A program made the translations under genes and the position numbers. From Fodinicola acaciae (lineage in GTDB: Bacteria; Actinomycetota; Actinomycetes; Mycobacteriales; HKI-0501), in NCBI RefSeq assembly GCF_010993745.1, contig NZ_WOTN01000001.1, positions 1,925,235 to 1,989,234 on the forward strand: a DNA stretch of 64,000 nucleotides, written 5' to 3'. Shown here piece by piece: positions 1-64,000 of this stretch (the first letter of the stretch is position 1; each line of letters begins with the position of its first letter). The notes below the pieces were generated by a model. The model was given only the letters and a program-made list of their open reading frames with translations, had not been told where the DNA came from and ran no database searches.

Positions 1-2
1 GC

Positions 3-560
3 GGCCTGGCCATCGGGTCCGCCGCGGAGACCGTGCCGCTGCCGGTCGCGAGCGCCTGCAAGGCCTGCGGATCGCCGATGGACGGCCGGTTTTGTGAGGC
101 CTGCGGCGCGGACTCGCTGGCCAGCGCTGCGACGCAGCCGCTGTCTGTCGCCAAACCGGTGGAGTGGACGGCGGTGATCAGCGCGGACCGCGCGTACTTC
201 GACGCCGTCCAGGCCGCCGAAGGACCGGACGCGAAGTCCGTCCAGTTTCCGGCGTACTGTCCCGATCGCTTCTTTCCGTTGCACGGCAACCAGATCAGCA
301 TCGGCCGGCGGAGCGCCTCGCGCGGCATCGTGCCGGACATCGACCTCACCGGCCCGCCGGAGGACCCCGGCGTCTCACGCCTGCACGCCGTACTCGTCGC
401 GGCCGGCGACGGATGGTCCATTGTGGACCTCGGCTCCGCCAACGGCACGACCGTCAACGAGGATTCGGCCCCATTGCTGGCAAACGTGCCACGTCCGCTG
501 TCCGCCGGCGACCGTGTTCACCTCGGCGCCTGGACCACCATCACTCTGCGCGCACACTGA
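3..560 (+). CDS. FHA domain protein with N-terminal zinc ribbon (5' partial)
   Basis: The reading frame is open to the left edge of the window, so the true start is probably upstream; the first internal start is GTG at 33. Counting from that GTG, Cys9, Cys12, Cys21 and Cys24 form two CxxC knuckles of a zinc ribbon. A forkhead-associated domain fills the last ~90 residues, with the usual ISIGRR strand, SRLHA and GSANGTTVN motifs. FHA domains bind phosphothreonine peptides, so the protein is probably a partner of a Ser/Thr kinase. The partner cannot be told from this fragment. The 3' end overlaps the convergent next gene by 20 nt. Confidence 0.85.
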   Translation, partial: GLAIGSAAETVPLPVASACKACGSPMDGRFCEACGADSLASAATQPLSVAKPVEWTAVISADRAYFDAVQAAEGPDAKSVQFPAYCPDRFFPLHGNQISIGRRSASRGIVPDIDLTGPPEDPGVSRLHAVLVAAGDGWSIVDLGSANGTTVNEDSAPLLANVPRPLSAGDRVHLGAWTTITLRAH

Positions 561-3135
561 CCACGCCGGCGCCGCCGTCGACGGTGATCGTGTCGCCGGT
601 TTTGATGCGATGAGTCGCGTCCGGCACGCCGACGACCGCCGGGATCCCGTACTCGCGCGCCACCATCGCGCCATGTGAGTTGGCGCCACCCATCTCCATC
701 ACCAGACCGCCGGCGGTCAGGAACAGCGGCGTCCAGCCCGGGTCGGTCGACGGCGCGACCAGGATCTCGCCGGGCTCGAGGTGCGCGCCGGTCGGCTCCT
801 GGATGACCCGGGCGACGCCGGTGACCGTGCCGGACGATGCCGGCGTACCACCGAGCGCACCGGGCGGCAGGTCGCCGCTGGCCGGCTCGGGCATGGTGCC
901 GTCGGACATCAACACGCGCGGCACGTGGCGTCGCCGGACCTCACGGTCGTAGGTCTCCCGGCGCTCGGCCACCAGGCCGCGCAGGTCGTCGCCGCCGATC
1001 ACCAGCTCGATTTCCCCGAAATCAAGGAAAAACACGTCACTCGCATCGGCCAGCAGGCCACCGTCGACCAGCGCGCGACCGACCTCGGTGAGGTGCCGCC
1101 GCACGATGCCGAAGGCCGAGATGATGGTGAACTTCGGCGACTCGCGCAGGCCGATCAGCTCACGCGAGCGCCGCAGGAGGAAACCGACCAGGTGCCGCCG
1201 GCCCCACGGCGCCGTCGCGGTCAGGGTGCGTACGGCCTCCTCCGCCTCACGCGCGGCACGCGCGAACTGCGCGTCCGGCGCCTGGCGGTCCTCGTCCATC
1301 CGCAGATAGTTGGCCAGTACGCCGAGAATGTGCGTCGGATCGTCGGACCAGCGCGGCATGCCGATGTCGATCTCGGCGACCGACCGATCGCCGTAGTTGT
1401 CCAGAAACTCGGCCAGCTCGCGTTGTGTCGTCGCCGCAAGCGTGCCGGCGTGGTAGCGCTTTGCCAGCTCCGCCGCGGATGTCTCGCGCATTTCGGCGGC
1501 GGCTGTCGGATCTGCCTTGATGTCTCGCGACATCCGCCACAGCCGCAGGTCCATCTCCGTGGTCACATTGTGCGGCATCGCACGCAGCACGGCCTCACGC
1601 AGCTGGGGTGCCGCCTGTGGCATCAGCTTGCCGGCGACAACGTACGCCGCCAGGCCGGTCATCAGCGGCGGCGCGACCTGCGGGATCACGTGCGCCGCAC
1701 GATGGGTGAGCAGCCACTCCGCGGCTCGCAGGTGGCCAGCCGCGTCCGTCGCCGGCGGCACGCCGTCGGAGAGCCGTTTTCGCAGTCCGGCAACGCGTTT
1801 GCGGGTCTCGGCCGGGCGTACGAGGGCCTGCAGCACCTGCCGGGGTGCGTGGAATTTCAGCAATGCCGGACCGACGGCCTTGACCAGCGGCCAGCGCGAC
1901 CTGTGGACCACCGAGAAATGCGGGTCGTCGAAGAGGCCGCGTACGATCGCCGCCGATCGTGCCTCCATCACCTCGAAAATGCGCGGCAGAAGTTCTCGAC
2001 CGACGCGGCTGCGCAGCCCGGCCGTCATGTCGATGAAAATGCGTCCGGCCGCGGTCGCCAGCGGCGCCGGCCCCTGCCGCGGATCGGCCACCCGCCGGCC
2101 GATGATGCCGGCCATTTCCGAGCCGATGAGCCGGAAAACCGCCAGGCCCATCGGTGTGAACGGCCGGAACATGCCCTGCGCGACATTGGCGCTGACATAC
2201 GCGCGCAACTCGGCCGGCTCCGGTGTTGGCACCGGGAAAAGCGTCGTGATCGGCCGCGACTGGGTCAGCCAAAGCTTGCCACCTTGGTCGTAGGCCCACT
2301 CGATGTCCTGCGGCGCCTGGTAAATCCGCTCGACGCGGTCGCCGATCGCGGCCAGCTCGTGGATTTGGTCGTCGGTGACGCAGGCAACCGCCGAGTTTTC
2401 CGGCAGTTCGACGGTTTCCGTGCCGCCACCGGGCAGCGGACGCACGACCGTACGCTTGTCACCGAGCCGCCGCTCCGTTATTTCGCCTTCGTAGACCGCG
2501 AAATGGTCGGGGTTGACGGCGCCGGACACGACCGCCTCGCCGAGGCCTGGGCTGGCGTCGATGAGCGCTTCGTGGCGGCGACCGGTGACCGGGTTGGCGG
2601 TGAGCAGCACGCCGGCCGTGGTCGCCTCGACCATTTTCTGCACCACGACAGCCAACTTCACCGATCGGTGGTCGACATCGTTGCTCTGCCGATATGCCAC
2701 CGCGCGGTCGGTCCAGAGCGACGCCCAGCACCTCCGGACCGCGTCGATGACGGCGTCACCGCCGATGATGTGCAGATAGGTGTCCTGCTGGCCGGCGAAA
2801 CTGGCGTCCGGCAGATCCTCGGCGGTCGCCGACGAGCGTACGGCCACCGGACCACCGATCTCCGCGTACGCGCGCCGGATCGCGTCAGCGAGGTCCGGCG
2901 GCACCTCCGCGTCGAGCAGCGCGGCACGCGCTTTCGTCGCCAGGTCGGGTGCGTCGAAGTCGAGGTCGGGCGCGACGCGCGCGTACGCCTCGGTCGTCAC
3001 ACAGAACCCCTCCGGCACCGGAAAGCCGGCGCTCGTCAGCACCCCGAGGTTGGCGGCCTTGCCACCCACCTCGGCGAGCATGTCACGGTCGATCTCGCTC
3101 AGGCTCAGCGTGAGCTTGGCGTCCACCTGCGTCAT
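541..3135 (-). CDS. PEP/pyruvate-binding phosphotransferase (PEP synthase / rifampin phosphotransferase-like)
   Basis: The protein is 864 residues from the ATG at 3135; an upstream extension of this frame is only antisense to the next gene. The N-terminal ATP-binding domain shows GGKAANLG near residue 24 and RSSATAEDLP near residue 99. The C-terminal swivelling domain ends in GGANSHGAMVAREYGIP, with the phosphorylatable His near residue 821. The order (ATP-binding, middle, His domain) and length match rifampin phosphotransferases (about 865 aa) as well as short PEP-synthase-like proteins. The 19-bp rifampin-associated palindrome found before some actinobacterial rph genes is absent from the 46-nt gap upstream. 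The family is certain, the substrate is not. It is probably co-transcribed with the pseudouridine synthase upstream. Confidence 0.85.
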   Translation of the reverse strand: MTQVDAKLTLSLSEIDRDMLAEVGGKAANLGVLTSAGFPVPEGFCVTTEAYARVAPDLDFDAPDLATKARAALLDAEVPPDLADAIRRAYAEIGGPVAVRSSATAEDLPDASFAGQQDTYLHIIGGDAVIDAVRRCWASLWTDRAVAYRQSNDVDHRSVKLAVVVQKMVEATTAGVLLTANPVTGRRHEALIDASPGLGEAVVSGAVNPDHFAVYEGEITERRLGDKRTVVRPLPGGGTETVELPENSAVACVTDDQIHELAAIGDRVERIYQAPQDIEWAYDQGGKLWLTQSRPITTLFPVPTPEPAELRAYVSANVAQGMFRPFTPMGLAVFRLIGSEMAGIIGRRVADPRQGPAPLATAAGRIFIDMTAGLRSRVGRELLPRIFEVMEARSAAIVRGLFDDPHFSVVHRSRWPLVKAVGPALLKFHAPRQVLQALVRPAETRKRVAGLRKRLSDGVPPATDAAGHLRAAEWLLTHRAAHVIPQVAPPLMTGLAAYVVAGKLMPQAAPQLREAVLRAMPHNVTTEMDLRLWRMSRDIKADPTAAAEMRETSAAELAKRYHAGTLAATTQRELAEFLDNYGDRSVAEIDIGMPRWSDDPTHILGVLANYLRMDEDRQAPDAQFARAAREAEEAVRTLTATAPWGRRHLVGFLLRRSRELIGLRESPKFTIISAFGIVRRHLTEVGRALVDGGLLADASDVFFLDFGEIELVIGGDDLRGLVAERRETYDREVRRRHVPRVLMSDGTMPEPASGDLPPGALGGTPASSGTVTGVARVIQEPTGAHLEPGEILVAPSTDPGWTPLFLTAGGLVMEMGGANSHGAMVAREYGIPAVVGVPDATHRIKTGDTITVDGGAGVVSVRAE

Positions 3136-3181
3136 GAACCAACGGTACGACCAGGTGACGATAAAATCAACACTGGATGAA

Positions 3182-3895
3182 TTAAGTCGTCCGGCCGCGC
3201 GCCGGCTCCCAGAACCCGTCGTCCGGCGGCGCCTCGACCGCGATCCGCTCACCGCCGAGATCGAACTCCAGCCGCCACGAGTGCAGGTGCGTACGCCCTC
3301 CTTTGCCGCCAAACAGCGGATCGCCGACGATCGCGTGCCCGATCCAGGCGAGGTGCACGCGGATCTGGTGACGCCTGCCGGTCCTCGGATCGACCACCAA
3401 CACGGCTTCGTCGTCGTCGCCCCATCGACGCGCGAACTCAGTGGTCGACGGATACGTGCGCACATGCCGAAACACCGCCTCGGCCGGGACCGTCCACGCG
3501 TCGCCGTCGTGTCTGATATCGCCCCGCTCGGCCGCGATCCGCACCCGGTTCTTGCGCCCGACACTCAACGGCAACTCGATCGTGCCGCGCTCCGGCAGCC
3601 CTCCCGGACTGACGATCGCGAGGTAGCTTTTTTTGACCGTACGCTTGGCAAACTGGCGCGTCAGGTCAGGATGGACGCGCATGTCCTTCGCGAACAGGAT
3701 CGCACCGGACGTCACCTTGTCGATGCGGTGGACCGGGAACAGCTCCTCGCCGGCATCCTTGGCGATCCGCACCAGGTCGGTCTCGTGCCGCTCCCCCATC
3801 ACCGAGATGCCGGGCGGTTTGTTCAGGACGAGGACGGCCTCGGTCTCGTAGCACGCGTACGTTTCGCGGAGCGTGCTCCAGTCCTGGTCGGTCAC
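3182..3895 (-). CDS. RluA-family pseudouridine synthase
   Basis: A 237-residue protein with the RluA-type core: VLNKPPGISV, then HRIDKVTSG with the catalytic Asp at about residue 59, and the C-terminal RTGRRHQIRVHL block. It should isomerise uridine to pseudouridine in rRNA or tRNA. No S4 domain is present, so it resembles the short RluA/TruC type. The start is GTG at 3895. A -10-like TATCGT lies seven nucleotides before it on the same strand, so the message is probably leaderless. The exact RNA target cannot be predicted. Confidence 0.9.
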   Translation of the reverse strand: MTDQDWSTLRETYACYETEAVLVLNKPPGISVMGERHETDLVRIAKDAGEELFPVHRIDKVTSGAILFAKDMRVHPDLTRQFAKRTVKKSYLAIVSPGGLPERGTIELPLSVGRKNRVRIAAERGDIRHDGDAWTVPAEAVFRHVRTYPSTTEFARRWGDDDEAVLVVDPRTGRRHQIRVHLAWIGHAIVGDPLFGGKGGRTHLHSWRLEFDLGGERIAVEAPPDDGFWEPARGRTT

Positions 3896-3902
3896 GGTCG
3901 TA

Positions 3903-3908
3903 ACGATA
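3903..3908 (-). promoter_or_regulatory. -10 element of a leaderless promoter
   Basis: On the minus strand the hexamer TATCGT is followed by seven nucleotides and then the GTG of the pseudouridine synthase, placing the predicted transcription start on the start codon. No convincing -35 is visible. Confidence 0.45.
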
Positions 3909-3970
3909 GGGGGAGGTCATGGGACGGGTTGGGGCGTGGTGGGAGGTGGTGGCGGTGCGTGAGTGGGTGG

Positions 3971-4149
3971 TGAGGCGATAGATGGTGCGGGGTGAGGTGG
4001 TGAGGCGCCGGAAGGTGCGAGGTGAGGTGGCGAAGCGCCGGAAGGTGCGGGCGCGGCGGCGAGGGGCCGGAAGGTGCGGGCGCGGCAGTGAGGGGCCGGA
4101 AGATGCGGGGCCAGGGTGGTGAGGCGCCGGAAGTTTGTGGGCCAGGTGG
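3971..4149. repeat. 30-bp tandem repeat, about six units
   Basis: Imperfect direct repeats with a 30-bp period. Units begin near 3971, 4001, 4031, 4061, 4089 and 4120 and share the cores TGAGGCGCCGGAAGGTGCG and GGTGAGGTGG. The tract is purine-rich on the plus strand and lies in the intergenic region upstream of the pseudouridine synthase. Reading frames through it on the minus strand are Pro/Thr/Asn-rich and look like by-products of composition. Confidence 0.75.
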
Positions 4150-4320
4150 TTGGGTCTTCTGATTGTTGCGTTGGGAGGTGGTGGCTTTGTTGCGTTTGTT
4201 GCGTCGGTGAGGCTGGGTTTTCTGTTTGTTGCGTTGGGTGGGTTGGTTGGGTTTTCTGTTTGTTGCGTTGGGTGGGTGGTTGGGTTTTCTGTTTGTTGCG
4301 TAGGTGGGTGGTTGGGTTTT
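4150..4320. repeat. GT-rich tandem repeat of TTTTCTGTTTGTTGCGT units
   Basis: Three close copies and one looser copy of TTTTCTGTTTGTTGCGT separated by (T)GGGTGGGTGGTT-type spacers. One similar unit stands just before the second dispersed element at 13029-13060, so this block appears to be an expanded edge of that element. The plus strand carries many G runs. Confidence 0.7.
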
Positions 4321-4796
4321 CGCCTGCGCGGCGGGCGCTCCTGCGCGGAGGGCGACCTCAAGGGAGGGGGCGCGTGAACGCCAATCATGTGCATTGAGGG
4401 TGCGGGCGGCGGTTTGCGGGCGGGGCTGGGTTCTCCAGGCTTGCTCGGTCACGTATCGGAAGCAACCCGTCGGGATGGACGCCAAACGATCGCGCTCGGG
4501 CGGCTGACTGCGTAATACTTGTTTAACAAGACATCAAAACGGACATCTGTTGCAACCGAGCGATCGCAACAGCATTATCAGCCTCAGTAGTCACACCCGT
4601 CACAGCCTCAGGCGATCACGGACGCGTGAAAGCCTTGTTTCTTGCGTCCAACGCAAGTAACTCGACATTCACACCATCAGCGAACCTCTCAATCTCGACA
4701 TTTAGCGCTCCACACGCCTTCGAATCCCACATACTGGATCTTCTCGCCACCTACCGGGACACCTGGCCGCCTCGGCGGCGCGCCAGTGAAAACCCG
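4203..4796. repeat. Dispersed ~500-bp intergenic element, copy A
   Basis: This stretch aligns over most of its length with 13029-13530. It contains identical blocks such as GGGCGACCTCAAGGGAGGGG, GACGCCAAACGATCG, a ~38-nt block at about 4506-4543 and blocks around 4628-4652, 4656-4676 and 4699-4715. Structure visible in it: the palindrome CTTGTTTAACAAG at 4518-4530, the hairpin CTTGCGT-CCA-ACGCAAG at about 4641-4657, and three imperfect 33-bp units in the last 170 bp. A short frame beginning GTGAAAGCC runs through the 3' third in both copies, but most differences change amino acids. It occupies the space between divergent genes here and convergent genes in copy B. Confidence 0.8.
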
Positions 4797-4869
4797 AGCC
4801 TCGACCGATTCCTCTCGCCGAGAACCAAGGTCCACACACCAGGACCCACACCACGAGAGGACGAACCAA

Positions 4870-5259
4870 ATGGAACTCAACGACCAGACCCGCGATCTGC
4901 TGGATGGACCGCACTTCGCCATCCTGGCAACCCCAAACGCTGACGGCCAGCCGCAGTCGTCGGTGATTTTCGTGAAGCGCGAAGAAGACGCGGTGATTTT
5001 CAGTACGATACGTGGCCGGCTCAAGACGCGGAACATGGAGCGCGACGGTCGGGTCAGTTTGTTGGTGCTGCAGAAGGAAACCGGCCAGTACGCGGAAATC
5101 CGGGGCTCGGTGACGATAACCGACGATCCGGAGAAGACGATGCTCCACGAAATGTACGACCGCTACATGAACGGCGCGACGCCGCCGGCGGAGCCGGAGG
5201 CCGAGCGGGTGATCGTGCGGATCACGCCGGAAAAACTCTACAACTGGCCGCCAGCCTAG
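4870..5259 (+). CDS. PPOX-class F420-dependent-type oxidoreductase
   Basis: A 129-residue split-barrel flavin/F420-binding protein of the pyridoxamine 5'-phosphate oxidase superfamily. Family features are FAILATPNADGQPQSSVIFV, the ISTIRGRLKTRN-type loop, and the C-terminal VIVRITPEKLYNW. Single-domain actinobacterial members usually bind F420 or FMN and reduce small organic substrates. The ATG at 4870 is preceded by GAGAGGA at a good distance. The larger open frame upstream runs back into the dispersed repeat and is not coding. Confidence 0.85.
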   Translation: MELNDQTRDLLDGPHFAILATPNADGQPQSSVIFVKREEDAVIFSTIRGRLKTRNMERDGRVSLLVLQKETGQYAEIRGSVTITDDPEKTMLHEMYDRYMNGATPPAEPEAERVIVRITPEKLYNWPPA

Positions 5260-5943
5260 CTAATCGTCGGCACACAACCGATAGCCGCGCTTCACCACCG
5301 TCTGCACGAGCCGGGGGTCGCCGATTGTCGCGCGCAGCCGCGAAATGGCGCTGTCGACGGCGTGGGGTTTGTGGCGGCCGCCGGGCAGGGCGCGCAGGAG
5401 CTCGGCGCGGCTGACGACGTGGCCTGGTTGCCGGACGAGTACGCGCAACAGGGCGACGGCGGCCGGTGGCATCTCGCGGGGTTCGCCGTCGACCAGCACC
5501 AAGCGGCCGCGGATGGCCAGGCGGCGGCCGGCGACGGTGAGCTGCGGCGTACGCACGGCCAGGAAATCGCCGAGTTCCTTGATCAGCGCGTCGGTGTGGG
5601 GCGCGCTGACCGCCACCTCCAGGCCGGCCACCGGCTCGATGCACGCGACGACGACCTCGGCCGACAGGGCGGCGTGCAGTTCGGCGGCCAGGCCGCGGCG
5701 AGCGGCGGAGTTGGTCAGCCGTTGCGCGGCGGCGGCGCCGGTGAGGACCAGCGCGTCCAGCCGGCGGCCGGTGATCAGGTCCAGCAGCCGGTCGCGGCTG
5801 GATCCGCCGGCCGACGCGGCGAAGACCTCGGCGCCGGCGTCGCACAGCGCGGTGACCAGCACCTCATGGTCGACCTCCGCGGCGACTCCGATCGCGAAAC
5901 CGGTCAGCGGTACGGAATCGGACGGTAAGTCCGAAGCAGCCAT
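5260..5943 (-). CDS. Short HemD-like / winged-helix response-regulator-type DNA-binding protein
   Basis: A 227-residue protein. Residues ~130-225 form an OmpR-type winged helix with LLRVLVRQPGHVVSRAELL, AVDSAISRLRATIGD and VKRGYRL. Residues ~10-125 resemble one half of a uroporphyrinogen-III synthase fold (VLTGAAAAQRLTNSA, IKELGDF). The usual actinobacterial HemD-regulator fusion is near 370 residues, so one HemD lobe is missing. Synthase activity is therefore unlikely and a regulatory role more likely. It converges on the PPOX gene with no gap. The start is the ATG at 5943. Confidence 0.7.
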   Translation of the reverse strand: MAASDLPSDSVPLTGFAIGVAAEVDHEVLVTALCDAGAEVFAASAGGSSRDRLLDLITGRRLDALVLTGAAAAQRLTNSAARRGLAAELHAALSAEVVVACIEPVAGLEVAVSAPHTDALIKELGDFLAVRTPQLTVAGRRLAIRGRLVLVDGEPREMPPAAVALLRVLVRQPGHVVSRAELLRALPGGRHKPHAVDSAISRLRATIGDPRLVQTVVKRGYRLCADD

Positions 5944-6027
5944 GGTCCCACGGTGACCCGGAGCCGTTGAGCCGCCGTCACCGCCATGTTTCCAGCCTGT
6001 GAAAAAGACATCACCGCCGGAAACCGG

Positions 6028-7428
6028 CTAGAACGCGGCCAGGCCGTCCGTCCACGGCCGTACGGCCTCGAACAGCCGGCAGGCAGCGAGCACCAGGTCA
6101 TCCGAATGCCGCGGACCGACGATCTGCAGGCCGACCGGCAGGCCGTCCTCGGTGAAACCGGCCGGCACGCTGGCCGCCGGCTGCTGCGTCAGGTTGAACG
6201 GGTAGGTGAACGGCGTCCAGCTCGGCCAGTCCAGATAGTCGCTGTCCGGCGGCACGTCATGGCCGGCGGCGAACGGCAGGATCGGCGTGGTCGGGGTCAG
6301 CAGCAGGTCATAGCGCTGGTGAAACTCCCCCATCGCGATCCCCAGCTGCATCCGCGTCGCGGTCGCGGCGAGATAGTCGCTGGCCGACCGCTTCTGGCCG
6401 CGCTGCCACACCGCGGCCAGGCCCTGGTCGAGCTGGCTGCTGTCCTCGACCCCCATCGCGTCCAGCGCGAAGGCCGCGCCGGTGCTCCACAACACGTCGA
6501 AGGCATCGGCCGGATCGGTGAATCCGGGATCGACCTGCTCGACCCGCAGGCCTGCGTCGGCCAGCGCCTCGACCGCCTCGCGTACGACCACCTCGACCCG
6601 CGGATCCACGTCGACATAACCGAGGTTGGGGCTGTAGCCGACGACCAGGCCGCGCACGTCTCGGCGTACGGCCTCGCGATACGAGGCGATCGGCGGCGGC
6701 GGCGAGGTCGGGTCGCGATAGTCGGGCAGCGCCAGCACGTCGAGCATGAGCGCCAGGTCGTCGACCGACCGCGCCATCGGACCGGCGTGCGACAGCGGAC
6801 CGAAGGCGCTCGCCGGATAGACCGGCACGACGCCGTGCGTCGGCTTGAGGCCGGCGATGCCGCAGAAAGACGCCGGGATGCGGATCGATCCGCCGCCGTC
6901 CGTGCCGACCGACAGCGGACCCATGCCGGTCGCCACCGCCACCGCGCTGCCGCCGCTGGACCCGCCGGCGGTCAGCTCCGGCTGCCACGGGTTGCGGGTG
7001 ATCCCGGTGAGCGGGCTGTCCGTGACGCCTTTCCAACCCAGCTCAGGCGTGGTCGTCTTGCCGACCAGCACCGCGCCGTGCTCGCGCAGCCGTGCCGTGA
7101 TCGGCGCGTCGACGGTCCACTCCTGCTCGGGGTCGATCACCTTCGAACCGCGTACGGTCGGCCAGCCGGCGGTCAGGAACATGTCCTTGATCGACACCGG
7201 CACGCCGTCGAGCAGGCCGATCGGGTTGCCGCCTTCCCAGCGCTGCGCCGACTCCCGCGCCGCCGCCAGCGCGCCGTCGGCGTCCACCAGGACGTACGCG
7301 TTGAGGTCGGGGTCGTGCTTTTCGATCTGCGCCAACGCATCTCGCGTCGCGTCGACCGGCGACAGCTCACCGGTCGAGAATCCGGCCACCCACTCGGTTG
7401 CCGTCAGCCGAGTATTGTCGGCAGCCAT
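6028..7428 (-). CDS. Amidase, amidase-signature family
   Basis: A 466-residue hydrolase with a complete amidase-signature catalytic triad: Lys81 in PVSIKDMF, cis-Ser157 in TAGGSSGGSA and nucleophile Ser181 in GTDGGGSIRIP. It hydrolyses a carboxamide to acid and ammonia. The substrate is unknown. GGAGGAAG precedes the ATG at 7428. It starts 18 nt after the 2-hydroxyacid dehydrogenase on the same strand, so the two form an operon that begins at the operator-controlled promoter near 8470. Confidence 0.92.
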   Translation of the reverse strand: MAADNTRLTATEWVAGFSTGELSPVDATRDALAQIEKHDPDLNAYVLVDADGALAAARESAQRWEGGNPIGLLDGVPVSIKDMFLTAGWPTVRGSKVIDPEQEWTVDAPITARLREHGAVLVGKTTTPELGWKGVTDSPLTGITRNPWQPELTAGGSSGGSAVAVATGMGPLSVGTDGGGSIRIPASFCGIAGLKPTHGVVPVYPASAFGPLSHAGPMARSVDDLALMLDVLALPDYRDPTSPPPPIASYREAVRRDVRGLVVGYSPNLGYVDVDPRVEVVVREAVEALADAGLRVEQVDPGFTDPADAFDVLWSTGAAFALDAMGVEDSSQLDQGLAAVWQRGQKRSASDYLAATATRMQLGIAMGEFHQRYDLLLTPTTPILPFAAGHDVPPDSDYLDWPSWTPFTYPFNLTQQPAASVPAGFTEDGLPVGLQIVGPRHSDDLVLAACRLFEAVRPWTDGLAAF

Positions 7429-7446
7429 CTTCTTCCTCCACGGACA

Positions 7447-8451
7447 TCAGCCCATACGCGCGCCGGACGGCACGTATCCCAGGTGTTTGTCGACGACGTT
7501 ACGCAGCGGCCGGCCGGCCTGCCACTTGTGGAAGTTGTCGACGAACAGTTCGGCCAGGGCCGGAAGCCAGCCGATGAAATCTCCTGACATATGCGGTGAA
7601 ACAAGGACATTCGACATGTCCCACAGCGGATTGTCCGGCGGCAGCGGCTCGGTTTCGAACACGTCCAGTGCCGCTCCGGCGACAATCCCGTTCCGCAGAG
7701 CGGAAATCAGGTCGTCGGTGACCACCAGGCCGCCGCGGCCGACGTTGATGAACCGAGCTGTTGGCTTCATCGCGGCGAAAGTCGCCGCGTTGAACATGCC
7801 GGCGGTCGAGTCGGTCAGCGGCGCGACGGCGACGACGTAGTCGAACCGCCCCCACGGCGTGCCGGAAACGTCATGCACCACACCGAAATCGGGATCGTCG
7901 GCGCGAGCCGTACGACCGGCGCCGGACACCTCCAGGCCGGCGGCGGCCAGCAGCCGCGCGATCGCGCGGCCGATCGGTCCGGTGCCGACGACGACCGCGC
8001 GCTTGCCGGCGATCCGCTCGGTTTCCCGGTGATACCAACGCTTTTCGGCCTGCGCCTGCAGGGTCGTACGAAAGTCCTTGGCGAAGGCGAGCACGCAACC
8101 GAGGACGTATTCGGCGATCGAGCTGTCGAAGACTCCGGACGAGTTGGTCAGCACGACATCGCTGTCGCGCATCGCGTCGAAAAGGACGTTGTCGACGCCG
8201 GTGCTGGCGATGTGCATCCAGCGCAGCCGGCCGGCCGCCGCGAACGCTGGTTCGACCGCTCTTGACAGGAAATCCCACACAAACAGCGCGTCAGCTTCGG
8301 CCAAAGCGGCCGCGAGACCGGCCGCGTCGGCGTACCGTACGTCCGCGACCGCTTCCACCGATGCCATTCCCGGCGGTCGCTGGTCTTGAGCACCCTGGTT
8401 TTGAGCACACAGCACGGCAAGCACCGGTTGGGAATCACCCGTTCGAACCAC
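7447..8451 (-). CDS. D-isomer-specific 2-hydroxyacid dehydrogenase
   Basis: A 334-residue NAD(P)-dependent dehydrogenase. It has the Rossmann motif GTGPIGRAIA and the catalytic Arg (NVGRGGLV), Glu (FETEPLP) and His (SPHMSGD) of the D-2-hydroxyacid family. It should interconvert a 2-keto acid and a D-2-hydroxy acid. The GTG at 8451 coincides with the transcription start predicted from TTGACA-N17-TAGCGT, so the message looks leaderless. It leads the amidase operon and is divergent from the racemase-superfamily genes. Confidence 0.88.
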   Translation of the reverse strand: MVRTGDSQPVLAVLCAQNQGAQDQRPPGMASVEAVADVRYADAAGLAAALAEADALFVWDFLSRAVEPAFAAAGRLRWMHIASTGVDNVLFDAMRDSDVVLTNSSGVFDSSIAEYVLGCVLAFAKDFRTTLQAQAEKRWYHRETERIAGKRAVVVGTGPIGRAIARLLAAAGLEVSGAGRTARADDPDFGVVHDVSGTPWGRFDYVVAVAPLTDSTAGMFNAATFAAMKPTARFINVGRGGLVVTDDLISALRNGIVAGAALDVFETEPLPPDNPLWDMSNVLVSPHMSGDFIGWLPALAELFVDNFHKWQAGRPLRNVVDKHLGYVPSGARMG

Positions 8452-8452
8452 A

Positions 8453-8480
8453 TTGACACGCTAGGTTCGTTTCGTATGAT
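8453..8480 (+). promoter_or_regulatory. SigA-type promoter for the racemase-superfamily genes
   Basis: A TTGACA at 8453-8458 and TATGAT at 8475-8480 are separated by 16 nt, near consensus. The predicted start of transcription is about 8487, inside the GntR-type operator. It fully overlaps the opposing promoter of the dehydrogenase operon. Confidence 0.75.
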
Positions 8481-8486
8481 TGTCAA
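8458..8486 (-). promoter_or_regulatory. SigA-type promoter for the dehydrogenase-amidase operon
   Basis: On the minus strand TTGACA (8486-8481) and TAGCGT (8463-8458) are separated by 17 nt. Transcription would start at about the GTG at 8451. The -35 lies inside the operator palindrome. Confidence 0.7.
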
Positions 8487-8491
8487 CAATC
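8478..8491. promoter_or_regulatory. GntR-type operator 1, GATTGTCAACAATC
   Basis: A perfect inverted repeat of GATTGT with a 2-nt centre. It covers the -10/+1 of the plus promoter and the -35 of the minus promoter. The same sequence except for one central base recurs at 9294-9307, and both are preceded by TAy of a -10 hexamer. TTGTC-ACAA-type palindromes are typical of GntR/FadR regulators, and such a gene sits in the locus. Confidence 0.78.
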
Positions 8492-8554
8492 CGCGGAAGC
8501 ATCCCGGAGGTGCACCCATCTCTAACCGGCACCACACGCACCCTGGGGGTCAAC

Positions 8555-9289
8555 GTGGATTTCACGGCCTTCGACGGCCCGTTGGCGCAGCGCGGGATCG
8601 GCATCATCGCCCCCTTCGATCTCGCCTTGGAACGCGAGCTGTGGCGGTGGGTGCCGGCGGAGGTTTCACTGCATCTGGCCCGCACGCCGTACGAGCCGGT
8701 GCCGGTCAGCATGGAGATGGCGCAGCTGGTCAGCGCCGCGCACCACCTGGCCGCGGCCACCCGCGACGTGCTGCACGTGGAGCCGGAGGTGGTCGCCTAC
8801 CTGTGCACCTCCGGCAGCTTCGTCAACGGTGTCGCCGCGGAAGCGGGGCTGTGCAAGGTGATCCGCGACTCCGGCGCGCCGGACGCGGTGACCACCTCCG
8901 GCGCACTGACCGAGGTGCTGAAGGCCTTCGACTTCAGGAAGATCGCCGTCGTCACGCCGTACTATGCCGATCTCACCGCGAAACTGCACGAGTTCCTGGC
9001 CGAGCTCGGGGTGGAGACGGTCGCCAGCGAGCACCTCGGCCTCGGTGGCGGCATCTGGAAGGTCAGCTACCGTACGGTCGCCGAGCACATGCTGCGCGCC
9101 GACCGGCCGGATGCCGAGGCGATTTTCGTCAGCTGTACGAACCTGCCGACCTACGACGTGATCGAGCCGTTGGAAAACCTGGTCGGCAAACCGGTTTTCA
9201 CCGCCAACCAGCTCACTATGTGGGCCTGCCTGCGGCGGATGGGCCTGCCGGTCGTCGGGCCCGGTCAGTGGTTGCGGGAGATCGACTGA
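8555..9289 (+). CDS. Asp/Glu racemase-superfamily enzyme (maleate isomerase / arylmalonate decarboxylase-like), two-Cys type
   Basis: About 244 residues from GTG 8555, which has GGGGG five nt upstream. A GTG at 8510 would add 15 residues but sits on its own Shine-Dalgarno sequence. The fold is recognised from GIGIIAPFD, the first active-site Cys loop LCTSGSFVNG and the second loop SCTNLPT, followed by GKPVFTANQLTMW. Both catalytic cysteines are present, as in maleate cis-trans isomerases and two-base racemases. With the neighbouring amidase and 2-hydroxyacid dehydrogenase it probably acts on a dicarboxylate or its half-amide. Confidence 0.8.
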   Translation: MDFTAFDGPLAQRGIGIIAPFDLALERELWRWVPAEVSLHLARTPYEPVPVSMEMAQLVSAAHHLAAATRDVLHVEPEVVAYLCTSGSFVNGVAAEAGLCKVIRDSGAPDAVTTSGALTEVLKAFDFRKIAVVTPYYADLTAKLHEFLAELGVETVASEHLGLGGGIWKVSYRTVAEHMLRADRPDAEAIFVSCTNLPTYDVIEPLENLVGKPVFTANQLTMWACLRRMGLPVVGPGQWLREID

Positions 9290-9293
9290 CTAC

Positions 9294-9307
9294 GATTGTC
9301 GACAATC
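9294..9307. promoter_or_regulatory. GntR-type operator 2, GATTGTCGACAATC
   Basis: A perfect 14-bp palindrome between the two racemase-superfamily genes, overlapping a TACGAT -10-like hexamer at 9291-9296. It differs from operator 1 by one central base. It implies a second, separately repressed promoter for the downstream gene and the GntR gene. Confidence 0.75.
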
Positions 9308-9332
9308 AGCACGGATGCGGAGGTTCGCCACG

Positions 9333-10055
9333 ATGACCACGCTCGGATTCCTCTATCCGGGACACGCCGCCGAGGACGACTATCCGACCGCGGCCGGGAT
9401 CCTCGGTGGCGCCGCCGACCTGCGCGTCGAGCACACCTACGGTGAGGACCTGCACGCCATCGACGAGCTGCTCGACCTCGGCAACCCCGACCGGCTCTCC
9501 GAAGGCGCGTCGCGGCTGCGGCCGTACGCGCCGGCCGCGGTGATCTGGGCCTGCACGAGCGGCAGCTTCGTCTACGGCTGGGACGGCGCGCAGCGGCAGG
9601 CCGACGGCCTGGCCGAGGCGGCCGGTGTTCCGGCGTCGAGCACGTCGTTTGCCTTCGTACGCGCGGCGGCAGCACTCGACGTGCGGAAGGTCGCCATCGC
9701 CGCGAGCTATCCGGAGGAGGTGGCGGCGCGGTTCGTGGACTTCCTCGCCGCCGGCGGCATCGAGGTGCTGCGGATGTCCAGCCACGGCATCAAAACCGCC
9801 GCCGAGGTCGGCACGCTGACACCGGAGGCGGTGGTGGAGCTGGCCACCGGCAACGACCATCCGGAGGCCGAGGCCGTGCTGGTGCCGGACACCGCGATGC
9901 GTACGGTCGCGCTCGTCGAAGCCGTCGAGGCGCGACTCGGAAAGCCGGTGCTGACCGCCAACCAGGTGACCATCTGGGAGGCGATGCGGCTGGCCGGCCT
10001 GCCGTTGGTCCACAGTGGACTCGGCCGACTTTTCCAGGCGCCGGTGGTGGTTTGA
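9333..10055 (+). CDS. Asp/Glu racemase-superfamily enzyme, one-Cys type
   Basis: A 240-residue paralogue of the preceding enzyme, with LGFLYPGHAAEDDYP at the N-terminus, the first Cys loop ACTSGSFVYG, and GKPVLTANQVTIWEAM at the C-terminus. The second active-site loop reads VPDTAMRT, so the second cysteine of the two-base mechanism is absent. This suggests different chemistry from its neighbour, perhaps decarboxylation or lyase action. GCGGAGG precedes the ATG at 9333. The stop overlaps the start of the GntR gene (TGATG). Confidence 0.78.
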   Translation: MTTLGFLYPGHAAEDDYPTAAGILGGAADLRVEHTYGEDLHAIDELLDLGNPDRLSEGASRLRPYAPAAVIWACTSGSFVYGWDGAQRQADGLAEAAGVPASSTSFAFVRAAAALDVRKVAIAASYPEEVAARFVDFLAAGGIEVLRMSSHGIKTAAEVGTLTPEAVVELATGNDHPEAEAVLVPDTAMRTVALVEAVEARLGKPVLTANQVTIWEAMRLAGLPLVHSGLGRLFQAPVVV

Positions 10056-10882
10056 TGACCGCGGAGGGGTTGGAGCCGGTCAGCCGCGAGTCGACCGCCG
10101 AGATCATCGCACGGCAACTCCGCACGGCGATCATGAACGGCGCGCTCTCCCCCGGCACCCAGCTCGGCGAGGCCGACCTGGCCGCTCAGTTCGAGGTCAG
10201 CCGCGGTCCGCTGCGCGAGGCGATGCAGCGGCTGGTGCAGGAAGGCCTGCTGCGCAGCGAGCGCCATCGTGGCCTTTTCGTCATCGACCTTGAGCCGGCG
10301 GACGTCTACGACATCTACGTCGCGCGTACGGCCGTCGAGCACGAGGCGGTCATCCGGATCATGCGCGGCGACTACGCGGCGGCCGCCGACTCGCTGGAAG
10401 AGGCGCAGGAGCTGATGCGCTATGCCGGCCAGACCGACGATCCGGAGCTGGCCAGCAACGCCGACCTGCGCTTCCACGAGTCGCTGGTGCTAGCCGCCGG
10501 CAGTCACCGGCTGGCGCGGATGGCGCGTACGCTGCTGGTCGAGACCAGGATGTGTCTTTCCGCTCTGCAGCACACCTATCTGAAGGTCACCGAGCGGGTC
10601 GACGAGCACCAGCGGATGATCGACGCGATCCGCAGCGGCGACGAGGAGCTGGTGCTGCGGCTGCTGGACGACCACATGGAAGACGCCATCGCGCGACTCA
10701 TTCCCGGCAGCAGCCTGAAAACCGGCGGGCCGCACCGCGACGTCGACGCCTCGACGCTCGGACCCGGCGTCGACGGCTATGTCAGTCTTTTCCAAGCACT
10801 GGCCGACCAGGCGGCTCAGGCGGCGACACCGACGAGTCCGGCAGTCGTAGGCGTCCGCCGACATAGCCGCCAAGTGCGGTGA
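10055..10882 (+). CDS. GntR-family transcriptional regulator, FCD subfamily
   Basis: A 275-residue regulator. An N-terminal winged helix (residues ~10-75: LRTAIMNGALSPGTQLGE, VSRGPLREAMQRLVQEGLL) is followed by an all-helical FCD effector domain (~80-220) with the metal-site pattern D..FH and H near the C-terminal helices. It most likely binds the two GATTGTC-ACAATC palindromes in this locus and responds to a carboxylate. Its ATG overlaps the upstream stop. The last ~100 nt overlap the convergent transporter gene, giving an unusually long tail. Confidence 0.9.
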   Translation: MTAEGLEPVSRESTAEIIARQLRTAIMNGALSPGTQLGEADLAAQFEVSRGPLREAMQRLVQEGLLRSERHRGLFVIDLEPADVYDIYVARTAVEHEAVIRIMRGDYAAAADSLEEAQELMRYAGQTDDPELASNADLRFHESLVLAAGSHRLARMARTLLVETRMCLSALQHTYLKVTERVDEHQRMIDAIRSGDEELVLRLLDDHMEDAIARLIPGSSLKTGGPHRDVDASTLGPGVDGYVSLFQALADQAAQAATPTSPAVVGVRRHSRQVR

Positions 10883-12122
10883 GCAGCGCGATCACCACCA
10901 GCAGCACCGCCACCGACCACGACTGTTTTCCACTGGCCGCGAGGAAACCGGTGGCCATCAGCGGCACGAAACCGCTGATCGCGCCGGACAGGTTGGATGC
11001 CAGCGCGACGCCGCTGTAGCGCACGTCGGTCGGGAACAGCTCCGACAGCAGTGGACCGTTGACCGCGTACGGGATGGACAGCAGAGCGATCCCGACGGTG
11101 ATGCCGAGCACCACCAGAGCCGGCTGTTTCGTGTCCACCAACCAGAAAACCGGAAACGCGAACACCGCCGACAGCACACCGCCGAGCACCGTGACCAGGC
11201 CGGAGCCGAACCGCTCGGCGATCCGGCCGAAGGCGAGCAGGATCAGCACCTCGACCACCGCGCCGGCCAGGGTCGCGTTGAGCAGCAACGATTTCGGCAG
11301 CTTCAGCGTCTCGGTGCCATAGCTGATCATGAACGTGGTGAGCAGATAGAAGCCGCCGATGCCCAGCAGCGCGGCCGCGATGCCGGTCAGCAGGCGGACC
11401 GGGTTGCCCGCGACCAGCCGGCCCATCGGAAACCGCGCCGGCTCGCTTTTCTCCAGCAGCTCACGGAAAACCGGCGACTCCTCCAGCTTCCAGCGCAGGT
11501 AGAGCACGATGCCCAGCAGTGGGAACGCGGCCAGGAACGGCGCTCGCCAGCCCCACGCGTCGAAGCTTTCGTCCGGCAGCAGCGCGACCAGCGCGAACGC
11601 ACCTGACGACAGCAGCGTGCCGACCGGCGAACCGATCTGCGGCAACGCGCCGTATCTGCCGCGTTTGGCCGCCGGCGCGTGCTCGATCGTCACCGTCATC
11701 GCGCCGGACCACTCGCCGCCGACCGCGATCCCCTGCAGAATCCGCAAAAGCGTGAGCAGCACCGGCGCGGCGATGCCGATCGACGCGTACGTCGGCAGGA
11801 CACCGATCAGGCCGGTGACCACGCCGATTCCGGTCACCGTGATGATCAGCGCGTTCCGCCTGCCGTAACGGTCGCCGAAATGGCCGAAGATGGCCGCGCC
11901 GACCGGCCTGGCCAGGAAACCGACCGCGAAGGTCGCGAACGCGCCGGCGGTGGCGACCACCGGATCCTTGCTGGCGAAGAAAAGCCGGTTGAAGACGATC
12001 GAGGAAGCCGTACCGTAGAGGAAGTAGTCATACCACTCCAGGGCCGTACCCACGAACGCGGCGGCCGCGACCCGCCGCAAAACCGTCTCGTCGGCGAGTA
12101 GTCGAGTCGTCTGATCGGCCAT
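10782..12122 (-). CDS. MFS transporter, metabolite:H+ symporter (MHS) family
   Basis: A 446-residue, 12-helix transporter. It opens with FVGTALEWYDYFLYGTAS, carries GHFGDRYGRR in the 2-3 loop and LRILQGIAVGGEWSG in helix 4, all typical of the MHS family that imports dicarboxylates, shikimate and related acids by proton symport. It probably supplies the substrate of the adjacent amidase/racemase locus, though no GATTGTC operator lies at its own start. The 3' ends of this gene and the GntR gene overlap by 101 nt. Confidence 0.88.
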   Translation of the reverse strand: MADQTTRLLADETVLRRVAAAAFVGTALEWYDYFLYGTASSIVFNRLFFASKDPVVATAGAFATFAVGFLARPVGAAIFGHFGDRYGRRNALIITVTGIGVVTGLIGVLPTYASIGIAAPVLLTLLRILQGIAVGGEWSGAMTVTIEHAPAAKRGRYGALPQIGSPVGTLLSSGAFALVALLPDESFDAWGWRAPFLAAFPLLGIVLYLRWKLEESPVFRELLEKSEPARFPMGRLVAGNPVRLLTGIAAALLGIGGFYLLTTFMISYGTETLKLPKSLLLNATLAGAVVEVLILLAFGRIAERFGSGLVTVLGGVLSAVFAFPVFWLVDTKQPALVVLGITVGIALLSIPYAVNGPLLSELFPTDVRYSGVALASNLSGAISGFVPLMATGFLAASGKQSWSVAVLLVVIALLTALGGYVGGRLRLPDSSVSPPEPPGRPVLGKD

Positions 12123-12197
12123 TCCGGCATGAGATCACGCGATTTGCCGCTCGGCCAGCCGGCGTCCGGATAGGGTCACGCAGCATGGGTGACCTAC

Positions 12198-12980
12198 ATG
12201 AGTGACATCGAATTCACCGTCGCCGACGGCATCGGGACGATCACTCTGAATCGTCCGGCTCGCAAGAACGCCTTCACCATGGAGATGATCGACGCGTGGG
12301 CCGGATTCCTGGTCGACGCGCGGACCAACGACGACGTACGCGCCATCCTGCTCACCGGCGCCGGCGACGCCTTCTGCTCCGGCGTCGACATCGACGACTT
12401 CACCGCCGGCTCGCCTTCGGTGCTGGATCGCAAAAACGTGCTCGCCGAACGGATCCACCGGGTCGCGTACGCGCTGGAAGACCTGGACAAGCCGGTGATC
12501 GCCGCGGTCAACGGCGTCGCGGTCGGCGCCGGCATGGACATGGCCCTGATGTGCGACATCCGCCTCGCCGCCGCGTCGACCCGGTTTTCCGAGGGATACA
12601 TCCGGATCGGCCTGGTGCCCGGCGACGGCGGCTGCTATTTCCTGCCACGCCTGGTCGGCTCGGCCCGGGCACTGGAGCTCCTGTGGACCGGCGACTTCAT
12701 CGACGCCGACGAGGCGCTGGAGCTGGGGTTGGTCAACCACGTCTACCCCGACTCGGAGTTCACCGGCCGCGCCATCAACTTCGCCTCCCGGCTCGCGGCC
12801 GCGCCACCGGTGAACGTACGCATGATCAAACGAGCCGTGTATCAGTCTGCGCGCGCCGATCTCCGGACGGCGCTGGACTTGATTTCGTCGCATATGGCGG
12901 TGGTGCAGAGTACGGAGGATTCCGCGGAGGCGCTGGCGGCGTTTCGGGAACGGCGCGATGGGAAGTACGTCGGGCGGTAG
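12198..12980 (+). CDS. Enoyl-CoA hydratase/isomerase family protein
   Basis: A 260-residue crotonase-fold enzyme with ITLNRPARKNAF, the oxyanion-hole loop CSGVDIDDF, and the AVNGVAVGAGMDMALMCDIRLA block. The residue at the usual catalytic Glu positions is partly substituted (YIRIGLVPGDGG keeps Gly-Asp-Gly-Gly rather than a clear Glu pair). It could therefore be a hydratase, isomerase or other crotonase. ATG at 12198 is preferred; GTG at 12189 is in frame. It stands alone, with no acyl-CoA genes next to it. Confidence 0.85.
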   Translation: MSDIEFTVADGIGTITLNRPARKNAFTMEMIDAWAGFLVDARTNDDVRAILLTGAGDAFCSGVDIDDFTAGSPSVLDRKNVLAERIHRVAYALEDLDKPVIAAVNGVAVGAGMDMALMCDIRLAAASTRFSEGYIRIGLVPGDGGCYFLPRLVGSARALELLWTGDFIDADEALELGLVNHVYPDSEFTGRAINFASRLAAAPPVNVRMIKRAVYQSARADLRTALDLISSHMAVVQSTEDSAEALAAFRERRDGKYVGR

Positions 12981-13028
12981 GGCGCGGCAGTGGTGGGTCG
13001 TGTGTGGGGTGTCGCGTTTGTGGAGTGG

Positions 13029-13530
13029 TGGGTTTTCTGCTTGGCGCGTTGGGTGGGTGGTGGTTTTTCGCCTGCGCGGCGCGCGCTCTTGCGCGGAGGG
13101 CGACCTCAAGGGAGGGGGCGCGTGGATGCCAATCGGTGTGCATTGGGGGTGCGGGTGGCGGTTGTGGCCGGGGCTGGGTTTTTCCGGGTCACGTATGGGA
13201 AGCGATCCGTCGGTATGGACGCCAAACGATCGTGCTGGGGCGATTGACTGCGTAATACTTGTTTAACAAGACATCAAAACGGATATTTGTTGCAGGCCGG
13301 TGGTCACGACAGCATTATCAGCCTCAACAGTCAGACCCGTCACAGGGACCGGCGGTCGCGGAGGTGTGAAAGCCTTGTTTCTTGCGTCCAGCGCTAGTAA
13401 CTCGACATTCACACCATCCGTCAACTTCGCAATCCCGACATTTAGCGCTCCATGCGCCTTCATGTCCCACATACTGGAACTTCTTGCCACCCACCGGGAC
13501 GCCATGGCGCCTCCGGTGCAGCAGTGAAAC
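13029..13530. repeat. Dispersed ~500-bp intergenic element, copy B
   Basis: It matches copy A at 4203-4796, with one GT-rich unit at its left edge instead of three or four. The palindrome CTTGTTTAACAAG lies at 13258-13270 inside the long identical block. The small hairpin near 13381-13397 is retained with one mismatch and one wobble. The right edge touches the stop codon of the dicarboxylate carrier. No gene is credible in this 550-bp stretch. Confidence 0.8.
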
Positions 13531-14862
13531 TCACCCCGACATCGCTGGCACGGCTTCCTCAGCTTTCGCTGGCTCGGGCTCGTCCAGCATGGTTCGCTCG
13601 TCGAAGGGCAGGTCGCCGCTGAGTACGAGCGCGGCGCGGTCGGGGTCGAGGTTGCCGGTCCAGCGGCCGATGACGATGGTGGCTACGGCGTTGCCGGCGA
13701 AGTTGGTGAGGGCGCGGGCCTCGGACATGAAGCGGTCGATGCCGACGATGAGGCCGACGCCGTCGACCAAGTCGGGACGGTGTGCCTGCAGGCCGCCGGC
13801 CAGCGTGGCCAGGCCGGCGCCGCTGACGCCGGCGGCGCCTTTGGAGGCGATGATCATGAAGGCGAGCAGGGCGATCTGCTCACCGATCGCCATCGGCCGG
13901 CCGAGAGCGTTCGCGATGAACAGAGACGCCATCGTCAGGTAGATGGCCGTGCCGTCGAGGTTGAAAGAATAGCCGGTCGACACGCTCAGTCCGGCGGCCG
14001 ACCGCGATACGCCGAGGTGCTGCATTTTCGCGATCAGCCGCGGCAGCGCGATGTCGGAGGACGAGGTCGACAGGATCAGCAGAAACTCCCGCGAAAGGTA
14101 GCGTAGCAAGGAAAAGATGTTGATCCGGCTGACCGCATACAACACCGGCCCCAGCACGAGAAACACGAAGATCACGCAGGTCACGTAGAAGCCGACCATG
14201 ATCTGCAACAGGCTGACCAGCGCCAGCCACCCGCCGGCACCGACAACCGCGGCAATAGCACCAAAAGCACCGACTGGCGCGGCCCACATGACCATCGCCA
14301 GAATACGAAACACCAGCCGTTGTACGTGCTCCACACCGCGCAGGATCGCGGCACCGGACTTGCCGAGCGACGGCAGCGCGAAACCGACGAGCAGCGCGAT
14401 CAGCAACGTCTGCAGCACCGACCCGGACGTCAGCGACGAAAACAGGCTGGTCGGGATGATGTCCAGCAGGAAGTCGACCGTACCTTCGCTGGCACCGGCC
14501 GCCGCCTTTCCGCCGGCCGCCCTCGCCGCGTCGGTCAGGTGCAGGCCGGCACCTGGATGCAGTACGTTGCCGACCACCAGACCGATCGCCAGCGCGATCG
14601 TTGACATCGCGAGGAAATACACCAACGCGAGGCCGCCGATACGGCCGACCGTCGCGGCTTTGCGCGCCGAGCCGACGCCGATCACGATCGAGCAGAAGAT
14701 CACCGGGCTGATCATCATCTTGATCAGCGCGATGAACGCGGTGCCCAGCGGCTTGAGCTCCTTCGCGAACGCCGGTGCCACGAGCCCGACGACGATGCCG
14801 GCGACGACGGCGACGATGACCGCGAGATAGAGCCAATGGGTTCGGTCACGCCGTACGGACAT
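13531..14862 (-). CDS. dctA: C4-dicarboxylate/cation symporter, DctA family
   Basis: A 443-residue DAACS-family carrier. Eight helices and two re-entrant loops are expected. Visible marks are MISPVIFCSIVIGVG, ILSTSSSDIALPRL (serine-rich hairpin), the TGYSFNLDGTAIYLTMA block and GIDRFMSEARALTNFAGN. It imports succinate, fumarate or malate with H+ or Na+. GAGGAG precedes the ATG at 14862; the open frame upstream of that is antisense to the sensor kinase. It is divergent from a CitA/CitB-type pair that probably controls it. Confidence 0.9.
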   Translation of the reverse strand: MSVRRDRTHWLYLAVIVAVVAGIVVGLVAPAFAKELKPLGTAFIALIKMMISPVIFCSIVIGVGSARKAATVGRIGGLALVYFLAMSTIALAIGLVVGNVLHPGAGLHLTDAARAAGGKAAAGASEGTVDFLLDIIPTSLFSSLTSGSVLQTLLIALLVGFALPSLGKSGAAILRGVEHVQRLVFRILAMVMWAAPVGAFGAIAAVVGAGGWLALVSLLQIMVGFYVTCVIFVFLVLGPVLYAVSRINIFSLLRYLSREFLLILSTSSSDIALPRLIAKMQHLGVSRSAAGLSVSTGYSFNLDGTAIYLTMASLFIANALGRPMAIGEQIALLAFMIIASKGAAGVSGAGLATLAGGLQAHRPDLVDGVGLIVGIDRFMSEARALTNFAGNAVATIVIGRWTGNLDPDRAALVLSGDLPFDERTMLDEPEPAKAEEAVPAMSG

Positions 14863-14973
14863 GGGTTTCTCCTCTGCTGCTGCCGGTGGCGGACGCGTCA
14901 GAGTGTGGCGGCGGCTATGACTCAGGTCACGGTTGCGTTCATTGCGTACGCGCGCATGCAGCAAACTGTCCGG

Positions 14974-16542
14974 ATGTCTCCTCGGTTGTGGAGCCTGGCT
15001 CGCCAGCTGCTCGTCCTGCAGCTGGTCGTGGTGGCCGTGCTGGTGGCCGGCGGGGTCGGCGCCGCGTACGTCCAGATCAGCCAGGCCAACCAGCGCTCGG
15101 CGCGGGACAAGGTGCTCGCGGTCGCCTGGACGGTCGCGCGGATGCCGGCGGTCGCGGACGCGCTGCGGCTCGGCGATCCGTCGGCGGTGCTGGAGCCGGT
15201 CGCCGAGCAGGTACGCCTGGCCACCGGCACCGACTTCGTGGTCGTCATGTCCCCCGCCGGCATCCGCTACAGCCATCCCAACCGCGCGGAGATCGGCCAG
15301 TACTTCCGTGGTCACATCACCGAGGCTGTCGCCGGCCACGAGGTCGTCGAAACCTACACGGGCACGCTCGGTCCGTCGATCCGCTCGGTCGTGCCGGTCC
15401 AGCGCGACGGCAGGGTGGTCGGCCTCGTCTCTGTCGGGGTCACCCTGGTGGCCGTCGACCGCGACCTGCGGCGTCAGCTGCCGTTGCTGCTGGCCGCCGC
15501 GGCCGTCGCGTTGTTGCTGGCCGGCGCTGGTACGGCATGGATCAGCCGCTGGTTGCGCCGCCAGACCCGCGGACTCGGACCGGCACAACTGGCCAGGATG
15601 TACGAGTTCTACGACGCCGTCCTGCATGCCGTACACGAAGGCATGCTGCTGCTCGACCGCGACCGCAAGGTGCAGCTGGTCAACGACGAGGCGAGGCGGC
15701 TGCTCGACCTGCCGGACGACGTGGTCGGCAAGCGCGTCGACCTCGTCGGCCTGCCCGACTCGCTCGGCGAGTCGCTGGCCGGCGACCGGCGGCGTACGGA
15801 CGAGATCCATCTGTGCGGCGACCGCGTCCTCGTGGTCAACGAGGCGCCGGCCGCCTGGGAAGGCCGTGAGCTCGGCACGGTCGTGACCTTGCGCGACCAC
15901 ACCGACCTGCAGGCGCTGACCGGCGAGCTGGACTCGGTACGCGGCTTCGCCGAGTCGCTGCGGTCGCAGGCGCACGAGACCGCCAACCGGCTGCACACGG
16001 TCATCTCGCTGGTCGAGCTGGGTCGTACGGAACAGGCACTCGACTTCGCCGCCGCCGAGCTGGCGGTCGCTCAGCGGCTCACCGACCAGGTCGTCGGTGG
16101 CGTCGGCGAGCCGGTGCTCGCGGCCCTGCTGATGGGCAAAGCCGCTCAGGCCAGCGAGCGCGGCGTCGATCTCGTCGTCGATCCAAACACCGAGGTGACC
16201 GAGACCGGCATCGATCCGCGCGACCTGGTGACGATCGTCGGTAACCTGCTCGACAACGCGATCGACGCGGCGGTCGCGGGTCCGGCACCGCGGCGGGTCG
16301 AGTTCACCGCGCGGACGGTCGACGGTGAGATGGTGATGAGCATCAGCGATACCGGTGTCGGCCTCGATCCGGCCGACGTGTTGCGCGCCTTCGAACGCGG
16401 CTGGTCCACCAAGGGTGGCGGCGGCCTGATCGGCCGTGGCCTCGGCCTGGCGCTGGCCGGCCAGGCCGTACGCAGGCACAACGGCACCGTCGAGGTGACC
16501 ACCGAGCCGCGTACGACCTTCTCGGTGGCGCTGCCGGCATGA
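14974..16542 (+). CDS. Sensor histidine kinase, CitA/DcuS type
   Basis: About 522 residues from ATG 14974; ATGs at 14956 and 14917 are in frame, and none has a clear ribosome site. Domains in order: helix 1 (LLVLQLVVVAVLVAGGVG), an extracytoplasmic PAS-like sensor (~40-175), helix 2 (LPLLLAAAAVALLLAGAG), a PAS domain (~210-320), the H-box AHETANRLHTVISLVELG and an ATPase domain with NLLDNAIDAA, DTGVGLD and GRGLGLAL. This family senses C4-dicarboxylates or citrate. It overlaps the response regulator by 4 nt. Confidence 0.9.
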   Translation: MSPRLWSLARQLLVLQLVVVAVLVAGGVGAAYVQISQANQRSARDKVLAVAWTVARMPAVADALRLGDPSAVLEPVAEQVRLATGTDFVVVMSPAGIRYSHPNRAEIGQYFRGHITEAVAGHEVVETYTGTLGPSIRSVVPVQRDGRVVGLVSVGVTLVAVDRDLRRQLPLLLAAAAVALLLAGAGTAWISRWLRRQTRGLGPAQLARMYEFYDAVLHAVHEGMLLLDRDRKVQLVNDEARRLLDLPDDVVGKRVDLVGLPDSLGESLAGDRRRTDEIHLCGDRVLVVNEAPAAWEGRELGTVVTLRDHTDLQALTGELDSVRGFAESLRSQAHETANRLHTVISLVELGRTEQALDFAAAELAVAQRLTDQVVGGVGEPVLAALLMGKAAQASERGVDLVVDPNTEVTETGIDPRDLVTIVGNLLDNAIDAAVAGPAPRRVEFTARTVDGEMVMSISDTGVGLDPADVLRAFERGWSTKGGGGLIGRGLGLALAGQAVRRHNGTVEVTTEPRTTFSVALPA

Positions 16543-17216
16543 TCCGGGTCCTGATCGTCGAGGACGAGCCGATCGCCGCCGACGCGCACGCCGTCTACGT
16601 CGATCGAGTCGACGGCTTCACGGTCGTCGGCAAGGCTGGCACCGCGGCCGAAGCGTTGCAGCTGCTGGCGCGCGGCGGCATCGACCTCGTGTTGCTGGAC
16701 ATGGTGCTGCCCGACCAGCACGGCCTTCAGGTCGTACGCGCGATGCGCGCCGCCGGCCACACCGCCGACGTCATCGCGGTGACCTCCGCGCGAGACCTCG
16801 CCGTCGTACGCGCCGCGGTCTCGCAAGGCATCGTGCAGTATCTGATCAAGCCATTCGTTTTCGCCTCGCTGCGCGACAAACTCGACAGCTATCGCGATTA
16901 TCGCCGGCTGCTGACCCGCGACGAGCCGGTCGCCGCGCAGCACCAGGTCGACCACCTGCTGGCGACCCTGCGCGGCCAGGACCGCCAGGTGCTGCCGAAG
17001 GGTCTCAGCCGGGAGACCTTCGACGCGGTCGCCGAGGCTTTGCGTGGAGGCGAGGGAAAATCGGCCAGCGAGGTCGCCGATCTGTTGCGTACGTCCAGAA
17101 TCACCGCGCGCCGCTACCTGGAACACCTCGCCGACACCGGCCTCGCCTCGCGGCATCCACGCTATCGCGGCAGCGGCCGGCCGGAGATCGAGTATCGGTG
17201 GCGCGGCGAGGACTAG
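16539..17216 (+). CDS. Response regulator, CitB/DcuR type
   Basis: A 225-residue regulator: receiver domain with Asp54 in VLLDMVLPD and Lys in YLIKPF, then a C-terminal helix-turn-helix (SASEVADLLRTSRITARRYLEHL) ending GRPEIEYRWR. It is translationally coupled (ATGA) to the sensor kinase. With the dctA-like gene divergent from this pair, it very likely activates dicarboxylate uptake. Confidence 0.92.
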   Translation: MIRVLIVEDEPIAADAHAVYVDRVDGFTVVGKAGTAAEALQLLARGGIDLVLLDMVLPDQHGLQVVRAMRAAGHTADVIAVTSARDLAVVRAAVSQGIVQYLIKPFVFASLRDKLDSYRDYRRLLTRDEPVAAQHQVDHLLATLRGQDRQVLPKGLSRETFDAVAEALRGGEGKSASEVADLLRTSRITARRYLEHLADTGLASRHPRYRGSGRPEIEYRWRGED

Positions 17217-17671
17217 GAGGAGCTGAGCAGCGCCTGCTGCTGCGCTCTGATGACCTTCAGCTCACCGAGGACCAGCAACAAAATCGCCGGTGGTGGCAGG
17301 TAGTCAGGCAGGTATGCCTCGATGTCCGGCATCGAGAACGGCCGGGTTTTCCGCGCCATCCAGCCGACAACGCGCTCGCGGTCGACCTCGTAGAAATCCA
17401 CTCGCCGCTGCGTCAACCGTCGGGTGATCCCCAGCCAGCGTCCGTCGCCCAAGTCGAGATAGTTGTCATAATGCAGGACGTACGGCAGGCCTTCCAGCAC
17501 CGACCGCGGATTCGGCATCCGGCCGCGGTCGCGCGCCGGATGCCACCGGCCGCCGTATTCCACCGCCCAGTCGCGTTTGCGGCCGGCAAGCTGGATCGCG
17601 CCGAGCGCATGGCCGTCGACATTCACGCCGTACAACGTCTCCGGCTGGATCGTTCCGTACACGTGCTGCAT
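17213..17671 (-). CDS. Hypothetical protein, 152 aa
   Basis: I do not recognise the family. The protein begins MQHVYGTIQPETLYGVNVDG, has an aromatic mid-section (WAVEYGGRWHP, LHYDNYLDLGDGRWLG) and an Ile/Leu-rich tail, and no signal peptide or membrane helix. ATG 17671 is chosen because TATATT lies six nucleotides before it on the same strand (leaderless arrangement). A decayed copy of its first ~40 codons and upstream DNA stands at 17764-17940, so the gene has been duplicated locally. Its 3' end overlaps the response regulator by 4 nt. Confidence 0.65.
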   Translation of the reverse strand: MQHVYGTIQPETLYGVNVDGHALGAIQLAGRKRDWAVEYGGRWHPARDRGRMPNPRSVLEGLPYVLHYDNYLDLGDGRWLGITRRLTQRRVDFYEVDRERVVGWMARKTRPFSMPDIEAYLPDYLPPPAILLLVLGELKVIRAQQQALLSSS

Positions 17672-17763
17672 AGGCCGAATATAACGAGATCGGTGTTGAA
17701 TTGCGGTGTCATGCACTGCGATGTTGACCAGGTGGCTGACGAGGCGTTCGGTCTCCGCTTGGT

Positions 17764-17926
17764 TCAGAACTCCCCCATGCGGAGGAGGTCACCGAGCTCT
17801 TCGGCGGCTTGGTCACGGTGGTCGGTGTCAATGAGCTGGCCGAGGCCGGCTAGCTGGACCACGCCGACCGCACGGCGATCGACGTTCACGCCTGTCCGGC
17901 TAAATCGTCCCGTCCACGTGCGGCAT
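17764..17926 (-). pseudogene. Decayed 5' fragment of a paralogue of the 152-aa hypothetical gene
   Basis: On the minus strand ATGCCGCACGTGGACGG parallels the start of the intact neighbour (MPHVDGTI versus MQHVYGTI). Codon 9 is TAG where the intact gene has CAG, and about 8 nt are missing just after it. In the shifted frame the similarity continues as GVNVDRRAVGVVQLAG against GVNVDGHALGAIQLAG before it is lost. The sequence upstream of the ATG is also conserved, including ATAGGCCGAA on the plus strand. Confidence 0.7.
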
Positions 17927-18030
17927 AGGCCGAAATTTGACCAGGCGGCCGGGCAGATCGGTGATCCGCCGACGACGGCACTTTCAACTGTTTGCGTGGA
18001 AACGACCGGACCCCGGTGTTCGAGGTATTT

Positions 18031-18046
18031 TCGAACGTCTGTACGA
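18031..18046 (+). promoter_or_regulatory. LexA/SOS-type box overlapping the -10 of the DUF222-HNH gene
   Basis: TCGAACGTCTGTACGA matches the actinobacterial SOS consensus TCGAAC-N4-GTTCGA with one change. Its right half supplies TACGAT (18042-18047), a -10 hexamer seven nt before the GTG at 18055. LexA control of mycobacterial 13E12-family genes is established knowledge. Confidence 0.7.
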
Positions 18047-18054
18047 TAGGGGTC

Positions 18055-19844
18055 GTGTTGGTTGAGGAGTTGCCGCAGGTCGCCGGGGGTGCCCCGGCTG
18101 GTTCGCGGTTGCTGTTCGACTCGCACGACCTGCCCGATCCCGCGTCGCTGTCGGACGCGGAGATCGTGGATGCGGCGGTTGCCTTTGATCGGGTGGAGTC
18201 GGCTGCTGGTGCGCAGAAGTTGGCGATGATGGCGGAGTTGGCGCGGCGTCGGATGGCGGAGGAAGAGCGGCTGACGCTGACGCGTCGGGACGGCAGCCAG
18301 TACCGGGAAAGTCTGTCTGATGCTTTGGAGCGGGCGCAGAGTTGGTGTGCTGATGAGTTCGCTGCCGCGTTGCGGCTTACCGCCGGTCAGGCGCGGTGGC
18401 GGGTGGATCGGTCGTTGCAGGTCACCGGTACGTATCGGGATGTGTGGGTGGCGCAGGCGGCCGGGGTGATCAATGACTACAAGTCGCAGATCTGTACCGA
18501 GGAGCTGGCCGCCGTTGATGACCCGCTGGTCGCGGCGCGGGTGCGGGCGATCGTGCTGCCGAAGGCGGGTGGGTATAACTCGCGGGAGTTGCGGCGGGCG
18601 TTGCGGTACGAGATCGACAAAGCCGACCCGCAGGCGGCTAATCGTCGGCATCGGTCGGCGAAGAAGACCCGCAATGTCTCGGTCCGGGCGTTGGATGACG
18701 CGATGGGCCTGCTCTGCGCGGTGTTGACCGCCGATGAGGTGGTGCAGGTGATGGCGGTGATCGACGCGTACGCGCGGACCGCCGCACCCGGCGATCCTCG
18801 CGGTATTCAGCAGCGCCGCGCGGACGCTCTGGTGGACATCGTGGTCCGCGGCGGCATCGGCCCGATGCCGGGGCTGTCCGAGGATCTGGCCGACCGGCTC
18901 AACGACACGATCGGCGACAAGCTCCGCGACACCCTCACCACCCACCCAACCCGCCAACCGACCCGCCAACCGACCCGCCGGCCGAGTCGCCGGCCGAGTC
19001 GCCGGCCGAGTCGCCGGCCGACCCGCCGGCCGACCCGCCGGCCGACCCGCCGGCCGACCCGCCGGCCGACCCGCCGGCTGCGCCGAAGCCCGATGCGCAG
19101 CCTGATGCGCACACCGATTCCACGGTCGGTGAAGCCGAGCACCGGGATGCGCACCCGGACGCGTGTGACGAGATGTGCGGCCAGCTCTGCGACGGTGAGC
19201 GCCGGTTCGCCGCCGAGGAGGACACCCGTCGCGTCGAGGGTCCACCGCCAGCGGGGACCGGCCCGTTGCCGTCGGGTTTTCTGCGGCAGCCGTTGCCGCG
19301 TATCGACATCCGCGTCCTGGTCCCGCTGGGCACCCTGCTCGGGTTGACCGGTGACCCTGGCTATCTGCCGGGATTCGGGTCGATCCCTCCGGAGTTGTGC
19401 CGCCAGTTGGCCGCGCAGGCGGCGTTCTGGAAAGCCGCCGTGCACGACCCGCAGACCGGACAGCTTGTCGCTCTCGGGGAGCGGCGCTACCGGCCGAGTC
19501 CGCAGGTCCGCGAGTTCGTGGAGTTGCGGGACCAGACCTGCCGCAGCCCCGGCTGCGGCCGCATCGCCGAACGGTGCCAGTACGACCACGGCATCCCGTT
19601 TGATGCCGGTGGTGAGACGTGCGTGGAGAGCAACGAGATGCTCTGCGCCCACGACCACCAGCGCAAAACCCACTCCAACTGGCACTTCCGCATCGACCCG
19701 GACACCGCCGAAACCATCTGGACCACCCCCACCGGCCACACCTACGCCACCCGGCCGCCACCACTGGGCGGTGTCACACCACCGACCGAAAACCGGCCGC
19801 CACCACACAAGCAGCCCGGCTACCCCGAAGAGCCGCCATTCTAA
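18055..19844 (+). pseudogene. DUF222 / HNH endonuclease (13E12-repeat family), frameshifted
   Basis: The N-terminal DUF222 part (18055 to about 18945, LSDAEIVDAAVAFDRVESAA, then YNSRELRRALRYEIDKADP) and the C-terminal HNH nuclease (CRSPGCGRIAERCQYDHGIP, then LCAHDHQRKTHSNW) are in different frames. The C-terminal frame reads an acidic (D/E)(P/S)PA linker from about 18948; the N-terminal frame reads Arg-rich nonsense there. A one-base deletion, or -1 frameshifting, near 18940-18955 explains this. All HNH residues are intact. Codon use is less GC-ending and CGTACG is rare, suggesting acquisition. It could be a recent pseudogene, a recoded gene or a sequencing error. Confidence 0.8.
18960..19079. 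repeat. 12-bp tandem repeat, ten units, in the DUF222-HNH linker
   Basis: Ten consecutive 12-nt units of GACCCGCCGGCC or GAGTCGCCGGCC type. In the HNH frame they encode (D/E)(P/S)PA repeats. Unit gain or loss keeps the frame, so slippage of whole units does not explain the nearby frameshift. Confidence 0.9.
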
Positions 19845-20056
19845 GGGGCCTGCTCGACATCCAACCGCGGATGCGAGCTGAGCCTCAACGGCAGCATGCC
19901 CGTAGCGGTGAGCTGGCAGGTCCTGCCGAGGTTGACGGCCTCAAAACATTGGCTGAGAGGCCGCGCAAATAGGTGCGGCGTGAGATGTGATCGCGTATCG
20001 CTGACGGGATGCGGGCACGGGTCTGTTGATCATGAGGTTGCTGACGCTTGGTGATC

Positions 20057-20771
20057 ATGGAGGACCCTGTGCCCGCTCTGCCATCATGGCTGATGGATCC
20101 GTTGTTCGACCAGTTCGCCGCGCTGTTGCCTGTCCGCGAGGTGTGTGACCCGGGTCGTCCGCTGCGGTGTCATCGTCGTCGGATCAGTGGTCGGATCGTG
20201 TTCGACAAGCTGGTCCAGGTGGCGCGGTTCGGCTGCCCGTACGAGGGAATCGCCGATACCACCTGTTCGGCCACCACGATCGGCAACCGCTGTGACGAGT
20301 GGGTCAAGCTGGGGATTTTCGCCGAGCTCAAGCGTATCGCGCTGGATGCCGTCGACCGTATTGTGGGCCTGGTCTTGGAGGAGAGCTCCGTGGATGGGTG
20401 CATCACCAAGGCTCCGGTGGAGGCGAGGTCGCCGGCCCGTCCCCGGTCGACCGGCGCAAAGGGCGGCATGAAACGGTCGCTGATGGTCGAGGGCTACGGC
20501 ATCCCGTCGGACCGCGTGCTGGCCGGCGCGCACCGCCACGACTCCGCATTGTTGGCGCGCCCACCCTGGACAAACCCGATGAGGTCGTTCGCGGCGCCAC
20601 CGTCGGGATTACGGCGGATCTTCCTCGACGACCATGTGGACCAGCTCGCCGGGACGATCACGTTCGTTGGTCGGGGACCGGTCGCTAGGCTTTCAGCAGG
20701 TTCCCAACGAAAGCGCTTCGCGCTGGCCGGCTATGGCTGCGATCACTCATCGCCTACGACCACCAACCGAG
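20057..20771 (+). pseudogene. IS5-type transposase remnant
   Basis: The product resembles IS5-group transposases: LPSWLMDPLFDQFAALLP, then VLEESSVDGCITKAP, SPVDRRKG, GGMKRSLMVEGYG, HRHDSALLA and PTLDKPDEVV. These blocks alternate between two frames, so there are at least three small indels. The end is internally deleted, and RSLIAYD-like sequence near 20750 is the last match. Terminal inverted repeats could not be assigned. The remnant abuts the stop of the convergent PLD gene. Confidence 0.75.
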
Positions 20772-21863
20772 CTAAGCAACCTCGACGGCGCTGTGTGGAA
20801 GACCGCGGTAGGTCTCGGTGATCGTGGAGATGTACTCGACGTACGACTCGACCACCTCCGGGATGGTGATCCGCAGCTGGTTCTCCGCGTTTCGCTGTGC
20901 GTTGGCCGAGAAGTTGTAGCTGCCGGTCAGGCAAACGCCGTCGGCGACCAGGATCTTGTTGTGCAGGAAGTCGTGTTTGCCGGTAGGTGAGTACGGCGTA
21001 GAGAACTTCGGCACCAGCCGCGCGGACAGCTTCGTCCAGTTGGCAAGCTTGCTCGAGCTGTGCGGGCTTTTCCCCCAGCTCTTGGCGATCGGGCCCATCT
21101 GGCCGGCGTCGTAGATGCCGCTGACCGGCACACCACGATCGATCGCCGCGCACAACGCGGTGAGCAACGTGTCCGAGGTGATCACCATGGTCGCGATCGC
21201 GATCCGCGTTTTGGCGTCGTTGACCGAGGAACACAGCCGCGCGTCGATTTCCCTGCCGTCGCCTGGCGAAAACATCCAACCGATGTCGGTGGTCGAGCCG
21301 TCGTCCTCGCCGGTGCCCTTGATCGCGCCGGTCGACCACAGCTGCTCGAAGTCGGTGAGATAGCCGGCCGCGACCTTCGCCGACCAGACGCGCAGGATGT
21401 TGTTTTCCTGGTATGTCCAGGCGTCGTCGGTGAAGTTGGCCGATCCAGTCCACACCGCGCTCTTGTCGCGTACGACGTATTTTGAGTGCATCAGCTGCGG
21501 ATACGCCTTGATGGCCCTGGTGGCGACACCGGTGCCGTCGAACTTCTCGTGGACCCAGTCCTGGGTGCCGACCGGCGCCGGGTCGGCGGCCAGCTCGGCG
21601 AAATCCAGTACGCCCGCGGTCGCCGGTTTCCCGGCGTCGAAACCGATCCGGACCTGGACGCCGCGCTTCGCGGCATCGGTGAAGGCACCGACCACGGTCG
21701 GCGCCAGCGCGTCGGACAACCGGAAGTCATAGATCGCCAGCTCGATCGAATCCTTGGCAGCGCCGACGAAATCCGCCAGGGCGGCGGCGACCGCGGCCGG
21801 CTGTCCAGCACTTCCGCCATGGCTGGCGTCGCGCAGCAGCAGTGTGCTGATTGCGTTTGTCAT
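20772..21863 (-). CDS. Phospholipase D-like protein with two HxK motifs
   Basis: A 363-residue cytoplasmic protein with two PLD-type active-site motifs: MHSKYVVRDKSAVWTGSANF and LHNKILVADGVCLTGSYNF. The aspartate and the following Ser/Asn residues are kept in both, so it should be a phosphodiesterase acting through a phospho-His intermediate. The substrate may be a phospholipid or nucleic acid; standalone two-motif members of this kind are not assigned. ATG 21863 is preferred over the longer frame. Its 3' end abuts the IS remnant. I see no signal peptide. Confidence 0.82.
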   Translation of the reverse strand: MTNAISTLLLRDASHGGSAGQPAAVAAALADFVGAAKDSIELAIYDFRLSDALAPTVVGAFTDAAKRGVQVRIGFDAGKPATAGVLDFAELAADPAPVGTQDWVHEKFDGTGVATRAIKAYPQLMHSKYVVRDKSAVWTGSANFTDDAWTYQENNILRVWSAKVAAGYLTDFEQLWSTGAIKGTGEDDGSTTDIGWMFSPGDGREIDARLCSSVNDAKTRIAIATMVITSDTLLTALCAAIDRGVPVSGIYDAGQMGPIAKSWGKSPHSSSKLANWTKLSARLVPKFSTPYSPTGKHDFLHNKILVADGVCLTGSYNFSANAQRNAENQLRITIPEVVESYVEYISTITETYRGLPHSAVEVA

Positions 21864-22062
21864 CCACCGATGGAAGCGCCGACAGCTAGCGACCGACAAC
21901 CAACACAGCGTGAATGTGTCCGTACGGACGATGTCCATTTCCCTTCTGGAGCAGGAAAAACTCCGATAGCCCCGTAAACGCGGCAATCAGGAGAAACCCG
22001 CCAAGTAGACGTCCGAAAACTTCGATGCGCACCGAACGGTCGAGGACATAGCGTGGTCGGAC

Positions 22063-22968
22063 GTGACGATCAACTCCAAAGCGGCGCCGCTGATCGCCGC
22101 CGGCGTAACCGTGCTCCTGTGGGCCTCGGCGTTCGTCGGCATCCGTGGTGTCGGCGCGACCTACTCCCCCGGCGCGCTGGCGCTCGGCCGCCTCCTCATC
22201 GCCACCGCCATCCTCGGCGTCATGGTGGCGCGACGCGGCTTCGTACGGCCAAGCCGCCGCGCCCTCCTGCTCACCGTGACGTCCGGCCTGCTGTGGTTCT
22301 GCGCGTACAACGTGGCGCTGAACGCGGCGGAGCGGCATCTCGACGCCGGTACGGCCGCCATGCTGGTCAACGTCGGACCGGTGGTGCTCGCGGTTTTGGC
22401 CGGCATATTCCTGAAAGAGGGCTTTCCGGCCAAGCTGGTGGTCGGCAGCGCGATCGCTCTCGCCGGCGCACTGGTGATCGGCGCGAGCGCCGCCGGCGGC
22501 CGGCACGGCGACCTGATCGGCGTCGGCCTCTGCCTGTTCGCGGCCGTCACGTACGCCGGTGGTGTCATCGCGCAGAAGCCGGCGGTCGGCGAGCTGCCGG
22601 CGCTGCAGGTGACCTGGATGTGTTGTGCGGTCGCCGCGATCGCCTGCCTGCCGGCGGCGCCGGCGCTGTGGACCGAGACGGTCCAGGCGTCCGGCGGGGC
22701 GATCGCCGGCCTGGTCTACCTCGGCGTCTTCCCCACCGCCATCGCGTTCACGACCTGGGCTTATGCGCTCGCGCGTACGGAGGCGGGCAAGCTCGGCGCG
22801 ACGACCTATCTCGTCCCCATGGTCACCGCGCTGCTGTCGTGGCTGCTGCTCGGCGAGGTGCCGGCACCGCTCGCTCTGGCCGGCGGCGCGCTCTGCCTGG
22901 TCGGCGTCGCCGTCACCCGGCTGAAGAGCAAGCCGAAGAAACTCGCCGAGGTCGGCCTGTCCGATTGA
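22063..22968 (+). CDS. EamA/DMT-family metabolite exporter
   Basis: A 301-residue, ten-helix protein made of two EamA halves, with VLLWASAFVGIRG at the N-terminus and LVPMVTALLSWLLLGE in the second half. Such proteins usually export amino acids, nucleosides or drugs. TAGCGT lies eight nt before the GTG at 22063, so the transcript may be leaderless. It stands alone between the divergent PLD gene and the coiled-coil gene. Confidence 0.88.
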   Translation: MTINSKAAPLIAAGVTVLLWASAFVGIRGVGATYSPGALALGRLLIATAILGVMVARRGFVRPSRRALLLTVTSGLLWFCAYNVALNAAERHLDAGTAAMLVNVGPVVLAVLAGIFLKEGFPAKLVVGSAIALAGALVIGASAAGGRHGDLIGVGLCLFAAVTYAGGVIAQKPAVGELPALQVTWMCCAVAAIACLPAAPALWTETVQASGGAIAGLVYLGVFPTAIAFTTWAYALARTEAGKLGATTYLVPMVTALLSWLLLGEVPAPLALAGGALCLVGVAVTRLKSKPKKLAEVGLSD

Positions 22969-23000
22969 CGCGGGCGGTCTTCGCGGGCTGACATGGACAG

Positions 23001-23855
23001 GTGGATCTCGAGACCGTCGTAGACGAGCTGTACGCGCTGCCTCGCGACGAGTTCATCGGAGCGCGCGCCACCGCCGTCAAGCAGGCTCGGCAGGCCGGCG
23101 ACGAGCTGCTCGCCAAGCGGCTGATGAAGCTGCGCAAGCCGTCGCTGGCCGCCTGGCTGGCCAACCGGCTCGCCCGCGAACATCCGGACGAGGTCGGCGA
23201 CCTGCTGGACCTCGGCGCCGACCTGCGGCGCGCACACGCCCGGCTGGACGGCCGCCAGCTGCAGCAACTGTCGCGCGAGCGGCACAAGAAGATCCAGCGG
23301 CTGCGCGTACTCGCGGTGAAAACCGCCAAAGCCGCCGGCACGTCGGCCAGCGAGACGATCCTGCGCCAGTTGGAGGACAGTCTCACGACCGCGCTCGCGG
23401 ACGCGGATCTGGCCGAGGAGCTGCGGGCCGGCCGGCTGGAGTCGGCCGGTGCGACGCAGACCGATTGGCCGGCGTCGATGGTCGCGCTCGCTCCGGCCTC
23501 GCCGCCGACCAAGCTGCGCACGGCCGCACCGCCGGCGGAGCAGCCGGCGGCGGACCGTGGTCCGACCAAGGAGCAGCGGGATCGGCTGGCCAAGGCCAAA
23601 AAGACGGCCGAACACGCCAACACCTCGGTGACTGTCGCGCAGCTGGCGGCGAAGGAGGCGGCGCAGGCCGCCGAGGAGGCGAGCGCCGAGGTCGACCGGC
23701 TGCGCAAGGAGCTGCAGGACGCGCGCGAGCGCCAGGCACAGGCCGCGCATGACGCCGACACCGCCCGCCGTACGTTGCGGCAGGCCGAAAAAGCCGCGCA
23801 GGCCGCCGAACGTGAGCTGCAGGCGGCCGAGCTCGGCTATCGCGGCGGCCGCTGA
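23001..23855 (+). CDS. Coiled-coil protein of unknown function, coupled to a LigD-like gene
   Basis: A 284-residue protein. The first ~130 residues (LPRDEFIGARATAVKQARQA, LRKPSLAAWLANRLA, LLDLGADLRRAHARLDG) form a helical domain I have seen as a common actinobacterial hypothetical. A Pro/Ala linker follows, then a long Ala/Glu/Arg coiled coil (~190-280). There is no catalytic motif. The stop overlaps the start of the LigD-like gene (TGATGG), so the two products are probably made together and may bind each other or DNA. Start GTG 23001. Confidence 0.8.
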   Translation: MDLETVVDELYALPRDEFIGARATAVKQARQAGDELLAKRLMKLRKPSLAAWLANRLAREHPDEVGDLLDLGADLRRAHARLDGRQLQQLSRERHKKIQRLRVLAVKTAKAAGTSASETILRQLEDSLTTALADADLAEELRAGRLESAGATQTDWPASMVALAPASPPTKLRTAAPPAEQPAADRGPTKEQRDRLAKAKKTAEHANTSVTVAQLAAKEAAQAAEEASAEVDRLRKELQDARERQAQAAHDADTARRTLRQAEKAAQAAERELQAAELGYRGGR

Positions 23856-24925
23856 TGGCGGGCCTGGACGAATACCGGCGCAAGCGCAACGTCGGCCGTA
23901 CGCCGGAGCCGATCCCGGCCGACGACGCCGCGCTGCCGAAAGGCAACGACGACACGTTCGTCATCCAGGAGCACCACGCGCGGCGGCTGCACTGGGACGT
24001 ACGGCTGGAACGCGGCGGCGTGCTGGTCTGCTGGGCCGTGCCGCGTGGCCTGCCGCCGGAGCCGGGCACCGTACGGCTGGCCGTACACACCGAGGACCAT
24101 CCGCTGGAATACGCCACTTTCTCCGGCGAGATCCCGCACGGCGAATACGGTGGCGGCCGGATGTTCATCTGGGACCGCGGCACGTACGAGACGGTGAAGT
24201 GGAGCAAAAACGAGGTCTCCGTCGTCTTCCACGGCCAGCGGGTGGAAGGCCGATACGTGTTCTTCAAAGGCGGTCGCGCCGGCCGGGACTGGATGGTGCG
24301 CCGGTCCGACCCGCCGCAGGACTCCGACTGGGAGACGTTGCCGGCCAGCCTCGCCGCGATGAAGGCGACCAGAGGCAAGCTGCCGCCGGACGCAGACGAG
24401 TGGTCGTACGAGTTTCGCTGGCAGGGACTGCGTGCGCTGGCCCGCGTCGAAGGTGGCCGGCTGGAGCTTTTCGACGAGACCGGCGAGCCGTTGGAGGGTT
24501 TTCCCGACGTACGCGCACTCGGCGAGGAGATGGGCAGCACCGAGGTGTGGCTTGACGGCGAGATCGTGGTGCTGCGCAACGGAAAACCCGACCGCAAGGC
24601 GTTGGACCGGCGCAAGGCCGAGACCGACGACCGGCGGTCGCGGCAGCTCGCCAAGGACCTGCCGGTGACGTACGTCGTCTATGACGTGCTGCATCTGGAC
24701 GGCCGCTCCTGTCTGGAGTTGCCGTACGAGCAGCGGCGCGAGCTGCTCGCCGACCTGCCGTTGCGTGGCGGCTGGCAGGCCGCGCCGAGCTTTCCCGGTG
24801 CGGCGCAGGCCGTCGTCGACGCGGCCAGGGAGCAGGGGATGCCAGGCGTCGTCGCGAAACGGCTCGACTCGCCCTACCAGCCGGGCAAGCGTACGAAGGC
24901 CTGGTTGGAGATCGCGCGGCCATAG
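23855..24925 (+). CDS. LigD-type 3'-phosphoesterase fused to a degenerate ATP-dependent ligase domain
   Basis: A 356-residue protein. Residues ~20-165 are the LigD phosphoesterase domain (FVIQEHHARRLHWDVRLE, PHGEYGGGRMFIWDRGTYE), with the His/Asp/Arg metal-site residues present. Residues ~180-355 match the ligase adenylation domain, but motif I reads EFRWQGLRA where active enzymes have E-KWDG-RA, so the adenylated Lys and the Asp are both lost. Motif IV reads MPGVVAKR instead of LEGVVAKR, and the OB domain is absent. It probably still processes 3' ends and binds DNA, but cannot seal nicks. No Ku gene is nearby. Confidence 0.85.
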   Translation: MAGLDEYRRKRNVGRTPEPIPADDAALPKGNDDTFVIQEHHARRLHWDVRLERGGVLVCWAVPRGLPPEPGTVRLAVHTEDHPLEYATFSGEIPHGEYGGGRMFIWDRGTYETVKWSKNEVSVVFHGQRVEGRYVFFKGGRAGRDWMVRRSDPPQDSDWETLPASLAAMKATRGKLPPDADEWSYEFRWQGLRALARVEGGRLELFDETGEPLEGFPDVRALGEEMGSTEVWLDGEIVVLRNGKPDRKALDRRKAETDDRRSRQLAKDLPVTYVVYDVLHLDGRSCLELPYEQRRELLADLPLRGGWQAAPSFPGAAQAVVDAAREQGMPGVVAKRLDSPYQPGKRTKAWLEIARP

Positions 24926-24992
24926 GTGTCGAAAACGCCGTGGTGGCTTCGATGTATCAGCGACCGACGACCCCGAGCGAAGGCGGACGACC

Positions 24993-25373
24993 GTGAAATA
25001 CCTGCTGCTCATCTACAGCAACCCCAAGGTCTGGGGCCATCCGATGTTTCTCCACCAGGACGAGGAGCTGTCCGACGACGAACGCGCGCGCCGGCTCAAG
25101 CAGTTCGGCGAGCTGATGGACGAGATCCACGACAGCGGCGAGCTGGTCACCAGCGGCGCGTTGGCGGCGCCGTCGACGGGCCGTTTCGTCCATCTCGCCG
25201 ACGATCCGACGGACGGACCGTTCTCCGAGGCGAAAGAGCAGCTGGCCGGCTATTTCGTGGTCGACTGTGACAGCATCGAGCGGGCGACGGAGCTGGCGTC
25301 GCGGTTCCCGGACGCGCGGCAGGGTGGAGTGGAGGTACGGCCGATCATGGACGAGGCCGGCATGGAGATGTGA
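24993..25373 (+). CDS. YCII/DGPF-domain protein
   Basis: A 126-residue ferredoxin-like protein with the signature DPTDGPFSEAKEQLAGYFVV. DGPF proteins are small, often oxygenase-like or regulatory, and are known genomic partners of ECF42 sigma factors. The start is GTG 24993 after GAAGGCGG. The stop overlaps the GTG of the sigma factor gene (GTGA). Confidence 0.9.
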   Translation: MKYLLLIYSNPKVWGHPMFLHQDEELSDDERARRLKQFGELMDEIHDSGELVTSGALAAPSTGRFVHLADDPTDGPFSEAKEQLAGYFVVDCDSIERATELASRFPDARQGGVEVRPIMDEAGMEM

Positions 25374-26593
25374 CCCCCGCATCCCTGCGCCAGATCGAGG
25401 ACCTGCTGCGTCAGCTGGCGCCGCGGGTCCTCGGCACGCTGGTCCGGCGCTATGGCGCTTTCGATGCCTGCGAGGACGCGGTCCAGGAGGCTTTGCTGGC
25501 CGCCGCGCAGAAATGGAAAGCCGATGGCATCCCGGAAAGTCCGCGCGGCTGGCTGGTGACCGTCGCCGCGCGCCGGCTGACCGACCAGATCCGCAGCGAG
25601 GTCGCCCGGCAGCGCCGCGAGGCCGCCGTGGCGCTGATGGAGGACGCCGCTACCCCGGTGCCGTACGACTCCGACGACACCTTGACGCTGCTGTTTCTGT
25701 GTTGTCACCCGGCGCTTTCCGCCGCCTCGCAGATCGCGCTGACGTTGCGAGCGGTCGGCGGCCTGACGACCGGCGAGATCGCCCGCGCCTACATGGTGCC
25801 GGATTCCACCATGGGTCAGCGGATCAGCCGTGGCAAACAGAAAATCAAGGCGGCCGGCGCGCGTTTCCAGCTGCCGCCGGCGGCCGAGCTGGCCGAGCGG
25901 CTGCGGATCGTCCTGCACGTTTTGTACCTGATTTTCAACGAAGGCTACACGGCGACCTCCGGAAAGTCGTTGCACCGTGTCGAACTGACCGCCGAGGCGA
26001 TCCGGCTGACCCGGGCCGTACGCGCACAGCTTCCGGACGACGGCGAGGTTTCCGGCCTGCTGGCACTGATGTTGCTGACCGACGCGCGACGGCCGGCCCG
26101 TACGCGCGCCGACGGCAGCCTCGTGCCACTGGCCGAGCAGGACCGCACTTTGTGGGACTCCGCGGCGATTTCCGAAGGCGTCGCGCTGGTCGAGCGTACG
26201 CTCGCGTCCGCGCCGCTAGGCCCGTATCAGCTCCAGGCCGCCATCGCCGCCATCCACGACGAGGCCCCGCGTGCCGAGGACACCGACTGGACGCAGATCG
26301 TGGCACTTTACGAGTTGCTGGAACGGATGGCGCCCAACCCGATGGTGCGGCTCAACCACGCCGTCGCGGTGGCGATGGTCTCCGGACCGCGCGCCGGGCT
26401 GGAGCTGCTGGCGCCACTGGAGGCCGACAGCCGGCTGGTCGAGCACCACCGCCTCGACGCCGTACGCGCCCACCTGCACGAGATGGCCGGTGACCTCGCC
26501 GCCGCGCGGCGGCTCTACGAACAGGCGGCGCGGCGTACGACCAGCATCCCCGAACAGCGCTATCTGGAGTCCAAAGCCGCCGCGATTCCCTAG
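25370..26593 (+). CDS. ECF42-group RNA polymerase sigma factor with C-terminal TPR-like extension
   Basis: A 407-residue protein. Sigma-2 (~20-85: YGAFDACEDAVQEALLAA) and sigma-4 (~110-165: LTTGEIARAYMVPDSTMGQR) are followed by a ~220-residue helical extension (FNEGYTATSGK, RLNHAVAVAMVSGP, LYEQAARRT). Size, extension and the coupled DGPF gene place it in ECF42. In that group there is no anti-sigma factor and the extension controls activity. None of the flanking genes encodes an anti-sigma factor, which fits. Confidence 0.92.
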   Translation: MTPASLRQIEDLLRQLAPRVLGTLVRRYGAFDACEDAVQEALLAAAQKWKADGIPESPRGWLVTVAARRLTDQIRSEVARQRREAAVALMEDAATPVPYDSDDTLTLLFLCCHPALSAASQIALTLRAVGGLTTGEIARAYMVPDSTMGQRISRGKQKIKAAGARFQLPPAAELAERLRIVLHVLYLIFNEGYTATSGKSLHRVELTAEAIRLTRAVRAQLPDDGEVSGLLALMLLTDARRPARTRADGSLVPLAEQDRTLWDSAAISEGVALVERTLASAPLGPYQLQAAIAAIHDEAPRAEDTDWTQIVALYELLERMAPNPMVRLNHAVAVAMVSGPRAGLELLAPLEADSRLVEHHRLDAVRAHLHEMAGDLAAARRLYEQAARRTTSIPEQRYLESKAAAIP

Positions 26594-26612
26594 AACAGGT
26601 GTACGATCGTAC
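26591..26612 (+). promoter_or_regulatory. SOS-like box and palindrome overlapping the -10 of alkB-like gene
   Basis: TAGAACAGGTGTACGA (26591-26606) is a weaker relative of TCGAAC-N4-GTTCGA. TACGAT at 26602-26607 sits seven nt before the ATG at 26615, the same geometry as at the DUF222-HNH gene. A perfect palindrome GTACGATCGTAC covers 26601-26612. Confidence 0.5.
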
Positions 26613-26614
26613 AT

Positions 26615-27229
26615 ATGTTGCAGGCGAGTCTGTTCGACGAGGCGGTGGTCGGCCTTGGGTCGCTGGCCGGCGTACGCCGCACGGCGCTGAGCCGCGGCGC
26701 CTGGGTCGACGTGCTGCCGGGCTGGCTGACCGGCGCCGACGTGCTGTTCGAGCGGCTGCTGCGGGACGTGCCGTGGCACGCCGAGCGCCGGCAGATGTAC
26801 GACAACGTCGTCGACGTGCCGCGGCTGCTGTGCTTCTACCAGGAACGCCAGGATCTCCCCGACCCAGTCCTGGCGCAGGCCCGAGACGTGCTGTCCGAGC
26901 ACTACGCCGACGAGCTGAAGGAGCCGTTCCGCACGGCCGGCCTGTGTTACTACCGCGACGGCCGGGACAGCGTCGCGTGGCACGGCGACACCATCGGCCG
27001 CGGCCGTACGCAGGACACCATGGTCGCGATCGTGTCGGTCGGCGCGCCGCGACAGCTGTTGCTGCGACCGCGCGGCGGCGGCGACATCATCAAGCACGCG
27101 CTCGGTCACGGCGACCTGATCGTGATGGGCGGCTCCTGCCAGCGCACCTGGGAACACGCGATCCCGAAGACGGCCAGACCGGTCGGGCCGCGGATCAGCA
27201 TCCAGTTCCGGCCGCGCGGAGTCCGCTGA
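26615..27229 (+). CDS. AlkB-like 2-oxoglutarate/Fe(II) dioxygenase
   Basis: A 204-residue dioxygenase with the iron ligands His123 and Asp125 (AWHGDTIGRG) and His181 (WEHAIPK), and the 2-oxoglutarate-binding Arg193 in GPRISIQFRP. AlkB proteins remove alkyl lesions such as 1-methyladenine and 3-methylcytosine from nucleic acids by oxidation. The leaderless-type promoter and overlapping SOS-like box agree with DNA-damage induction. It lies close to the LigD-like gene, making a small repair-related neighbourhood. Confidence 0.9.
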   Translation: MLQASLFDEAVVGLGSLAGVRRTALSRGAWVDVLPGWLTGADVLFERLLRDVPWHAERRQMYDNVVDVPRLLCFYQERQDLPDPVLAQARDVLSEHYADELKEPFRTAGLCYYRDGRDSVAWHGDTIGRGRTQDTMVAIVSVGAPRQLLLRPRGGGDIIKHALGHGDLIVMGGSCQRTWEHAIPKTARPVGPRISIQFRPRGVR

Positions 27230-27241
27230 CGACCGCCGCGG

Positions 27242-27925
27242 TCAGTCCGGTGCCGTGAGAGCCGTGAACATCGCCTCGCGGCGGCGTTTGAAGCCGAGCG
27301 ACTCGTAGAGCCGGATCGCCCCCTCGTTGGCCGCCCCGGTGTGCAGAAACGGCACGTCGCCGCGCTCGCGGATCACGTACGCCACCGCGCGCACCAGCCG
27401 GCCGGCCAGTCCGCGGCCGCGGTAGGCCGGGTCCGTACACACCGCGCTGATCTCGGTCCATCCCGGCGGCCGCATCCGCTCGCCGGCCATCGCGACCAAT
27501 GCGCCGTCGATCCGGATGCCGAGATAGGTCCCCAGCTCCACGGTGCGCGGCCGGAACGGGCCCGGCTGCGTACGCTCGACCAGGTCCAGCATCTCCGGCA
27601 CGTCGTCGACACCGAGCCGGACGGCCTCGGGCGCCGGCTCCGCCTCCATCGCCACGTCGACCAGCTGCACACCGGCGACCTGGCTCAGCTGCCGCCAGCC
27701 GTCCGGCACCGACGGCGACACTCCGGCGAGTACGGCCAGGCCGCCGGCGCCGACGAGCGCGGCGAGATCCGGCCAGCCGGACTCGTCGGCCAGCGCGACG
27801 AACGGCGACACGTCCGGCCGGAAACGCGCCGCGTGTCCACGCACCTCGGCGCAGGCGGCCTGCGACCCCGTCATCGCCAGCCACGCCGGATTGTCCAACG
27901 GATGCGTGTCAACGACCGCGCTCAT
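27242..27925 (-). CDS. GNAT-family N-acetyltransferase
   Basis: A 227-residue protein. The C-terminal GNAT core has the acetyl-CoA loop YRGRGLAGRLVRAV, ISAVCTDPAY before it and ANEGAIRLYESLGFKRR after it. The ~100-residue N-terminal part is a degenerate half as in FR47-like members. The ATG at 27925 has AAAGGTGG upstream. The substrate cannot be predicted. It is divergent from the SRPBCC gene. Confidence 0.85.
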   Translation of the reverse strand: MSAVVDTHPLDNPAWLAMTGSQAACAEVRGHAARFRPDVSPFVALADESGWPDLAALVGAGGLAVLAGVSPSVPDGWRQLSQVAGVQLVDVAMEAEPAPEAVRLGVDDVPEMLDLVERTQPGPFRPRTVELGTYLGIRIDGALVAMAGERMRPPGWTEISAVCTDPAYRGRGLAGRLVRAVAYVIRERGDVPFLHTGAANEGAIRLYESLGFKRRREAMFTALTAPD

Positions 27926-27975
27926 ACGCCACCTTTCGTCGGTCCGTAAACCATCCAACCCGGCCGGACCGGTTC

Positions 27976-27989
27976 ACAGTCCCGACTGT
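27976..27989. promoter_or_regulatory. Palindrome ACAGTC-CC-GACTGT between divergent genes
   Basis: A perfect 6-bp inverted repeat with a 2-nt centre in the 128-bp gap between the GNAT and SRPBCC genes. It looks like an operator, but no regulator gene is adjacent. Confidence 0.35.
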
Positions 27990-28053
27990 CGGCTGAGCCA
28001 CAGTGATCTCTGGCAGACTGCGGGAAACACACCGTACGCGGAAGGTGACGACA

Positions 28054-28494
28054 ATGCCGAAGGCTTATTCCAGCGCGGTCATCCCGGCCCCGGTCGAGGC
28101 GGTCTGGGACCTGGTCAGCGACTTCAACGGCCTGCCGAGCTGGCATCCGGCGATCACCGACAGCAAGCTGACCGCCGGCGCCAGCGCGGCCGAGATCGGC
28201 GCCGTACGCGACCTGACCCTCGGCGACGGCGGCCGTGTCGTCGAGCGGCTGGTGTCGCTGGACAACGACGAGCACACCTACTCGTACGTTTTCGTCGAGA
28301 GTCCGTTTCCGGTGCGCAGCTATTACTCCACGATCCGGCTCGCGCCGGTGACCGCCGGCGACCAGACCTTCGCCGAGTGGACCGGGTTGTACGACTCGGA
28401 GGCCGCCGACGAGGAGGCGATGACCAGCCTGTTCGCCAACGGTGTCTACGCCGCGGGCCTCGCCGCCCTGGTGAAGCATTTCACCAACGGCTGA
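28054..28494 (+). CDS. SRPBCC-family protein (polyketide cyclase/MxaD-like)
   Basis: A 146-residue helix-grip protein with AVIPAPVEAVWDLVSDFNGLP, TYSYVFVESPFPVRSYYSTI and a C-terminal long helix. SRPBCC proteins bind hydrophobic ligands. Members with this N-terminus are usually annotated as cyclase/dehydrase or MxaD-like without known function. The ATG at 28054 follows GGAAGG. The 3' end overlaps the convergent membrane protein by 14 nt. Confidence 0.85.
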   Translation: MPKAYSSAVIPAPVEAVWDLVSDFNGLPSWHPAITDSKLTAGASAAEIGAVRDLTLGDGGRVVERLVSLDNDEHTYSYVFVESPFPVRSYYSTIRLAPVTAGDQTFAEWTGLYDSEAADEEAMTSLFANGVYAAGLAALVKHFTNG

Positions 28495-29284
28495 CCCGGC
28501 CACGCTTTCGCCGGCGGAAAAGCCGTCGATAGAGCGGCTCGCCGTCGTAGTAAGTGTCGCCGGCGACCATGAAGGCGACCGCGATGCCGCCGGCGAACAG
28601 CGTGAACGCCATCCGCCAGAACCAGTCCCAAAAGCCGTAGCCGGCGCCGAGCACCACGTCCGGGATCCAGCTCAACACCAGGCCGAGGAAAATCCAGCCG
28701 ACCACGCGAAAACCCAGCGGACCGAACAGGCTGCCGAGCGCGCCGCCGCCGACCACGACCCACAGCAACAGGCCGGCACCGAGCCAGCCGACCAGCAGCG
28801 TCCACACCAGCGCCGTGGACGCCGGCGCCTGGAAGGACTGCTCGTGACCGGCCGCGCTCACTCGTACGATCGCACCTTGCCACACCCGAAGTCTCGCCGC
28901 GTCACCGGATTTCACCGCATCGTAGAAGCCAAAGTCGACCTCCTTGGTCTCGGTCGTCCCGGAAACCCGGCGGATGGTCACCTCGTAATGCGTGACCGGC
29001 GGATCCGGCGGATCGGTCGCGCTGCCACCACCGCCACCGGTCTCGTACGTGTCCTTGTCGACAATGCGGCCGGCCTCGAAGCCGAGGCAGCCGGCTTTCT
29101 CCGATCCGGCGGCGCAGTCCGGCGCTCGCCGATAGGCCAGCACGCCTTGCACCGGACCACGGGACAGCTGAACGCTGACCGCGATCGCGATCGCCACGAT
29201 TCCGAGCAACAGAGCCACAACGCGTACGACGGCAACGCGCACAACACCATCCCATCGGCCCGTAGGCTGCCCCGCGGACAGCAT
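28481..29284 (-). CDS. DUF3592-like membrane protein
   Basis: A 267-residue protein with one N-terminal helix (VVALLLGIVAIAIAVSVQL), an extracytoplasmic domain of ~110 residues with a Gly-rich loop and paired cysteines (CAAGSEKAGC), then four more helices ending in Arg-rich RRLFRRRKRGR. The extracytoplasmic part resembles DUF3592 proteins. No function is known. Confidence 0.65.
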   Translation of the reverse strand: MLSAGQPTGRWDGVVRVAVVRVVALLLGIVAIAIAVSVQLSRGPVQGVLAYRRAPDCAAGSEKAGCLGFEAGRIVDKDTYETGGGGGSATDPPDPPVTHYEVTIRRVSGTTETKEVDFGFYDAVKSGDAARLRVWQGAIVRVSAAGHEQSFQAPASTALVWTLLVGWLGAGLLLWVVVGGGALGSLFGPLGFRVVGWIFLGLVLSWIPDVVLGAGYGFWDWFWRMAFTLFAGGIAVAFMVAGDTYYDGEPLYRRLFRRRKRGRVSRW

Positions 29285-29290
29285 ACGAGG

Positions 29291-30352
29291 TCAGGGCAAG
29301 GCGGTGCCGTCGTACGCGTGGCCGATGATCGTGCGCAGGCCGGCCTCGGTCACCGGCCGCACGTTGTCGCTGAAGTCCTTTTCCAGCAACAACTTCACCG
29401 CCGCGTCCACATCACGCAGGCCGATCTCGCGCAGGCTCCGCGGTGTGCCGAGACGCCGTGTCAGCTCCTGTAATCCGCGCGGTGCCGACGAAACCTCGAG
29501 CGCGGCGGCGATCCGGCGCATCACCTCCGGCGCGGCCGGCTCGTTGAAGGCCACCACGTACGGCAGCACGATCGTGTGCGTTTGCGCATGTGGCAGGCCA
29601 AAACTGCCACCGAGCAGGTGGCAGATCCGGTGGTGCAGGCCGGATCCGGTGACCGCGAAGGCGGCCCCGGCCAGATAGGCGCCATAGAGTGCGTCCGTAC
29701 GCGCCTCCACGTCGTCGCCATTCGCGACGACAGCGGGCAAACTCCGGCCGAGCGCGCGGATGCCTTCCTCCGCAAGCAATCCGGCGACCGGACTGGTGGC
29801 CGGCACCCACAGCGCCTCGACGCAGTGCGCGATGGCGTTGACGCCGCTCGGTGCGCTGATCGTTGCCGGCAAAGACAAAGTCAACAACGGATCATAGACA
29901 ACGGTGGCTGGCAACACGTTCGGGTCGCGGCCAGTGGTTTTCCGGCCGCCTTCGGTCAACCCCCAGACCGGTGTCATCTCCGAGCCGGCGTACGTCGTCG
30001 GCACCGCGACGATCGGCACCGGCCGGTCGAGCGCGATCGCTTTGGCGGCGCCGATCGCCGAGCCGCCACCGATGCACAGCAGGCAGTCGACGTCGAGTTC
30101 TTCGGCGCGGTCGCGGGCGGCGGTGGCCACCTCGATCGGCACGTGCTGGCCGATGCCGCTGAACACACCTGCCAGCCGGTCGCCAAGTGGTGCGACGAGT
30201 TCGTCGACAAGGGCGCGGTCGCGGTTGGACGCGATGACGAGTACGCGCTCGCCATCGAGCCGCTTGGTCTCGGCGGCCAACGCCGTGCGTGCTTTGCCTG
30301 CACCGAAAACGACTCGGCCCGGCAGCGCGTCGTAGCTGAAATCTGCCGGCAT
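29291..30352 (-). CDS. Iron-containing dehydrogenase, maleylacetate reductase-like
   Basis: A 353-residue type III dehydrogenase. The NAD loop CIGGGSAIGAAKAIAL, VAVPTTYAGSEMTPVWG and TGRDPNVLPATVVYDP closely follow maleylacetate reductases; metal-ligand histidines lie in NAIAHCVEALW and LGGSFGLPHAQTHTIVLP. Maleylacetate reductase makes 3-oxoadipate in (chloro)aromatic breakdown, but no ring-cleavage gene is present here. The setting (SorC regulator, Zn alcohol dehydrogenase, FGGY kinase) suggests a polyol or hydroxy-acid substrate instead. The ATG overlaps the stop of the SorC gene. Confidence 0.85.
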   Translation of the reverse strand: MPADFSYDALPGRVVFGAGKARTALAAETKRLDGERVLVIASNRDRALVDELVAPLGDRLAGVFSGIGQHVPIEVATAARDRAEELDVDCLLCIGGGSAIGAAKAIALDRPVPIVAVPTTYAGSEMTPVWGLTEGGRKTTGRDPNVLPATVVYDPLLTLSLPATISAPSGVNAIAHCVEALWVPATSPVAGLLAEEGIRALGRSLPAVVANGDDVEARTDALYGAYLAGAAFAVTGSGLHHRICHLLGGSFGLPHAQTHTIVLPYVVAFNEPAAPEVMRRIAAALEVSSAPRGLQELTRRLGTPRSLREIGLRDVDAAVKLLLEKDFSDNVRPVTEAGLRTIIGHAYDGTALP

Positions 30353-31308
30353 CAGGCACCAGCCGCGATGACGGCGGCCGCGGTCGGCGGATCGGTGACC
30401 AGCTGGTTGAAATAGCCGGCGCGCGCACCGGCGATCAGGCCGCCGACCTTCTCCTCCCCCACCGCCAACGCGATGCTGGCCGGGATCCGGCGTAACAGCT
30501 CCAGGCTGGTCGCCATCAGCCGTTCGCTGCCGGGAAAAGGCACGTCCTCGCCGGCGCGATCGTAGAAACGCGAACAAATGTCGCCGACCGCCTCGCTCAC
30601 CGCGTCGATCGGCACGAACTTCGGCAGCGCGCGGTTGGTGGTGGGCGGCGCGCCGACGCCGAGCAGTGCGCATTTGGCTCTGCTCCACAGCTCCAGTACG
30701 CCTTTGATCGACGGGTCCTCCAGCAGCCGCTCATGCAGCTCGGGACCGGGAAGTGCCGGCGCGTACAGAAAACTCGGCGTGCCGCCGACCTTGGCGGCGA
30801 CCATCCTGGTGATCTCGTTGGTCTGATACCACGCTTCCGGCTCGTCCTGGCCGCCGACCGTCGGCGCCACCCGCACGCCGGACAACGACGGCAGTCCGCT
30901 TTGCGCGACCTCGAAAACCGTACGACCGGAGGAGACAAGCACGCTGTCGCCGGCCGCCAACCCCAGGTTTGCCAGCACCGCGGCCAAAACCGGCGCGAGC
31001 ACGGTGCCGAGCGCACCTTCGGCGCTGAACGGCGACAGGTGGACGGCGTCGATCCCCAGCACGGACGCGGCCTCGGCGGCCAGCTCCGCCGTGCTGACCG
31101 CGACCGGCTCGACGACCTCGATGCGGACGATCCCCTGCCGGCGCGCTTCCGACAGCAGCCGGCTGACCGTCGCGCGGCTGGTCCCCAATCGCTCGGCGAT
31201 CTCGGCCTGGGTGGCGTCGGCCAGATAGTAGAGCTGCGCGGCCGCGTACATCTGCTGCGGAGAGAAGCGCGGGACAGCCGCGACGGACTGGCCAGCACCC
31301 TCAGGCAT
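30352..31308 (-). CDS. SorC/DeoR-like sugar-responsive transcriptional regulator
   Basis: A 318-residue SorC-family regulator: N-terminal helix-turn-helix (ATQAEIAERLGTSRATVSRLLSEARRQ split over ~22-52) and a sugar-phosphate-binding domain (VLVSSGRTVFEV, LGVGAPPTTN). ATG 31308 is chosen because TACGCT lies exactly seven nt upstream, implying a leaderless message; a TTG at 31350 is the alternative. It is divergent from the Zn alcohol dehydrogenase and probably binds the repeats near its promoter. Confidence 0.88.
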   Translation of the reverse strand: MPEGAGQSVAAVPRFSPQQMYAAAQLYYLADATQAEIAERLGTSRATVSRLLSEARRQGIVRIEVVEPVAVSTAELAAEAASVLGIDAVHLSPFSAEGALGTVLAPVLAAVLANLGLAAGDSVLVSSGRTVFEVAQSGLPSLSGVRVAPTVGGQDEPEAWYQTNEITRMVAAKVGGTPSFLYAPALPGPELHERLLEDPSIKGVLELWSRAKCALLGVGAPPTTNRALPKFVPIDAVSEAVGDICSRFYDRAGEDVPFPGSERLMATSLELLRRIPASIALAVGEEKVGGLIAGARAGYFNQLVTDPPTAAAVIAAGA

Positions 31309-31370
31309 GGGTCCCAGCGTAGCCACCGGCCACTCCCTTTCCGCAGGCAAACCGCGGTCCGCTCAGGTGA

Positions 31371-31393
31371 ACATTCGTTCTGGACATCGGTTC
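31371..31393. promoter_or_regulatory. Candidate SorC operator: two ACATYSGTTC direct repeats
   Basis: ACATTCGTTC at 31371-31380 and ACATCGGTTC at 31384-31393 are in tandem, 13 bp apart, and the second overlaps the -35 of the dehydrogenase promoter. GAACATTCGTTC within this block is also a GAAC-N4-GTTC palindrome. They lie in the SorC/dehydrogenase intergenic region. Confidence 0.45.
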
Positions 31394-31409
31394 CCCCTCT
31401 GTTTATAGT
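31381..31409 (+). promoter_or_regulatory. SigA-type promoter for the Zn alcohol dehydrogenase
   Basis: TGGACA at 31381-31386, 17-nt spacer, TATAGT at 31404-31409. It leaves a 5' leader of about 50 nt before the GTG start and its AAGGAGG. Confidence 0.65.
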
Positions 31410-31464
31410 GAGCCCCGCCACAAAGCAACCCCAGACCCGGACAGACCGGCTTCAAGGAGGCGTG

Positions 31465-32553
31465 GTGCCGAGAAATGCGACCGAGTCCATGCAGGCCGTG
31501 GTCTGCCACGGACCTCGCGACTACCGGCTGCAGGAGGTGCGGCGTCCGAGCATCGGACCCGGCGAGGCGCTGGTACGCGTCGAGGCGGTCGGCATCTGCG
31601 CGAGCGACCTGAAGTGCTATCACGGCGCGGCCAAGTTCTGGGGTGACGACAATCGGCCGGCATGGGCCGAAACCGAGGTCATCCCCGGCCACGAGTTCGT
31701 CGGCGAGGTGGTCGACATCGATGACGCCGCCGCGAGGAAATGGGGGGTCGACGTCGGCGATCGCGTTGTTTCCGAGCAAATCGTGCCGTGCTGGCAGTGT
31801 CGCTATTGCCGGCGCGGCCAGTACTGGATGTGCGCACCACACGACATCTATGGCTTCAAGAGGCGTACGCCCGGCGCCATGGCCTCGTACATGATCTATC
31901 CGGCCGGCGCTCTGGTGCACCGTGTGTCCAAAGACCTGCCGCCGGCCCACGCGGCCTTCACCGAGCCACTTTCCTGTTCCGTGCACGCGGTCGAACGCGC
32001 CGACATCCATTTCGAGGATGTCGTGGTGATCGCCGGCTGCGGTCCGATCGGACTCGGCATGGTGGCCGCCGCAGCGGCGAAAAACCCGGCGCACGTCATC
32101 GCGTTGGACGTGGCGCCGGCGAAACTCGAGCTGGCCCGGCTGTGCGGCGCGGATCTGACCGTCAACATCGCCGAGAACGACCCCGGCGAGCTGGTCCGCG
32201 ACCTCACCGAAGGCTATGGCGCGGACGTCTATATCGACGGCACCGGCCATCCGTCCGCCGTGCCGCAGGGCCTCAACCTGCTCCGCAAGCTCGGCACTTT
32301 CGTGGAATACAGCGTGTTCCGCGAGCCGGTGACGGTCGACTGGAGCATCATCAGCGACGACAAGGAGCTGGACGTACGCGGCGCGCACCTCGGACCGTAC
32401 TCGTGGCCGTCGGCCATCCGGATGATCGAGTCGGGCCGGCTGCCGATGGACCGGATCTGCACGCACCAGCTGCCGGTCGAGCGGTTCCAGGAGGGGCTGG
32501 ACCTGGTCGCCGACGGCGGCAGCTCCATCAAGGTCTCCCTCATCCCGGCCTGA
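31465..32553 (+). CDS. Zinc-dependent alcohol dehydrogenase, polyol (erythritol/threitol) type
   Basis: A 362-residue medium-chain dehydrogenase. Catalytic zinc ligands are Cys (GICASDLKCYHG) and His-Glu (VIPGHEFVGEV). The structural zinc site has four Cys in CWQCRYCRRGQYWMC, and the NAD loop is GCGPIGLG. Overall it resembles actinobacterial erythritol/L-threitol dehydrogenases as I remember them, so a sugar-alcohol substrate is likely. GTG 31465 follows AAGGAGG (31454-31460); GTG 31462 is the alternative. The FGGY kinase is immediately downstream. Confidence 0.82.
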   Translation: MPRNATESMQAVVCHGPRDYRLQEVRRPSIGPGEALVRVEAVGICASDLKCYHGAAKFWGDDNRPAWAETEVIPGHEFVGEVVDIDDAAARKWGVDVGDRVVSEQIVPCWQCRYCRRGQYWMCAPHDIYGFKRRTPGAMASYMIYPAGALVHRVSKDLPPAHAAFTEPLSCSVHAVERADIHFEDVVVIAGCGPIGLGMVAAAAAKNPAHVIALDVAPAKLELARLCGADLTVNIAENDPGELVRDLTEGYGADVYIDGTGHPSAVPQGLNLLRKLGTFVEYSVFREPVTVDWSIISDDKELDVRGAHLGPYSWPSAIRMIESGRLPMDRICTHQLPVERFQEGLDLVADGGSSIKVSLIPA

Positions 32554-32556
32554 CGA

Positions 32557-32572
32557 CGGCGACGAATCGCCG
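32557..32572 (+). terminator. Short hairpin after the dehydrogenase gene
   Basis: CGGCGA-CGAA-TCGCCG forms a 6-bp stem with a tetraloop directly after the stop codon. No U-run follows, so termination may be weak. The kinase has its own -10 downstream. Confidence 0.4.
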
Positions 32573-32600
32573 GAACATCCGGAAAACTCGGCCGGATGCC

Positions 32601-32606
32601 TATACT
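32601..32606 (+). promoter_or_regulatory. -10 element TATACT of a leaderless promoter for the FGGY kinase
   Basis: TATACT is followed by seven nt and the ATG at 32614. This supports the downstream start rather than ATG 32596. No -35 is obvious. Confidence 0.5.
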
Positions 32607-32613
32607 CCGGCTG

Positions 32614-34083
32614 ATGACGGAGCTGCTTCTCGGCGTTGACATCGGCACGGCCAGCAGCAAGGCCGTGCTGGCGACGCCGGACGGCCAGCTCGTCGCGACC
32701 GCCAGCCGGCCGCACGAGCTGAGCCTGCCGCGGCCGGGATGGGCCGAGGCGGACGCGGAAAACCTCTGGTGGGGCGACGTTGTCGCGCTGTGCCGGGAGT
32801 TGGCCACCGACGCGGTCGCCGGCGTCTGTGTCAGCGGCGTCGGTCCGTGCCTGCTTCCCTGTGACGGCAACGACAATCCGCTGCGGCCGGCGATCCTCTA
32901 CGGCATCGACACGCGCGCGACCGAGGAAATCCGTGAGCAGACTGAAAAGTACGGACCACGGCGGCTGCGGGAGCGGTGCGGCAAGACGCCGTCCAGCCAG
33001 TCCGTCGGGCCGAAGATCGCCTGGCTGCGCCGGCATGAGCCGCAGGTGTGGGAAAAGACCCGCAGGTGGCACAATTCGCACTCGTACGCGGTCGCGAAGC
33101 TCACCGGCGAATACGTGCTGGATTTCCACACGGCCAGCCAGTGCGATCCGCTTTTCGACATCCAGGCCGGCGAGTGGACCGCGGACTGGTCTGCCGACAT
33201 CTGCGGCGACACGCCGTTGCCCCGGCTTGCCTGGCCGGCCGACATCGTCGGCACGGTGACCGCCGAGGCCGCCGCCGAAACCGGTCTGCGGCAAGGGATC
33301 CCGGTCTGCGCCGGCACCGTCGACGCGACCGCAGAGGCGTTCAGTGTCGGCGTACGCCAGCCTGGCGACCTGATGGTGATGTACGGCTCGACGATGTTTC
33401 TCTTGCAGGTCACCGACAAACTCGCCGCGAGTCCGCCGCTGTGGTCGACCGTGGGCGCCGAGCCAGGCTCCTTCCAACTCGCCGGCGGCATGGCCACGTC
33501 CGGCAGCCTCACCGCGTGGCTGCGCCAGCTGACCGGAGACACACCGTTCGCCGACCTGGTACGCGAAGCGGCCGCGACACCACCCGGCGCCGACGGCCTG
33601 CTGGTGCTGCCGTACTTCGCCGGCGAACGCACACCTCATTTCGACCCGAAGGCGCGCGGCGTCATCGCCGGTCTTACCCTGCGTCACACACGCGGTCATC
33701 TTTATCGCGCCGCGTACGAGGGAATCGCCTACGGCATCCGGCAGATCATCGCGCTTTTCGACCGCCCCGGCCGGATCGTCGCCGTCGGCGGCGGCACCCA
33801 GGGTGGCCTGTGGACGCAGGTCGTCAGCGATGTCATCGGACAGCCGCAACTCGTGCCGCGGCAGGCGATCGGGGCGAGCTACGGCGATGCGCTGCTGGCC
33901 GCGATCGGCACCGGCCTGACCGCGTCAGCCACCGACTGGACCACCATCGACCGCACCATCCACCCCGATCCGGCCACCGCCGGCACGTACGACGAGCTCT
34001 ACCAGGCCTTCACCGAGCTCTATCCGGCCACCCGGGGGCAGGTGCACGCGCTGGCCGACTTTCAAAACCGGCAGCACTTGTGA
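32614..34083 (+). CDS. FGGY-family carbohydrate kinase
   Basis: A 489-residue kinase with the two ASKHA lobes. Phosphate-1 loop GVDIGTASSKAVL opens the protein, PYFAGERTPHFDP and the adenosine-site block AVGGGTQGGLWTQVVSDV mark the second lobe. The closest familiar relatives are xylulokinase-like enzymes, but the substrate could be any tetrulose or pentulose. With the adjacent polyol dehydrogenase, a plausible route is polyol to ketose to ketose phosphate. Confidence 0.87.
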   Translation: MTELLLGVDIGTASSKAVLATPDGQLVATASRPHELSLPRPGWAEADAENLWWGDVVALCRELATDAVAGVCVSGVGPCLLPCDGNDNPLRPAILYGIDTRATEEIREQTEKYGPRRLRERCGKTPSSQSVGPKIAWLRRHEPQVWEKTRRWHNSHSYAVAKLTGEYVLDFHTASQCDPLFDIQAGEWTADWSADICGDTPLPRLAWPADIVGTVTAEAAAETGLRQGIPVCAGTVDATAEAFSVGVRQPGDLMVMYGSTMFLLQVTDKLAASPPLWSTVGAEPGSFQLAGGMATSGSLTAWLRQLTGDTPFADLVREAAATPPGADGLLVLPYFAGERTPHFDPKARGVIAGLTLRHTRGHLYRAAYEGIAYGIRQIIALFDRPGRIVAVGGGTQGGLWTQVVSDVIGQPQLVPRQAIGASYGDALLAAIGTGLTASATDWTTIDRTIHPDPATAGTYDELYQAFTELYPATRGQVHALADFQNRQHL

Positions 34084-34142
34084 AGGGGTTGTGAAAGGCG
34101 TCGGACACTAGCGTCGAGGCGACCTCGACGGAAAGGCTCACC

Positions 34143-34172
34143 ATGCGCGGCACCCGCATCACGCTCCGCTAA
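34143..34172 (+). CDS. Possible nine-codon leader ORF (MRGTRITLR)
   Basis: ATG at 34143 is preceded six nt upstream by GGAAAGG and followed by nine codons and TAA. It lies 65 nt before the TTG of the NmrA-like gene. Good spacing and isolation suggest a leader peptide, but conservation is unknown. The preceding DNA has a direct repeat of TTGTGAARGG at 34078 and 34089. Confidence 0.3.
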   Translation: MRGTRITLR

Positions 34173-34236
34173 CACCTCGCCACTGTCACACCCGGTCCGT
34201 ACGCTCGTCGGCGAAGACCGACCGAAGGAGCGCGCG

Positions 34237-35058
34237 TTGATCCTGGTGACCGGAGCAGGTGGCGCCGTCGGTGGGGCGCTGGCCGCCGAGTTGGCCGCGG
34301 CCGGCCAGAGGACCCGCCTCGCCTTCCACAGCCAGCGAGGCGACGGCGTGACGATCGACTTCGCCCGGCCGGATACACTCGCGCCGGCGGTGGACGGCGT
34401 CGAGTCGGTCTTCCTGCTGAGCGTCAGCGGCCCGACGCAGGCCGACCACGAGGGCAACCTGGTCTCCGCGGCCGCGCGGGCAGGCGTACGGCGGATCGTC
34501 AAGCTGTCCGCGTGGCGCGCGCCGGAGGAGCTGACCCCGATCGGCCGCTTCCACCACGCCGCCGAGCAGCGCGTCCGCGACTCCGGCCTGGCGTGGACGT
34601 TCCTGCGTCCCAATTTCTACATGCAAAACTTCACGCGCCAGCTCGCCGGCGCGATCCGCCGCACCGACGCGTTCGCACTGCCGGCCAGCACGGCGGCGAT
34701 CAGTTTCGTCGACACGCGGGACATCGCCGCGGTGGCCGCGCGAGTCCTGGTGGAGCCGCGCCACGAGGGACGCGCGTACGACATCACCGGCCCGGCCGCG
34801 CTCACCTATGCGGAGGTCGCCGACGTTTTCTCCGCCACGCTTGGCCGTCGCATCGAGTTCCACGGCCAGACCGACGACGAGGCACGTGCCGCCATGCTCG
34901 CCCGTGGAACGCCGGCCGACACGTTGTTGGCTGTTTATCGCGCCTATCGCGACGGTGGCGCCGAACAGGTCAGCACCGTCGTACGCGACCTCACCGGCCG
35001 CGACCCGATCAGCTTCGGTCAGTTCGTCCACGACCACCGAGCCGTCTTCAGCCGTTGA
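34237..35058 (+). CDS. NmrA-like NAD(P)-binding protein
   Basis: A 273-residue atypical short-chain-dehydrogenase-fold protein. The N-terminal ILVTGAGGAVGGALAAEL binds NAD(P), LRPNFYMQNF follows the usual Tyr/Lys region, and FVDTRDIAAVAARVL is the family's dinucleotide-sensing strand. Members act as redox sensors or quinone oxidoreductases. The start is TTG 34237 after GAAGGAG. Its 3' end overlaps the convergent response regulator by 11 nt. Confidence 0.88.
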   Translation: MILVTGAGGAVGGALAAELAAAGQRTRLAFHSQRGDGVTIDFARPDTLAPAVDGVESVFLLSVSGPTQADHEGNLVSAAARAGVRRIVKLSAWRAPEELTPIGRFHHAAEQRVRDSGLAWTFLRPNFYMQNFTRQLAGAIRRTDAFALPASTAAISFVDTRDIAAVAARVLVEPRHEGRAYDITGPAALTYAEVADVFSATLGRRIEFHGQTDDEARAAMLARGTPADTLLAVYRAYRDGGAEQVSTVVRDLTGRDPISFGQFVHDHRAVFSR

Positions 35059-35719
35059 CCGGGTCACCGACCCAGCTGTACTCGTGCTCCGGCCGGCCGG
35101 TGGCGCCATAGCGCAACCCCACCTGCGCCGCGCCGGTTTCGGTGAGTACGCCGAGATAGCGCTGCGCCGTCGCGCGCGCGATCCCCAGCTCATTGGCGAT
35201 CTCCACCGCCGAACGCGGTTCGCCGGCCTTGCGCAACAGGTCGACCACCAGCTTCGCGGTCACCGGCGACTGTCCTTTCGGCGCCGGCGCACGGTCGTTG
35301 TCGTGCAACGCGCGGACGGCACGGTCCACGTCGTCCTGCCGCAGCAGGTCGTTTTTCTCCAGCAGCGCGCGATAACGCGCGTACGCGGTGAGCCGCGCGG
35401 TGAGCTGGCCGGCGGTGAACGGCTTGACCAGATAGTTCAGCGCGCCGGCCCGCAGTGCCTGGCGTACGGACCGCGGATCGTTGGCAGCACTGAGAATGAT
35501 CGCGTCGACGTCCAGGTCCGCCAACACGCGCAACCCCGACTCGTCCGGCAGATAGACGTCCAGCAGCACGAGATCTGGCCGCAGCTCGGCGATTCTCGTA
35601 CGCGCCTGCGCGCCGGAACGTGCCGTGCCGGCGACCGAGAATCCGGGGATCGCGGCGACGAAACCGGCGTGCACGGTGGCGACCCGGAAGTCGTCGTCGA
35701 CCACCAAAACCTCGATCAT
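35048..35719 (-). CDS. Response regulator, CitB/DcuR type (second system)
   Basis: A 223-residue regulator with Asp54 in VLLDVYLPDESG, YLVKPF, and a C-terminal helix-turn-helix (RSAVEIANELGIARATAQRY) ending GRPEHEYSW. It overlaps its sensor kinase by 4 nt. The pair is divergent from an ABC importer, its likely target. Confidence 0.92.
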   Translation of the reverse strand: MIEVLVVDDDFRVATVHAGFVAAIPGFSVAGTARSGAQARTRIAELRPDLVLLDVYLPDESGLRVLADLDVDAIILSAANDPRSVRQALRAGALNYLVKPFTAGQLTARLTAYARYRALLEKNDLLRQDDVDRAVRALHDNDRAPAPKGQSPVTAKLVVDLLRKAGEPRSAVEIANELGIARATAQRYLGVLTETGAAQVGLRYGATGRPEHEYSWVGDPVNG

Positions 35720-37314
35720 CCGTGCTCCTTTCCGCCTGATGCCTCCACATCCAGCACACCTGGCAACTCCGCGACGAATACCGCGCCGTGGTCGGCCCCG
35801 GACGCTTCGGCCAGCCGTACGTGACCGTCCAGCGCCTCGGCAGCCTGCCGGGCGAGCGCCAGTCCGAGGCCGTGCCCGTCGCCATCCTTTGTGGACACAC
35901 CTTCCGCGAAGACGGTCGTCCGCAAGGAATCCGGCACACCGTCACCGGAGTCCACAATGGACACGTGCAGCGCGTCGCGGTCGTCGAGCACGGTCACCTC
36001 GACCGTCGGTGGCGTCCGCTTTCCGAGCCGTGCGGCGCGGATCGCGTTGTCCACGAGGTTGCCGACGACGGTCGTGACCGGCATCGGATCGCGGACTCGG
36101 CCGCTGACCCAGCTGTCCGGCGCGAGCCGCAGCACGACGCCGGCCTCCCGCGCCACCGCCGTTTTCGCGGCCACGAACGAGCGCAGGTACGGGTCGGTGA
36201 GGCCGGCCGGTGCCTCGACCGACTCGCCGGCGAGCAACTGCAGGTATTCGACAGCCTCGTCGTAATGACCGAGCTGCATCAATCCGGACAAGGTGTGCAA
36301 CCGGTTGGCCGTCTCGTGCCGCTGCGCACGCAGGCCGTCGGTCAGCGCGCGTACGGCGTCGAGCTCGTTGGTCAGCGACTCCACCTCGGTCTGATCACGC
36401 AATGTCACGACGACACCGAGCCGCAGCTCGCCGCGGCGCACCTCTCGCACGTTGGCCACCAGCCGGCGAGAGCCAACTGTCGTGATCAGGTTGTCGACCC
36501 GGCGGCCGTGCAGCACCGCCTTGCGCAACCGCTGTGGCAGCCGTACGTCTGCCGGATCCAGGCCGTGCAGGTCGAGCAGTCGGTCAGCTTCCGAGTTGTA
36601 CATGGAAACCCGGTTGTCCTTGTCGACCGCGAGCACGCCTTCGTCGATGCCGTGCAGCACAGCCTCGCGGTCGGTCAGCATCTCGGCCAGCTCGTACGGC
36701 TCAAGACCGAGCGTCAGCCGGCGCAACCGACGGGTCAGCAACGCCGAGGCCGCCACCCCGAGCAGCAGCGCGCCGCCGGCGAACGGGGACATCACAACGA
36801 GTAACCGGGTGAACTGCTCGGACACGTCCTCGACCTCGAAGCCGACGCTCACCTCGCCGACCACGCGGCCCTGCCAGCGCACCGGCGTCTTGCTGCGTAC
36901 CGACAGGCCGAGCGTGCCGTTCTGCACGGAGCTCACCACGTCGTGGCCGGCCAGCGCCTCCGACGGGTCGGTGCTGACCGGCCGGCCGATCTCGCCGACG
37001 TTCGGATGCGCCAGCCGGATGCCGCGATCGTCAGTGATGACAACGAAAAGCGCGCCGGTGGCCAGCCGCGACTGCTCGGCGCGCTGCTGCACGATGCCAC
37101 CAGGTTGGCGCTCCGCGACCGCGGCGGCGACGGACGGATCGGCGGCCACCGTGTGCGCGACCGACAACGCGCGCTGGCCGAACTGGTCGGTCAGCTGGTG
37201 GCGCATCATCCACGCGACGAGCGCGAACCCGACGCCGAGCAACAGCACGACCACCGCCACCTGCAGGATCAGGATCTGCCAGGTGAACCGCATCGGACGC
37301 CGGTGAGCTGCCAT
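35716..37314 (-). CDS. Sensor histidine kinase, CitA/DcuS type (second system)
   Basis: A 532-residue kinase from ATG 37314. Helix 1 is LILQVAVVVLLLGVGFALVAW; an extracytoplasmic PAS-like sensor (~40-175, ITDDRGIRLAHPNVGEIG) precedes helix 2 (LLVVMSPFAGGALLLGVAASALL). A cytoplasmic PAS follows, then the H-box RHETANRLHTLSGLMQLG and an ATPase domain with NLVDNAIRAA and GHGLGLALA. Same architecture as the kinase at 14974, but a diverged sensor. The ligand is probably a small carboxylate or sulfonate taken up by the divergent transporter. Confidence 0.92.
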   Translation of the reverse strand: MAAHRRPMRFTWQILILQVAVVVLLLGVGFALVAWMMRHQLTDQFGQRALSVAHTVAADPSVAAAVAERQPGGIVQQRAEQSRLATGALFVVITDDRGIRLAHPNVGEIGRPVSTDPSEALAGHDVVSSVQNGTLGLSVRSKTPVRWQGRVVGEVSVGFEVEDVSEQFTRLLVVMSPFAGGALLLGVAASALLTRRLRRLTLGLEPYELAEMLTDREAVLHGIDEGVLAVDKDNRVSMYNSEADRLLDLHGLDPADVRLPQRLRKAVLHGRRVDNLITTVGSRRLVANVREVRRGELRLGVVVTLRDQTEVESLTNELDAVRALTDGLRAQRHETANRLHTLSGLMQLGHYDEAVEYLQLLAGESVEAPAGLTDPYLRSFVAAKTAVAREAGVVLRLAPDSWVSGRVRDPMPVTTVVGNLVDNAIRAARLGKRTPPTVEVTVLDDRDALHVSIVDSGDGVPDSLRTTVFAEGVSTKDGDGHGLGLALARQAAEALDGHVRLAEASGADHGAVFVAELPGVLDVEASGGKEHG

Positions 37315-37481
37315 GACGGCCAGACCGTACCGCCTCGGCCGGCCGCTGCACAGTGCCGAGCAAAAGGCGCAGAACGCGGGAAACGTGCGACGGCTTCGGT
37401 TTACGCGCACAAGGTGGGATCGGCCGGTGACCGCGCGTACGGTCCGGCCAGATGTGACCCCGATCATGTGGTGAGGGAGCC

Positions 37482-38267
37482 ATGATCATCCTGACAGAAG
37501 CGACAAAACGCTTTCCGACGGCCAGCGGTGGCGTGCACACGGCGGTGCGTGACCTGACGCTGACCGTGCGGTCCGGCGAGTTCGTCGCCGTCGTCGGTCC
37601 GACCGGCTGCGGCAAGTCGACCATGCTGTCGCTGATCTCCGGCCTGGAGCCGGCGTCGGCCGGCCGCGTGCTGGTCCGAGACGAGCCGGTGCGCGGCATC
37701 CCGGACGGCGTCGGCTACATGTTCCAGAACGACGCGGTGATGCCGTGGCGTACGGTGCTCGACAACGTCGCGGCCGGCCCCCGTTATCGTGGCGAGGCAA
37801 GGAAACCCGCGCGAGAGAAGGCCCGCGACTGGATCGACCGGGTGGGCCTGGCCGGCTTCGAGGGCTACTATCCGCACCAGTTGTCCGGTGGCATGCGAAA
37901 ACGTGTCGCGCTGGCGCAGACGTTGGTCACCAGTCCGGAAATCCTGCTGATGGATGAGCCGTTCAGCGCGCTGGACGTACAGACGCGCAGCCTGATGCAG
38001 GACGAGCTGCTGCGGCTCTGGTCCGGTACGTCTGCGGCGGTCGTCTTTGTCACGCACGATCTGGAAGAAGCGATCGCGCTCGCCGACCGAGTGGTGGTGA
38101 TGACCGCGAGTCCGGCGACCGTCAAGGCGGTGTTCGACGTGCCGCTGCAGCGTCCGCGAGCCGTCGAGGAGCTGCGGCTGACCGAGGAGTTTCTGCGTAT
38201 CCACCGGGAAGTCTGGCGGTCACTGCGCGAAGAGGTCGAGACGAGCCGGAACAGGAGCGCGGCATGA
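37482..38267 (+). CDS. ABC transporter ATP-binding protein, NitT/TauT type
   Basis: A 261-residue ATPase: Walker A GPTGCGKST, Q-loop MFQNDAVMPW, signature LSGGMRKRVALAQTL, Walker B ILLMDEPFSALD and switch His in VTHDLEEA. It energises uptake by the permease and lipoprotein encoded next. GTGAGGGA precedes the ATG. It overlaps the permease by 4 nt. Confidence 0.94.
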   Translation: MIILTEATKRFPTASGGVHTAVRDLTLTVRSGEFVAVVGPTGCGKSTMLSLISGLEPASAGRVLVRDEPVRGIPDGVGYMFQNDAVMPWRTVLDNVAAGPRYRGEARKPAREKARDWIDRVGLAGFEGYYPHQLSGGMRKRVALAQTLVTSPEILLMDEPFSALDVQTRSLMQDELLRLWSGTSAAVVFVTHDLEEAIALADRVVVMTASPATVKAVFDVPLQRPRAVEELRLTEEFLRIHREVWRSLREEVETSRNRSAA

Positions 38268-39130
38268 CGACCTCGACGGCCTCCCCCACCCTGCGTACGG
38301 TCGACGGCGAGAAAAACGTCCTGCTGGCCGCGCGCCGGCGGCGGCTGTTCACCACCTGGGCCACCCGGATCGGCATCATCGTGGTCTGGCTGGCCGCCTG
38401 GGAGGCGACGGCCACCTGGTGGATCGACCCGTTCTTCTATTCCAAGCCGTCGGCGATCGCGCGGCGGCTGTACGAATGGTTCACCATCGGCACCGACTTC
38501 GGCTCGATCTGGCTGCAGATCGGCATTTTCCTGGAGGAAGCCGTCATCGGCTTCGTCATCGGCGCGGTCGCCGGCGTCCTGCTCGGCGTGGTGCTCGGCC
38601 GCAGCCAATACCTGGCCGACGTGCTCTCGCCTTTCATCAAGGCCGCGAACGCCGTTCCCCGTATCGTCCTGGCCTCGTTGTTCATCATCTGGTTCGGCCT
38701 CGGCCTGTCGTCCAAGGTCGCGACCGTGGTCGTACTCGTGTTCTTCGCGGTGTTCTTCAACGCGTTCACCGGAGCGCGCGAGGTCGACCGCAACCTGATC
38801 AACAACGCCCGCATTCTCGGCGCCAGCAGGTTGCAGATCCTGACCACCATCGTGCTGCCGAGCGCCACCTCGTGGATCCTTTCCTCGCTGCACACGGCTT
38901 TCGGCTTCGCGCTGATCGGCGCGGTCGTCGGTGAGTACGCCGGCGCCGAGAAAGGCGTCGGCCTGCTGATCGCCAACGCGCAGGGGACGTTCGACTCCGC
39001 CGGCATCTACGCGGCGATGATCATCATCACGGTGATCGCGCTGGTCGCCGAATGGGGAATCGGCTGGCTGGAGAGCCGGCTGCTGCGCTGGCGGCCGTCG
39101 ATGGTCACCAACCCGGCCGCGGGGATCTGA
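38264..39130 (+). CDS. ABC transporter permease, NitT/TauT type
   Basis: A 288-residue inner-membrane protein with six predicted helices and the EAA-like loop NARILGASRLQILTTIVLPS. VPRIVLASLFIIWFGLG is typical of the SsuC/TauC family that transports sulfonates, nitrate or thiamine precursors. It is translationally coupled to the ATPase gene. Confidence 0.93.
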   Translation: MTTSTASPTLRTVDGEKNVLLAARRRRLFTTWATRIGIIVVWLAAWEATATWWIDPFFYSKPSAIARRLYEWFTIGTDFGSIWLQIGIFLEEAVIGFVIGAVAGVLLGVVLGRSQYLADVLSPFIKAANAVPRIVLASLFIIWFGLGLSSKVATVVVLVFFAVFFNAFTGAREVDRNLINNARILGASRLQILTTIVLPSATSWILSSLHTAFGFALIGAVVGEYAGAEKGVGLLIANAQGTFDSAGIYAAMIIITVIALVAEWGIGWLESRLLRWRPSMVTNPAAGI

Positions 39131-39131
39131 C

Positions 39132-40172
39132 ATGCGACGCATGCTCATCGCGATTTTCCTTGCCATCACAGTGATAACCGGCGCGACCGCGTGTCGCGAC
39201 TCGCGTGTCGTGCCGGTCGGCGCCGACGGCAAGCCGCGGATCGCCATCATGGTCGGCGGTCTGGAGAAGGTCATCTACCTGCCGGCCATGCTGACCGAGC
39301 GGCTCGGTGGCTTCCGTGCGCAGGGACTGGACGTGAAGCTGCTGAGCCAGCCGTCCGGCGCCAACGCCGAGACCGCGTTGCTGTCCGGCGACGTACAAGG
39401 CGTGGTCGGGTTCTACGACCACACGATCGACCTGCAGGCCAAGGACCAGTGCATCACCAGCGTCGTCCAGTTTGCCGACGTACCAGGCGAAGTCGAGGTG
39501 GTCGCCGCCGGCAAGGCCGACCGGATCAGGACCCCGGCCGACTTTCGCGGCCGCAAGCTCGGCATCACCTCGCTCGGCTCGTCCACCGACTTTCTCACCA
39601 AGGCGTTGGCTTCCAAGGCCGGGGTCGGCGTCGACGACTACACGCCGGTCAAGGTCGGCGCCGGCCAGACGTTCATCGCCAGCATGAAAAGTGGCGGCAT
39701 CGACGCCGGCATGACCACCGACCCGACCGTCGCGCAGCTGACCACCAGCGGCCAGGGCAAAATCATGCTCGACCTGCGTACGGAGGCCGGCACGCGCGCC
39801 GCCCTCGGCGGGCTCTATCCGGCGACCGCGTTGTACATGAAATGCGAGATCGTGCAGCGATATCCCGACGCCGTACAGAAACTGGCCAACGCGTTCGTCG
39901 CCACGCTGCGCTGGATCAAGTCGCACACCGCCGAGCAGATCGCCGCGGCCATGCCGCCGTCGTACGCGGCCGGCGGCAAGGCGTTGTACGTCAAGGCGAT
40001 CCGCGACAGCATCGGGATGTTCAACGCCGACGGCCGGATGGACCCCGCCGGAGCGCGGAACGTGCTGCGGATCCTCGGTGGTTTCTCGGTGAACGTGAAG
40101 CCGCGCAAGGACGAGATCGACCTGTCGAGGACCTACACGACGGCCTTCGTCGACAGGGTCCCGAAAGCCTGA
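39132..40172 (+). CDS. ABC transporter substrate-binding lipoprotein, NitT/TauT type
   Basis: A 346-residue lipoprotein: signal peptide with lipobox ITGATAC and lipid-bearing Cys21, then an NMT1/SsuA-like fold (GGLEKVIYLPAMLTERLGGF, LLSGDVQGVVGFYDHTIDL, FRGRKLGITSLGSSTDFL). It captures the substrate outside the membrane. The ligand is not predictable, but may be the signal of the divergent CitA-type kinase. Confidence 0.92.
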   Translation: MRRMLIAIFLAITVITGATACRDSRVVPVGADGKPRIAIMVGGLEKVIYLPAMLTERLGGFRAQGLDVKLLSQPSGANAETALLSGDVQGVVGFYDHTIDLQAKDQCITSVVQFADVPGEVEVVAAGKADRIRTPADFRGRKLGITSLGSSTDFLTKALASKAGVGVDDYTPVKVGAGQTFIASMKSGGIDAGMTTDPTVAQLTTSGQGKIMLDLRTEAGTRAALGGLYPATALYMKCEIVQRYPDAVQKLANAFVATLRWIKSHTAEQIAAAMPPSYAAGGKALYVKAIRDSIGMFNADGRMDPAGARNVLRILGGFSVNVKPRKDEIDLSRTYTTAFVDRVPKA

Positions 40173-40176
40173 GAGC

Positions 40177-40204
40177 GCGTCTGGAAACTGTGGTGGCCAG
40201 ACGC
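40177..40204 (+). terminator. Hairpin terminator after the ABC operon
   Basis: GCGTCTGG and CCAGACGC pair perfectly over 8 bp around a 12-nt loop, followed by CCTCTTTACC. It lies 4 nt after the lipoprotein stop and separates the ABC operon from the kinase-Hsp70 operon. Confidence 0.6.
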
Positions 40205-40239
40205 CCTCTTTACCTCGCAGGTTGCTGCCATCGGGGAGG

Positions 40240-40302
40240 GGTCCCGGCGGTTTGGACCTAACGTCTGCGACGGGTCCCGGCGCGGCAGTGCCGCCGCGCC
40301 GG
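40240..40302 (+). other. Leader of the kinase-Hsp70 operon: direct repeats and GC-rich hairpin
   Basis: TCCCGGCG-type sequence GGGTCCCGGCG occurs at about 40240 and 40272, flanking TAACGT (40259-40264), a possible -10. From 40277 to 40302 CCGGCGCGGC pairs with GCCGCGCCGG apart from a short bulge, ending eight nt before the GTG start. The stem could mask the ribosome site. No -35 is clear. Confidence 0.4.
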
Positions 40303-40309
40303 GGACGCG

Positions 40310-41386
40310 GTGTGCGACGCGGACGTTGGGAGTGCGGTGAGCCTGCTGGAGCCGGGGGCCAGGGTCAGTGACGCGGTGGTCGTCGACCGGCCACTCGGCC
40401 AGGGTGCCTTCGCCGAGGTTTACCGCGTACGCCACGAATATCTCGGCTGGCAGGCACTGAAGCTGTTCAAGCGGGTCGGCTCTCTCGGCGAGACGCGGGC
40501 GATGCTGGACGAGGCGCGGCTGCTGTCGACCATTGGCCACCCCAACATCGTGCGGCTTTTCGACGCCGGCACGGTGCGCACCGGCCACGGCACGCGCGGC
40601 TTCTTCACGATGGAGTACGTGGCCGGCGGCAGCCTGGAACGGCTGGTCGACTCCTACCGCGGGATCGTGCCGGCCGACATCGCCGTCGGAGTCGCCGAGC
40701 AACTGGCCAACGGTCTTGCCGTGGCGCATGCCCAAAATCCGCCGATCATCCACCGCGACCTCACGCTCGCCAACGTGCTGGTCGGCTATGACGCCGGTGG
40801 CCTGCGGGTCCGGATCAGCGATTTCGGACTGGCCAGACGCGCCGACCCGGTCAGCCTGCTGGCCAGTGCACAGGGCACGTACGCGTTCATGGCCCCGGAG
40901 GTCGTACGCGAGGACGGCTACAGCCGCGCCGGCGATGTGTGGTCGATCGGCACGATCGCCTACCTGTTGCTCACGAATTCGTTGCCGTACGCGGCAAAGA
41001 CCGAGGCCGGGCTGCGATCGACGAGGCGGTTCGAGGAAACGCCGCTGCCGCCGAGCGCGTACAACGACGAGGTCGATGCCGAGCTCGACGACATCATCAT
41101 GTCGACGCTCGAGCCGGAGCCTTCGCTGCGACCGCGCGACGCCGGCGCGTTGGCGCGCCGATTTCACGACCGCCAAACGAAAAGCGTACGGGTCGCGACA
41201 CCGCCGACGCCAGCGCCGAGCGATCGCGCGCAGCGGTTGGCGGCCGAGGCGCTCGAACTGGCGCGGCGACCGGAAACGCTGGCGGAGGCCGCGGATCGCA
41301 TGGAGGAGGCGGTCACCCGCTCACCTCGGCTGCGCGACCAGCACATGGCCAAGCTGTTGCTCTGGCGGCGCGGGGTGATGATGTGA
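40310..41386 (+). CDS. Soluble Ser/Thr protein kinase-like protein, first gene of the Hsp70 operon
   Basis: A 358-residue protein. The kinase domain (~20-275) has the Gly loop LGQGAFAEVY, Lys51 in ALKLF, HRDLTLANVL (Asp150, Asn155), DFG at 171-173 and MAPEV. The catalytic loop has Thr where Ser/Thr kinases nearly always have Lys (HRDLKxxN), so activity may be altered. The C-terminal ~80 residues are helical with no membrane span, unlike PknB-type receptors. Start GTG 40310. Its stop overlaps the next gene (GTGA). As first gene of six overlapping genes it probably phosphorylates the chaperone components. Confidence 0.9.
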   Translation: MCDADVGSAVSLLEPGARVSDAVVVDRPLGQGAFAEVYRVRHEYLGWQALKLFKRVGSLGETRAMLDEARLLSTIGHPNIVRLFDAGTVRTGHGTRGFFTMEYVAGGSLERLVDSYRGIVPADIAVGVAEQLANGLAVAHAQNPPIIHRDLTLANVLVGYDAGGLRVRISDFGLARRADPVSLLASAQGTYAFMAPEVVREDGYSRAGDVWSIGTIAYLLLTNSLPYAAKTEAGLRSTRRFEETPLPPSAYNDEVDAELDDIIMSTLEPEPSLRPRDAGALARRFHDRQTKSVRVATPPTPAPSDRAQRLAAEALELARRPETLAEAADRMEEAVTRSPRLRDQHMAKLLLWRRGVMM

Positions 41387-42585
41387 CGACCGCGCAGCGG
41401 ATGCGCGAAAGCGCCGTGCCGGATCTCTATCGCCGCAACGCGTTCCGGATCACCGGCCTGGCCACCGACGCGACCGGCCGGGTCGTACGCGAACGCCGGC
41501 AGAAGCTCGTCACCGCCGCCGCGTTCGGCGGTCACACGCCGACCGAGTGGCACCTGCCGGAAACGCCAGACGAGGCACAGATCCGTGCCGCGTTCGAGAC
41601 AATCGGCGATCCGGCGCTGCGGATCGTCGACGAGCTCCTCTGGTTTTGGGGAGACGACACGGCATGCGGCTGCGAGCCCGCGCTCCACAGTGCGCATGAC
41701 GCGGCCGTACGTGCACACGCGCGTGCCCTGGACGCCGAGCTGTCCGGCGATCCAAGCGGTCCATTGTGGACAGAGGCAGCCCGGCAGTGGTCGGACGCGT
41801 TCCACCGGACCGGATTCTGGAAACATCTGCGGCGCCGGATCGAAACCTTGGACGATCCTCGGCTCACCGAGGACGCCATCCAGTCCATGCACGCCGAGCT
41901 GCCGCGTACGCTCATCCGTCCCCTTGTCCAGCTGGCGATCGCCTCGCCGGAGCCGGCGAAACTGTTGTCGCGTGCCGCCGAGTGGGACATCGGCAATCAC
42001 ACTCTGCGCACGATCGTGGAGGAGACGGTCGCCAGCGACGTGGACCGGATCACCGAGCACCTGCAGCGCGCCGGAAACCAGCTGGACGCGGGAAAACTCG
42101 TCGACGCGGCGGACAGCCTGAAGGATGTGGTCCTGCCGGCGCTGCGTCAGGTCGAACGCCTCGCCCCGCACGCCGAACACCGGGTGGTGGCGCGCGTACG
42201 CGAAAAAATCGCCGTGTTGTTCAACAACTGCGCGCTGGCGATCGCCGAGAAGATGCCGTACGGCCGCGGTGACCTGATCCAGCAGCTGTTCGCGACCGCG
42301 CTCGAGCTGGCGCTCGAAGCCGACACGCTGGAAACCATCCAGAAAAACGCCACCATGGCGCGCACCGCGACGGCACGGCGAGCGGCGAGCACGACCGGCA
42401 AGGCCATCGGCGTCATCGGCACCGTCATCGCGATCCCTGCCGGCATCGCACTGGTGGTGGCGCTGGTGATGCTGGCTTTCGGCAACCACGGCGGCTTCGA
42501 CGCGGTCTGGGGCTGGGCCTGCCCGGCGATGATCGTGGCCGGCGCACTCGGCTGGCTCGCCGGCAAGCTGGAAGGCCTCGGATGA
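41383..42585 (+). CDS. J-domain-like membrane protein, paralogue 1
   Basis: A 400-residue protein that I do not recognise as a named family. Residues 16-90 look like a degenerate J domain: YRRNAFRITGL, the helix RVVRERRQKLV, then AAFETIGDPALR and LLWFWG. The HPD tripeptide of true J proteins is absent. Cys95, Cys97, His102 and His105 (CGCEPALHSAHD) form a possible metal site shared with the next gene. A helical middle follows, then two membrane helices near the C-terminus (AIGVIGTVIAIPAGIALVVA and CPAMIVAGALGWLAG). It overlaps both neighbours by 4 nt. Likely role: a membrane anchor or client adaptor for the Hsp70. Confidence 0.75.
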   Translation: MTTAQRMRESAVPDLYRRNAFRITGLATDATGRVVRERRQKLVTAAAFGGHTPTEWHLPETPDEAQIRAAFETIGDPALRIVDELLWFWGDDTACGCEPALHSAHDAAVRAHARALDAELSGDPSGPLWTEAARQWSDAFHRTGFWKHLRRRIETLDDPRLTEDAIQSMHAELPRTLIRPLVQLAIASPEPAKLLSRAAEWDIGNHTLRTIVEETVASDVDRITEHLQRAGNQLDAGKLVDAADSLKDVVLPALRQVERLAPHAEHRVVARVREKIAVLFNNCALAIAEKMPYGRGDLIQQLFATALELALEADTLETIQKNATMARTATARRAASTTGKAIGVIGTVIAIPAGIALVVALVMLAFGNHGGFDAVWGWACPAMIVAGALGWLAGKLEGLG

Positions 42586-43943
42586 GCCCCGTCGACCTCG
42601 CGACCGTTGACGTCTATCGGAAAAACGCCTTCCGCGTGACCGGATTGGCGACCACGGCCACCGGCCGCGACATCCGCAACCGGCGTCAGAAACTCGTGTC
42701 GGCCGTACGCGTCGGTGCCGCCGATCTTCCGTCAGAGCAGGAGCTTTCCGCCGCCTTCGAGGTGATGTCCTCGCCGGTCGACCGGCTCGCACACGAGATC
42801 TTCTGGTTTTGGGGGTCGTCAACCGACTGCGGCTGTCCTGAGGCCGTACACGCCGAGCACGACGATGCCGTACGAGCGTTCAACACCGAGGATCCCGAGT
42901 CGTTGGCCGCGGCCGCCAAGCACTGGAATCTCTTGTTTTCCGGCGGTCTTCGCGATCATCTGCGGCGCCGCCGGGAGGCCATAGACGATCCACGGCTCGA
43001 TGCGGCAACTGTCGACGACCTGGCGGCGTCGGTGCCGTTGGCGTTGGTCTGCCTCACCGTACGAATGGCTGCCGACGACGAGCGTTATCTGCCGCATCTG
43101 CGCACATGGCGGGTGTCGCCAGAGCTGATCGAGGACGCGGTCGACAGGATGGTTTCGCCGCTCCTGGACGACATCGTCACGGCGACGGACGAGGCGCGCC
43201 GCCTGCTCAACGACGACCTGCCGGACAACGCGGCCGAGTTGGTGCTGGAAAAGGCGAAACCAGCGCTGGCCCGGATCGGTCCGCTCGTCGCCGAGGTCAC
43301 GCACCGGCGAGCCGCGACGGTCGCCAATGACGCGGCTGTCGTGCTGAACAACTGCGCTGTCGAACTCGGCGAGGCGGCACGAAAAGCCGGCGACTACGAC
43401 GCCGATCTCGCCGACCAGATCCTCGGATGGTTCGACACCGCGCTCGAACTCGTCACCGTCGACGAGGACCGCTGCTCGATCCTGGAAAACCGTACGCTGA
43501 TGCCGCGGTCCACGCCGCGCCGGAAACCCAAGCCGGCCTCGAAAAAGCGGACGGATCCGGCGACCATGCGGTCCGTACACGGGTGGATCGACGGCGTGAC
43601 AGCCGCCGGCGACGCCTACTATCTCTATCCCCTGCTCGCGGAGTGGCGACGCGAGGTGACGGACCCGGATTTCCGTACGGCGTTGGACGTCATGCTGATC
43701 AGCCATCTGCCCGACGAGCAGCAGCGCCGCGCGACGCGGCAACGAAACTGGTGGATCGGCGGCGCGGTGGCCGCCGGCGTCGTCCTCATGACTTTTCGTT
43801 ACGCCGGCCTGATTCCGGCACTGCTGGTCGTGGTCATCGCGGCCGGTGCCGCCGGAATGATCGCACTGCGGGCCAGGATCCGGCTGGACCGCCGGATCGC
43901 CGTCCACCTCGATCCCGAGAAAACCCCCGGAGGACTACTGTGA
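42582..43943 (+). CDS. J-domain-like membrane protein, paralogue 2
   Basis: A 453-residue paralogue of the previous product. The head (12-78) repeats the pattern: YRKNAFRVTGL, DIRNRRQKLV, AAFEVMSSPVDRL and IFWFWG, again without HPD. CGCPEAVHAEHD gives Cys83, Cys85, His90 and His93 in register with paralogue 1. The helical middle keeps VVLNNCAVELGE, matching VLFNNCALAIAE of paralogue 1. A basic linker (~300-320) and two membrane helices (WWIGGAVAAGVVLMTF, LIPALLVVVIAAGAAGMIAL) precede a short cytoplasmic tail. The two may form a hetero-oligomer. Confidence 0.75.
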   Translation: MSPVDLATVDVYRKNAFRVTGLATTATGRDIRNRRQKLVSAVRVGAADLPSEQELSAAFEVMSSPVDRLAHEIFWFWGSSTDCGCPEAVHAEHDDAVRAFNTEDPESLAAAAKHWNLLFSGGLRDHLRRRREAIDDPRLDAATVDDLAASVPLALVCLTVRMAADDERYLPHLRTWRVSPELIEDAVDRMVSPLLDDIVTATDEARRLLNDDLPDNAAELVLEKAKPALARIGPLVAEVTHRRAATVANDAAVVLNNCAVELGEAARKAGDYDADLADQILGWFDTALELVTVDEDRCSILENRTLMPRSTPRRKPKPASKKRTDPATMRSVHGWIDGVTAAGDAYYLYPLLAEWRREVTDPDFRTALDVMLISHLPDEQQRRATRQRNWWIGGAVAAGVVLMTFRYAGLIPALLVVVIAAGAAGMIALRARIRLDRRIAVHLDPEKTPGGLL

Positions 43944-44458
43944 CCGGCCGGCTAGCCGAGTGGCGCGCATCCGTGCGCCAGCACCGATATCGCAAGGCGT
44001 TTCGCATCCCACCGCCGACCTGGGACGAGGAACAGCAACGCTGGCTGGCCGACACCCTCGGCGCGGCTCCGGAGGTGGTGCTGCCGGCCGAATCCACCGC
44101 GGTCGACCAGGAGGCGCTGGCGGTCTCGGCCACGAATCTCTGGCGAGCGCTGCGAAAACTCCAGGACGCCGACGACACGGCCCCGGCCGTACGGCATGCG
44201 CAGCACTATCTGCGCAAGGTGCGGCAGACGCTCGCCGACGGCGGCCTGGTCATCTACGACCACGACGGCGAGCTGTTCCATCCCGGCCTGTCGCTGGAGG
44301 TGCTGGCCAGAGAGACCAGCGCCGGCGCGGAAAAAGAGACGGTGGCCGAGACCGTACGACCGACGGTCTATCTCGGCGACGAGCGGATCCAGCTGGGCCA
44401 GGTGATCGTGGTCGGCCCGCCATTCGAGCAGACACAGGAGGGGGACGGCGGTGCGTGA
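43940..44458 (+). CDS. Minimal GrpE-like nucleotide exchange factor
   Basis: A 172-residue protein. The C-terminal half follows the GrpE beta domain: GLVIYDHDGELFHPGLSLEV, then ETVAETVRPTVYLGDERI and LGQVIVVGPP. The preceding helix (WRALRKLQDADD to HYLRKVRQTLADGG) matches GrpE's four-helix region. The long N-terminal coiled coil of classical GrpE is replaced by ~60 residues of Pro/Trp-rich sequence. Directly followed, with an 8-nt overlap, by an Hsp70 gene, so it most likely exchanges nucleotide on that protein alone. Confidence 0.75.
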   Translation: MTGRLAEWRASVRQHRYRKAFRIPPPTWDEEQQRWLADTLGAAPEVVLPAESTAVDQEALAVSATNLWRALRKLQDADDTAPAVRHAQHYLRKVRQTLADGGLVIYDHDGELFHPGLSLEVLARETSAGAEKETVAETVRPTVYLGDERIQLGQVIVVGPPFEQTQEGDGGA

Positions 44459-46961
44459 CACCATCGACTTCGGCATCGACCTCGGCACGACGAACAGCGC
44501 GATCGCGGTGGTCGACAACGGCGAGGTCAAGGTCATCAGGAGCAACCGGCGGATCGACTACATCCCGTCGGCGGTGATGATCAGCGGCAAAGGGGAAGTG
44601 CGGGTCGGCGACAGCGCGCTTCCGTACGTCTACAGCGATCCCGCCAACGCGGCCGCGGAGTTCAAGCTGAAGATGGGGATGGCCAACGCCGGCCGCGCCT
44701 TCGCCAACTCCGGCCGCCGGCTGACGCCGACCGAGCTTTCCGCGGAGGTGCTGAAAACGCTGCGGTCGTTCGCGGCCCGCGACTACGGCCAGCCGCCGGA
44801 GTCGGCGGTCATCACCGTCCCGGCGGCTTTCGCGCTCAACCAGACCAACGCCACCAACGAGGCGGCCAAACTGGCCGGCTTCACGGTGAACTGTCCGCTC
44901 GTGCAGGAGCCGACCGCGGCGGCTTTCGCGTACGGCTTCGCCGACCAGTCCGAGCGTGCCTACTGGATGGTCTTCGACCTCGGCGGCGGCACCTTCGACG
45001 CGGCCATCGTCACCAAGCGGGACGGCGAGATGCAGGTGCTCAACCACGCCGGGGATCCCTATCTCGGTGGGAAACTCATCGACTGGGCGATCGTCGAGCG
45101 ACTGGTCGCACCGACCGTGGCGGCCGAATACCGGCTGGCGGACTTCACTCGGGACAATCCGCGCTGGGAGACCGAGTTCCTGCGGATGAAACAGGCCGCC
45201 GAGGAAGCCAAGATCCAGCTCTCGCAAACGCATCACACCGACGTACTCGTCGACTTTGGCCGCCGGTCCGAGCTCGAGGCGTTCGAATACGCGCTGACAC
45301 GAGAGCAGCTGGAGCAGATCGCGACACCGTTCTATCTGCAGGCGATCAACCACTGCCGGAACGCGCTCGCGGAAGGAAACCTGAGCCCGGCCACCATCGA
45401 CCGGCTGCTGCTGGTCGGCAGTCCGACGCTCGCGCCCGGCCTGCGCGAGCTGCTCGCCGATCCGCGCGACGGACTCGGCATTCCGTTGGACCACAGCCAG
45501 GATCCGTCGACCGTCGTCGCGCGCGGCGCCGCCCTGTACGCCAGCACCGTACGGCTGGAGCGGCCGATGGCCGCGCCGAAAGCCGGCGAATTCGCTGTGG
45601 AGCTGTCGTACGAGCCGAGCGTCGACACGCTGCAGCCGACCGTCGGCGGCCGGGTGTCGACGGCGTCCACAGTGGACTGGACGACGTACTCGGTGTCGTT
45701 GCGCGCACCGGGCCGACCGCACGACTTCGACAGCGGACGGCTGCCGTTGCGGGCGGACGGCACCTTCCTCACCGAGGTGCAGGTGCAGCCGGACACCACG
45801 ACCCGGGTGTCTATCCAGCTGGTCGACGGCACCGGCCGGCCACAGCTGCTGCGGCCGGACTCGTTTTCCATCACGCACGGCGGTCCGATGTTTGGCGGCC
45901 CGGTTTTGGCGCAGACCCTGGGGATCGGCCGCGCCGACGACACTTTCGCACGGATGCTGGAAAAGAACAAGCCGCTGCCGGCCGAGACAACACAGCCGTT
46001 CGAAACCACGGTCGCGCTGCGCCGTGACATGGTCGACTCCGTCGTACGCATCCCGGTCTTCGAAGGCGAGAACAACCGGGCCGAGCGCAACCGCGAGATC
46101 GGCATGCTGGAGATCAAGCCGACCGACGTACGCATCGACCTGCCGGTCGGCACGCCGATCGACGTGACGCTGAAGGTCGACACCTCGCGGCTGGTCGCCG
46201 TGTTGGCCGAGATTCCGTCCCTCGGCACCTTTTTCGAGGCGACGCTCAACCTCGACCAGGTCGAGCCGCCGAGCCCCGACGAGTTGCTGCGGATGCTCGC
46301 CGACACCGAGCGCAGGCTCACCGAGCTGCACGCACAGGCCGAGCGGTCCGGATCGCCGGAAGCCCTGACGCCGCTGGCAAAACTGGACGAACAGAACATG
46401 CTGGAAAACACCAGGGAACAGGTCCGTGCGGCGCGGGTCGACCGCGCCGCGGCCGCCACCGCCGACGAGCGTATCCGCGAGATCGAGGCCATCCTCGACG
46501 AGGTCGAGCAGCTGATCAAGCTGCCGGCGCTGTTCAAGGACCTGCAGGACGCGCTGTCCGACTGCGCCGACGAGGTGCGGCGCGACGGTCGCGGCGAGGA
46601 CCAGCGCGAGCTGGACAACATCAAGAAGCGCGCCGGCGAAGCCATCGCCAACCGCGACGGCACCGCCGCGACCGCGCTGCTCGAACGCACGACCGAGCTG
46701 TATTTCGACGTACGACGGCGCAGCCCCACCTGGGACGCGGAGATTTTCTATGCACTGCGCCGGATGCGTGACCAGATGTCGCCGTCCGCGCAGGCCGACA
46801 CGCTGTTGTGGGAAGGCGAGCAGGCCATCGCGGCCGGCAACTATCGCGTGCTGCCAGGCATCAACCAGCGGCTGCGCCGCCTGCTGCCACCCGGCGTGAC
46901 GGAACCGACGCCCGGCAGCGGCCGCAGCGGCGTTGGCCAGCAGCGAAGTGGTGGCCGATGA
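44451..46961 (+). CDS. Divergent Hsp70 with inserted beta domain and long coiled-coil tail
   Basis: An 836-residue protein; DnaK is about 620. The N-terminal ATPase (1-~375) keeps phosphate-1 GIDLGTTNSAIAV, QEPTAAAFAYG (152-162), phosphate-2 FDLGGGTFDAA (175-185) and LLVGSPTLAPGLRELL. The usual hydrophobic linker is missing. Instead a ~90-residue Ig-like stretch (~395-480, YSVSLRAPGRPHDF, RVSIQLVDGTGRPQLL) precedes a recognisable substrate-binding beta domain (LGIGRADDTF, KNKPLPAE, IPVFEGENNRAERNREIG, DLPVGTPIDVTLKVD). The last ~270 residues are helical. No membrane helix. Start GTG 44451. It should be an ATP-driven chaperone for the neighbouring membrane proteins or their clients. Confidence 0.9.
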   Translation: MRDTIDFGIDLGTTNSAIAVVDNGEVKVIRSNRRIDYIPSAVMISGKGEVRVGDSALPYVYSDPANAAAEFKLKMGMANAGRAFANSGRRLTPTELSAEVLKTLRSFAARDYGQPPESAVITVPAAFALNQTNATNEAAKLAGFTVNCPLVQEPTAAAFAYGFADQSERAYWMVFDLGGGTFDAAIVTKRDGEMQVLNHAGDPYLGGKLIDWAIVERLVAPTVAAEYRLADFTRDNPRWETEFLRMKQAAEEAKIQLSQTHHTDVLVDFGRRSELEAFEYALTREQLEQIATPFYLQAINHCRNALAEGNLSPATIDRLLLVGSPTLAPGLRELLADPRDGLGIPLDHSQDPSTVVARGAALYASTVRLERPMAAPKAGEFAVELSYEPSVDTLQPTVGGRVSTASTVDWTTYSVSLRAPGRPHDFDSGRLPLRADGTFLTEVQVQPDTTTRVSIQLVDGTGRPQLLRPDSFSITHGGPMFGGPVLAQTLGIGRADDTFARMLEKNKPLPAETTQPFETTVALRRDMVDSVVRIPVFEGENNRAERNREIGMLEIKPTDVRIDLPVGTPIDVTLKVDTSRLVAVLAEIPSLGTFFEATLNLDQVEPPSPDELLRMLADTERRLTELHAQAERSGSPEALTPLAKLDEQNMLENTREQVRAARVDRAAAATADERIREIEAILDEVEQLIKLPALFKDLQDALSDCADEVRRDGRGEDQRELDNIKKRAGEAIANRDGTAATALLERTTELYFDVRRRSPTWDAEIFYALRRMRDQMSPSAQADTLLWEGEQAIAAGNYRVLPGINQRLRRLLPPGVTEPTPGSGRSGVGQQRSGGR

Positions 46962-47818
46962 TCGACCTCGTCCTCGATCGCGCGCGTACGGCCGCACGCG
47001 CCGGCGATCTCGATCGCGCGTTGCAGCTGCTCGACGGCGCGAGGCTGGACAATGCCGGCCTCGACCTGCTCGCACGCGTACACGCACAACGCGGTGACTA
47101 CGACAAGGCCGACGCCTGCTGGATCCGTGCCGGCGAGCCGGAAACGGCTCCTGGCCGCGCCGAGATCGCACGGATCCGCGCGGGCCGGTCGGCGCGGCCG
47201 TTCTGGCAGCCTGGCCGCGTGGCGGTCGCCGGTGTCGTGGCCGCCGGCTTGGCGGTGACCGGTGGCGTGACCTGGGTCAACTCCCTGCCTGCGGCGCCGC
47301 CGGACCCGCGGGTCGTCGCCGCACAGAGCCAAATGCGGTCCGTACAACAGCAGAACGCCCAGGAGAAGGCGCAAAAAGCGGCTGCCGCCGCGGCGCTGGC
47401 CGCCGCTGTGGATCGCACGGCGGCGAGCTTGGCGGTGCCCGGGGTTCAGGTGCTCAAACACGCCGACTGGGTCGAGGTGCGGTTCACCAAAGGCGTGTTT
47501 TCGTACGAGGACGCCCTTACCGACGAAGGCACTGAGCGTCTGCGGCAGGTCGGCACGAAGCTGCGCGGCCTGCCGGCCGCTGTCACGGTGATCGGCCACG
47601 CGGTGCCCGTCGCCGGTGGTCCCCAGCGGGGCGGCTCGGTGTTGGCACTCGCGCGTGCCCTGGTCGCCGCACGCGAGCTGGCCCGTACGAGCGGACGGCC
47701 GTTGACCGCCTTCGTACTCACCACCGGCGACCAGACCGCCAATCCATTCTCGACGAAGGCGGCCAACCGTACGGTCACCCTCGCCGTCCGCCCCACCGCC
47801 CCGGCCCGGCCGTCCTAG
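46958..47818 (+). CDS. Single-span membrane protein with TPR-like head and OmpA-like tail
   Basis: A 286-residue protein. Residues 1-70 look like two tetratricopeptide helices (DLDRALQLLDGARL, QRGDYDKADACWIRAGE). A membrane helix (VAVAGVVAAGLAVTGGVTWV, ~89-108) is followed by a Gln/Ala coiled coil (~120-150) and an OmpA/MotB-like domain (TDEGTERLRQVGTKLRGLP, VTVIGHAVPV, ALARALVAARELARTSG, AANRTVTLAV). The extracytoplasmic tail could bind cell wall. ATG overlaps the Hsp70 stop. Last gene of the operon. Confidence 0.75.
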   Translation: MIDLVLDRARTAARAGDLDRALQLLDGARLDNAGLDLLARVHAQRGDYDKADACWIRAGEPETAPGRAEIARIRAGRSARPFWQPGRVAVAGVVAAGLAVTGGVTWVNSLPAAPPDPRVVAAQSQMRSVQQQNAQEKAQKAAAAAALAAAVDRTAASLAVPGVQVLKHADWVEVRFTKGVFSYEDALTDEGTERLRQVGTKLRGLPAAVTVIGHAVPVAGGPQRGGSVLALARALVAARELARTSGRPLTAFVLTTGDQTANPFSTKAANRTVTLAVRPTAPARPS

Positions 47819-47843
47819 GCATACCTAGGCATACCTAGGCGTG
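47814..47843. repeat. Three 10-bp CCTAGGCATA repeats
   Basis: CCTAGGCATA, CCTAGGCATA and CCTAGGCGTG stand in tandem; the first contains the stop codon of the OmpA-like gene. Twelve bases further GTGCGTACGCAC is a perfect palindrome. The role is unknown; termination of the operon is possible. Confidence 0.6.
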
Positions 47844-47966
47844 CCCGGACGTGCGTACGCACCGTCTAGGTATGGCCTGAGCTGCGAAGATACGCATCGT
47901 CGTCCGATGCCGTCGACGCTTGTGCGGACCAGTATGGGAAGCACAACGAAGACAGAGGAGAAGACG

Positions 47967-48095
47967 ATGTACCTGCACCCCGAGATGCTGACCGCACTGG
48001 CCAACGAGCGCCGCCACGAGCTGATCGCCGAGACCGAGCGCCGGCACGTACTCACGGCCGCTCGCCGGGCCCGCCGCCACCGCCGCGCGCGGTGA
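47967..48095 (+). CDS. Small basic protein, 42 aa
   Basis: ATG 47967 with GAGGAG seven nt upstream encodes a 42-residue helical peptide beginning MYLHPEMLTALANERRHELI and ending in seven Arg/His-rich residues per turn (RRARRHRRAR). Similar small HPE-starting proteins occur in other actinobacteria as I recall, with no known function. A strong hairpin follows at 48123, so it is a separate transcript or the end of one. Confidence 0.7.
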   Translation: MYLHPEMLTALANERRHELIAETERRHVLTAARRARRHRRAR

Positions 48096-48122
48096 CAGCC
48101 AGTCGCCCCATCCGTCCGTCAC

Positions 48123-48151
48123 CGGCCGCCGTGCATCGAGCACGGCGGCCG
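48123..48151 (+). terminator. Strong GC hairpin after the small gene
   Basis: CGGCCGCCGTGC and GCACGGCGGCCG pair perfectly over 12 bp around an ATCGA loop, followed by TTACC. It insulates the downstream acyl-CoA dehydrogenase gene. Confidence 0.75.
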
Positions 48152-48165
48152 TTACCATTGCCGGC

Positions 48166-49323
48166 ATGGCCACGCTCAGCGACGAGGAACGCGCGATCGT
48201 CGCCGTCGTGGCCGAGTTCGTCGACCGCGAGGTGCGGCCGGTCGCGCGCGACCTGGAACACGCCAACGAATATCCGGAAGAACTCATCGCCAAGATGAAG
48301 CAGCTGGGGATCTTCGGACTGGCGATCCCCGAGCCATACGGCGACGTCGCCGTCTCGACGCCGTGCTATGTGCGGGTCACCGAGGAACTGGCGCGCGGCT
48401 GGATGAGCCTGGCCGGAGCGATGGGTGGCCACACCGTCGTCGCCAAGCTGATCATGACTTTCGGCACCGACGCACAGAAACAACAGTGGCTGCCGCGGAT
48501 GGCGACCGGCGAGGTACGCGCGACGATGGCGCTCACCGAGCCAGGTGGCGGCTCCGACCTGCAGGCGCTGACCACCACCGCGGCTCGCGACGGCGACGAA
48601 TACGTGGTCAACGGCACCAAAACCTGGATCACCAACGCCCGCCGCTCCGGCCTGATCGCGTTGCTGGCGAAGACCGATCCACGCGCACGTCCGGCGCATC
48701 GCGGCATCAGCATCCTGCTGGTCGAGCACGGCGACGGCCTCACCGTGTCACGGGACCTGCCAAAGCTTGGTTACAAGGGCGTGGAGAGCTGCGAGCTTTC
48801 CTTTGCCGACTACCGCACACCGGTCTCCGCTCTGCTCGGCAAGGTCGAGGGGCAGGGGTTCGCGCAGATGATGAAAGGCCTGGAGATCGGCCGGATCCAG
48901 GTCGCCTCGCGCGCGCTCGGAGTGGGTCGCGCCGCCTTCGAGGACGCGCTGCGATACGCGCAGGAGCGGGAAAGTTTCGGCAAGCCGATCTGGCGGCACC
49001 AGTCGATCGGCAACTACCTCGCCGACATGGCGGCCAGCCTCACCGCCGCGCGACAGCTGGTGCTGCACGCGGCCGAGCGTTACGACAGCGGTGACCGCAG
49101 CGATCTGGAGGCCGGCATGGCCAAGCTTTTCGCCTCCGAGACCGCGATGACGATCGCCCTCAACGCCGTGCGCGTCCACGGCGGCTACGGCTATTCGACC
49201 GAGTTCGACGTGGAGCGCTATTTCCGTGACGCCCCGCTGATGATCGTCGGCGAGGGGACCAACGAGATCCAGCGCAACGTCATCGCGGCACAGCTGGTCG
49301 CCAGAGGCGGGCTGCCGGATTGA
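48166..49323 (+). CDS. Acyl-CoA dehydrogenase
   Basis: A 385-residue flavoenzyme with MALTEPGGGSDLQAL (FAD/substrate loop), TKTWITNA, the RESFGKPIWRHQSI helix and the C-terminal VGEGTNEIQRNVIA containing the catalytic Glu. It performs alpha,beta-dehydrogenation of an acyl-CoA; chain preference is not predictable. TACCAT lies seven nt before the ATG at 48166 (leaderless arrangement). It stands alone with no electron-transfer flavoprotein gene nearby. Confidence 0.93.
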   Translation: MATLSDEERAIVAVVAEFVDREVRPVARDLEHANEYPEELIAKMKQLGIFGLAIPEPYGDVAVSTPCYVRVTEELARGWMSLAGAMGGHTVVAKLIMTFGTDAQKQQWLPRMATGEVRATMALTEPGGGSDLQALTTTAARDGDEYVVNGTKTWITNARRSGLIALLAKTDPRARPAHRGISILLVEHGDGLTVSRDLPKLGYKGVESCELSFADYRTPVSALLGKVEGQGFAQMMKGLEIGRIQVASRALGVGRAAFEDALRYAQERESFGKPIWRHQSIGNYLADMAASLTAARQLVLHAAERYDSGDRSDLEAGMAKLFASETAMTIALNAVRVHGGYGYSTEFDVERYFRDAPLMIVGEGTNEIQRNVIAAQLVARGGLPD

Positions 49324-49331
49324 CCGCCACG

Positions 49332-50252
49332 ATGGTCCGCAAACCTCGCACCGGCCTGCGCGTACGCGATGTCGCGCTGGGGTTTTTCGCGCTGGTAGTG
49401 GCATTCGTGCTGGTCGCTCACCAGGCGATCCCCGATGTCGCCGGCCTGGTCACGGTCGTGGAGAGCGTGCTGCCGTGGATCGGTCTGCTCATACCGATCC
49501 TGCTGGTCCTGGGACTTGTCGGCGGCGTACGCGCCGGCCTGGTCGCATTGTTGGTGCCGGCCATCGCCTGGACCGCGCTCTTCGGCCCGGCGATGCTGCC
49601 GAAAACTCCTGGCGGTGCCGCGCAGTTGTCGGTCGTCAGCCAGAACATCGGCGCCAGCAACGCGAATCCGTGCACCGCCATGACGGCTTTGGCCGCGCAG
49701 AAGGCGGATCTGGTCGCCGTGCAGGAGCTGACCGACCGCGCCTCAGGTTGCGACGCGCTGTCCAACGCGTACCAGTATCGCTATCGCTCCAGCAGCGTGC
49801 GGCTGTGGAGCCGATATCCGTTGCGCCCGAGCAAACCGCTGATGCTCGGCCTGGACTGGGCTCGCGCGTTTCGTACCGAGGTCATCACACCAAACGGCAA
49901 CGTCGTCATCTACGCCGTACACCTGCCGTCGGCGCGAGTCGACGCCACCGTGCAGCGCAACCGCGGCCTGGCCGAGCTCGCCGAACTCATCCGCGACGAG
50001 AGCGGAAAACACGTGCTCGTCGTCGGTGACCTGAACACCGCGAGCACCGACCGTCAAATGACCGCTTTCGCCGGCCTGACCGACAGCCAGCAGGCTGCCG
50101 GCAGCGGCCTCGGCTTCACCTGGCCGGCCGGTTTTCCCATCACCAGGCCGGATCACCTGCTGACCCGCGGCCTGCGGCCGGTGGCCGCCGGCACGCTGCC
50201 CGGCAACGGCAGCGACCACCTCGCGATCAGCGGGTCGTTCCGGTTCGAGTGA
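49332..50252 (+). CDS. Membrane-anchored endonuclease/exonuclease/phosphatase-family protein
   Basis: A 306-residue protein: three N-terminal helices (VALGFFALVVAFVLVAHQAI, LPWIGLLIPILLVLGLVGGV, LVALLVPAIAWTALF) and a DNase I-like domain outside the membrane with VSQNIGASNAN, VAVQELTD, VVGDLNTAS and GSDHLAISG. These keep the Asn, Glu, Asp-x-Asn and Asp-His catalytic residues, so it should hydrolyse a phosphoester such as a phospholipid head group or extracellular nucleic acid. A TTG at 49320 overlapping the upstream stop is an alternative start. Confidence 0.85.
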   Translation: MVRKPRTGLRVRDVALGFFALVVAFVLVAHQAIPDVAGLVTVVESVLPWIGLLIPILLVLGLVGGVRAGLVALLVPAIAWTALFGPAMLPKTPGGAAQLSVVSQNIGASNANPCTAMTALAAQKADLVAVQELTDRASGCDALSNAYQYRYRSSSVRLWSRYPLRPSKPLMLGLDWARAFRTEVITPNGNVVIYAVHLPSARVDATVQRNRGLAELAELIRDESGKHVLVVGDLNTASTDRQMTAFAGLTDSQQAAGSGLGFTWPAGFPITRPDHLLTRGLRPVAAGTLPGNGSDHLAISGSFRFE

Positions 50253-50257
50253 CCGAC

Positions 50258-50286
50258 GGGCCGGACGCCCCCGAAGCGTCCGGCCC
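50258..50286. terminator. Bidirectional hairpin terminator
   Basis: GGGCCGGACGC and GCGTCCGGCCC form a perfect 11-bp stem with a 7-nt loop between the convergent phosphatase-family and chitosanase genes, so it can serve both strands. Confidence 0.8.
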
Positions 50287-50298
50287 GCGGGTTTCCGG

Positions 50299-51141
50299 CT
50301 AACCGATGTGATACGGGTCGCCGTAGACCTTCCAGTCCAGCGGCGTGTGCAGGTCCAGGTTGTTCTCGTTGAGGAACTTCAGCTGCTCGGTGTCCACCCG
50401 AGAGGTGTCGGCGTGCGCCTCCTCCTCTTTCATGACGCTCTTGCGTACGTTCAGGAACGCCTTGATGTAGGCCTTCTCGTCGCCGCCTTGAGCCGGGGTC
50501 TTGGCTTTCTTCATGGCCGCCGAACGGATGCCGCCGAAGCTGTCGTGCGAGCTGCCGGGACCGTGCATGACGATCGCGTCGTAGTAGGCAAACTGGCCGA
50601 GCGCGCCGAGGCCGTCGGCTTTGGCCTGGTTGACCGCAGGGTTGAAGTAGACGCGGTCGCGCTCACCGTTCTGCGCGTCCTTGAACGACTGCAGCTTGGC
50701 CGCCTTCTTCCAGTCGTTGACAAACGGCGTGCCCAGGCCGGAGTGCGAGTCGCTGCCGTTCACCTTGCGCAGCGCCGGGAGGTATTTGGCGAGCGGGTTG
50801 TCCGGTACGGCGTTGGTGTAGCGCTCGACCAGCTCCAGCATGTCACCGGTGCCGGAGCAGAAACCGATGATGCCGGCGGTGTAACCGCGGCCGTCGCCGA
50901 TGTCCTCGATGTAGCCGTACTGCGACTTCCAGTCCAGCGTGGAGTTCTCCGCGCTGGAGACCAGCTCCATGGCGATCTCCTTTTTCGCCGGGCTGGACAG
51001 GTCGCCGCCGGAGGCGGCCGGTTGGACGACACCGGTCGCCGACCGGGTGGCGGCCAGTGCCGGTGGCGCGGCCAGCATGCTGCCGGCCAGCAGGACCGGG
51101 ATCGCGACCGCTGTCACGAGCTTGACGGGACGTGCGGGCAT
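50299..51141 (-). CDS. Secreted chitosanase, glycoside hydrolase family 46
   Basis: A 280-residue secreted enzyme. The signal peptide (LVTAVAIPVLLAGSMLAAPP, cleavage after ALA at ~30) precedes a GH46 domain. Catalytic Glu65 (VSSAENSTLDW) and Asp83 (EDIGDGRGYTAG) are 18 residues apart, as in the Streptomyces N174 enzyme. It cleaves beta-1,4-glucosamine links in chitosan. AAGGAGC precedes the ATG at 51141. It is divergent from an HxlR regulator; the later ROK/ABC locus could handle amino-sugar products. Confidence 0.93.
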   Translation of the reverse strand: MPARPVKLVTAVAIPVLLAGSMLAAPPALAATRSATGVVQPAASGGDLSSPAKKEIAMELVSSAENSTLDWKSQYGYIEDIGDGRGYTAGIIGFCSGTGDMLELVERYTNAVPDNPLAKYLPALRKVNGSDSHSGLGTPFVNDWKKAAKLQSFKDAQNGERDRVYFNPAVNQAKADGLGALGQFAYYDAIVMHGPGSSHDSFGGIRSAAMKKAKTPAQGGDEKAYIKAFLNVRKSVMKEEEAHADTSRVDTEQLKFLNENNLDLHTPLDWKVYGDPYHIG

Positions 51142-51321
51142 GGCGGTGCTCCTTTCAGTACGGGGGTCAGGCCCTGAAGGAGGTGCGCCGAGGGTCGCGC
51201 TCGGCCGTGCTGGCTGCCAAGTTAAACCACTTCAATGCCGCGGGTCCAGACGTACGCCGAAAATATCCGAAAAAGCGATTTCGTTGCACCGCAACGGTGT
51301 TCGTATCCGTGAATCGCTGAA

Positions 51322-51350
51322 TTGCAAAATAATAACTAGGTGGTTACAAT
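51322..51350 (+). promoter_or_regulatory. SigA-type leaderless promoter for the HxlR gene
   Basis: TTGCAA at 51322-51327, 17-nt spacer, TACAAT at 51345-51350, then seven nt to the GTG at 51358. The fit supports the GTG at 51358 as start rather than 51340. Confidence 0.65.
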
Positions 51351-51357
51351 TACCGAC

Positions 51358-51837
51358 GTGCCGACCGACCACCCCGCCTGCTCGATCGAGCGAACGCTGG
51401 AGGTCGTCGGCGAACGCTGGACGTTTCTGATCCTCCGCGAACTGTTCGGCGGCACACACCGGTTCGCCGACCTGCGCGCGAAGCTCGGCATCGCGCCAAA
51501 CTTGCTGAGCACCCGGCTGAAGACGCTCACCGCCGCCGGGCTGGTCGAGCAGCACAGCTATCAGGAGCCCGGCAGCCGCACCAGGGAGAGCTATCACCTG
51601 ACCGCGACCGGCCGGCAACTACGGCTGGTGCTGGCCGCACTTCAGCAGTGGGGTGACGAAAACCGGCCGCGGCCGTCCGGTCCGACGTGCGTACGGCGGT
51701 CACGCCGCACCAACCGGCCGGTCCGCGTCGCACTGCTGGACAGCGCCGGCCGCGAGGTGGCACTGGATGACCTGGACTTTGTCCGGACCGATCAGGCCTC
51801 GATCTCGACCGTCAGCTGGGGACGACGAGTGCGCTGA
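51358..51837 (+). CDS. HxlR-family transcriptional regulator
   Basis: A 159-residue winged-helix regulator: CSIERTLEVVGERWTFLILR, then RFADLRAKLGIAPNLLSTRL (recognition helix) and a wing ending RESYHLTATG. The Cys in the N-terminal segment is the usual redox- or aldehyde-sensing position in HxlR proteins. A ~45-residue C-terminal extension (ALLDSAGREVALDDLDFV) is common in actinobacterial members. It is divergent from the chitosanase gene, but a link is not proven. Confidence 0.88.
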   Translation: MPTDHPACSIERTLEVVGERWTFLILRELFGGTHRFADLRAKLGIAPNLLSTRLKTLTAAGLVEQHSYQEPGSRTRESYHLTATGRQLRLVLAALQQWGDENRPRPSGPTCVRRSRRTNRPVRVALLDSAGREVALDDLDFVRTDQASISTVSWGRRVR

Positions 51838-51926
51838 CGGCGGCCAGACTGCTGCGCGATGATCGGACTCCACCCGGAACCAATTCGGTTACCCGGTCGC
51901 CGACCGGCCCGTGACAATCGAACGTT

Positions 51927-52349
51927 ATGCAGGTTTTCCTGGAGACCGAGCGGCTTGTCCTGCGCCGGCTCACCGCCGACGACATCGACAACCTCGTCGA
52001 AGTTGACAGCGATCCGGACGTCGAACTGGGCTATCGGCTGCGTAAGTCCGCGTGGGGCAAGGGGCTATGGCACCGAGGGATCGCGCGCGTTGATCCGCTA
52101 GTGGTTTCTGAAACGGGATGCCGGAACCGGCGTGCCATTTCGGAAACACACCACTAGGGTTTCACCGAGCTGGGCGTACGCCGGGTCTACGCGGAAGCGA
52201 TGGCGGTGAACACGGCGTCGCGGCGGGTGATGGAAAAGGCCGCTCTGACCCCCGTTCGCCATTCCCACCCGCCCTGGCCATACGGGATCCCCGGCGACGA
52301 ACCCGGCGATGTGGAGTATGCGCTGCTCAAAGCCGACTGGCCCGGATAG
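51927..52349 (+). pseudogene. GNAT (RimJ/RimL-type) acetyltransferase pseudogene
   Basis: The start (MQVFLETERLVLRRLTADDI) and end (FTELGVRRVYAEAMAVNTAS, VMEKAALTPVRH, DVEYALLKADWPG) are clear GNAT sequence. The middle is damaged three ways. About 60-70 residues are missing after DSDPDV. An extra G in AAGGGGCTATGG shifts the frame (GKGYGTEGSRALIR is read in the other frame). A 60-bp palindromic element splits the gene at 52098-52157. The 3' end overlaps the convergent CutC gene by 23 nt. Confidence 0.85.
52098..52157. mobile_element. 60-bp palindromic insertion (MITE-like) bounded by CTAG
   Basis: The left arm (CTAGTGGTTTCTGAAACGGG and on) and right arm (ending TTTCGGAAACACACCACTAG) are imperfect inverted repeats of about 27 bp around a 4-nt centre. 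Both ends are CTAG. Gene sequence resumes on either side, so the element was inserted. A TA duplication inside CTAG would fit IS630/Tc1-type transposition. There is no coding capacity, and no second copy is visible in the window. Confidence 0.7.
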
Positions 52350-53046
52350 CCTCCACCAACGCCTCGGCGGCGGCCGCGTCGAACTCCGGTGCCGCGCCGA
52401 AGTCCACAACGGATGGACTGGGCCGACGCGCCGGCCGGCGTGGCGCCGCGTGCACGTCGCGTACGCCGGTCGCCTCGATGACAGCGCGGACGTTGTTCGC
52501 ACGGATGCCGCCGCAGGCCATGATGTCCAGCCTGCCATCGGCCACCCGCACCATTTTCCTGAGAGTCGGGATGCCGTTCTCCACGCGTACGGCCCCGCCG
52601 GAGGTAAGGATCCGGTGCACGCCCAACTCGGCCAGGGTTTCCACCGCGGCCAGCGGATCCGGGCACAGGTCGATGGCGCGGCTGAAGGTGATCGTGGCCC
52701 CTTTGGCCGCCTCGATCAGATCCGCCATCGCGTCGGCCGCCACCTTCAGGTCTGGCGTCAGCACACCGAACACGGCCCCGACCCCACCAAACTGGGTGGC
52801 GGCGCTGATGTCCGCCGCCATGGCCAGGATCTCCCCGGTCGAATAGACGAAATCGCCTTCCCTGGGCCGCACGAGCACATGCAGGATGGGCTCGGGCAGC
52901 TTCAACCCGAGATAGGTGATCAGGCCGGCGCCCGGTGTCAGCCCGCCGAGCGTGCCGGCAGCGCAGAGCTCGATGCGGTCAGCTCCCATGTTGTAGGCCG
53001 CCACGGCTCCGGCCACCGTGTCGACACTCAACTCCAGGTTTGTCAC
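52327..53046 (-). CDS. cutC: CutC-family protein
   Basis: A 239-residue TIM-barrel protein of the CutC family: NMGADRIELCAAGTLGGLTP, HVLVRPREGDFVYS and GVHRILTSGGA, with ACGGIRANNV near the end. CutC was named for copper handling, but its real reaction is unsettled. Here it is translationally coupled (GTGA) to an M81 peptidase and a ROK regulator, opposite a peptide-type importer. That suggests a catabolic rather than copper role. Start GTG 53046. Confidence 0.88.
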   Translation of the reverse strand: MTNLELSVDTVAGAVAAYNMGADRIELCAAGTLGGLTPGAGLITYLGLKLPEPILHVLVRPREGDFVYSTGEILAMAADISAATQFGGVGAVFGVLTPDLKVAADAMADLIEAAKGATITFSRAIDLCPDPLAAVETLAELGVHRILTSGGAVRVENGIPTLRKMVRVADGRLDIMACGGIRANNVRAVIEATGVRDVHAAPRRPARRPSPSVVDFGAAPEFDAAAAEALVEAIRASRL

Positions 53047-54491
53047 GCCAACAATTCTGGCCTGAGCACCGGATCGGCCATCTCCGGGTCGAACGGAAAC
53101 ATCGGCCGGACGATCCGGTGATGGCCGAGGCGCAGCAGATCCTGGTCGACCCCACCGGGAGTCAGGGCGAGCAGCCAGCCGGCGGCCAGGTCGTAGAGCT
53201 CGGGCTCCAGATAGCCGATCTTCACGATCACCAGGTCGGCCTTGCGCGGCTGCAGGCCGAGGGCGACGAAGTCCTCCTCCAGATGGTACGGCTTGCGGCG
53301 CGAGGTCACGATGATGTGCAGTCCACCGACGACCAGGACGACCGCCGCCCCGGCCACCGGATCGCCGAGATCGATCGCGGCGACGCGTGCCTGGACCAGC
53401 ACCGGAGCGCACGGTCCCGAGTCGACATGTCCGCCGAGATCAACGGAAACTTCCGCGTCGACACCGGCGGCGACCGCGGCGGAAACCGCGACCGGATCGA
53501 CGATCGCCGCATAAAGCGTCGTCAGGTCAGAGGCCACGATGTCCGGCGTACGCAGCAAAACGTCCAGCGTCCAGGACGTGTCGCCAGCGCCTCCGGCGGT
53601 CGGATTGTCGCCGGAATCGCTGATGAAAAACGGCCTGGCCGTGCTGTCGATCGCCTGCCGTACGCACTCCTGCAACGTGCCGGTCGGTGCCACGAAAGCG
53701 AAATCGCGGCGCGCATCCCAGTACGCTCGGGCCAGCTCCTCCGCCTTTGCCGCGATCACCGCGCGATCGTCGCCAGTCACCACGACCGCGGCTTGGCAGC
53801 GCGGCTCGTCGGCCCACGCGTAGCCGACCCAGATGGCCGCGTCGAGCACGCCGTCGGTGGCCTCGACCTCGTCGACTTTGGCGTAGATGCTGGCGGCCGG
53901 CTCGATCCGCGTACTCGTTTTCTCACCAGGCAACAAAACCGGCACCTGGATCCACGCTTTGCCGGGACGGCCACCGGATCGCAGCCGAGCGACCAGGTTG
54001 CGCATCGCGCGCTCACGCGTGTCCCAGGCGTCGGTGTGCGGCGCCTTGCGATAGCAGGTGATCAGGTCGACCGCGGCGGCCAGCCGCCGCGACACGTTGC
54101 CGTGCAGGTCCATCGACGCCGACACCAGCACCTCAGGGCCGACGATCGCACGGATGCCATCGATCAGGTCCGCCTCGGCATCGGTCCGGCCGAGCACGCT
54201 CATCGCGCCGTGGATGTCGACGAACAGGCCGTCGAGCGGGCCGGCTTCGCGCAGTCGCAGGAAAATCTCGTCGGACAGCTCCGCGTACGTCTGCGCCGTC
54301 ACCGGTCCCCCCGGCAGCGACACCGCATGCAGCAGCGGCAGCCACTCCACGCCGTCGACCAGGTCACCACCGAGAAAGCCATATCTGGCAAGCAGATCGG
54401 CGCCACGGGTGACCCGGAAGTCGGCGATCGTCGTGCGGTGCGGCGAAAACGTGCTCGACTCGATCGCGATGCCAGCGATGCCGATCCTCAA
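53043..54491 (-). CDS. M81-family (MlrC/microcystinase C-like) metallopeptidase
   Basis: A 482-residue protein. The N-terminal DUF1485/MlrC domain begins RIGIAGIAIESSTFSP and has the metal-binding segments LFVDIHGAM and VSASMDLHGN. The C-terminal MlrC_C domain has FFISDSGDNPTAGGAGDT and IIVTSRRKPYH. MlrC hydrolyses linear peptides with unusual residues. The start is TTG 54491, whose last two bases overlap the stop of the ROK gene (TTGA). It probably cleaves the imported compound. Confidence 0.88.
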   Translation of the reverse strand: MRIGIAGIAIESSTFSPHRTTIADFRVTRGADLLARYGFLGGDLVDGVEWLPLLHAVSLPGGPVTAQTYAELSDEIFLRLREAGPLDGLFVDIHGAMSVLGRTDAEADLIDGIRAIVGPEVLVSASMDLHGNVSRRLAAAVDLITCYRKAPHTDAWDTRERAMRNLVARLRSGGRPGKAWIQVPVLLPGEKTSTRIEPAASIYAKVDEVEATDGVLDAAIWVGYAWADEPRCQAAVVVTGDDRAVIAAKAEELARAYWDARRDFAFVAPTGTLQECVRQAIDSTARPFFISDSGDNPTAGGAGDTSWTLDVLLRTPDIVASDLTTLYAAIVDPVAVSAAVAAGVDAEVSVDLGGHVDSGPCAPVLVQARVAAIDLGDPVAGAAVVLVVGGLHIIVTSRRKPYHLEEDFVALGLQPRKADLVIVKIGYLEPELYDLAAGWLLALTPGGVDQDLLRLGHHRIVRPMFPFDPEMADPVLRPELLA

Positions 54492-55639
54492 CGCGCGACC
54501 TTCCCACTTTGACCGGTGCGGCTGAACGCCTCTTCCAGCGCCAGCACGCCGGCGCCGACCAGGCCGGCGTCGGCACCCGCGCGTACGCGGTCGATTCGCA
54601 ACGCGCGAGTGGCCAGCGGCAGGCACCTTTCGTACAACGCGCCGCGTACGGCCGCCACGAACGCCTCCGAGCCGGACAGCACGCCGCCGAGCAGAACCGC
54701 GTCCGGATTGGCGAAGTTGACGACTGCCGACAGGATGCCGCCGACCTGCAGGCCGGCGCGGCGTACGGCCGTCGTCACCGCCGGCTCGCCCCCTTCCGCG
54801 GCCGCCATCACCGCCGCCGTGTCGGCCAGGTCCATGCCCTGCGCGCGCAGGCCGGCGACCAGGGCGGCACCACTCGCGACGGTCTCCAGGCAGCCGTGAT
54901 TGCCGCAGCTGCACGGTTTGTCGGCGCCGGCCGGCACCCGTACGTGGCTGATGTCGCCGGCGACGCCGGCGCGGCCGCGGTGCAGTCGCCCCTCGATCAC
55001 CAGGCCGGAGCCGATTCCAGTGCCGGCCTTGACCACCACCAGCGTGTCGCCAGGCGGCTGCAGCCGCGACTCCCCCAGCGCCATCAGATTCGCGTCGTTG
55101 TCGACCGCGACCGGCACGTCGAGATGATCGGAAAGCGCCGCCCGCGCTTTGAACCCGCGCCATTTCGGCATCCGCGATCCCCATGGCACCGAACCGTCAG
55201 CGACATCCACCGGACCCGGCAGGCCGACGGCGACCCCGAGCCACTCACCCGGTGCGCGCGTTTGCCTTGCCAGCTCACGAATCTCGCCGGCGAGCTCGGC
55301 CAGCACCGCGCTCGGGTCACCGTCGATGTCCAGCGGCCGCTCCTCCACGTGCAGGATGCGGCCGGCGATGTCGAGCACGCCGATGCGTACGTGCCGCGAC
55401 CCCAGGTCGGCCGTCCACACGTGGCCATAGTCGGCGTTGACGCGCAGCAGCCGCGGCCGCCGGCCACCGCTGGACCGGCCCTGGCCGGACTCGGTCAGCA
55501 TGCCGGCCGCGATAAGTGCCTGGATCCGCACCGAAATCGTCGACTGCGGCAGGTCGAGCAGCCGGGTGAGCTCGATCCGCGACCGCGCCTGTCCGCTCGC
55601 GACCAACCAGAGCAGCCGGATCGCCGCCGCGTCTAACAT
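54488..55639 (-). CDS. ROK-family transcriptional repressor (NagC/XylR-like)
   Basis: A 383-residue protein: N-terminal winged helix (RIELTRLLDLPQSTISVRIQ), then a ROK ASKHA fold with AGTGIGSGLVIEG, DNDANLMALGE and the zinc motif CSCGNHGCLE with all three cysteines. It should repress genes until a sugar or amino sugar binds. ATG 55639 is chosen; the start codon sits in the palindrome TAACATGTTA. It is divergent from the importer operon, its probable target along with its own operon. Confidence 0.88.
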   Translation of the reverse strand: MLDAAAIRLLWLVASGQARSRIELTRLLDLPQSTISVRIQALIAAGMLTESGQGRSSGGRRPRLLRVNADYGHVWTADLGSRHVRIGVLDIAGRILHVEERPLDIDGDPSAVLAELAGEIRELARQTRAPGEWLGVAVGLPGPVDVADGSVPWGSRMPKWRGFKARAALSDHLDVPVAVDNDANLMALGESRLQPPGDTLVVVKAGTGIGSGLVIEGRLHRGRAGVAGDISHVRVPAGADKPCSCGNHGCLETVASGAALVAGLRAQGMDLADTAAVMAAAEGGEPAVTTAVRRAGLQVGGILSAVVNFANPDAVLLGGVLSGSEAFVAAVRGALYERCLPLATRALRIDRVRAGADAGLVGAGVLALEEAFSRTGQSGKVAR

Positions 55640-55689
55640 GTTAATCCAGCCATGATCTAAGTGCTGTCCTCTTGGCCGCGGCCCGTTCG

Positions 55690-55759
55690 AGTGATTCAAT
55701 CTCAGCCAACCCGCGGCACGCAGGTTATCACGAAGCCGCCGGTCAGATCTTCAATCACT
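55690..55759. promoter_or_regulatory. Split inverted repeat AGTGATT ... AATCACT between the ROK and importer genes
   Basis: AGTGATT at 55690-55696 and AATCACT at 55753-55759 are complementary across 56 nt in the divergent promoter region. TTCAATC occurs beside both arms. It is a candidate site for the ROK repressor, alongside the TAACATGTTA palindrome at the ROK start. Confidence 0.35.
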
Positions 55760-55777
55760 TTTGTTGGAAGTGAGCAC

Positions 55778-57574
55778 ATGAGGACCATTCCACGCGGCTG
55801 GGTCGCGGCTTTGCTGGCGATCTGTCTGGCACTGACCGCCTGTGCCGGCACGCGGCGTCAACACGGTGGCGGCAGCGGCCAGCCGATCCCTGGCGGCACG
55901 GTGTCCTTCGCGCTGCCGCCGTCGGCGCAGCCAAACTGGATCCTGCCGCTCGCGTTACCGGGTTACACCGCGAGCTACAACGGAGCCATCCAGTCCATGC
56001 TGTTCGTGCCGCTGTACGCCTATGACGGCACCTCCGGCTCGGTCACCATGGATCCGCTGGCAAGTGCCGCGCTGCCACCGAAATACTCCGCCGACAGCCG
56101 CACGGTGACGATCACGCTGCGCCCGCTGACCTGGTCCAACGGACAGCGACTCAGCACGCGGGATGTGGAGTTCTGGCTGAACCTGGTGCGTGCCAACAAG
56201 AGCGAGTGGGCAGCATACACCGAAGGCCTGATGCCGGACGACATCGTCGGCTTTCACGCCGTCGACGACCGCACTTTCACGCTGACGCTGGACAAGACGT
56301 ACAACCCCGACTGGTTCACGGCCAACCAGCTGACGCTGATCACGCCGCTTCCGCACTCCGCCTGGAGCCGCACCGGTCCCGGCACGCCAATCGGCGACGC
56401 CGACCGTACGGCTGCCGGCGCCAAGCAGATCTTCACGTATCTGGCCAGCCGCGCGAAAAACCTCGGCGGCTATGCGACCGATCCACTGTGGAAGGTCGTC
56501 GACGGTCCGTTCGCACTGTCGCGCTTCTCCTCCTCCGGCGCGGTGACCGTGGCCCGCAACCCCCGATATTCGGGGCCGGACAGGGCACATCTGGACAGCG
56601 TGTCGTTCGTGACGTTCACCAGCGCGTCGGCCGAATACAACGTGTTGCGCTCCGGCGGACTCGACTACGGCTATGTCCCCACCTCCAACCTCGGTCAGCG
56701 CACGGTGCTGGAGAAGCAGGGCTATCGGATCAGCCCGTGGAACGGCTGGTCGATCACCTACATTCCGTACAACTTCAACAATCCGGCGATGGGAAAGGTC
56801 TTCTCGCAGCTGTACGTGCGGCAGGCGATCCAGCACGCGGTCAACCAGCCGGCCATCACCTCGGTGATCTGGCGCGGCACGGCCAAACCGGATTACGGAC
56901 CGGTGCCGCAGGACAATGACAGGAAATATCTGTCCGACCGGCAGAGGACCAATCCCTATCCGTACGATCTCAACCGTTCACGGCAACTGCTGGCCGCTCA
57001 CGGCTGGAAAGCCGGAAGCGACGGCATCCTGGTCTGCCGGTCGGCGACCAGCTGCGGTGCCGGAGTCGCGGCGGGGACACGGTTTGCCATGACGTTGCTG
57101 ACCGAGTCAGGATCGGACGAGACCGACAACACCATGCAGGAGTTGAAATCCTCCTTCTCCAAGGTCGGCATCGAGATGACGATCAACGGCCAGCCACTCA
57201 ACACCGTGCTGGGCAAAGGCACCTCCTGCAAGCCGGCGGACGCCTCCTGCGCCTGGCAGCTGTCGTATTTCGGCACGCAGGGCAGCTGGTATTTTCCGGC
57301 CAACCCCTCCGGCGAGCAGCTCTTCGCCACCAACGCGAGCGTGAACTTCGGCTCGTACTCGGACAAACGCACGGACGATCTGATCAATGCCTCCAACCGT
57401 AGCGATTCCGGGACCGCGATGGTGGACTACAGCGCTCACCTGGCCGAGCAGCTGCCGGTGATCTGGATGCCCAACCCGCCATACCAGGTCTCCGCGATCG
57501 ACTCCGCACTGCACGGCGTGGTCCAGGATCCGCTGGCCGGCCTGCAGCCACAGCGCTGGTTCTGGACGAGGTGA
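55778..57574 (+). CDS. Peptide-type ABC transporter substrate-binding lipoprotein (SBP_bac_5)
   Basis: A 598-residue lipoprotein with lipobox LALTAC, lipid-bearing Cys22 and the dipeptide/oligopeptide-binding fold (LRPLTWSNGQRLSTRDVEFW, GLDYGYVPTSNLGQ, VRQAIQHAVNQPAI). Family members bind peptides, but also nickel, heme and oligosaccharides. GGAAGTGAG precedes the ATG. It is the first gene of the importer operon. Confidence 0.92.
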   Translation: MRTIPRGWVAALLAICLALTACAGTRRQHGGGSGQPIPGGTVSFALPPSAQPNWILPLALPGYTASYNGAIQSMLFVPLYAYDGTSGSVTMDPLASAALPPKYSADSRTVTITLRPLTWSNGQRLSTRDVEFWLNLVRANKSEWAAYTEGLMPDDIVGFHAVDDRTFTLTLDKTYNPDWFTANQLTLITPLPHSAWSRTGPGTPIGDADRTAAGAKQIFTYLASRAKNLGGYATDPLWKVVDGPFALSRFSSSGAVTVARNPRYSGPDRAHLDSVSFVTFTSASAEYNVLRSGGLDYGYVPTSNLGQRTVLEKQGYRISPWNGWSITYIPYNFNNPAMGKVFSQLYVRQAIQHAVNQPAITSVIWRGTAKPDYGPVPQDNDRKYLSDRQRTNPYPYDLNRSRQLLAAHGWKAGSDGILVCRSATSCGAGVAAGTRFAMTLLTESGSDETDNTMQELKSSFSKVGIEMTINGQPLNTVLGKGTSCKPADASCAWQLSYFGTQGSWYFPANPSGEQLFATNASVNFGSYSDKRTDDLINASNRSDSGTAMVDYSAHLAEQLPVIWMPNPPYQVSAIDSALHGVVQDPLAGLQPQRWFWTR

Positions 57575-57578
57575 CATC

Positions 57579-58541
57579 ATGACGCGATACCTCGCCAGGC
57601 GGCTCGTTCTCGCCATCGTCGTCGTCCTGCTGGTCACCGTGGTGACCTTCATCCTGCTGCACTTGCTGCCAGGTGGACCGGCTCGCGGCGTACTCGGCGT
57701 CAAGGCCACCGCCGAGCAGATCGCCGCCTTCAACGAGGCGAACGGATTCAACAAGCCTCTTCCGCTTCAATACTGGGACTATCTGCTGCGGCTGTTACAT
57801 GGCGACCTGGGTTCGTCGTACACGATGAACGAGGACGTCACCACGCTTCTGGCCGAGCGGCTGCCGAAAACCTTGCTGCTGACCGTCACGTCGACGCTGC
57901 TCGCGACGGTGATCGCACTGCCGCTCGGCAGCTGGCAGGCCACACGGCGTGGCAAGGCGGTCGACCACGCCGCCACCGGCGTGAGCTTCGTTCTCTACGC
58001 GACACCGGTGTTTTTCCTTTCTCTGCTGCTGATCATCGTCTTCGCCCAACTGCTGCCGGTCTTTCCGGCGCAGGCCGCGCAGGGCGAGGACATCGGCACA
58101 CTGCTCTCGCAACCGGCCTCGCTGGTGCTGCCGATCGTCGCCGGCACCGGTGTGACTTTGGCCGTACTCGGCCGATACATGCGATCGTCCACAGTGGACA
58201 ACCTGGCGGAGGACTACGTACGCAGCGCTCGCGCGCGAGGGACGTCCGAGCGGGCCATTCTGTGGCGACATGTCTGGCCGAACTCGCTGACCAGCGTGGT
58301 CGCGATGCTCGGCTATTACGTGCCGGTCATTTTCAGCGGATCACTGGTGGTGGAGTCGATGTTCAACTATCCCGGCATCGGTCTGCTGTTCTGGACGGCG
58401 GCTCGTAATGCCGACTTCCCGGTCCTGCTTGGCGTGGTGCTGGTGATCGCGATCGCCACGGTCACCGGGGCGTTGCTGGCGGATGTGGCGCAGTTGCTGA
58501 TAGATCCGCGCGTACGCATGCCGGCGAGGGCGGCCGCATGA
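57579..58541 (+). CDS. Peptide-type ABC transporter permease, DppB family
   Basis: A 320-residue protein with six helices. The N-terminal LARRLVLAIVVVLLVTVVTF and the loop YVRSARARGTSERAILWRHV (EAA-type) identify DppB-type permeases. It begins 4 nt after the lipoprotein gene and overlaps the next permease by 4 nt. Confidence 0.93.
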   Translation: MTRYLARRLVLAIVVVLLVTVVTFILLHLLPGGPARGVLGVKATAEQIAAFNEANGFNKPLPLQYWDYLLRLLHGDLGSSYTMNEDVTTLLAERLPKTLLLTVTSTLLATVIALPLGSWQATRRGKAVDHAATGVSFVLYATPVFFLSLLLIIVFAQLLPVFPAQAAQGEDIGTLLSQPASLVLPIVAGTGVTLAVLGRYMRSSTVDNLAEDYVRSARARGTSERAILWRHVWPNSLTSVVAMLGYYVPVIFSGSLVVESMFNYPGIGLLFWTAARNADFPVLLGVVLVIAIATVTGALLADVAQLLIDPRVRMPARAAA

Positions 58542-59416
58542 CGACCGTGACGCCTCCTGTCCCGTTGACGCCGGAGCTGCCGGCAACGGCGGTGCTCGCC
58601 CGCCTCCGTACGCGCCGCGGCGCGGTCGTCGGACTGGCGATCCTGCTTCTGGTCGTGCTCTTCTGTTTTCTCGGACCGCTGATCCATCACACCGACCAGG
58701 TCCACACGGACCTGCTGTCGGCACGCCTCTCGCCGCGGCCGAGTCACTGGCTCGGCACCGACGATCTCGGCTATGACGTGCTGGGACGGCTGATGGTCGC
58801 CGGCCGCACGTCGCTGATCATCGGCGTGCTGGCCGGCCTGCTCGGCACCGCGATCGGTGCCGTCTGGGGCGCGATCGCCGGCTATTTCGGCGGATGGGCC
58901 GACACCGTTCTGATGCGGATCGTCGACACCGGCGTAGCGATCCCAGCGCTGTTTCTGCTGCTCGTCGCGGCCACTCTGGTCACGCCGGCGGTCGGCGTCC
59001 TTGCCGTACTCATCGGATGCGTCACCTGGCTGGTGCCGGCGCGGCTGATGCGCGCGGAGACGGTGAGCCTGCGAGAGCGCGACTACATCAAGGCCATCGA
59101 GGCGATGGGGGCCGGGCCGCCGCGGATCGTGTTTGGGCACCTCATCCCCAACGCCGTCGGCACGATCCTGGTCAATGCGACGTTCCAGATCGCCGACGCG
59201 ATCCTTTTGGTGACATACGTGAGTTTTCTCGGCCTTGGCGCGCCTCCGCCGACGACCGACTGGGGTGGCATGCTCAGCAAGGGAATCACCTACACCTACG
59301 ACGGCGCGTGGTGGCTGATCCTGCCGCCAGGCATCGCGATCGTGCTGGTGGTGTGCGCGGTCAACTTCGTCGGAGACGGCCTGCGCGACGCGTTCGCCGG
59401 CAAGGGCAGGCGATGA
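58538..59416 (+). CDS. Peptide-type ABC transporter permease, DppC family
   Basis: A 292-residue permease partner: LGTDDLGYDVLGRLMVAGRT after the first helix, and the EAA loop YIKAIEAMGAGPPRIVFGHL. Helices follow the DppC pattern. Start and stop overlap the neighbours by 4 nt (ATGA). Confidence 0.93.
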   Translation: MTTVTPPVPLTPELPATAVLARLRTRRGAVVGLAILLLVVLFCFLGPLIHHTDQVHTDLLSARLSPRPSHWLGTDDLGYDVLGRLMVAGRTSLIIGVLAGLLGTAIGAVWGAIAGYFGGWADTVLMRIVDTGVAIPALFLLLVAATLVTPAVGVLAVLIGCVTWLVPARLMRAETVSLRERDYIKAIEAMGAGPPRIVFGHLIPNAVGTILVNATFQIADAILLVTYVSFLGLGAPPPTTDWGGMLSKGITYTYDGAWWLILPPGIAIVLVVCAVNFVGDGLRDAFAGKGRR

Positions 59417-61032
59417 CCATGGAATCCATTCTCGACATCTCCGGGCTGTCGGTGTCGTACGGTCCGGTCGACGCGCTCGACGATCTGTCGCTTTCCGTTA
59501 GTCAGGGCGAAATCGTGGCGCTCGTCGGCGAGTCCGGCTCAGGTAAGAGCACGGCGGCGCTGGCGAGTCTCGGCTTGCTGCCGGAGTCGGCGACGATCAG
59601 GGGCGACATCACGTTGGCCGGCGAAAAGGTGGTCGGCGCGAGTCTGGGCACGTTGCGACGGCTGCGTGGTCACGGTGCCGGCATGATCTTTCAGGAGCCC
59701 ACGCGGGCGCTGAATCCGTTGCTGCGCGTCGGTTTCCAGCTGGCCGAGGCGATTCGTAACCACGATCCGCGGCCGAAGCGGCACCGGCATTATCGCGACC
59801 AATGTGTCGAGCTGCTCACTCGTGTCGGAGTGCCGGAGCCGGCCGACCGGCTGCGGCAGTATCCGCACCAGCTGTCCGGCGGACTCGCGCAGCGAGTCAT
59901 GATCGCGATCGCCATCGCCGCTCGTCCACGGCTCATCATCGCCGACGAGCCGACGACCGCGCTCGACGTCACCGTGCAACAGCAGATTTTGGACCTGTTG
60001 CGGGACATCCGTGAGACCGAGGGCACCGGCATCCTGCTGATCACGCACAACATGGGGGTCGTCGCCGACATCGCCGATCGCGTTGTCGTCCTGCGTAACG
60101 GAAAGCTCGTGGAGGAGGCAGCGACCGAGCCGTTGTTTGGTGAACCCGCGGCCGACTACACCAGGCAGTTGTTGTCCGCTGTGCCGAGACTCGGCGAGAC
60201 TGCCGATCGGCCGGTTGTCGAACCTGCCAGCGGTGAGCCGGTGGTCAGTCTTTCCGACGTGGTGGTGGAATTCGGGTCGCGGCGAGCCGTCGACGCCGTG
60301 TCGCTCGCCGTACGCCCCGGCGAGATCCTCGGCCTGATCGGCGAGTCCGGGTCAGGCAAGACGACGATCGGCAACTGCGTTCTCGGCCTGGTGCGGCCGA
60401 CATCCGGCACGGTCGAGGTGTTTGGTGGGCAGCTGCGCGGCCGTGCCAGGGAACTGCGACGCCAGATCGGCGCGGTGTTTCAGGATCCGGCGTCCTCGCT
60501 GGACCCGCGGATGACGGTCGCGCGGACCATCGCCGAACCGCTTGTCATCCATACGAGCGAAAGCCAGGCCGAGCGAATGCGACGCGTACGCGAGCTGCTC
60601 GACGCGGTCGAGCTGCCGGAGTCGGTGTTGCGGCGCTATGGACACGAACTGTCCGGTGGCCAACGACAGCGGGTCAGCCTGGCTCGAGCCTTGGTGCTGC
60701 GGCCGAGACTGCTGATCGCGGACGAACCGACGAGCGCGCTGGACGTGTCCGTGCAGGCTGCCGTGCTGGATGTGCTCGCCAAGCTGCATGACGAACTTTC
60801 CTTTGCCTGCCTGTTCATCAGCCACGATCTCGCGGTCGTCGACCGGATCTGCGACCGAGTCGCGGTGCTGCGGGCCGGAAAGTTGGTCGAGCAGGGGCCG
60901 GGTGGGAACGTGCTGTCGTCACCAGAGCATCCGTACACGCGTGCCCTGCTGTTGTCGTCGCCAGTGCCCGATCCGGCGGCGCAACGCGAGCGCCGGCGGC
61001 GCCGGCTGGCCGAGTCGACTCCGGCGGCATGA
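59413..61032 (+). CDS. Fused DppD-DppF-type ABC transporter ATPase
   Basis: A 539-residue protein with two complete ATPase domains. Domain 1 (~1-260) has GESGSGKSTAA, LSGGLAQRVMIAIAIA and LIIADEPTTALD; domain 2 (~275-530) has GESGSGKTTIG, LSGGQRQRVSLARAL and LLIADEPTSALD. The two subunits are separate genes in E. coli. ATG 59413 overlaps the upstream stop; ATG 59419 is also possible. The last 4 nt overlap the ROK kinase gene. Confidence 0.94.
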   Translation: MTMESILDISGLSVSYGPVDALDDLSLSVSQGEIVALVGESGSGKSTAALASLGLLPESATIRGDITLAGEKVVGASLGTLRRLRGHGAGMIFQEPTRALNPLLRVGFQLAEAIRNHDPRPKRHRHYRDQCVELLTRVGVPEPADRLRQYPHQLSGGLAQRVMIAIAIAARPRLIIADEPTTALDVTVQQQILDLLRDIRETEGTGILLITHNMGVVADIADRVVVLRNGKLVEEAATEPLFGEPAADYTRQLLSAVPRLGETADRPVVEPASGEPVVSLSDVVVEFGSRRAVDAVSLAVRPGEILGLIGESGSGKTTIGNCVLGLVRPTSGTVEVFGGQLRGRARELRRQIGAVFQDPASSLDPRMTVARTIAEPLVIHTSESQAERMRRVRELLDAVELPESVLRRYGHELSGGQRQRVSLARALVLRPRLLIADEPTSALDVSVQAAVLDVLAKLHDELSFACLFISHDLAVVDRICDRVAVLRAGKLVEQGPGGNVLSSPEHPYTRALLLSSPVPDPAAQRERRRRRLAESTPAA

Positions 61033-61934
61033 CCGAGCTGTGGGCCGGAATCGACATCGGTGGCAGCAAAACTCTCGCACTCCTGTGTGACGCCGCTGGC
61101 TCCGTCGTCGCCGAGGCGACGGCGCCGACAGCGGCTCGCGCCGGCGGATCGGCCATTCTGGCGACTGCGGCCGCGCTGGTGCGGGAGCTGTCGGCCGGAG
61201 CGGCGGGCCGCCTCGTTGGTGCCGGCGTTGGAGCTGCTGGCGTTATCAGCACTGACGGACATGTGCTCGCCAGCAGCAACACTTTTGCCGGCTGGATCGG
61301 GACCGACATCGCTGGAGGACTCGCCGGCCGGCTTGGCCTACCAGTTGCCGCCGAAAACGACGCACGCGCGTTTTTGCGAGGCGAGGTCGCGGAGATCGGC
61401 GGCGTTGAGCATGCTCTCGGCGTGATTATTGGGACCGGCGTTGGTGGAGCGCTGTTGGTCGACGGTCGGATTCTGCGCGGCGGTGGTGCGACCGGGGCTG
61501 GGGAGATTGGTCATGTGGGCAATTACGGGGATGAGCCGTGTTCGTGTGGCCGGCGCGGTCACCTGGAGGCGTACGTGTCGGGGAAGTCAATATCTCGGCG
61601 GCATGAGGCTGCGACCGGGGTGCGACTGGCGGCTGAGGAGGTGGCGGCGATCGGTGACCCTGTCGGCGTTTTTGCCGACGCTGGACGGGTTTTGGGGCAG
61701 AGTGTGGCGTATGCGGCTGGGTTGTTGGGGGTTGAGCTGGTGCTTCTCGGCGGTGGAGTGATGGGGTCGTGGTGGTTGATGGAGGCAGCCGTCGTTGAGG
61801 TGTTGGAAAGGCAGCGGTTGCTGTCGGGAGGTGCGGTGAAGGTGGAGAGGTCGCGGTTGGGGCGAAGGGCGGTCGCGGTGGGCGCCGCGGAGCTGGCGCG
61901 GAATCCTGGCAATGGACGGAATATCCGGTCCTGA
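61029..61934 (+). CDS. ROK-family sugar (amino-sugar) kinase
   Basis: A 301-residue kinase: GIDIGGSKTLALL, AAENDARAF (catalytic Asp), IGTGVGGALLVDG and EIGHVGNYGDEPCSCGRRGH. The zinc motif has His where the third Cys is usual (CSCGRRGHLEAY). No DNA-binding domain is present. It probably phosphorylates a sugar such as an N-acetylhexosamine released from the imported compound. From about 61430 the codons become noticeably T- and G-rich compared with the first half. Confidence 0.88.
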   Translation: MTELWAGIDIGGSKTLALLCDAAGSVVAEATAPTAARAGGSAILATAAALVRELSAGAAGRLVGAGVGAAGVISTDGHVLASSNTFAGWIGTDIAGGLAGRLGLPVAAENDARAFLRGEVAEIGGVEHALGVIIGTGVGGALLVDGRILRGGGATGAGEIGHVGNYGDEPCSCGRRGHLEAYVSGKSISRRHEAATGVRLAAEEVAAIGDPVGVFADAGRVLGQSVAYAAGLLGVELVLLGGGVMGSWWLMEAAVVEVLERQRLLSGGAVKVERSRLGRRAVAVGAAELARNPGNGRNIRS

Positions 61935-61996
61935 TCGCGACGCTGCGGCTCGTCGCGGTTTGACAGACGGGTCGGACACGTTACACACTCACATCT

Positions 61997-62899
61997 GTGA
62001 CACCGAATCGGTTAGAGTCTAACGAGCGGTTGAGTGCGCGCATCGTCGGCGCGATGCCGACGTTGCCGCCTTCGGAGCGGCGGGTTGCCGAGCAGATCCT
62101 GCGGGACCTGAACGGCATTCCGCAGGTCACCAGCGAGGAGCTGGCGCGCCGCGCCGAGGTGTCCCTCACCACCGTCACGCGGTTGTGTCGCTCACTCGAG
62201 TTGGAGAACTACCAGCAGCTGCGCGTGGCTTTGGCCAACGAGGCCGGACTCAACCGCGGCCGAGGTTGGGAGGCGGCGCAAGGCACCGACATTCGGCCCG
62301 ACGACTCATTGTCTGACGTCCTCACCGGCCTGCTTGCTTCCGAGGTGCGCGCTTTGGAGGACACCGCCACCAGCCTCGACCTCGACACCGTGGCAACCGT
62401 GGCGGACGCGATCGTCCGAGCGCGCCGGGTCGAGATCTACGGGGTCAGCGGCAGCGGGTCGGTCGCACGAGACCTCGGACGGCGGTTTCAGCTGATCGGA
62501 CTGCCGGCAGTCGCGCAGGCCGACTCGCACGACGCGCTGGCAAGTGCGGCTCTCCTGGGACCCGATGATGTGGCGATCGCCATCTCGCATTCCGGTCACA
62601 CTCGCGACGTGGTGGAAATTCTTACCCTGGCAGGCAAAAACGCTGCTGTCACGGTCGCGATCAGCAACTTTCCCCGGTCACCAGTAGCACTCGCCGCCAA
62701 ACACGCGCTGACCACCGCCGCACGAGACACGACGTTTCGATCAGGTGCCCTGGCCGGCCGGCAGGCGCAGATGTTCGTCGCCGACCTGCTCTACCTGGCG
62801 GTTGCCCAGCGGACGTACGACGCGACCACTGCCGCGATCGCGGCGACTTCTGCAGCCGTACGGCGGCGTCGAGCGTCGACTCAGAAGCGAAAAGACTGA
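61997..62899 (+). CDS. RpiR/MurR-family transcriptional regulator
   Basis: A 300-residue regulator with an N-terminal HTH_6 domain (PSERRVAEQIL, VTSEELARRAEVSLTTVTRL) and a SIS domain (~125-265, EIYGVSGSGSVARDLGRRF, VAIAISHSGHTRDVVEILTL). SIS domains sense sugar phosphates; MurR responds to MurNAc 6-phosphate. A TTGACA at 61960-61965 is a possible -35. Start GTG 61997. It is the second sugar-type regulator of this locus. Confidence 0.9.
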   Translation: MTPNRLESNERLSARIVGAMPTLPPSERRVAEQILRDLNGIPQVTSEELARRAEVSLTTVTRLCRSLELENYQQLRVALANEAGLNRGRGWEAAQGTDIRPDDSLSDVLTGLLASEVRALEDTATSLDLDTVATVADAIVRARRVEIYGVSGSGSVARDLGRRFQLIGLPAVAQADSHDALASAALLGPDDVAIAISHSGHTRDVVEILTLAGKNAAVTVAISNFPRSPVALAAKHALTTAARDTTFRSGALAGRQAQMFVADLLYLAVAQRTYDATTAAIAATSAAVRRRRASTQKRKD

Positions 62900-62916
62900 C
62901 ACGAGAGGACTCGCGC

Positions 62917-63906
62917 GTGGACCACGTTCGATTGGGACGCACCGGCCTGAAGGTATCGCGGCTTTGCCTGGGAACGATGACATTCGGCCTACAGTGCGAC
63001 GAACCGGCCGCGGTCGCCATCATGGACCGCGCAGCCGAGGCCGGGATCACCTTCCTGGACACCGCGGACGTCTATCCGATGGGTGGCCAGCTCGACTCGG
63101 TCGGCAGGACCGAGGAAATCGTCGGCCGCTGGCTGGAGAAACGGCGCGACCAGTTCATCCTGGCCAGCAAATGCTCACACGCGATGGGACCGCTGCCGTG
63201 GCAACGCGGCAACTCGCGTAAGCACATCCTCGCCGCCGTCGAAGGCTCGCTGCGCCGGCTGCGGACGGACTACATCGATCTTTACCAGCTGCATGGCCCC
63301 GATCCGGACACACCGATCGACCAGACCCTTGCCGCGCTCGACGATCTCGTGCGGTCAGGGAAAGTGCGCTATGTGGGTTGCTCGAACTTCGCCGCTCACC
63401 AGGTCGCCAGAGCGCTTGGCCGCAGCGAGGCGCGCGGCTTGGTGTCGTTCGTGAGCGTACAACCGCGCTACAACCTGCTTTTCCGGCAGTTCGAGCGAGA
63501 CCTCCTGCCGATGTGCCAGGAAGAGGGACTTGCCGTGCTTCCATACAACCCGCTGGCCGGTGGGATGCTCACCGGCAAGCACCGCAACGGCACGCCGGCC
63601 AGCGGCACGCGTTTCACCGTCGACGCCGTACGTGAGATTTATCGGAGTCGTTACTGGCACGACGACATCTTGGCCACTGTTGAGGAAATCCGTACGTTGG
63701 CTGCGGAGGCCGATCTGTCCGTGACCTCGTTGGCGGTTGCCTGGGTGCTGGCCAACCCTGCCGTTACGGCGGCCATTATCGGGGCCAGCAGGGCCGACCA
63801 GTTGACGGACACGGTTGCGGCGGGTGAGGTGGTGCTGCCGGAGGACCTGAAGGATCGGTTGGATCAGGTGAGTTTCGCGTATCGGTTCGGCGACGCGGCG
63901 TTTTAG
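62917..63906 (+). CDS. Aldo/keto reductase
   Basis: A 329-residue (alpha/beta)8 NADPH-dependent reductase with the catalytic tetrad Asp48, Tyr53 (DTADVYPMG), Lys85 (ILASKC) and His126 (LYQLHGPDPD). It has the NADPH-site block AAIIGASRADQL near the end. It resembles the YajO/Kv-beta-like subgroup. GAGAGGA precedes the GTG at 62917. As last gene of the locus it may oxidise or reduce a sugar carbonyl of the imported substrate. Confidence 0.9.
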   Translation: MDHVRLGRTGLKVSRLCLGTMTFGLQCDEPAAVAIMDRAAEAGITFLDTADVYPMGGQLDSVGRTEEIVGRWLEKRRDQFILASKCSHAMGPLPWQRGNSRKHILAAVEGSLRRLRTDYIDLYQLHGPDPDTPIDQTLAALDDLVRSGKVRYVGCSNFAAHQVARALGRSEARGLVSFVSVQPRYNLLFRQFERDLLPMCQEEGLAVLPYNPLAGGMLTGKHRNGTPASGTRFTVDAVREIYRSRYWHDDILATVEEIRTLAAEADLSVTSLAVAWVLANPAVTAAIIGASRADQLTDTVAAGEVVLPEDLKDRLDQVSFAYRFGDAAF

Positions 63907-64000
63907 GAGTGCGCCGGGTGTGCGGAGCGGTGTCTGGCGCCTTGGGAGGTGTTGTGCGGTGGGGAGGGTGGTTGGGGCGCCATAGCGTGCGGTGAGGAGG
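63907..64000. other. GT-rich intergenic sequence at the window end
   Basis: The last 94 bases are G- and T-rich (GGTGTTGTGCGGTGGGGAGG and similar) and contain no gene. The composition resembles the left flank of dispersed element copies A and B, so a third copy may begin beyond the window. Confidence 0.3.

Follow-up and report, generated by a model that had tools for sequence, protein, structure and literature searches.

How could an Hsp70 be coupled to its partner proteins when the contacts by which a J protein normally switches it are missing? This question was raised by an operon in the window, the 64,000-nucleotide stretch of the Fodinicola acaciae genome that was analysed here. The operon comprises six plus-strand genes at 40310-47818, and translation bore out the stop/start overlaps of 4, 4, 4, 8 and 4 nt reported in the initial annotation. 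The products are a Ser/Thr protein kinase (K; gene 1, 40310-41386, 358 aa), two J-like membrane proteins (J; gene 2, 41383-42585, 400 aa, and gene 3, 42582-43943, 453 aa), a GrpE-like protein (E; gene 4, 43940-44458, 172 aa), a divergent Hsp70 (H; gene 5, 44451-46961, 836 aa) and a TPR-TM-OmpA-like protein (T; gene 6, 46958-47818, 286 aa). A separate canonical DnaK (837 bits), adjoining GrpE and an HPD-bearing DnaJ, was found in the same genome, the housekeeping dnaK-grpE-dnaJ set lying at G000:C4:292-295 kb, which confirmed the claim that the operon encodes a second and distinct Hsp70 set. The Rfam scan of the window gave no matches at gathering scores, and the only HAIR-type heat-shock operator site in the window (three mismatches to the consensus; one site seen against a mean chance expectation of 0.81) lay at 1006, far from the operon. 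No published description of this gene set was found in the literature searched.

To follow the cassette beyond the window, family sets of 56 K, 84 J, 84 E, 86 H (about 830 residues each) and 60 T proteins were used. Nine loci (the repeats L085, L086, L097, L098, L104 and L130, the split L034, the cut L041, and L047) were removed from these sets. In the 80 loci found through the Hsp70, a gene was counted only if it lay no more than 6.5 kb away on the same strand and, for K, matched at E 1e-90 or better. Using presence profiles iterated from the window proteins, into which weak relatives could be drawn, E was counted in 78, J in 77, T in 56 and K in 42 of the 80 loci. Two of the three J misses end at a contig edge (L084, L118) and the third has J on the opposite strand (L115); L126 was scored as K-less with its K beyond range, and L087 likewise despite two longer kinase genes directly after H. 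The genes of these loci were called by a home-made caller, which often placed the starts too early. The omitted L047 is a more distant K...J...H set in genome G200. Under the same strand, distance and E-value rules, J-E-H without K and T was found in one 17-row group.

The recurrence of the neighbourhood in dozens of genomes excluded a chance grouping, and neither scattered homologues nor an Hsp70 serving as sole DnaK was found, the two outcomes named beforehand as speaking against the proposal. As to the expected co-occurrence of all six genes, the neighbourhood with its J/E/H core was indeed conserved, but the kinase and the OmpA-like gene turned out to be optional. When the cassette genes were compared among themselves, pairwise distances correlated with those of H at r = 0.87 for J, 0.90 for T, 0.78 for E and 0.53 for K, and the nearest neighbour fell within the same H group for 36/38 J, 40/42 E and 27/27 T. 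The Hsp70 tree, built by a quick method, drew warnings of long branches for L120 and the Hsp70 of the window, and of composition for five rows. Since K was uncounted in 38/80 loci and showed the weakest tracking of H, kinase control is no core feature. Among 394 genomes of the class, the 13 matched by the J-like profile were exactly those matched by the Hsp70 subfamily. Sequences and models together show that H, the GrpE-like protein and the J-like protein with its membrane anchor remain associated as a conserved core, joined by K and T in many lineages.

The hosts include more than 20 actinobacterial genera as well as Nitrospirota and Planctomycetota; presence is patchy and mostly actinobacterial, and some strains carry two copies. 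A recent transfer between 'Rhodococcus rhodnii' (L108) and Kibdelosporangium aridum (L117), which have near-identical cassettes, was considered and rejected, because the 92% identity extends over nearly the whole 20 kb and one of the records is probably misnamed. The patchy, sometimes duplicated distribution would fit a conflict or immunity system, in which the Hsp70 set senses infection through an unfolded phage protein or a breached envelope and the kinase, or the membrane parts J and T, act as effector. The same holds for the isolated J-E-H block common to L112 and L116, whose flanks are not alignable, and for the matches of the kinase to the mad6 and PD-T4-6 models, but the latter may merely mirror the common kinase fold. 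In its available text, one published source describes GAP1-N2 GTPase systems (Kaur et al., 2020; PMC7159879). These include a theme of HSP70, GrpE and a DnaJ fusion for which a conflict role of this kind is predicted; they were deduced from gene neighbourhoods and are centred on the GTPase and on FNIII proteins that carry a DnaJ or TPR fusion. As far as that text goes, both are membrane-linked gene sets of actinobacteria that combine HSP70 and GrpE with a J-type protein, whereas in our cassette a kinase and a TPR-TM-OmpA protein take the place of the FNIII fusions. At E 0.01, the 37 J proteins scanned matched seven Pfam families between them, none of which was FNIII; the 129 flanking proteins matched 108 Pfam families, and no GAP1-type GTPase was seen in the commonest 25 of these. 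Against a conflict system, the Pfam families of these flanking proteins were varied, PADLOC assigned 11 families to the 129 nearest flanking proteins, each in at most two of them, the cassette proteins showed no recognisable effector or nuclease domain, and a plasmid collection searched with genes 2 and 4 gave no matches. The conflict part of the stress or conflict role first suggested thus gained no support from the tested flanking genes, and we regard it as unlikely.

The Hsp70 encoded by gene 5 scored 252.8 bits against the Pfam HSP70 cut-off of 20.6 (E 7.2e-75). Its model (pLDDT 89.4) comprises a nucleotide-binding domain (NBD; 1-365), an inserted beta domain (about 381-478), a beta substrate-binding domain (SBD-beta; 488-600) and a helical C-terminus to about residue 810. 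It matched DnaK 4b9q in Foldseek at E 2.3e-38, and up to residue 603 it aligned by VIA-align with the BiP structures 6asy, 5e84, 6zmd and 7b7z at Z 46-47 (rmsd 2.4-3.4 over 466-472 residues). The ATPase motifs were kept (DLGTT in 86/86 and GGGTFD in 84/86 H sequences), and the SBD-beta region is conserved. About 110 residues are inserted between NBD and SBD, the equivalent of DnaK Arg167 is Pro in 76/86 members, with Arg retained in five Hsp70s of one Streptomyces group, and a VLLLD-type linker pattern was found in none of the 86, of which two are truncated; in the DnaK of the genome the linker reads VLLLDV. In some rows of the BiP alignments, gene 5 residues near 478-483 stop at the linker site, so the linker position may survive under a different sequence. 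The VLLLD pattern is likewise missing from the three remaining non-DnaK Hsp70s of the genome, and two of them miss Arg167, so such losses alone are no sign of a new coupling; only the combination of features is distinctive for H.

Genes 2 and 3 encode paralogous proteins with 37% identity, for which Pfam gave no match with gene 2 and a single sub-threshold DUF3040 match with gene 3. Gene 2 has a J-like N-terminal domain without HPD and a clear C-terminal transmembrane (TM) hydropathy peak at 348-366; gene 3 has a clear one at 410-428 and a marginal one at 142-160, and a TM segment is present in 77/84 J-like proteins. In the AlphaFold2 model of gene 3 (pLDDT 88.5), helices 16-20, 28-43, 52-63 and 65-73 follow the J-domain order and are followed by a helical body and the C-terminal TM region. 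The J-like family profile matched the J-domain profile over 63 columns with a score of 29.9 (P 3.2e-5), which none of 200 column shuffles reached (best 18.8). With hhalign, the J-like profile trimmed to the domain matched 29 J-domain rows at a probability of 72.7 locally and 18.4 globally; untrimmed, against 53 template rows of which 24 were frames with a chance HPD, the probability was 0.3. The 29 rows were those retained by a J-domain pattern, and because the real J set was chosen by its HPD it offers no control for how frequent HPD is. Pfam DnaJ had no matches in 37 J-like members, and the profile of the 29 real J domains did not match the J-like proteins. The whole gene 3 model found nothing significant in Foldseek (best E 5.7e-3), and with designed helical proteins and TPRs ranking first among weak matches no fold was called; the VIA search covered mainly residues 183-376, the helical body outside the J-like domain. 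A possible J-domain fold is suggested by the pairwise profile match and the predicted helices. HPD was found in none of the 80 J-like domains that fitted the start-motif pattern, out of 85 proteins (84 plus gene 2; L072, L088, L092, L110 and L133 left out), and the sole HPD among the 84 full proteins, at residue 236 of L078, lies outside the J-like domain. The two membrane proteins of the initial annotation thus kept their TM segments and their profile match to J domains but, without HPD, are classed as J-like only and not as ordinary J proteins.

In the established Hsp70 switch, the HPD motif of the J protein contacts Arg167 and the linker. The DnaJ-DnaK contacts H33-L391 and D35-R167 are given in the available text of one source (PMC13012618). 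In the cassette, this canonical trigger is missing from both sides. Like canonical DnaK-DnaJ-GrpE, it has the ATPase domain, SBD-beta and J-type and GrpE-type partners encoded side by side; unlike it, it has lost HPD, the VLLLD linker and, in most members, Arg167, it carries the insert of about 110 residues, its GrpE matches at the C-terminal half only, its J is a membrane protein, and many cassettes add a kinase and an OmpA-like protein. In the mitochondrial import motor, Pam16, which has no HPD, inhibits Pam18. The J-like domain could likewise be inhibitory and park the Hsp70 at the membrane, with the housekeeping DnaJ or the kinase as true trigger, and the complete loss of HPD would suit such a role, as would the two paralogous J-like proteins of the window, the only one among the loci examined with two full J-like genes. 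The analogy lies in membrane-linked J-type proteins, one without HPD, alongside Hsp70 and GrpE, but the bacterial cassette encodes no HPD partner alongside and in many cases includes a kinase as well as a wall-type domain. Moreover, most H proteins also miss the Arg167 and linker contacts used by a normal DnaJ, and no canonical J domain was detected among 8,870 ORFs of 95 loci by a profile that finds the genome's DnaJ at 2.5e-41. We consider an inhibitory J-like domain quite improbable overall, but it could hold in the Streptomyces group whose five Hsp70s keep the Arg.

Gene 4 scored 19.9 bits (E 6.5e-4) with Pfam GrpE, under the cut-off of 25.8, its residues 65-158 aligning to positions 72-164 of the 165-position profile, that is, to its C-terminal half; when 252 proteins were compared, it matched the genome's own GrpE at 9e-6, and with an E-value limit of 0.01, 10 of 32 family members matched Pfam GrpE, the best of them at 8.7e-5. 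The proposed GrpE partner was therefore retained as GrpE-like, its match being confined to one half of the domain and below the Pfam cut-off. Gene 1 was well over the Pkinase cut-off (144.6 bits against 31.7; E 4.9e-42), and its translation has HRD and DFG motifs and a C-terminal tail that looks helical. Hydropathy gave no TM peak for genes 1, 4 and 5, in agreement with a soluble kinase in the operon. An FHA gene lies upstream of the cassette in 11 loci.

Gene 6 alone gave a sub-threshold TPR match and no OmpA match in Pfam. Its family profile, however, matched structures of PomB (8.1e-10), MotS, TssL, OmpA and MotB, and Pfam recognised OmpA in 7/22 and TPR_2 in 14/22 members. A TM segment is present in 50/60 T proteins; that of gene 6 is a weak peak at 88-106 (mean hydropathy 1.79), so that of the three membrane proteins proposed, the TM segment is clear in genes 2 and 3 and weak in gene 6. 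The T protein resembles MotB, PomB, Pal and OmpA-type proteins in having a single TM helix followed by an OmpA-family domain, and differs by its N-terminal TPR unit and, in the window copy, by missing the GHTD Asp. The conserved Asp of GHTD serves wall binding in OmpA/Pal/MotB domains. This motif was found in 15/60 T members and a wider pattern in 25/60, but gene 6 aligned with GHAV at this position; the OmpA-like domain stands at the level of the family, and wall binding by the window copy is doubtful. The Planctomycetota T proteins of L121 and L126 fail to align over the OmpA part. Alternatively, the Hsp70 could be no folding machine but a structural or scaffolding component, forming an assembly at the wall that is switched by nucleotide. 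Such a role would suit its inserted beta domain, long C-terminal helices and missing linker sequence, and the wall- or septum-type domains carried by some T or J members, but is very unlikely given the conserved SBD-beta region and ATPase motifs, the fit of the model to BiP and DnaK, and a GrpE-like factor that implies cycling.

From sequences and models we infer, with even confidence, that these genes encode a dedicated, membrane-docked and often kinase-linked Hsp70 machine with an altered J coupling. In such a machine, the J-like protein would tether the Hsp70 to the membrane on its cytoplasmic side and trigger ATP hydrolysis through some contact that differs from HPD-Arg167-linker; nucleotide exchange would fall to the GrpE-like protein, and T would connect the complex with the wall. 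The kinase would phosphorylate J, H or T, plus the neighbouring FHA protein where encoded, and phosphorylation would engage the machine during envelope stress, with membrane or envelope proteins as clients. More tentatively, the trigger may have been re-invented, a different surface of the J-like protein acting via the inserted beta domain within a complex that spans from cytoplasm to wall, and possibly doing so only once phosphorylation has occurred. An Hsp70 family that keeps its ATPase motifs and its J-like and GrpE-like partners, with both sides of the contact lost, is a natural test of what the switch requires. It would also be a bacterial Hsp70 machine integrated into the membrane, in many cases accompanied by a kinase and a wall-type domain, and possibly an envelope quality-control or sensing device of soil and plant-associated actinobacteria. 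The nearest copy, that of F. feengrottensis, is broken into several ORFs, which reflects either draft errors or decay.

Translation of 40310-47818 gave six plus-strand genes, encoding successively a kinase, J-like 1, J-like 2, GrpE-like, Hsp70 and TPR-TM-OmpA-like protein and joined by overlaps of 4, 4, 4, 8 and 4 nt, and the six-gene overlapping operon proposed in the initial annotation was thus borne out. As read from their translations, the upstream neighbour (39132-40172) encodes an ABC transporter substrate-binding protein and the next long downstream gene (48166-49323) an acyl-CoA dehydrogenase; because of these flanks, the cassette seems, on gene context, to be a stand-alone set. A separate DnaK with the canonical linker and an Arg167 equivalent, adjoined by GrpE and DnaJ, is present in the genome, so the cassette Hsp70 is an extra one, as had been claimed, and not the sole DnaK. 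In the sister species F. feengrottensis, the kinase, J-like and Hsp70 genes of the copy (L034 / L130) are split into several ORFs, either through draft errors or through decay.

The J-like proteins were compared with J domains at several levels. None of 37 members matched the Pfam DnaJ families at E 0.01, nor did a profile built from 29 genuine J domains reach the members at E 1e-3. When 80 J-like N-terminal domains were aligned with the 29 J domains in a profile-profile way, a score of 29.9 was obtained (P 3.2e-5, 63 columns; probability 72.7 in local and 18.4 in global mode), against at most 18.8 for 200 column shuffles and 8.1 for the reversed profile. The AlphaFold2 model of gene 3 (pLDDT 88.5) contained helices at 16-20, 28-43, 52-63 and 65-73, whose order and spacing we take to be those of a J domain, after which come a helical body and, at the C-terminus, a TM region. 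The HPD motif was found in 0 of the 80 domains, and the J-protein label was overstated. A Septum_form domain, present in 4 of the 37 members scanned, lies after the TM helix in some of them (L135:6830-8929 and relatives) and is a possible alternative wall link. By eye, a zinc-ribbon-like stretch (CWFC...C..C) was seen before the TM region in the J-like proteins of loci L043, L069, L071 and L120.

The Hsp70 retained its catalytic motifs in a 27-row alignment (A7); DLGTT was present in 86/86 and GGGTFD in 84/86 members. In the AlphaFold2 model of the window protein (pLDDT 89.4), the ATPase domain (1-365) is followed by an inserted beta domain (about 381-478), the substrate-binding beta domain (488-600) and helices up to 810. 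The gap between ATPase and substrate-binding domains was 119-155 residues (mean 129) in the 40 of 86 members with both markers found, and about 20 in the genome's own DnaK. The best Foldseek matches were DnaK (an integrative model, 6.1e-39, then 4b9q, 2.3e-38), and VIA-align returned BiP chains such as 6asy, 5e84, 6zmd and 7b7z at Z 46-47, with rmsd 2.4-3.4 over 466-472 residues; rmsd exceeded 30 in the rows of full-length, lid-bearing DnaK in the ATP state.

In DnaK, linker Leu391 is touched by His33 of HPD and Arg167 by Asp35, and in simulations building on mutant data, substituting either contact blocks the step to the stimulating state (PMC13012618). Among 86 cassette Hsp70s, the Arg167 position held Pro in 76, Arg in 5 (one Streptomyces group), Thr in 2 and Ile in 1, with no position found in 2; the VLLLD-type linker pattern occurred in 0/86, two of these sequences being incomplete. 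A profile search detected no canonical J domain among 8,870 ORFs of 95 loci, and the same profile matched the genome's own DnaJ at 2.5e-41. The Hsp70-side losses alone should not be over-read, since other divergent Hsp70s of the genome share them: the VLLLD pattern is also absent from its three other non-DnaK Hsp70s, two of which carry Asp or Gln at the Arg167 place, the third being unmatched by the pattern. What appears distinctive is the combination of these losses with a conserved HPD-less partner and retained ATPase motifs, and the strongest new point is that, inside one conserved cassette, the Hsp70 trigger has been lost from both partners. A changed J-Hsp70 contact can still work, because DnaJ D35N restores the dead DnaK R167A (PMC13012618). 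Among the open-licence PMC texts listed, none was found to describe HPD, Arg167 and linker being lost together, nor the gene set, which supplementary tables may list. The nearest theme among those texts was the HSP70-GrpE-DnaJ of GAP1-N2 systems (PMC7159879); CoCoNuT Hsp70 units (PMC11090510) and DnaK duplications (PMC11019930) differ from this cassette.

The GrpE-like protein of the window aligned to the C-terminal half of GrpE below the Pfam cut-off and gave a weak match to the GrpE of its own genome (9e-6 when 252 proteins were searched). Pfam GrpE was matched by 10/32 members, and among solved structures the family profile had a GrpE as its best match, which was not significant (E 0.15). 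The last gene encodes TPR, one TM and, by profile, an OmpA-family domain, with GHAV in the window copy and GHTD in 15/60 members. The second Hsp70 machine of the initial annotation was right in outline, but overstated in its J, GrpE and OmpA labels. Kinase members kept HRD in 50/56 and DFG in 55/56. In 11 loci the Hsp70 gene is preceded, in the same orientation, by a gene belonging to the sequence cluster represented by L094; this representative gave a Pfam FHA match and a sub-threshold winged helix, and two more clusters (14 loci) looked FHA-like by eye, their representatives having no Pfam hit. FHA genes near the Hsp70 would be consistent with a phospho-signal.

The profile of the two J-like proteins matched 13/394 genomes of the class, and the same 13 were recovered by a separate Hsp70 search (E 1e-90 or better), which in a phylum-wide draw matched 1/296, the window's own genome; the J gene was present in 2 of the 3 genomes of the family. 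Across 84,980 species (one genome each), a conserved Hsp70 stretch (alignment A3) had at least 85 confirmed places, a lower bound because exact peptide patterns were required. In the best 80 of these 85, counting same-strand genes no more than 6.5 kb away, Hsp70 was found in 80, GrpE-like in 78, J-like in 77, OmpA-like in 56 and kinase in 42. With K, J, E, H and T for kinase, J-like, GrpE-like, Hsp70 and OmpA-like, commonly met orders were K-J-E-H-T, J-K-E-H-T, E-H-T-J and J-E-H, and K-J-E-H-T also occurred beyond actinobacteria in Candidatus Magnetominusculus (Nitrospirota, L120) and Planctomycetota (L121, L126). Locus L047 (G200:C68:122000-141000) holds kinase, J-like and 846-residue Hsp70 genes that form a more distantly related set, in a genome that has the main cassette too. 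A 20-kb stretch of 'Rhodococcus rhodnii NRRL B-16535' (L108) shared 92% identity with Kibdelosporangium aridum (L117) along nearly its whole length, and the 'Rhodococcus rhodnii' record is probably misnamed.

An Hsp70 tree of 84 rows was built by a quick method with SH-aLRT support and midpoint rooting; long-branch warnings were raised for L120, within the non-actinobacterial group, and for the window's row. The five non-actinobacterial rows (two unclassified) formed one starred group. Streptomyces copies were scattered over several distant groups and Nocardia copies over two; a pair of copies was present in Streptomyces sp. cf386 and another in Nocardia macrotermitis. In a 17-row group (support 94) with Nocardia, Streptomyces, Virgisporangium, Microlunatus and Pseudonocardia members, kinase and OmpA-like genes were absent throughout by the same-strand, 6.5-kb criteria, some loci sitting on short contigs and some having other kinase genes nearby. 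Pairwise distances correlated with those of Hsp70 at r 0.90 for OmpA-like, 0.87 for J-like, 0.78 for GrpE-like and 0.53 for kinase, correlations of a kind that a common species history raises as well. The nearest neighbour fell inside the same Hsp70 group for J-like in 36/38, GrpE-like in 40/42, OmpA-like in 27/27 and Hsp70 itself in 39/43. Between loci L112 and L116, alignment was confined to about 5 kb spanning J-E-H, interrupted by a short gap, and the flanks did not align. We read the cassette as a unit that would move and be inherited together, kinase and OmpA-like genes being frequent additions.

Other Hsp70 loci were noted in the window's genome. At C1:3202600-3204900 (L049), a further Hsp70 gene (538 aa) is immediately preceded by one for a small GrpE (201 aa, above the Pfam cut-off); no relatives of the cassette J-like, kinase or OmpA-like genes were matched in the surrounding 18 kb. 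A further Hsp70 of 541 aa (L048, C4:122000-140000) belongs to a gene island that also encodes TerD-AIM24, AAA ATPase, DUF475/TerC, zinc ribbon, C-C bond lyase and PRTase_2-TRSP proteins, and an Hsp70-like protein at C1:1345600-1347400 (L050) has a tail rich in proline and a hydrophobic segment at its C-terminus.
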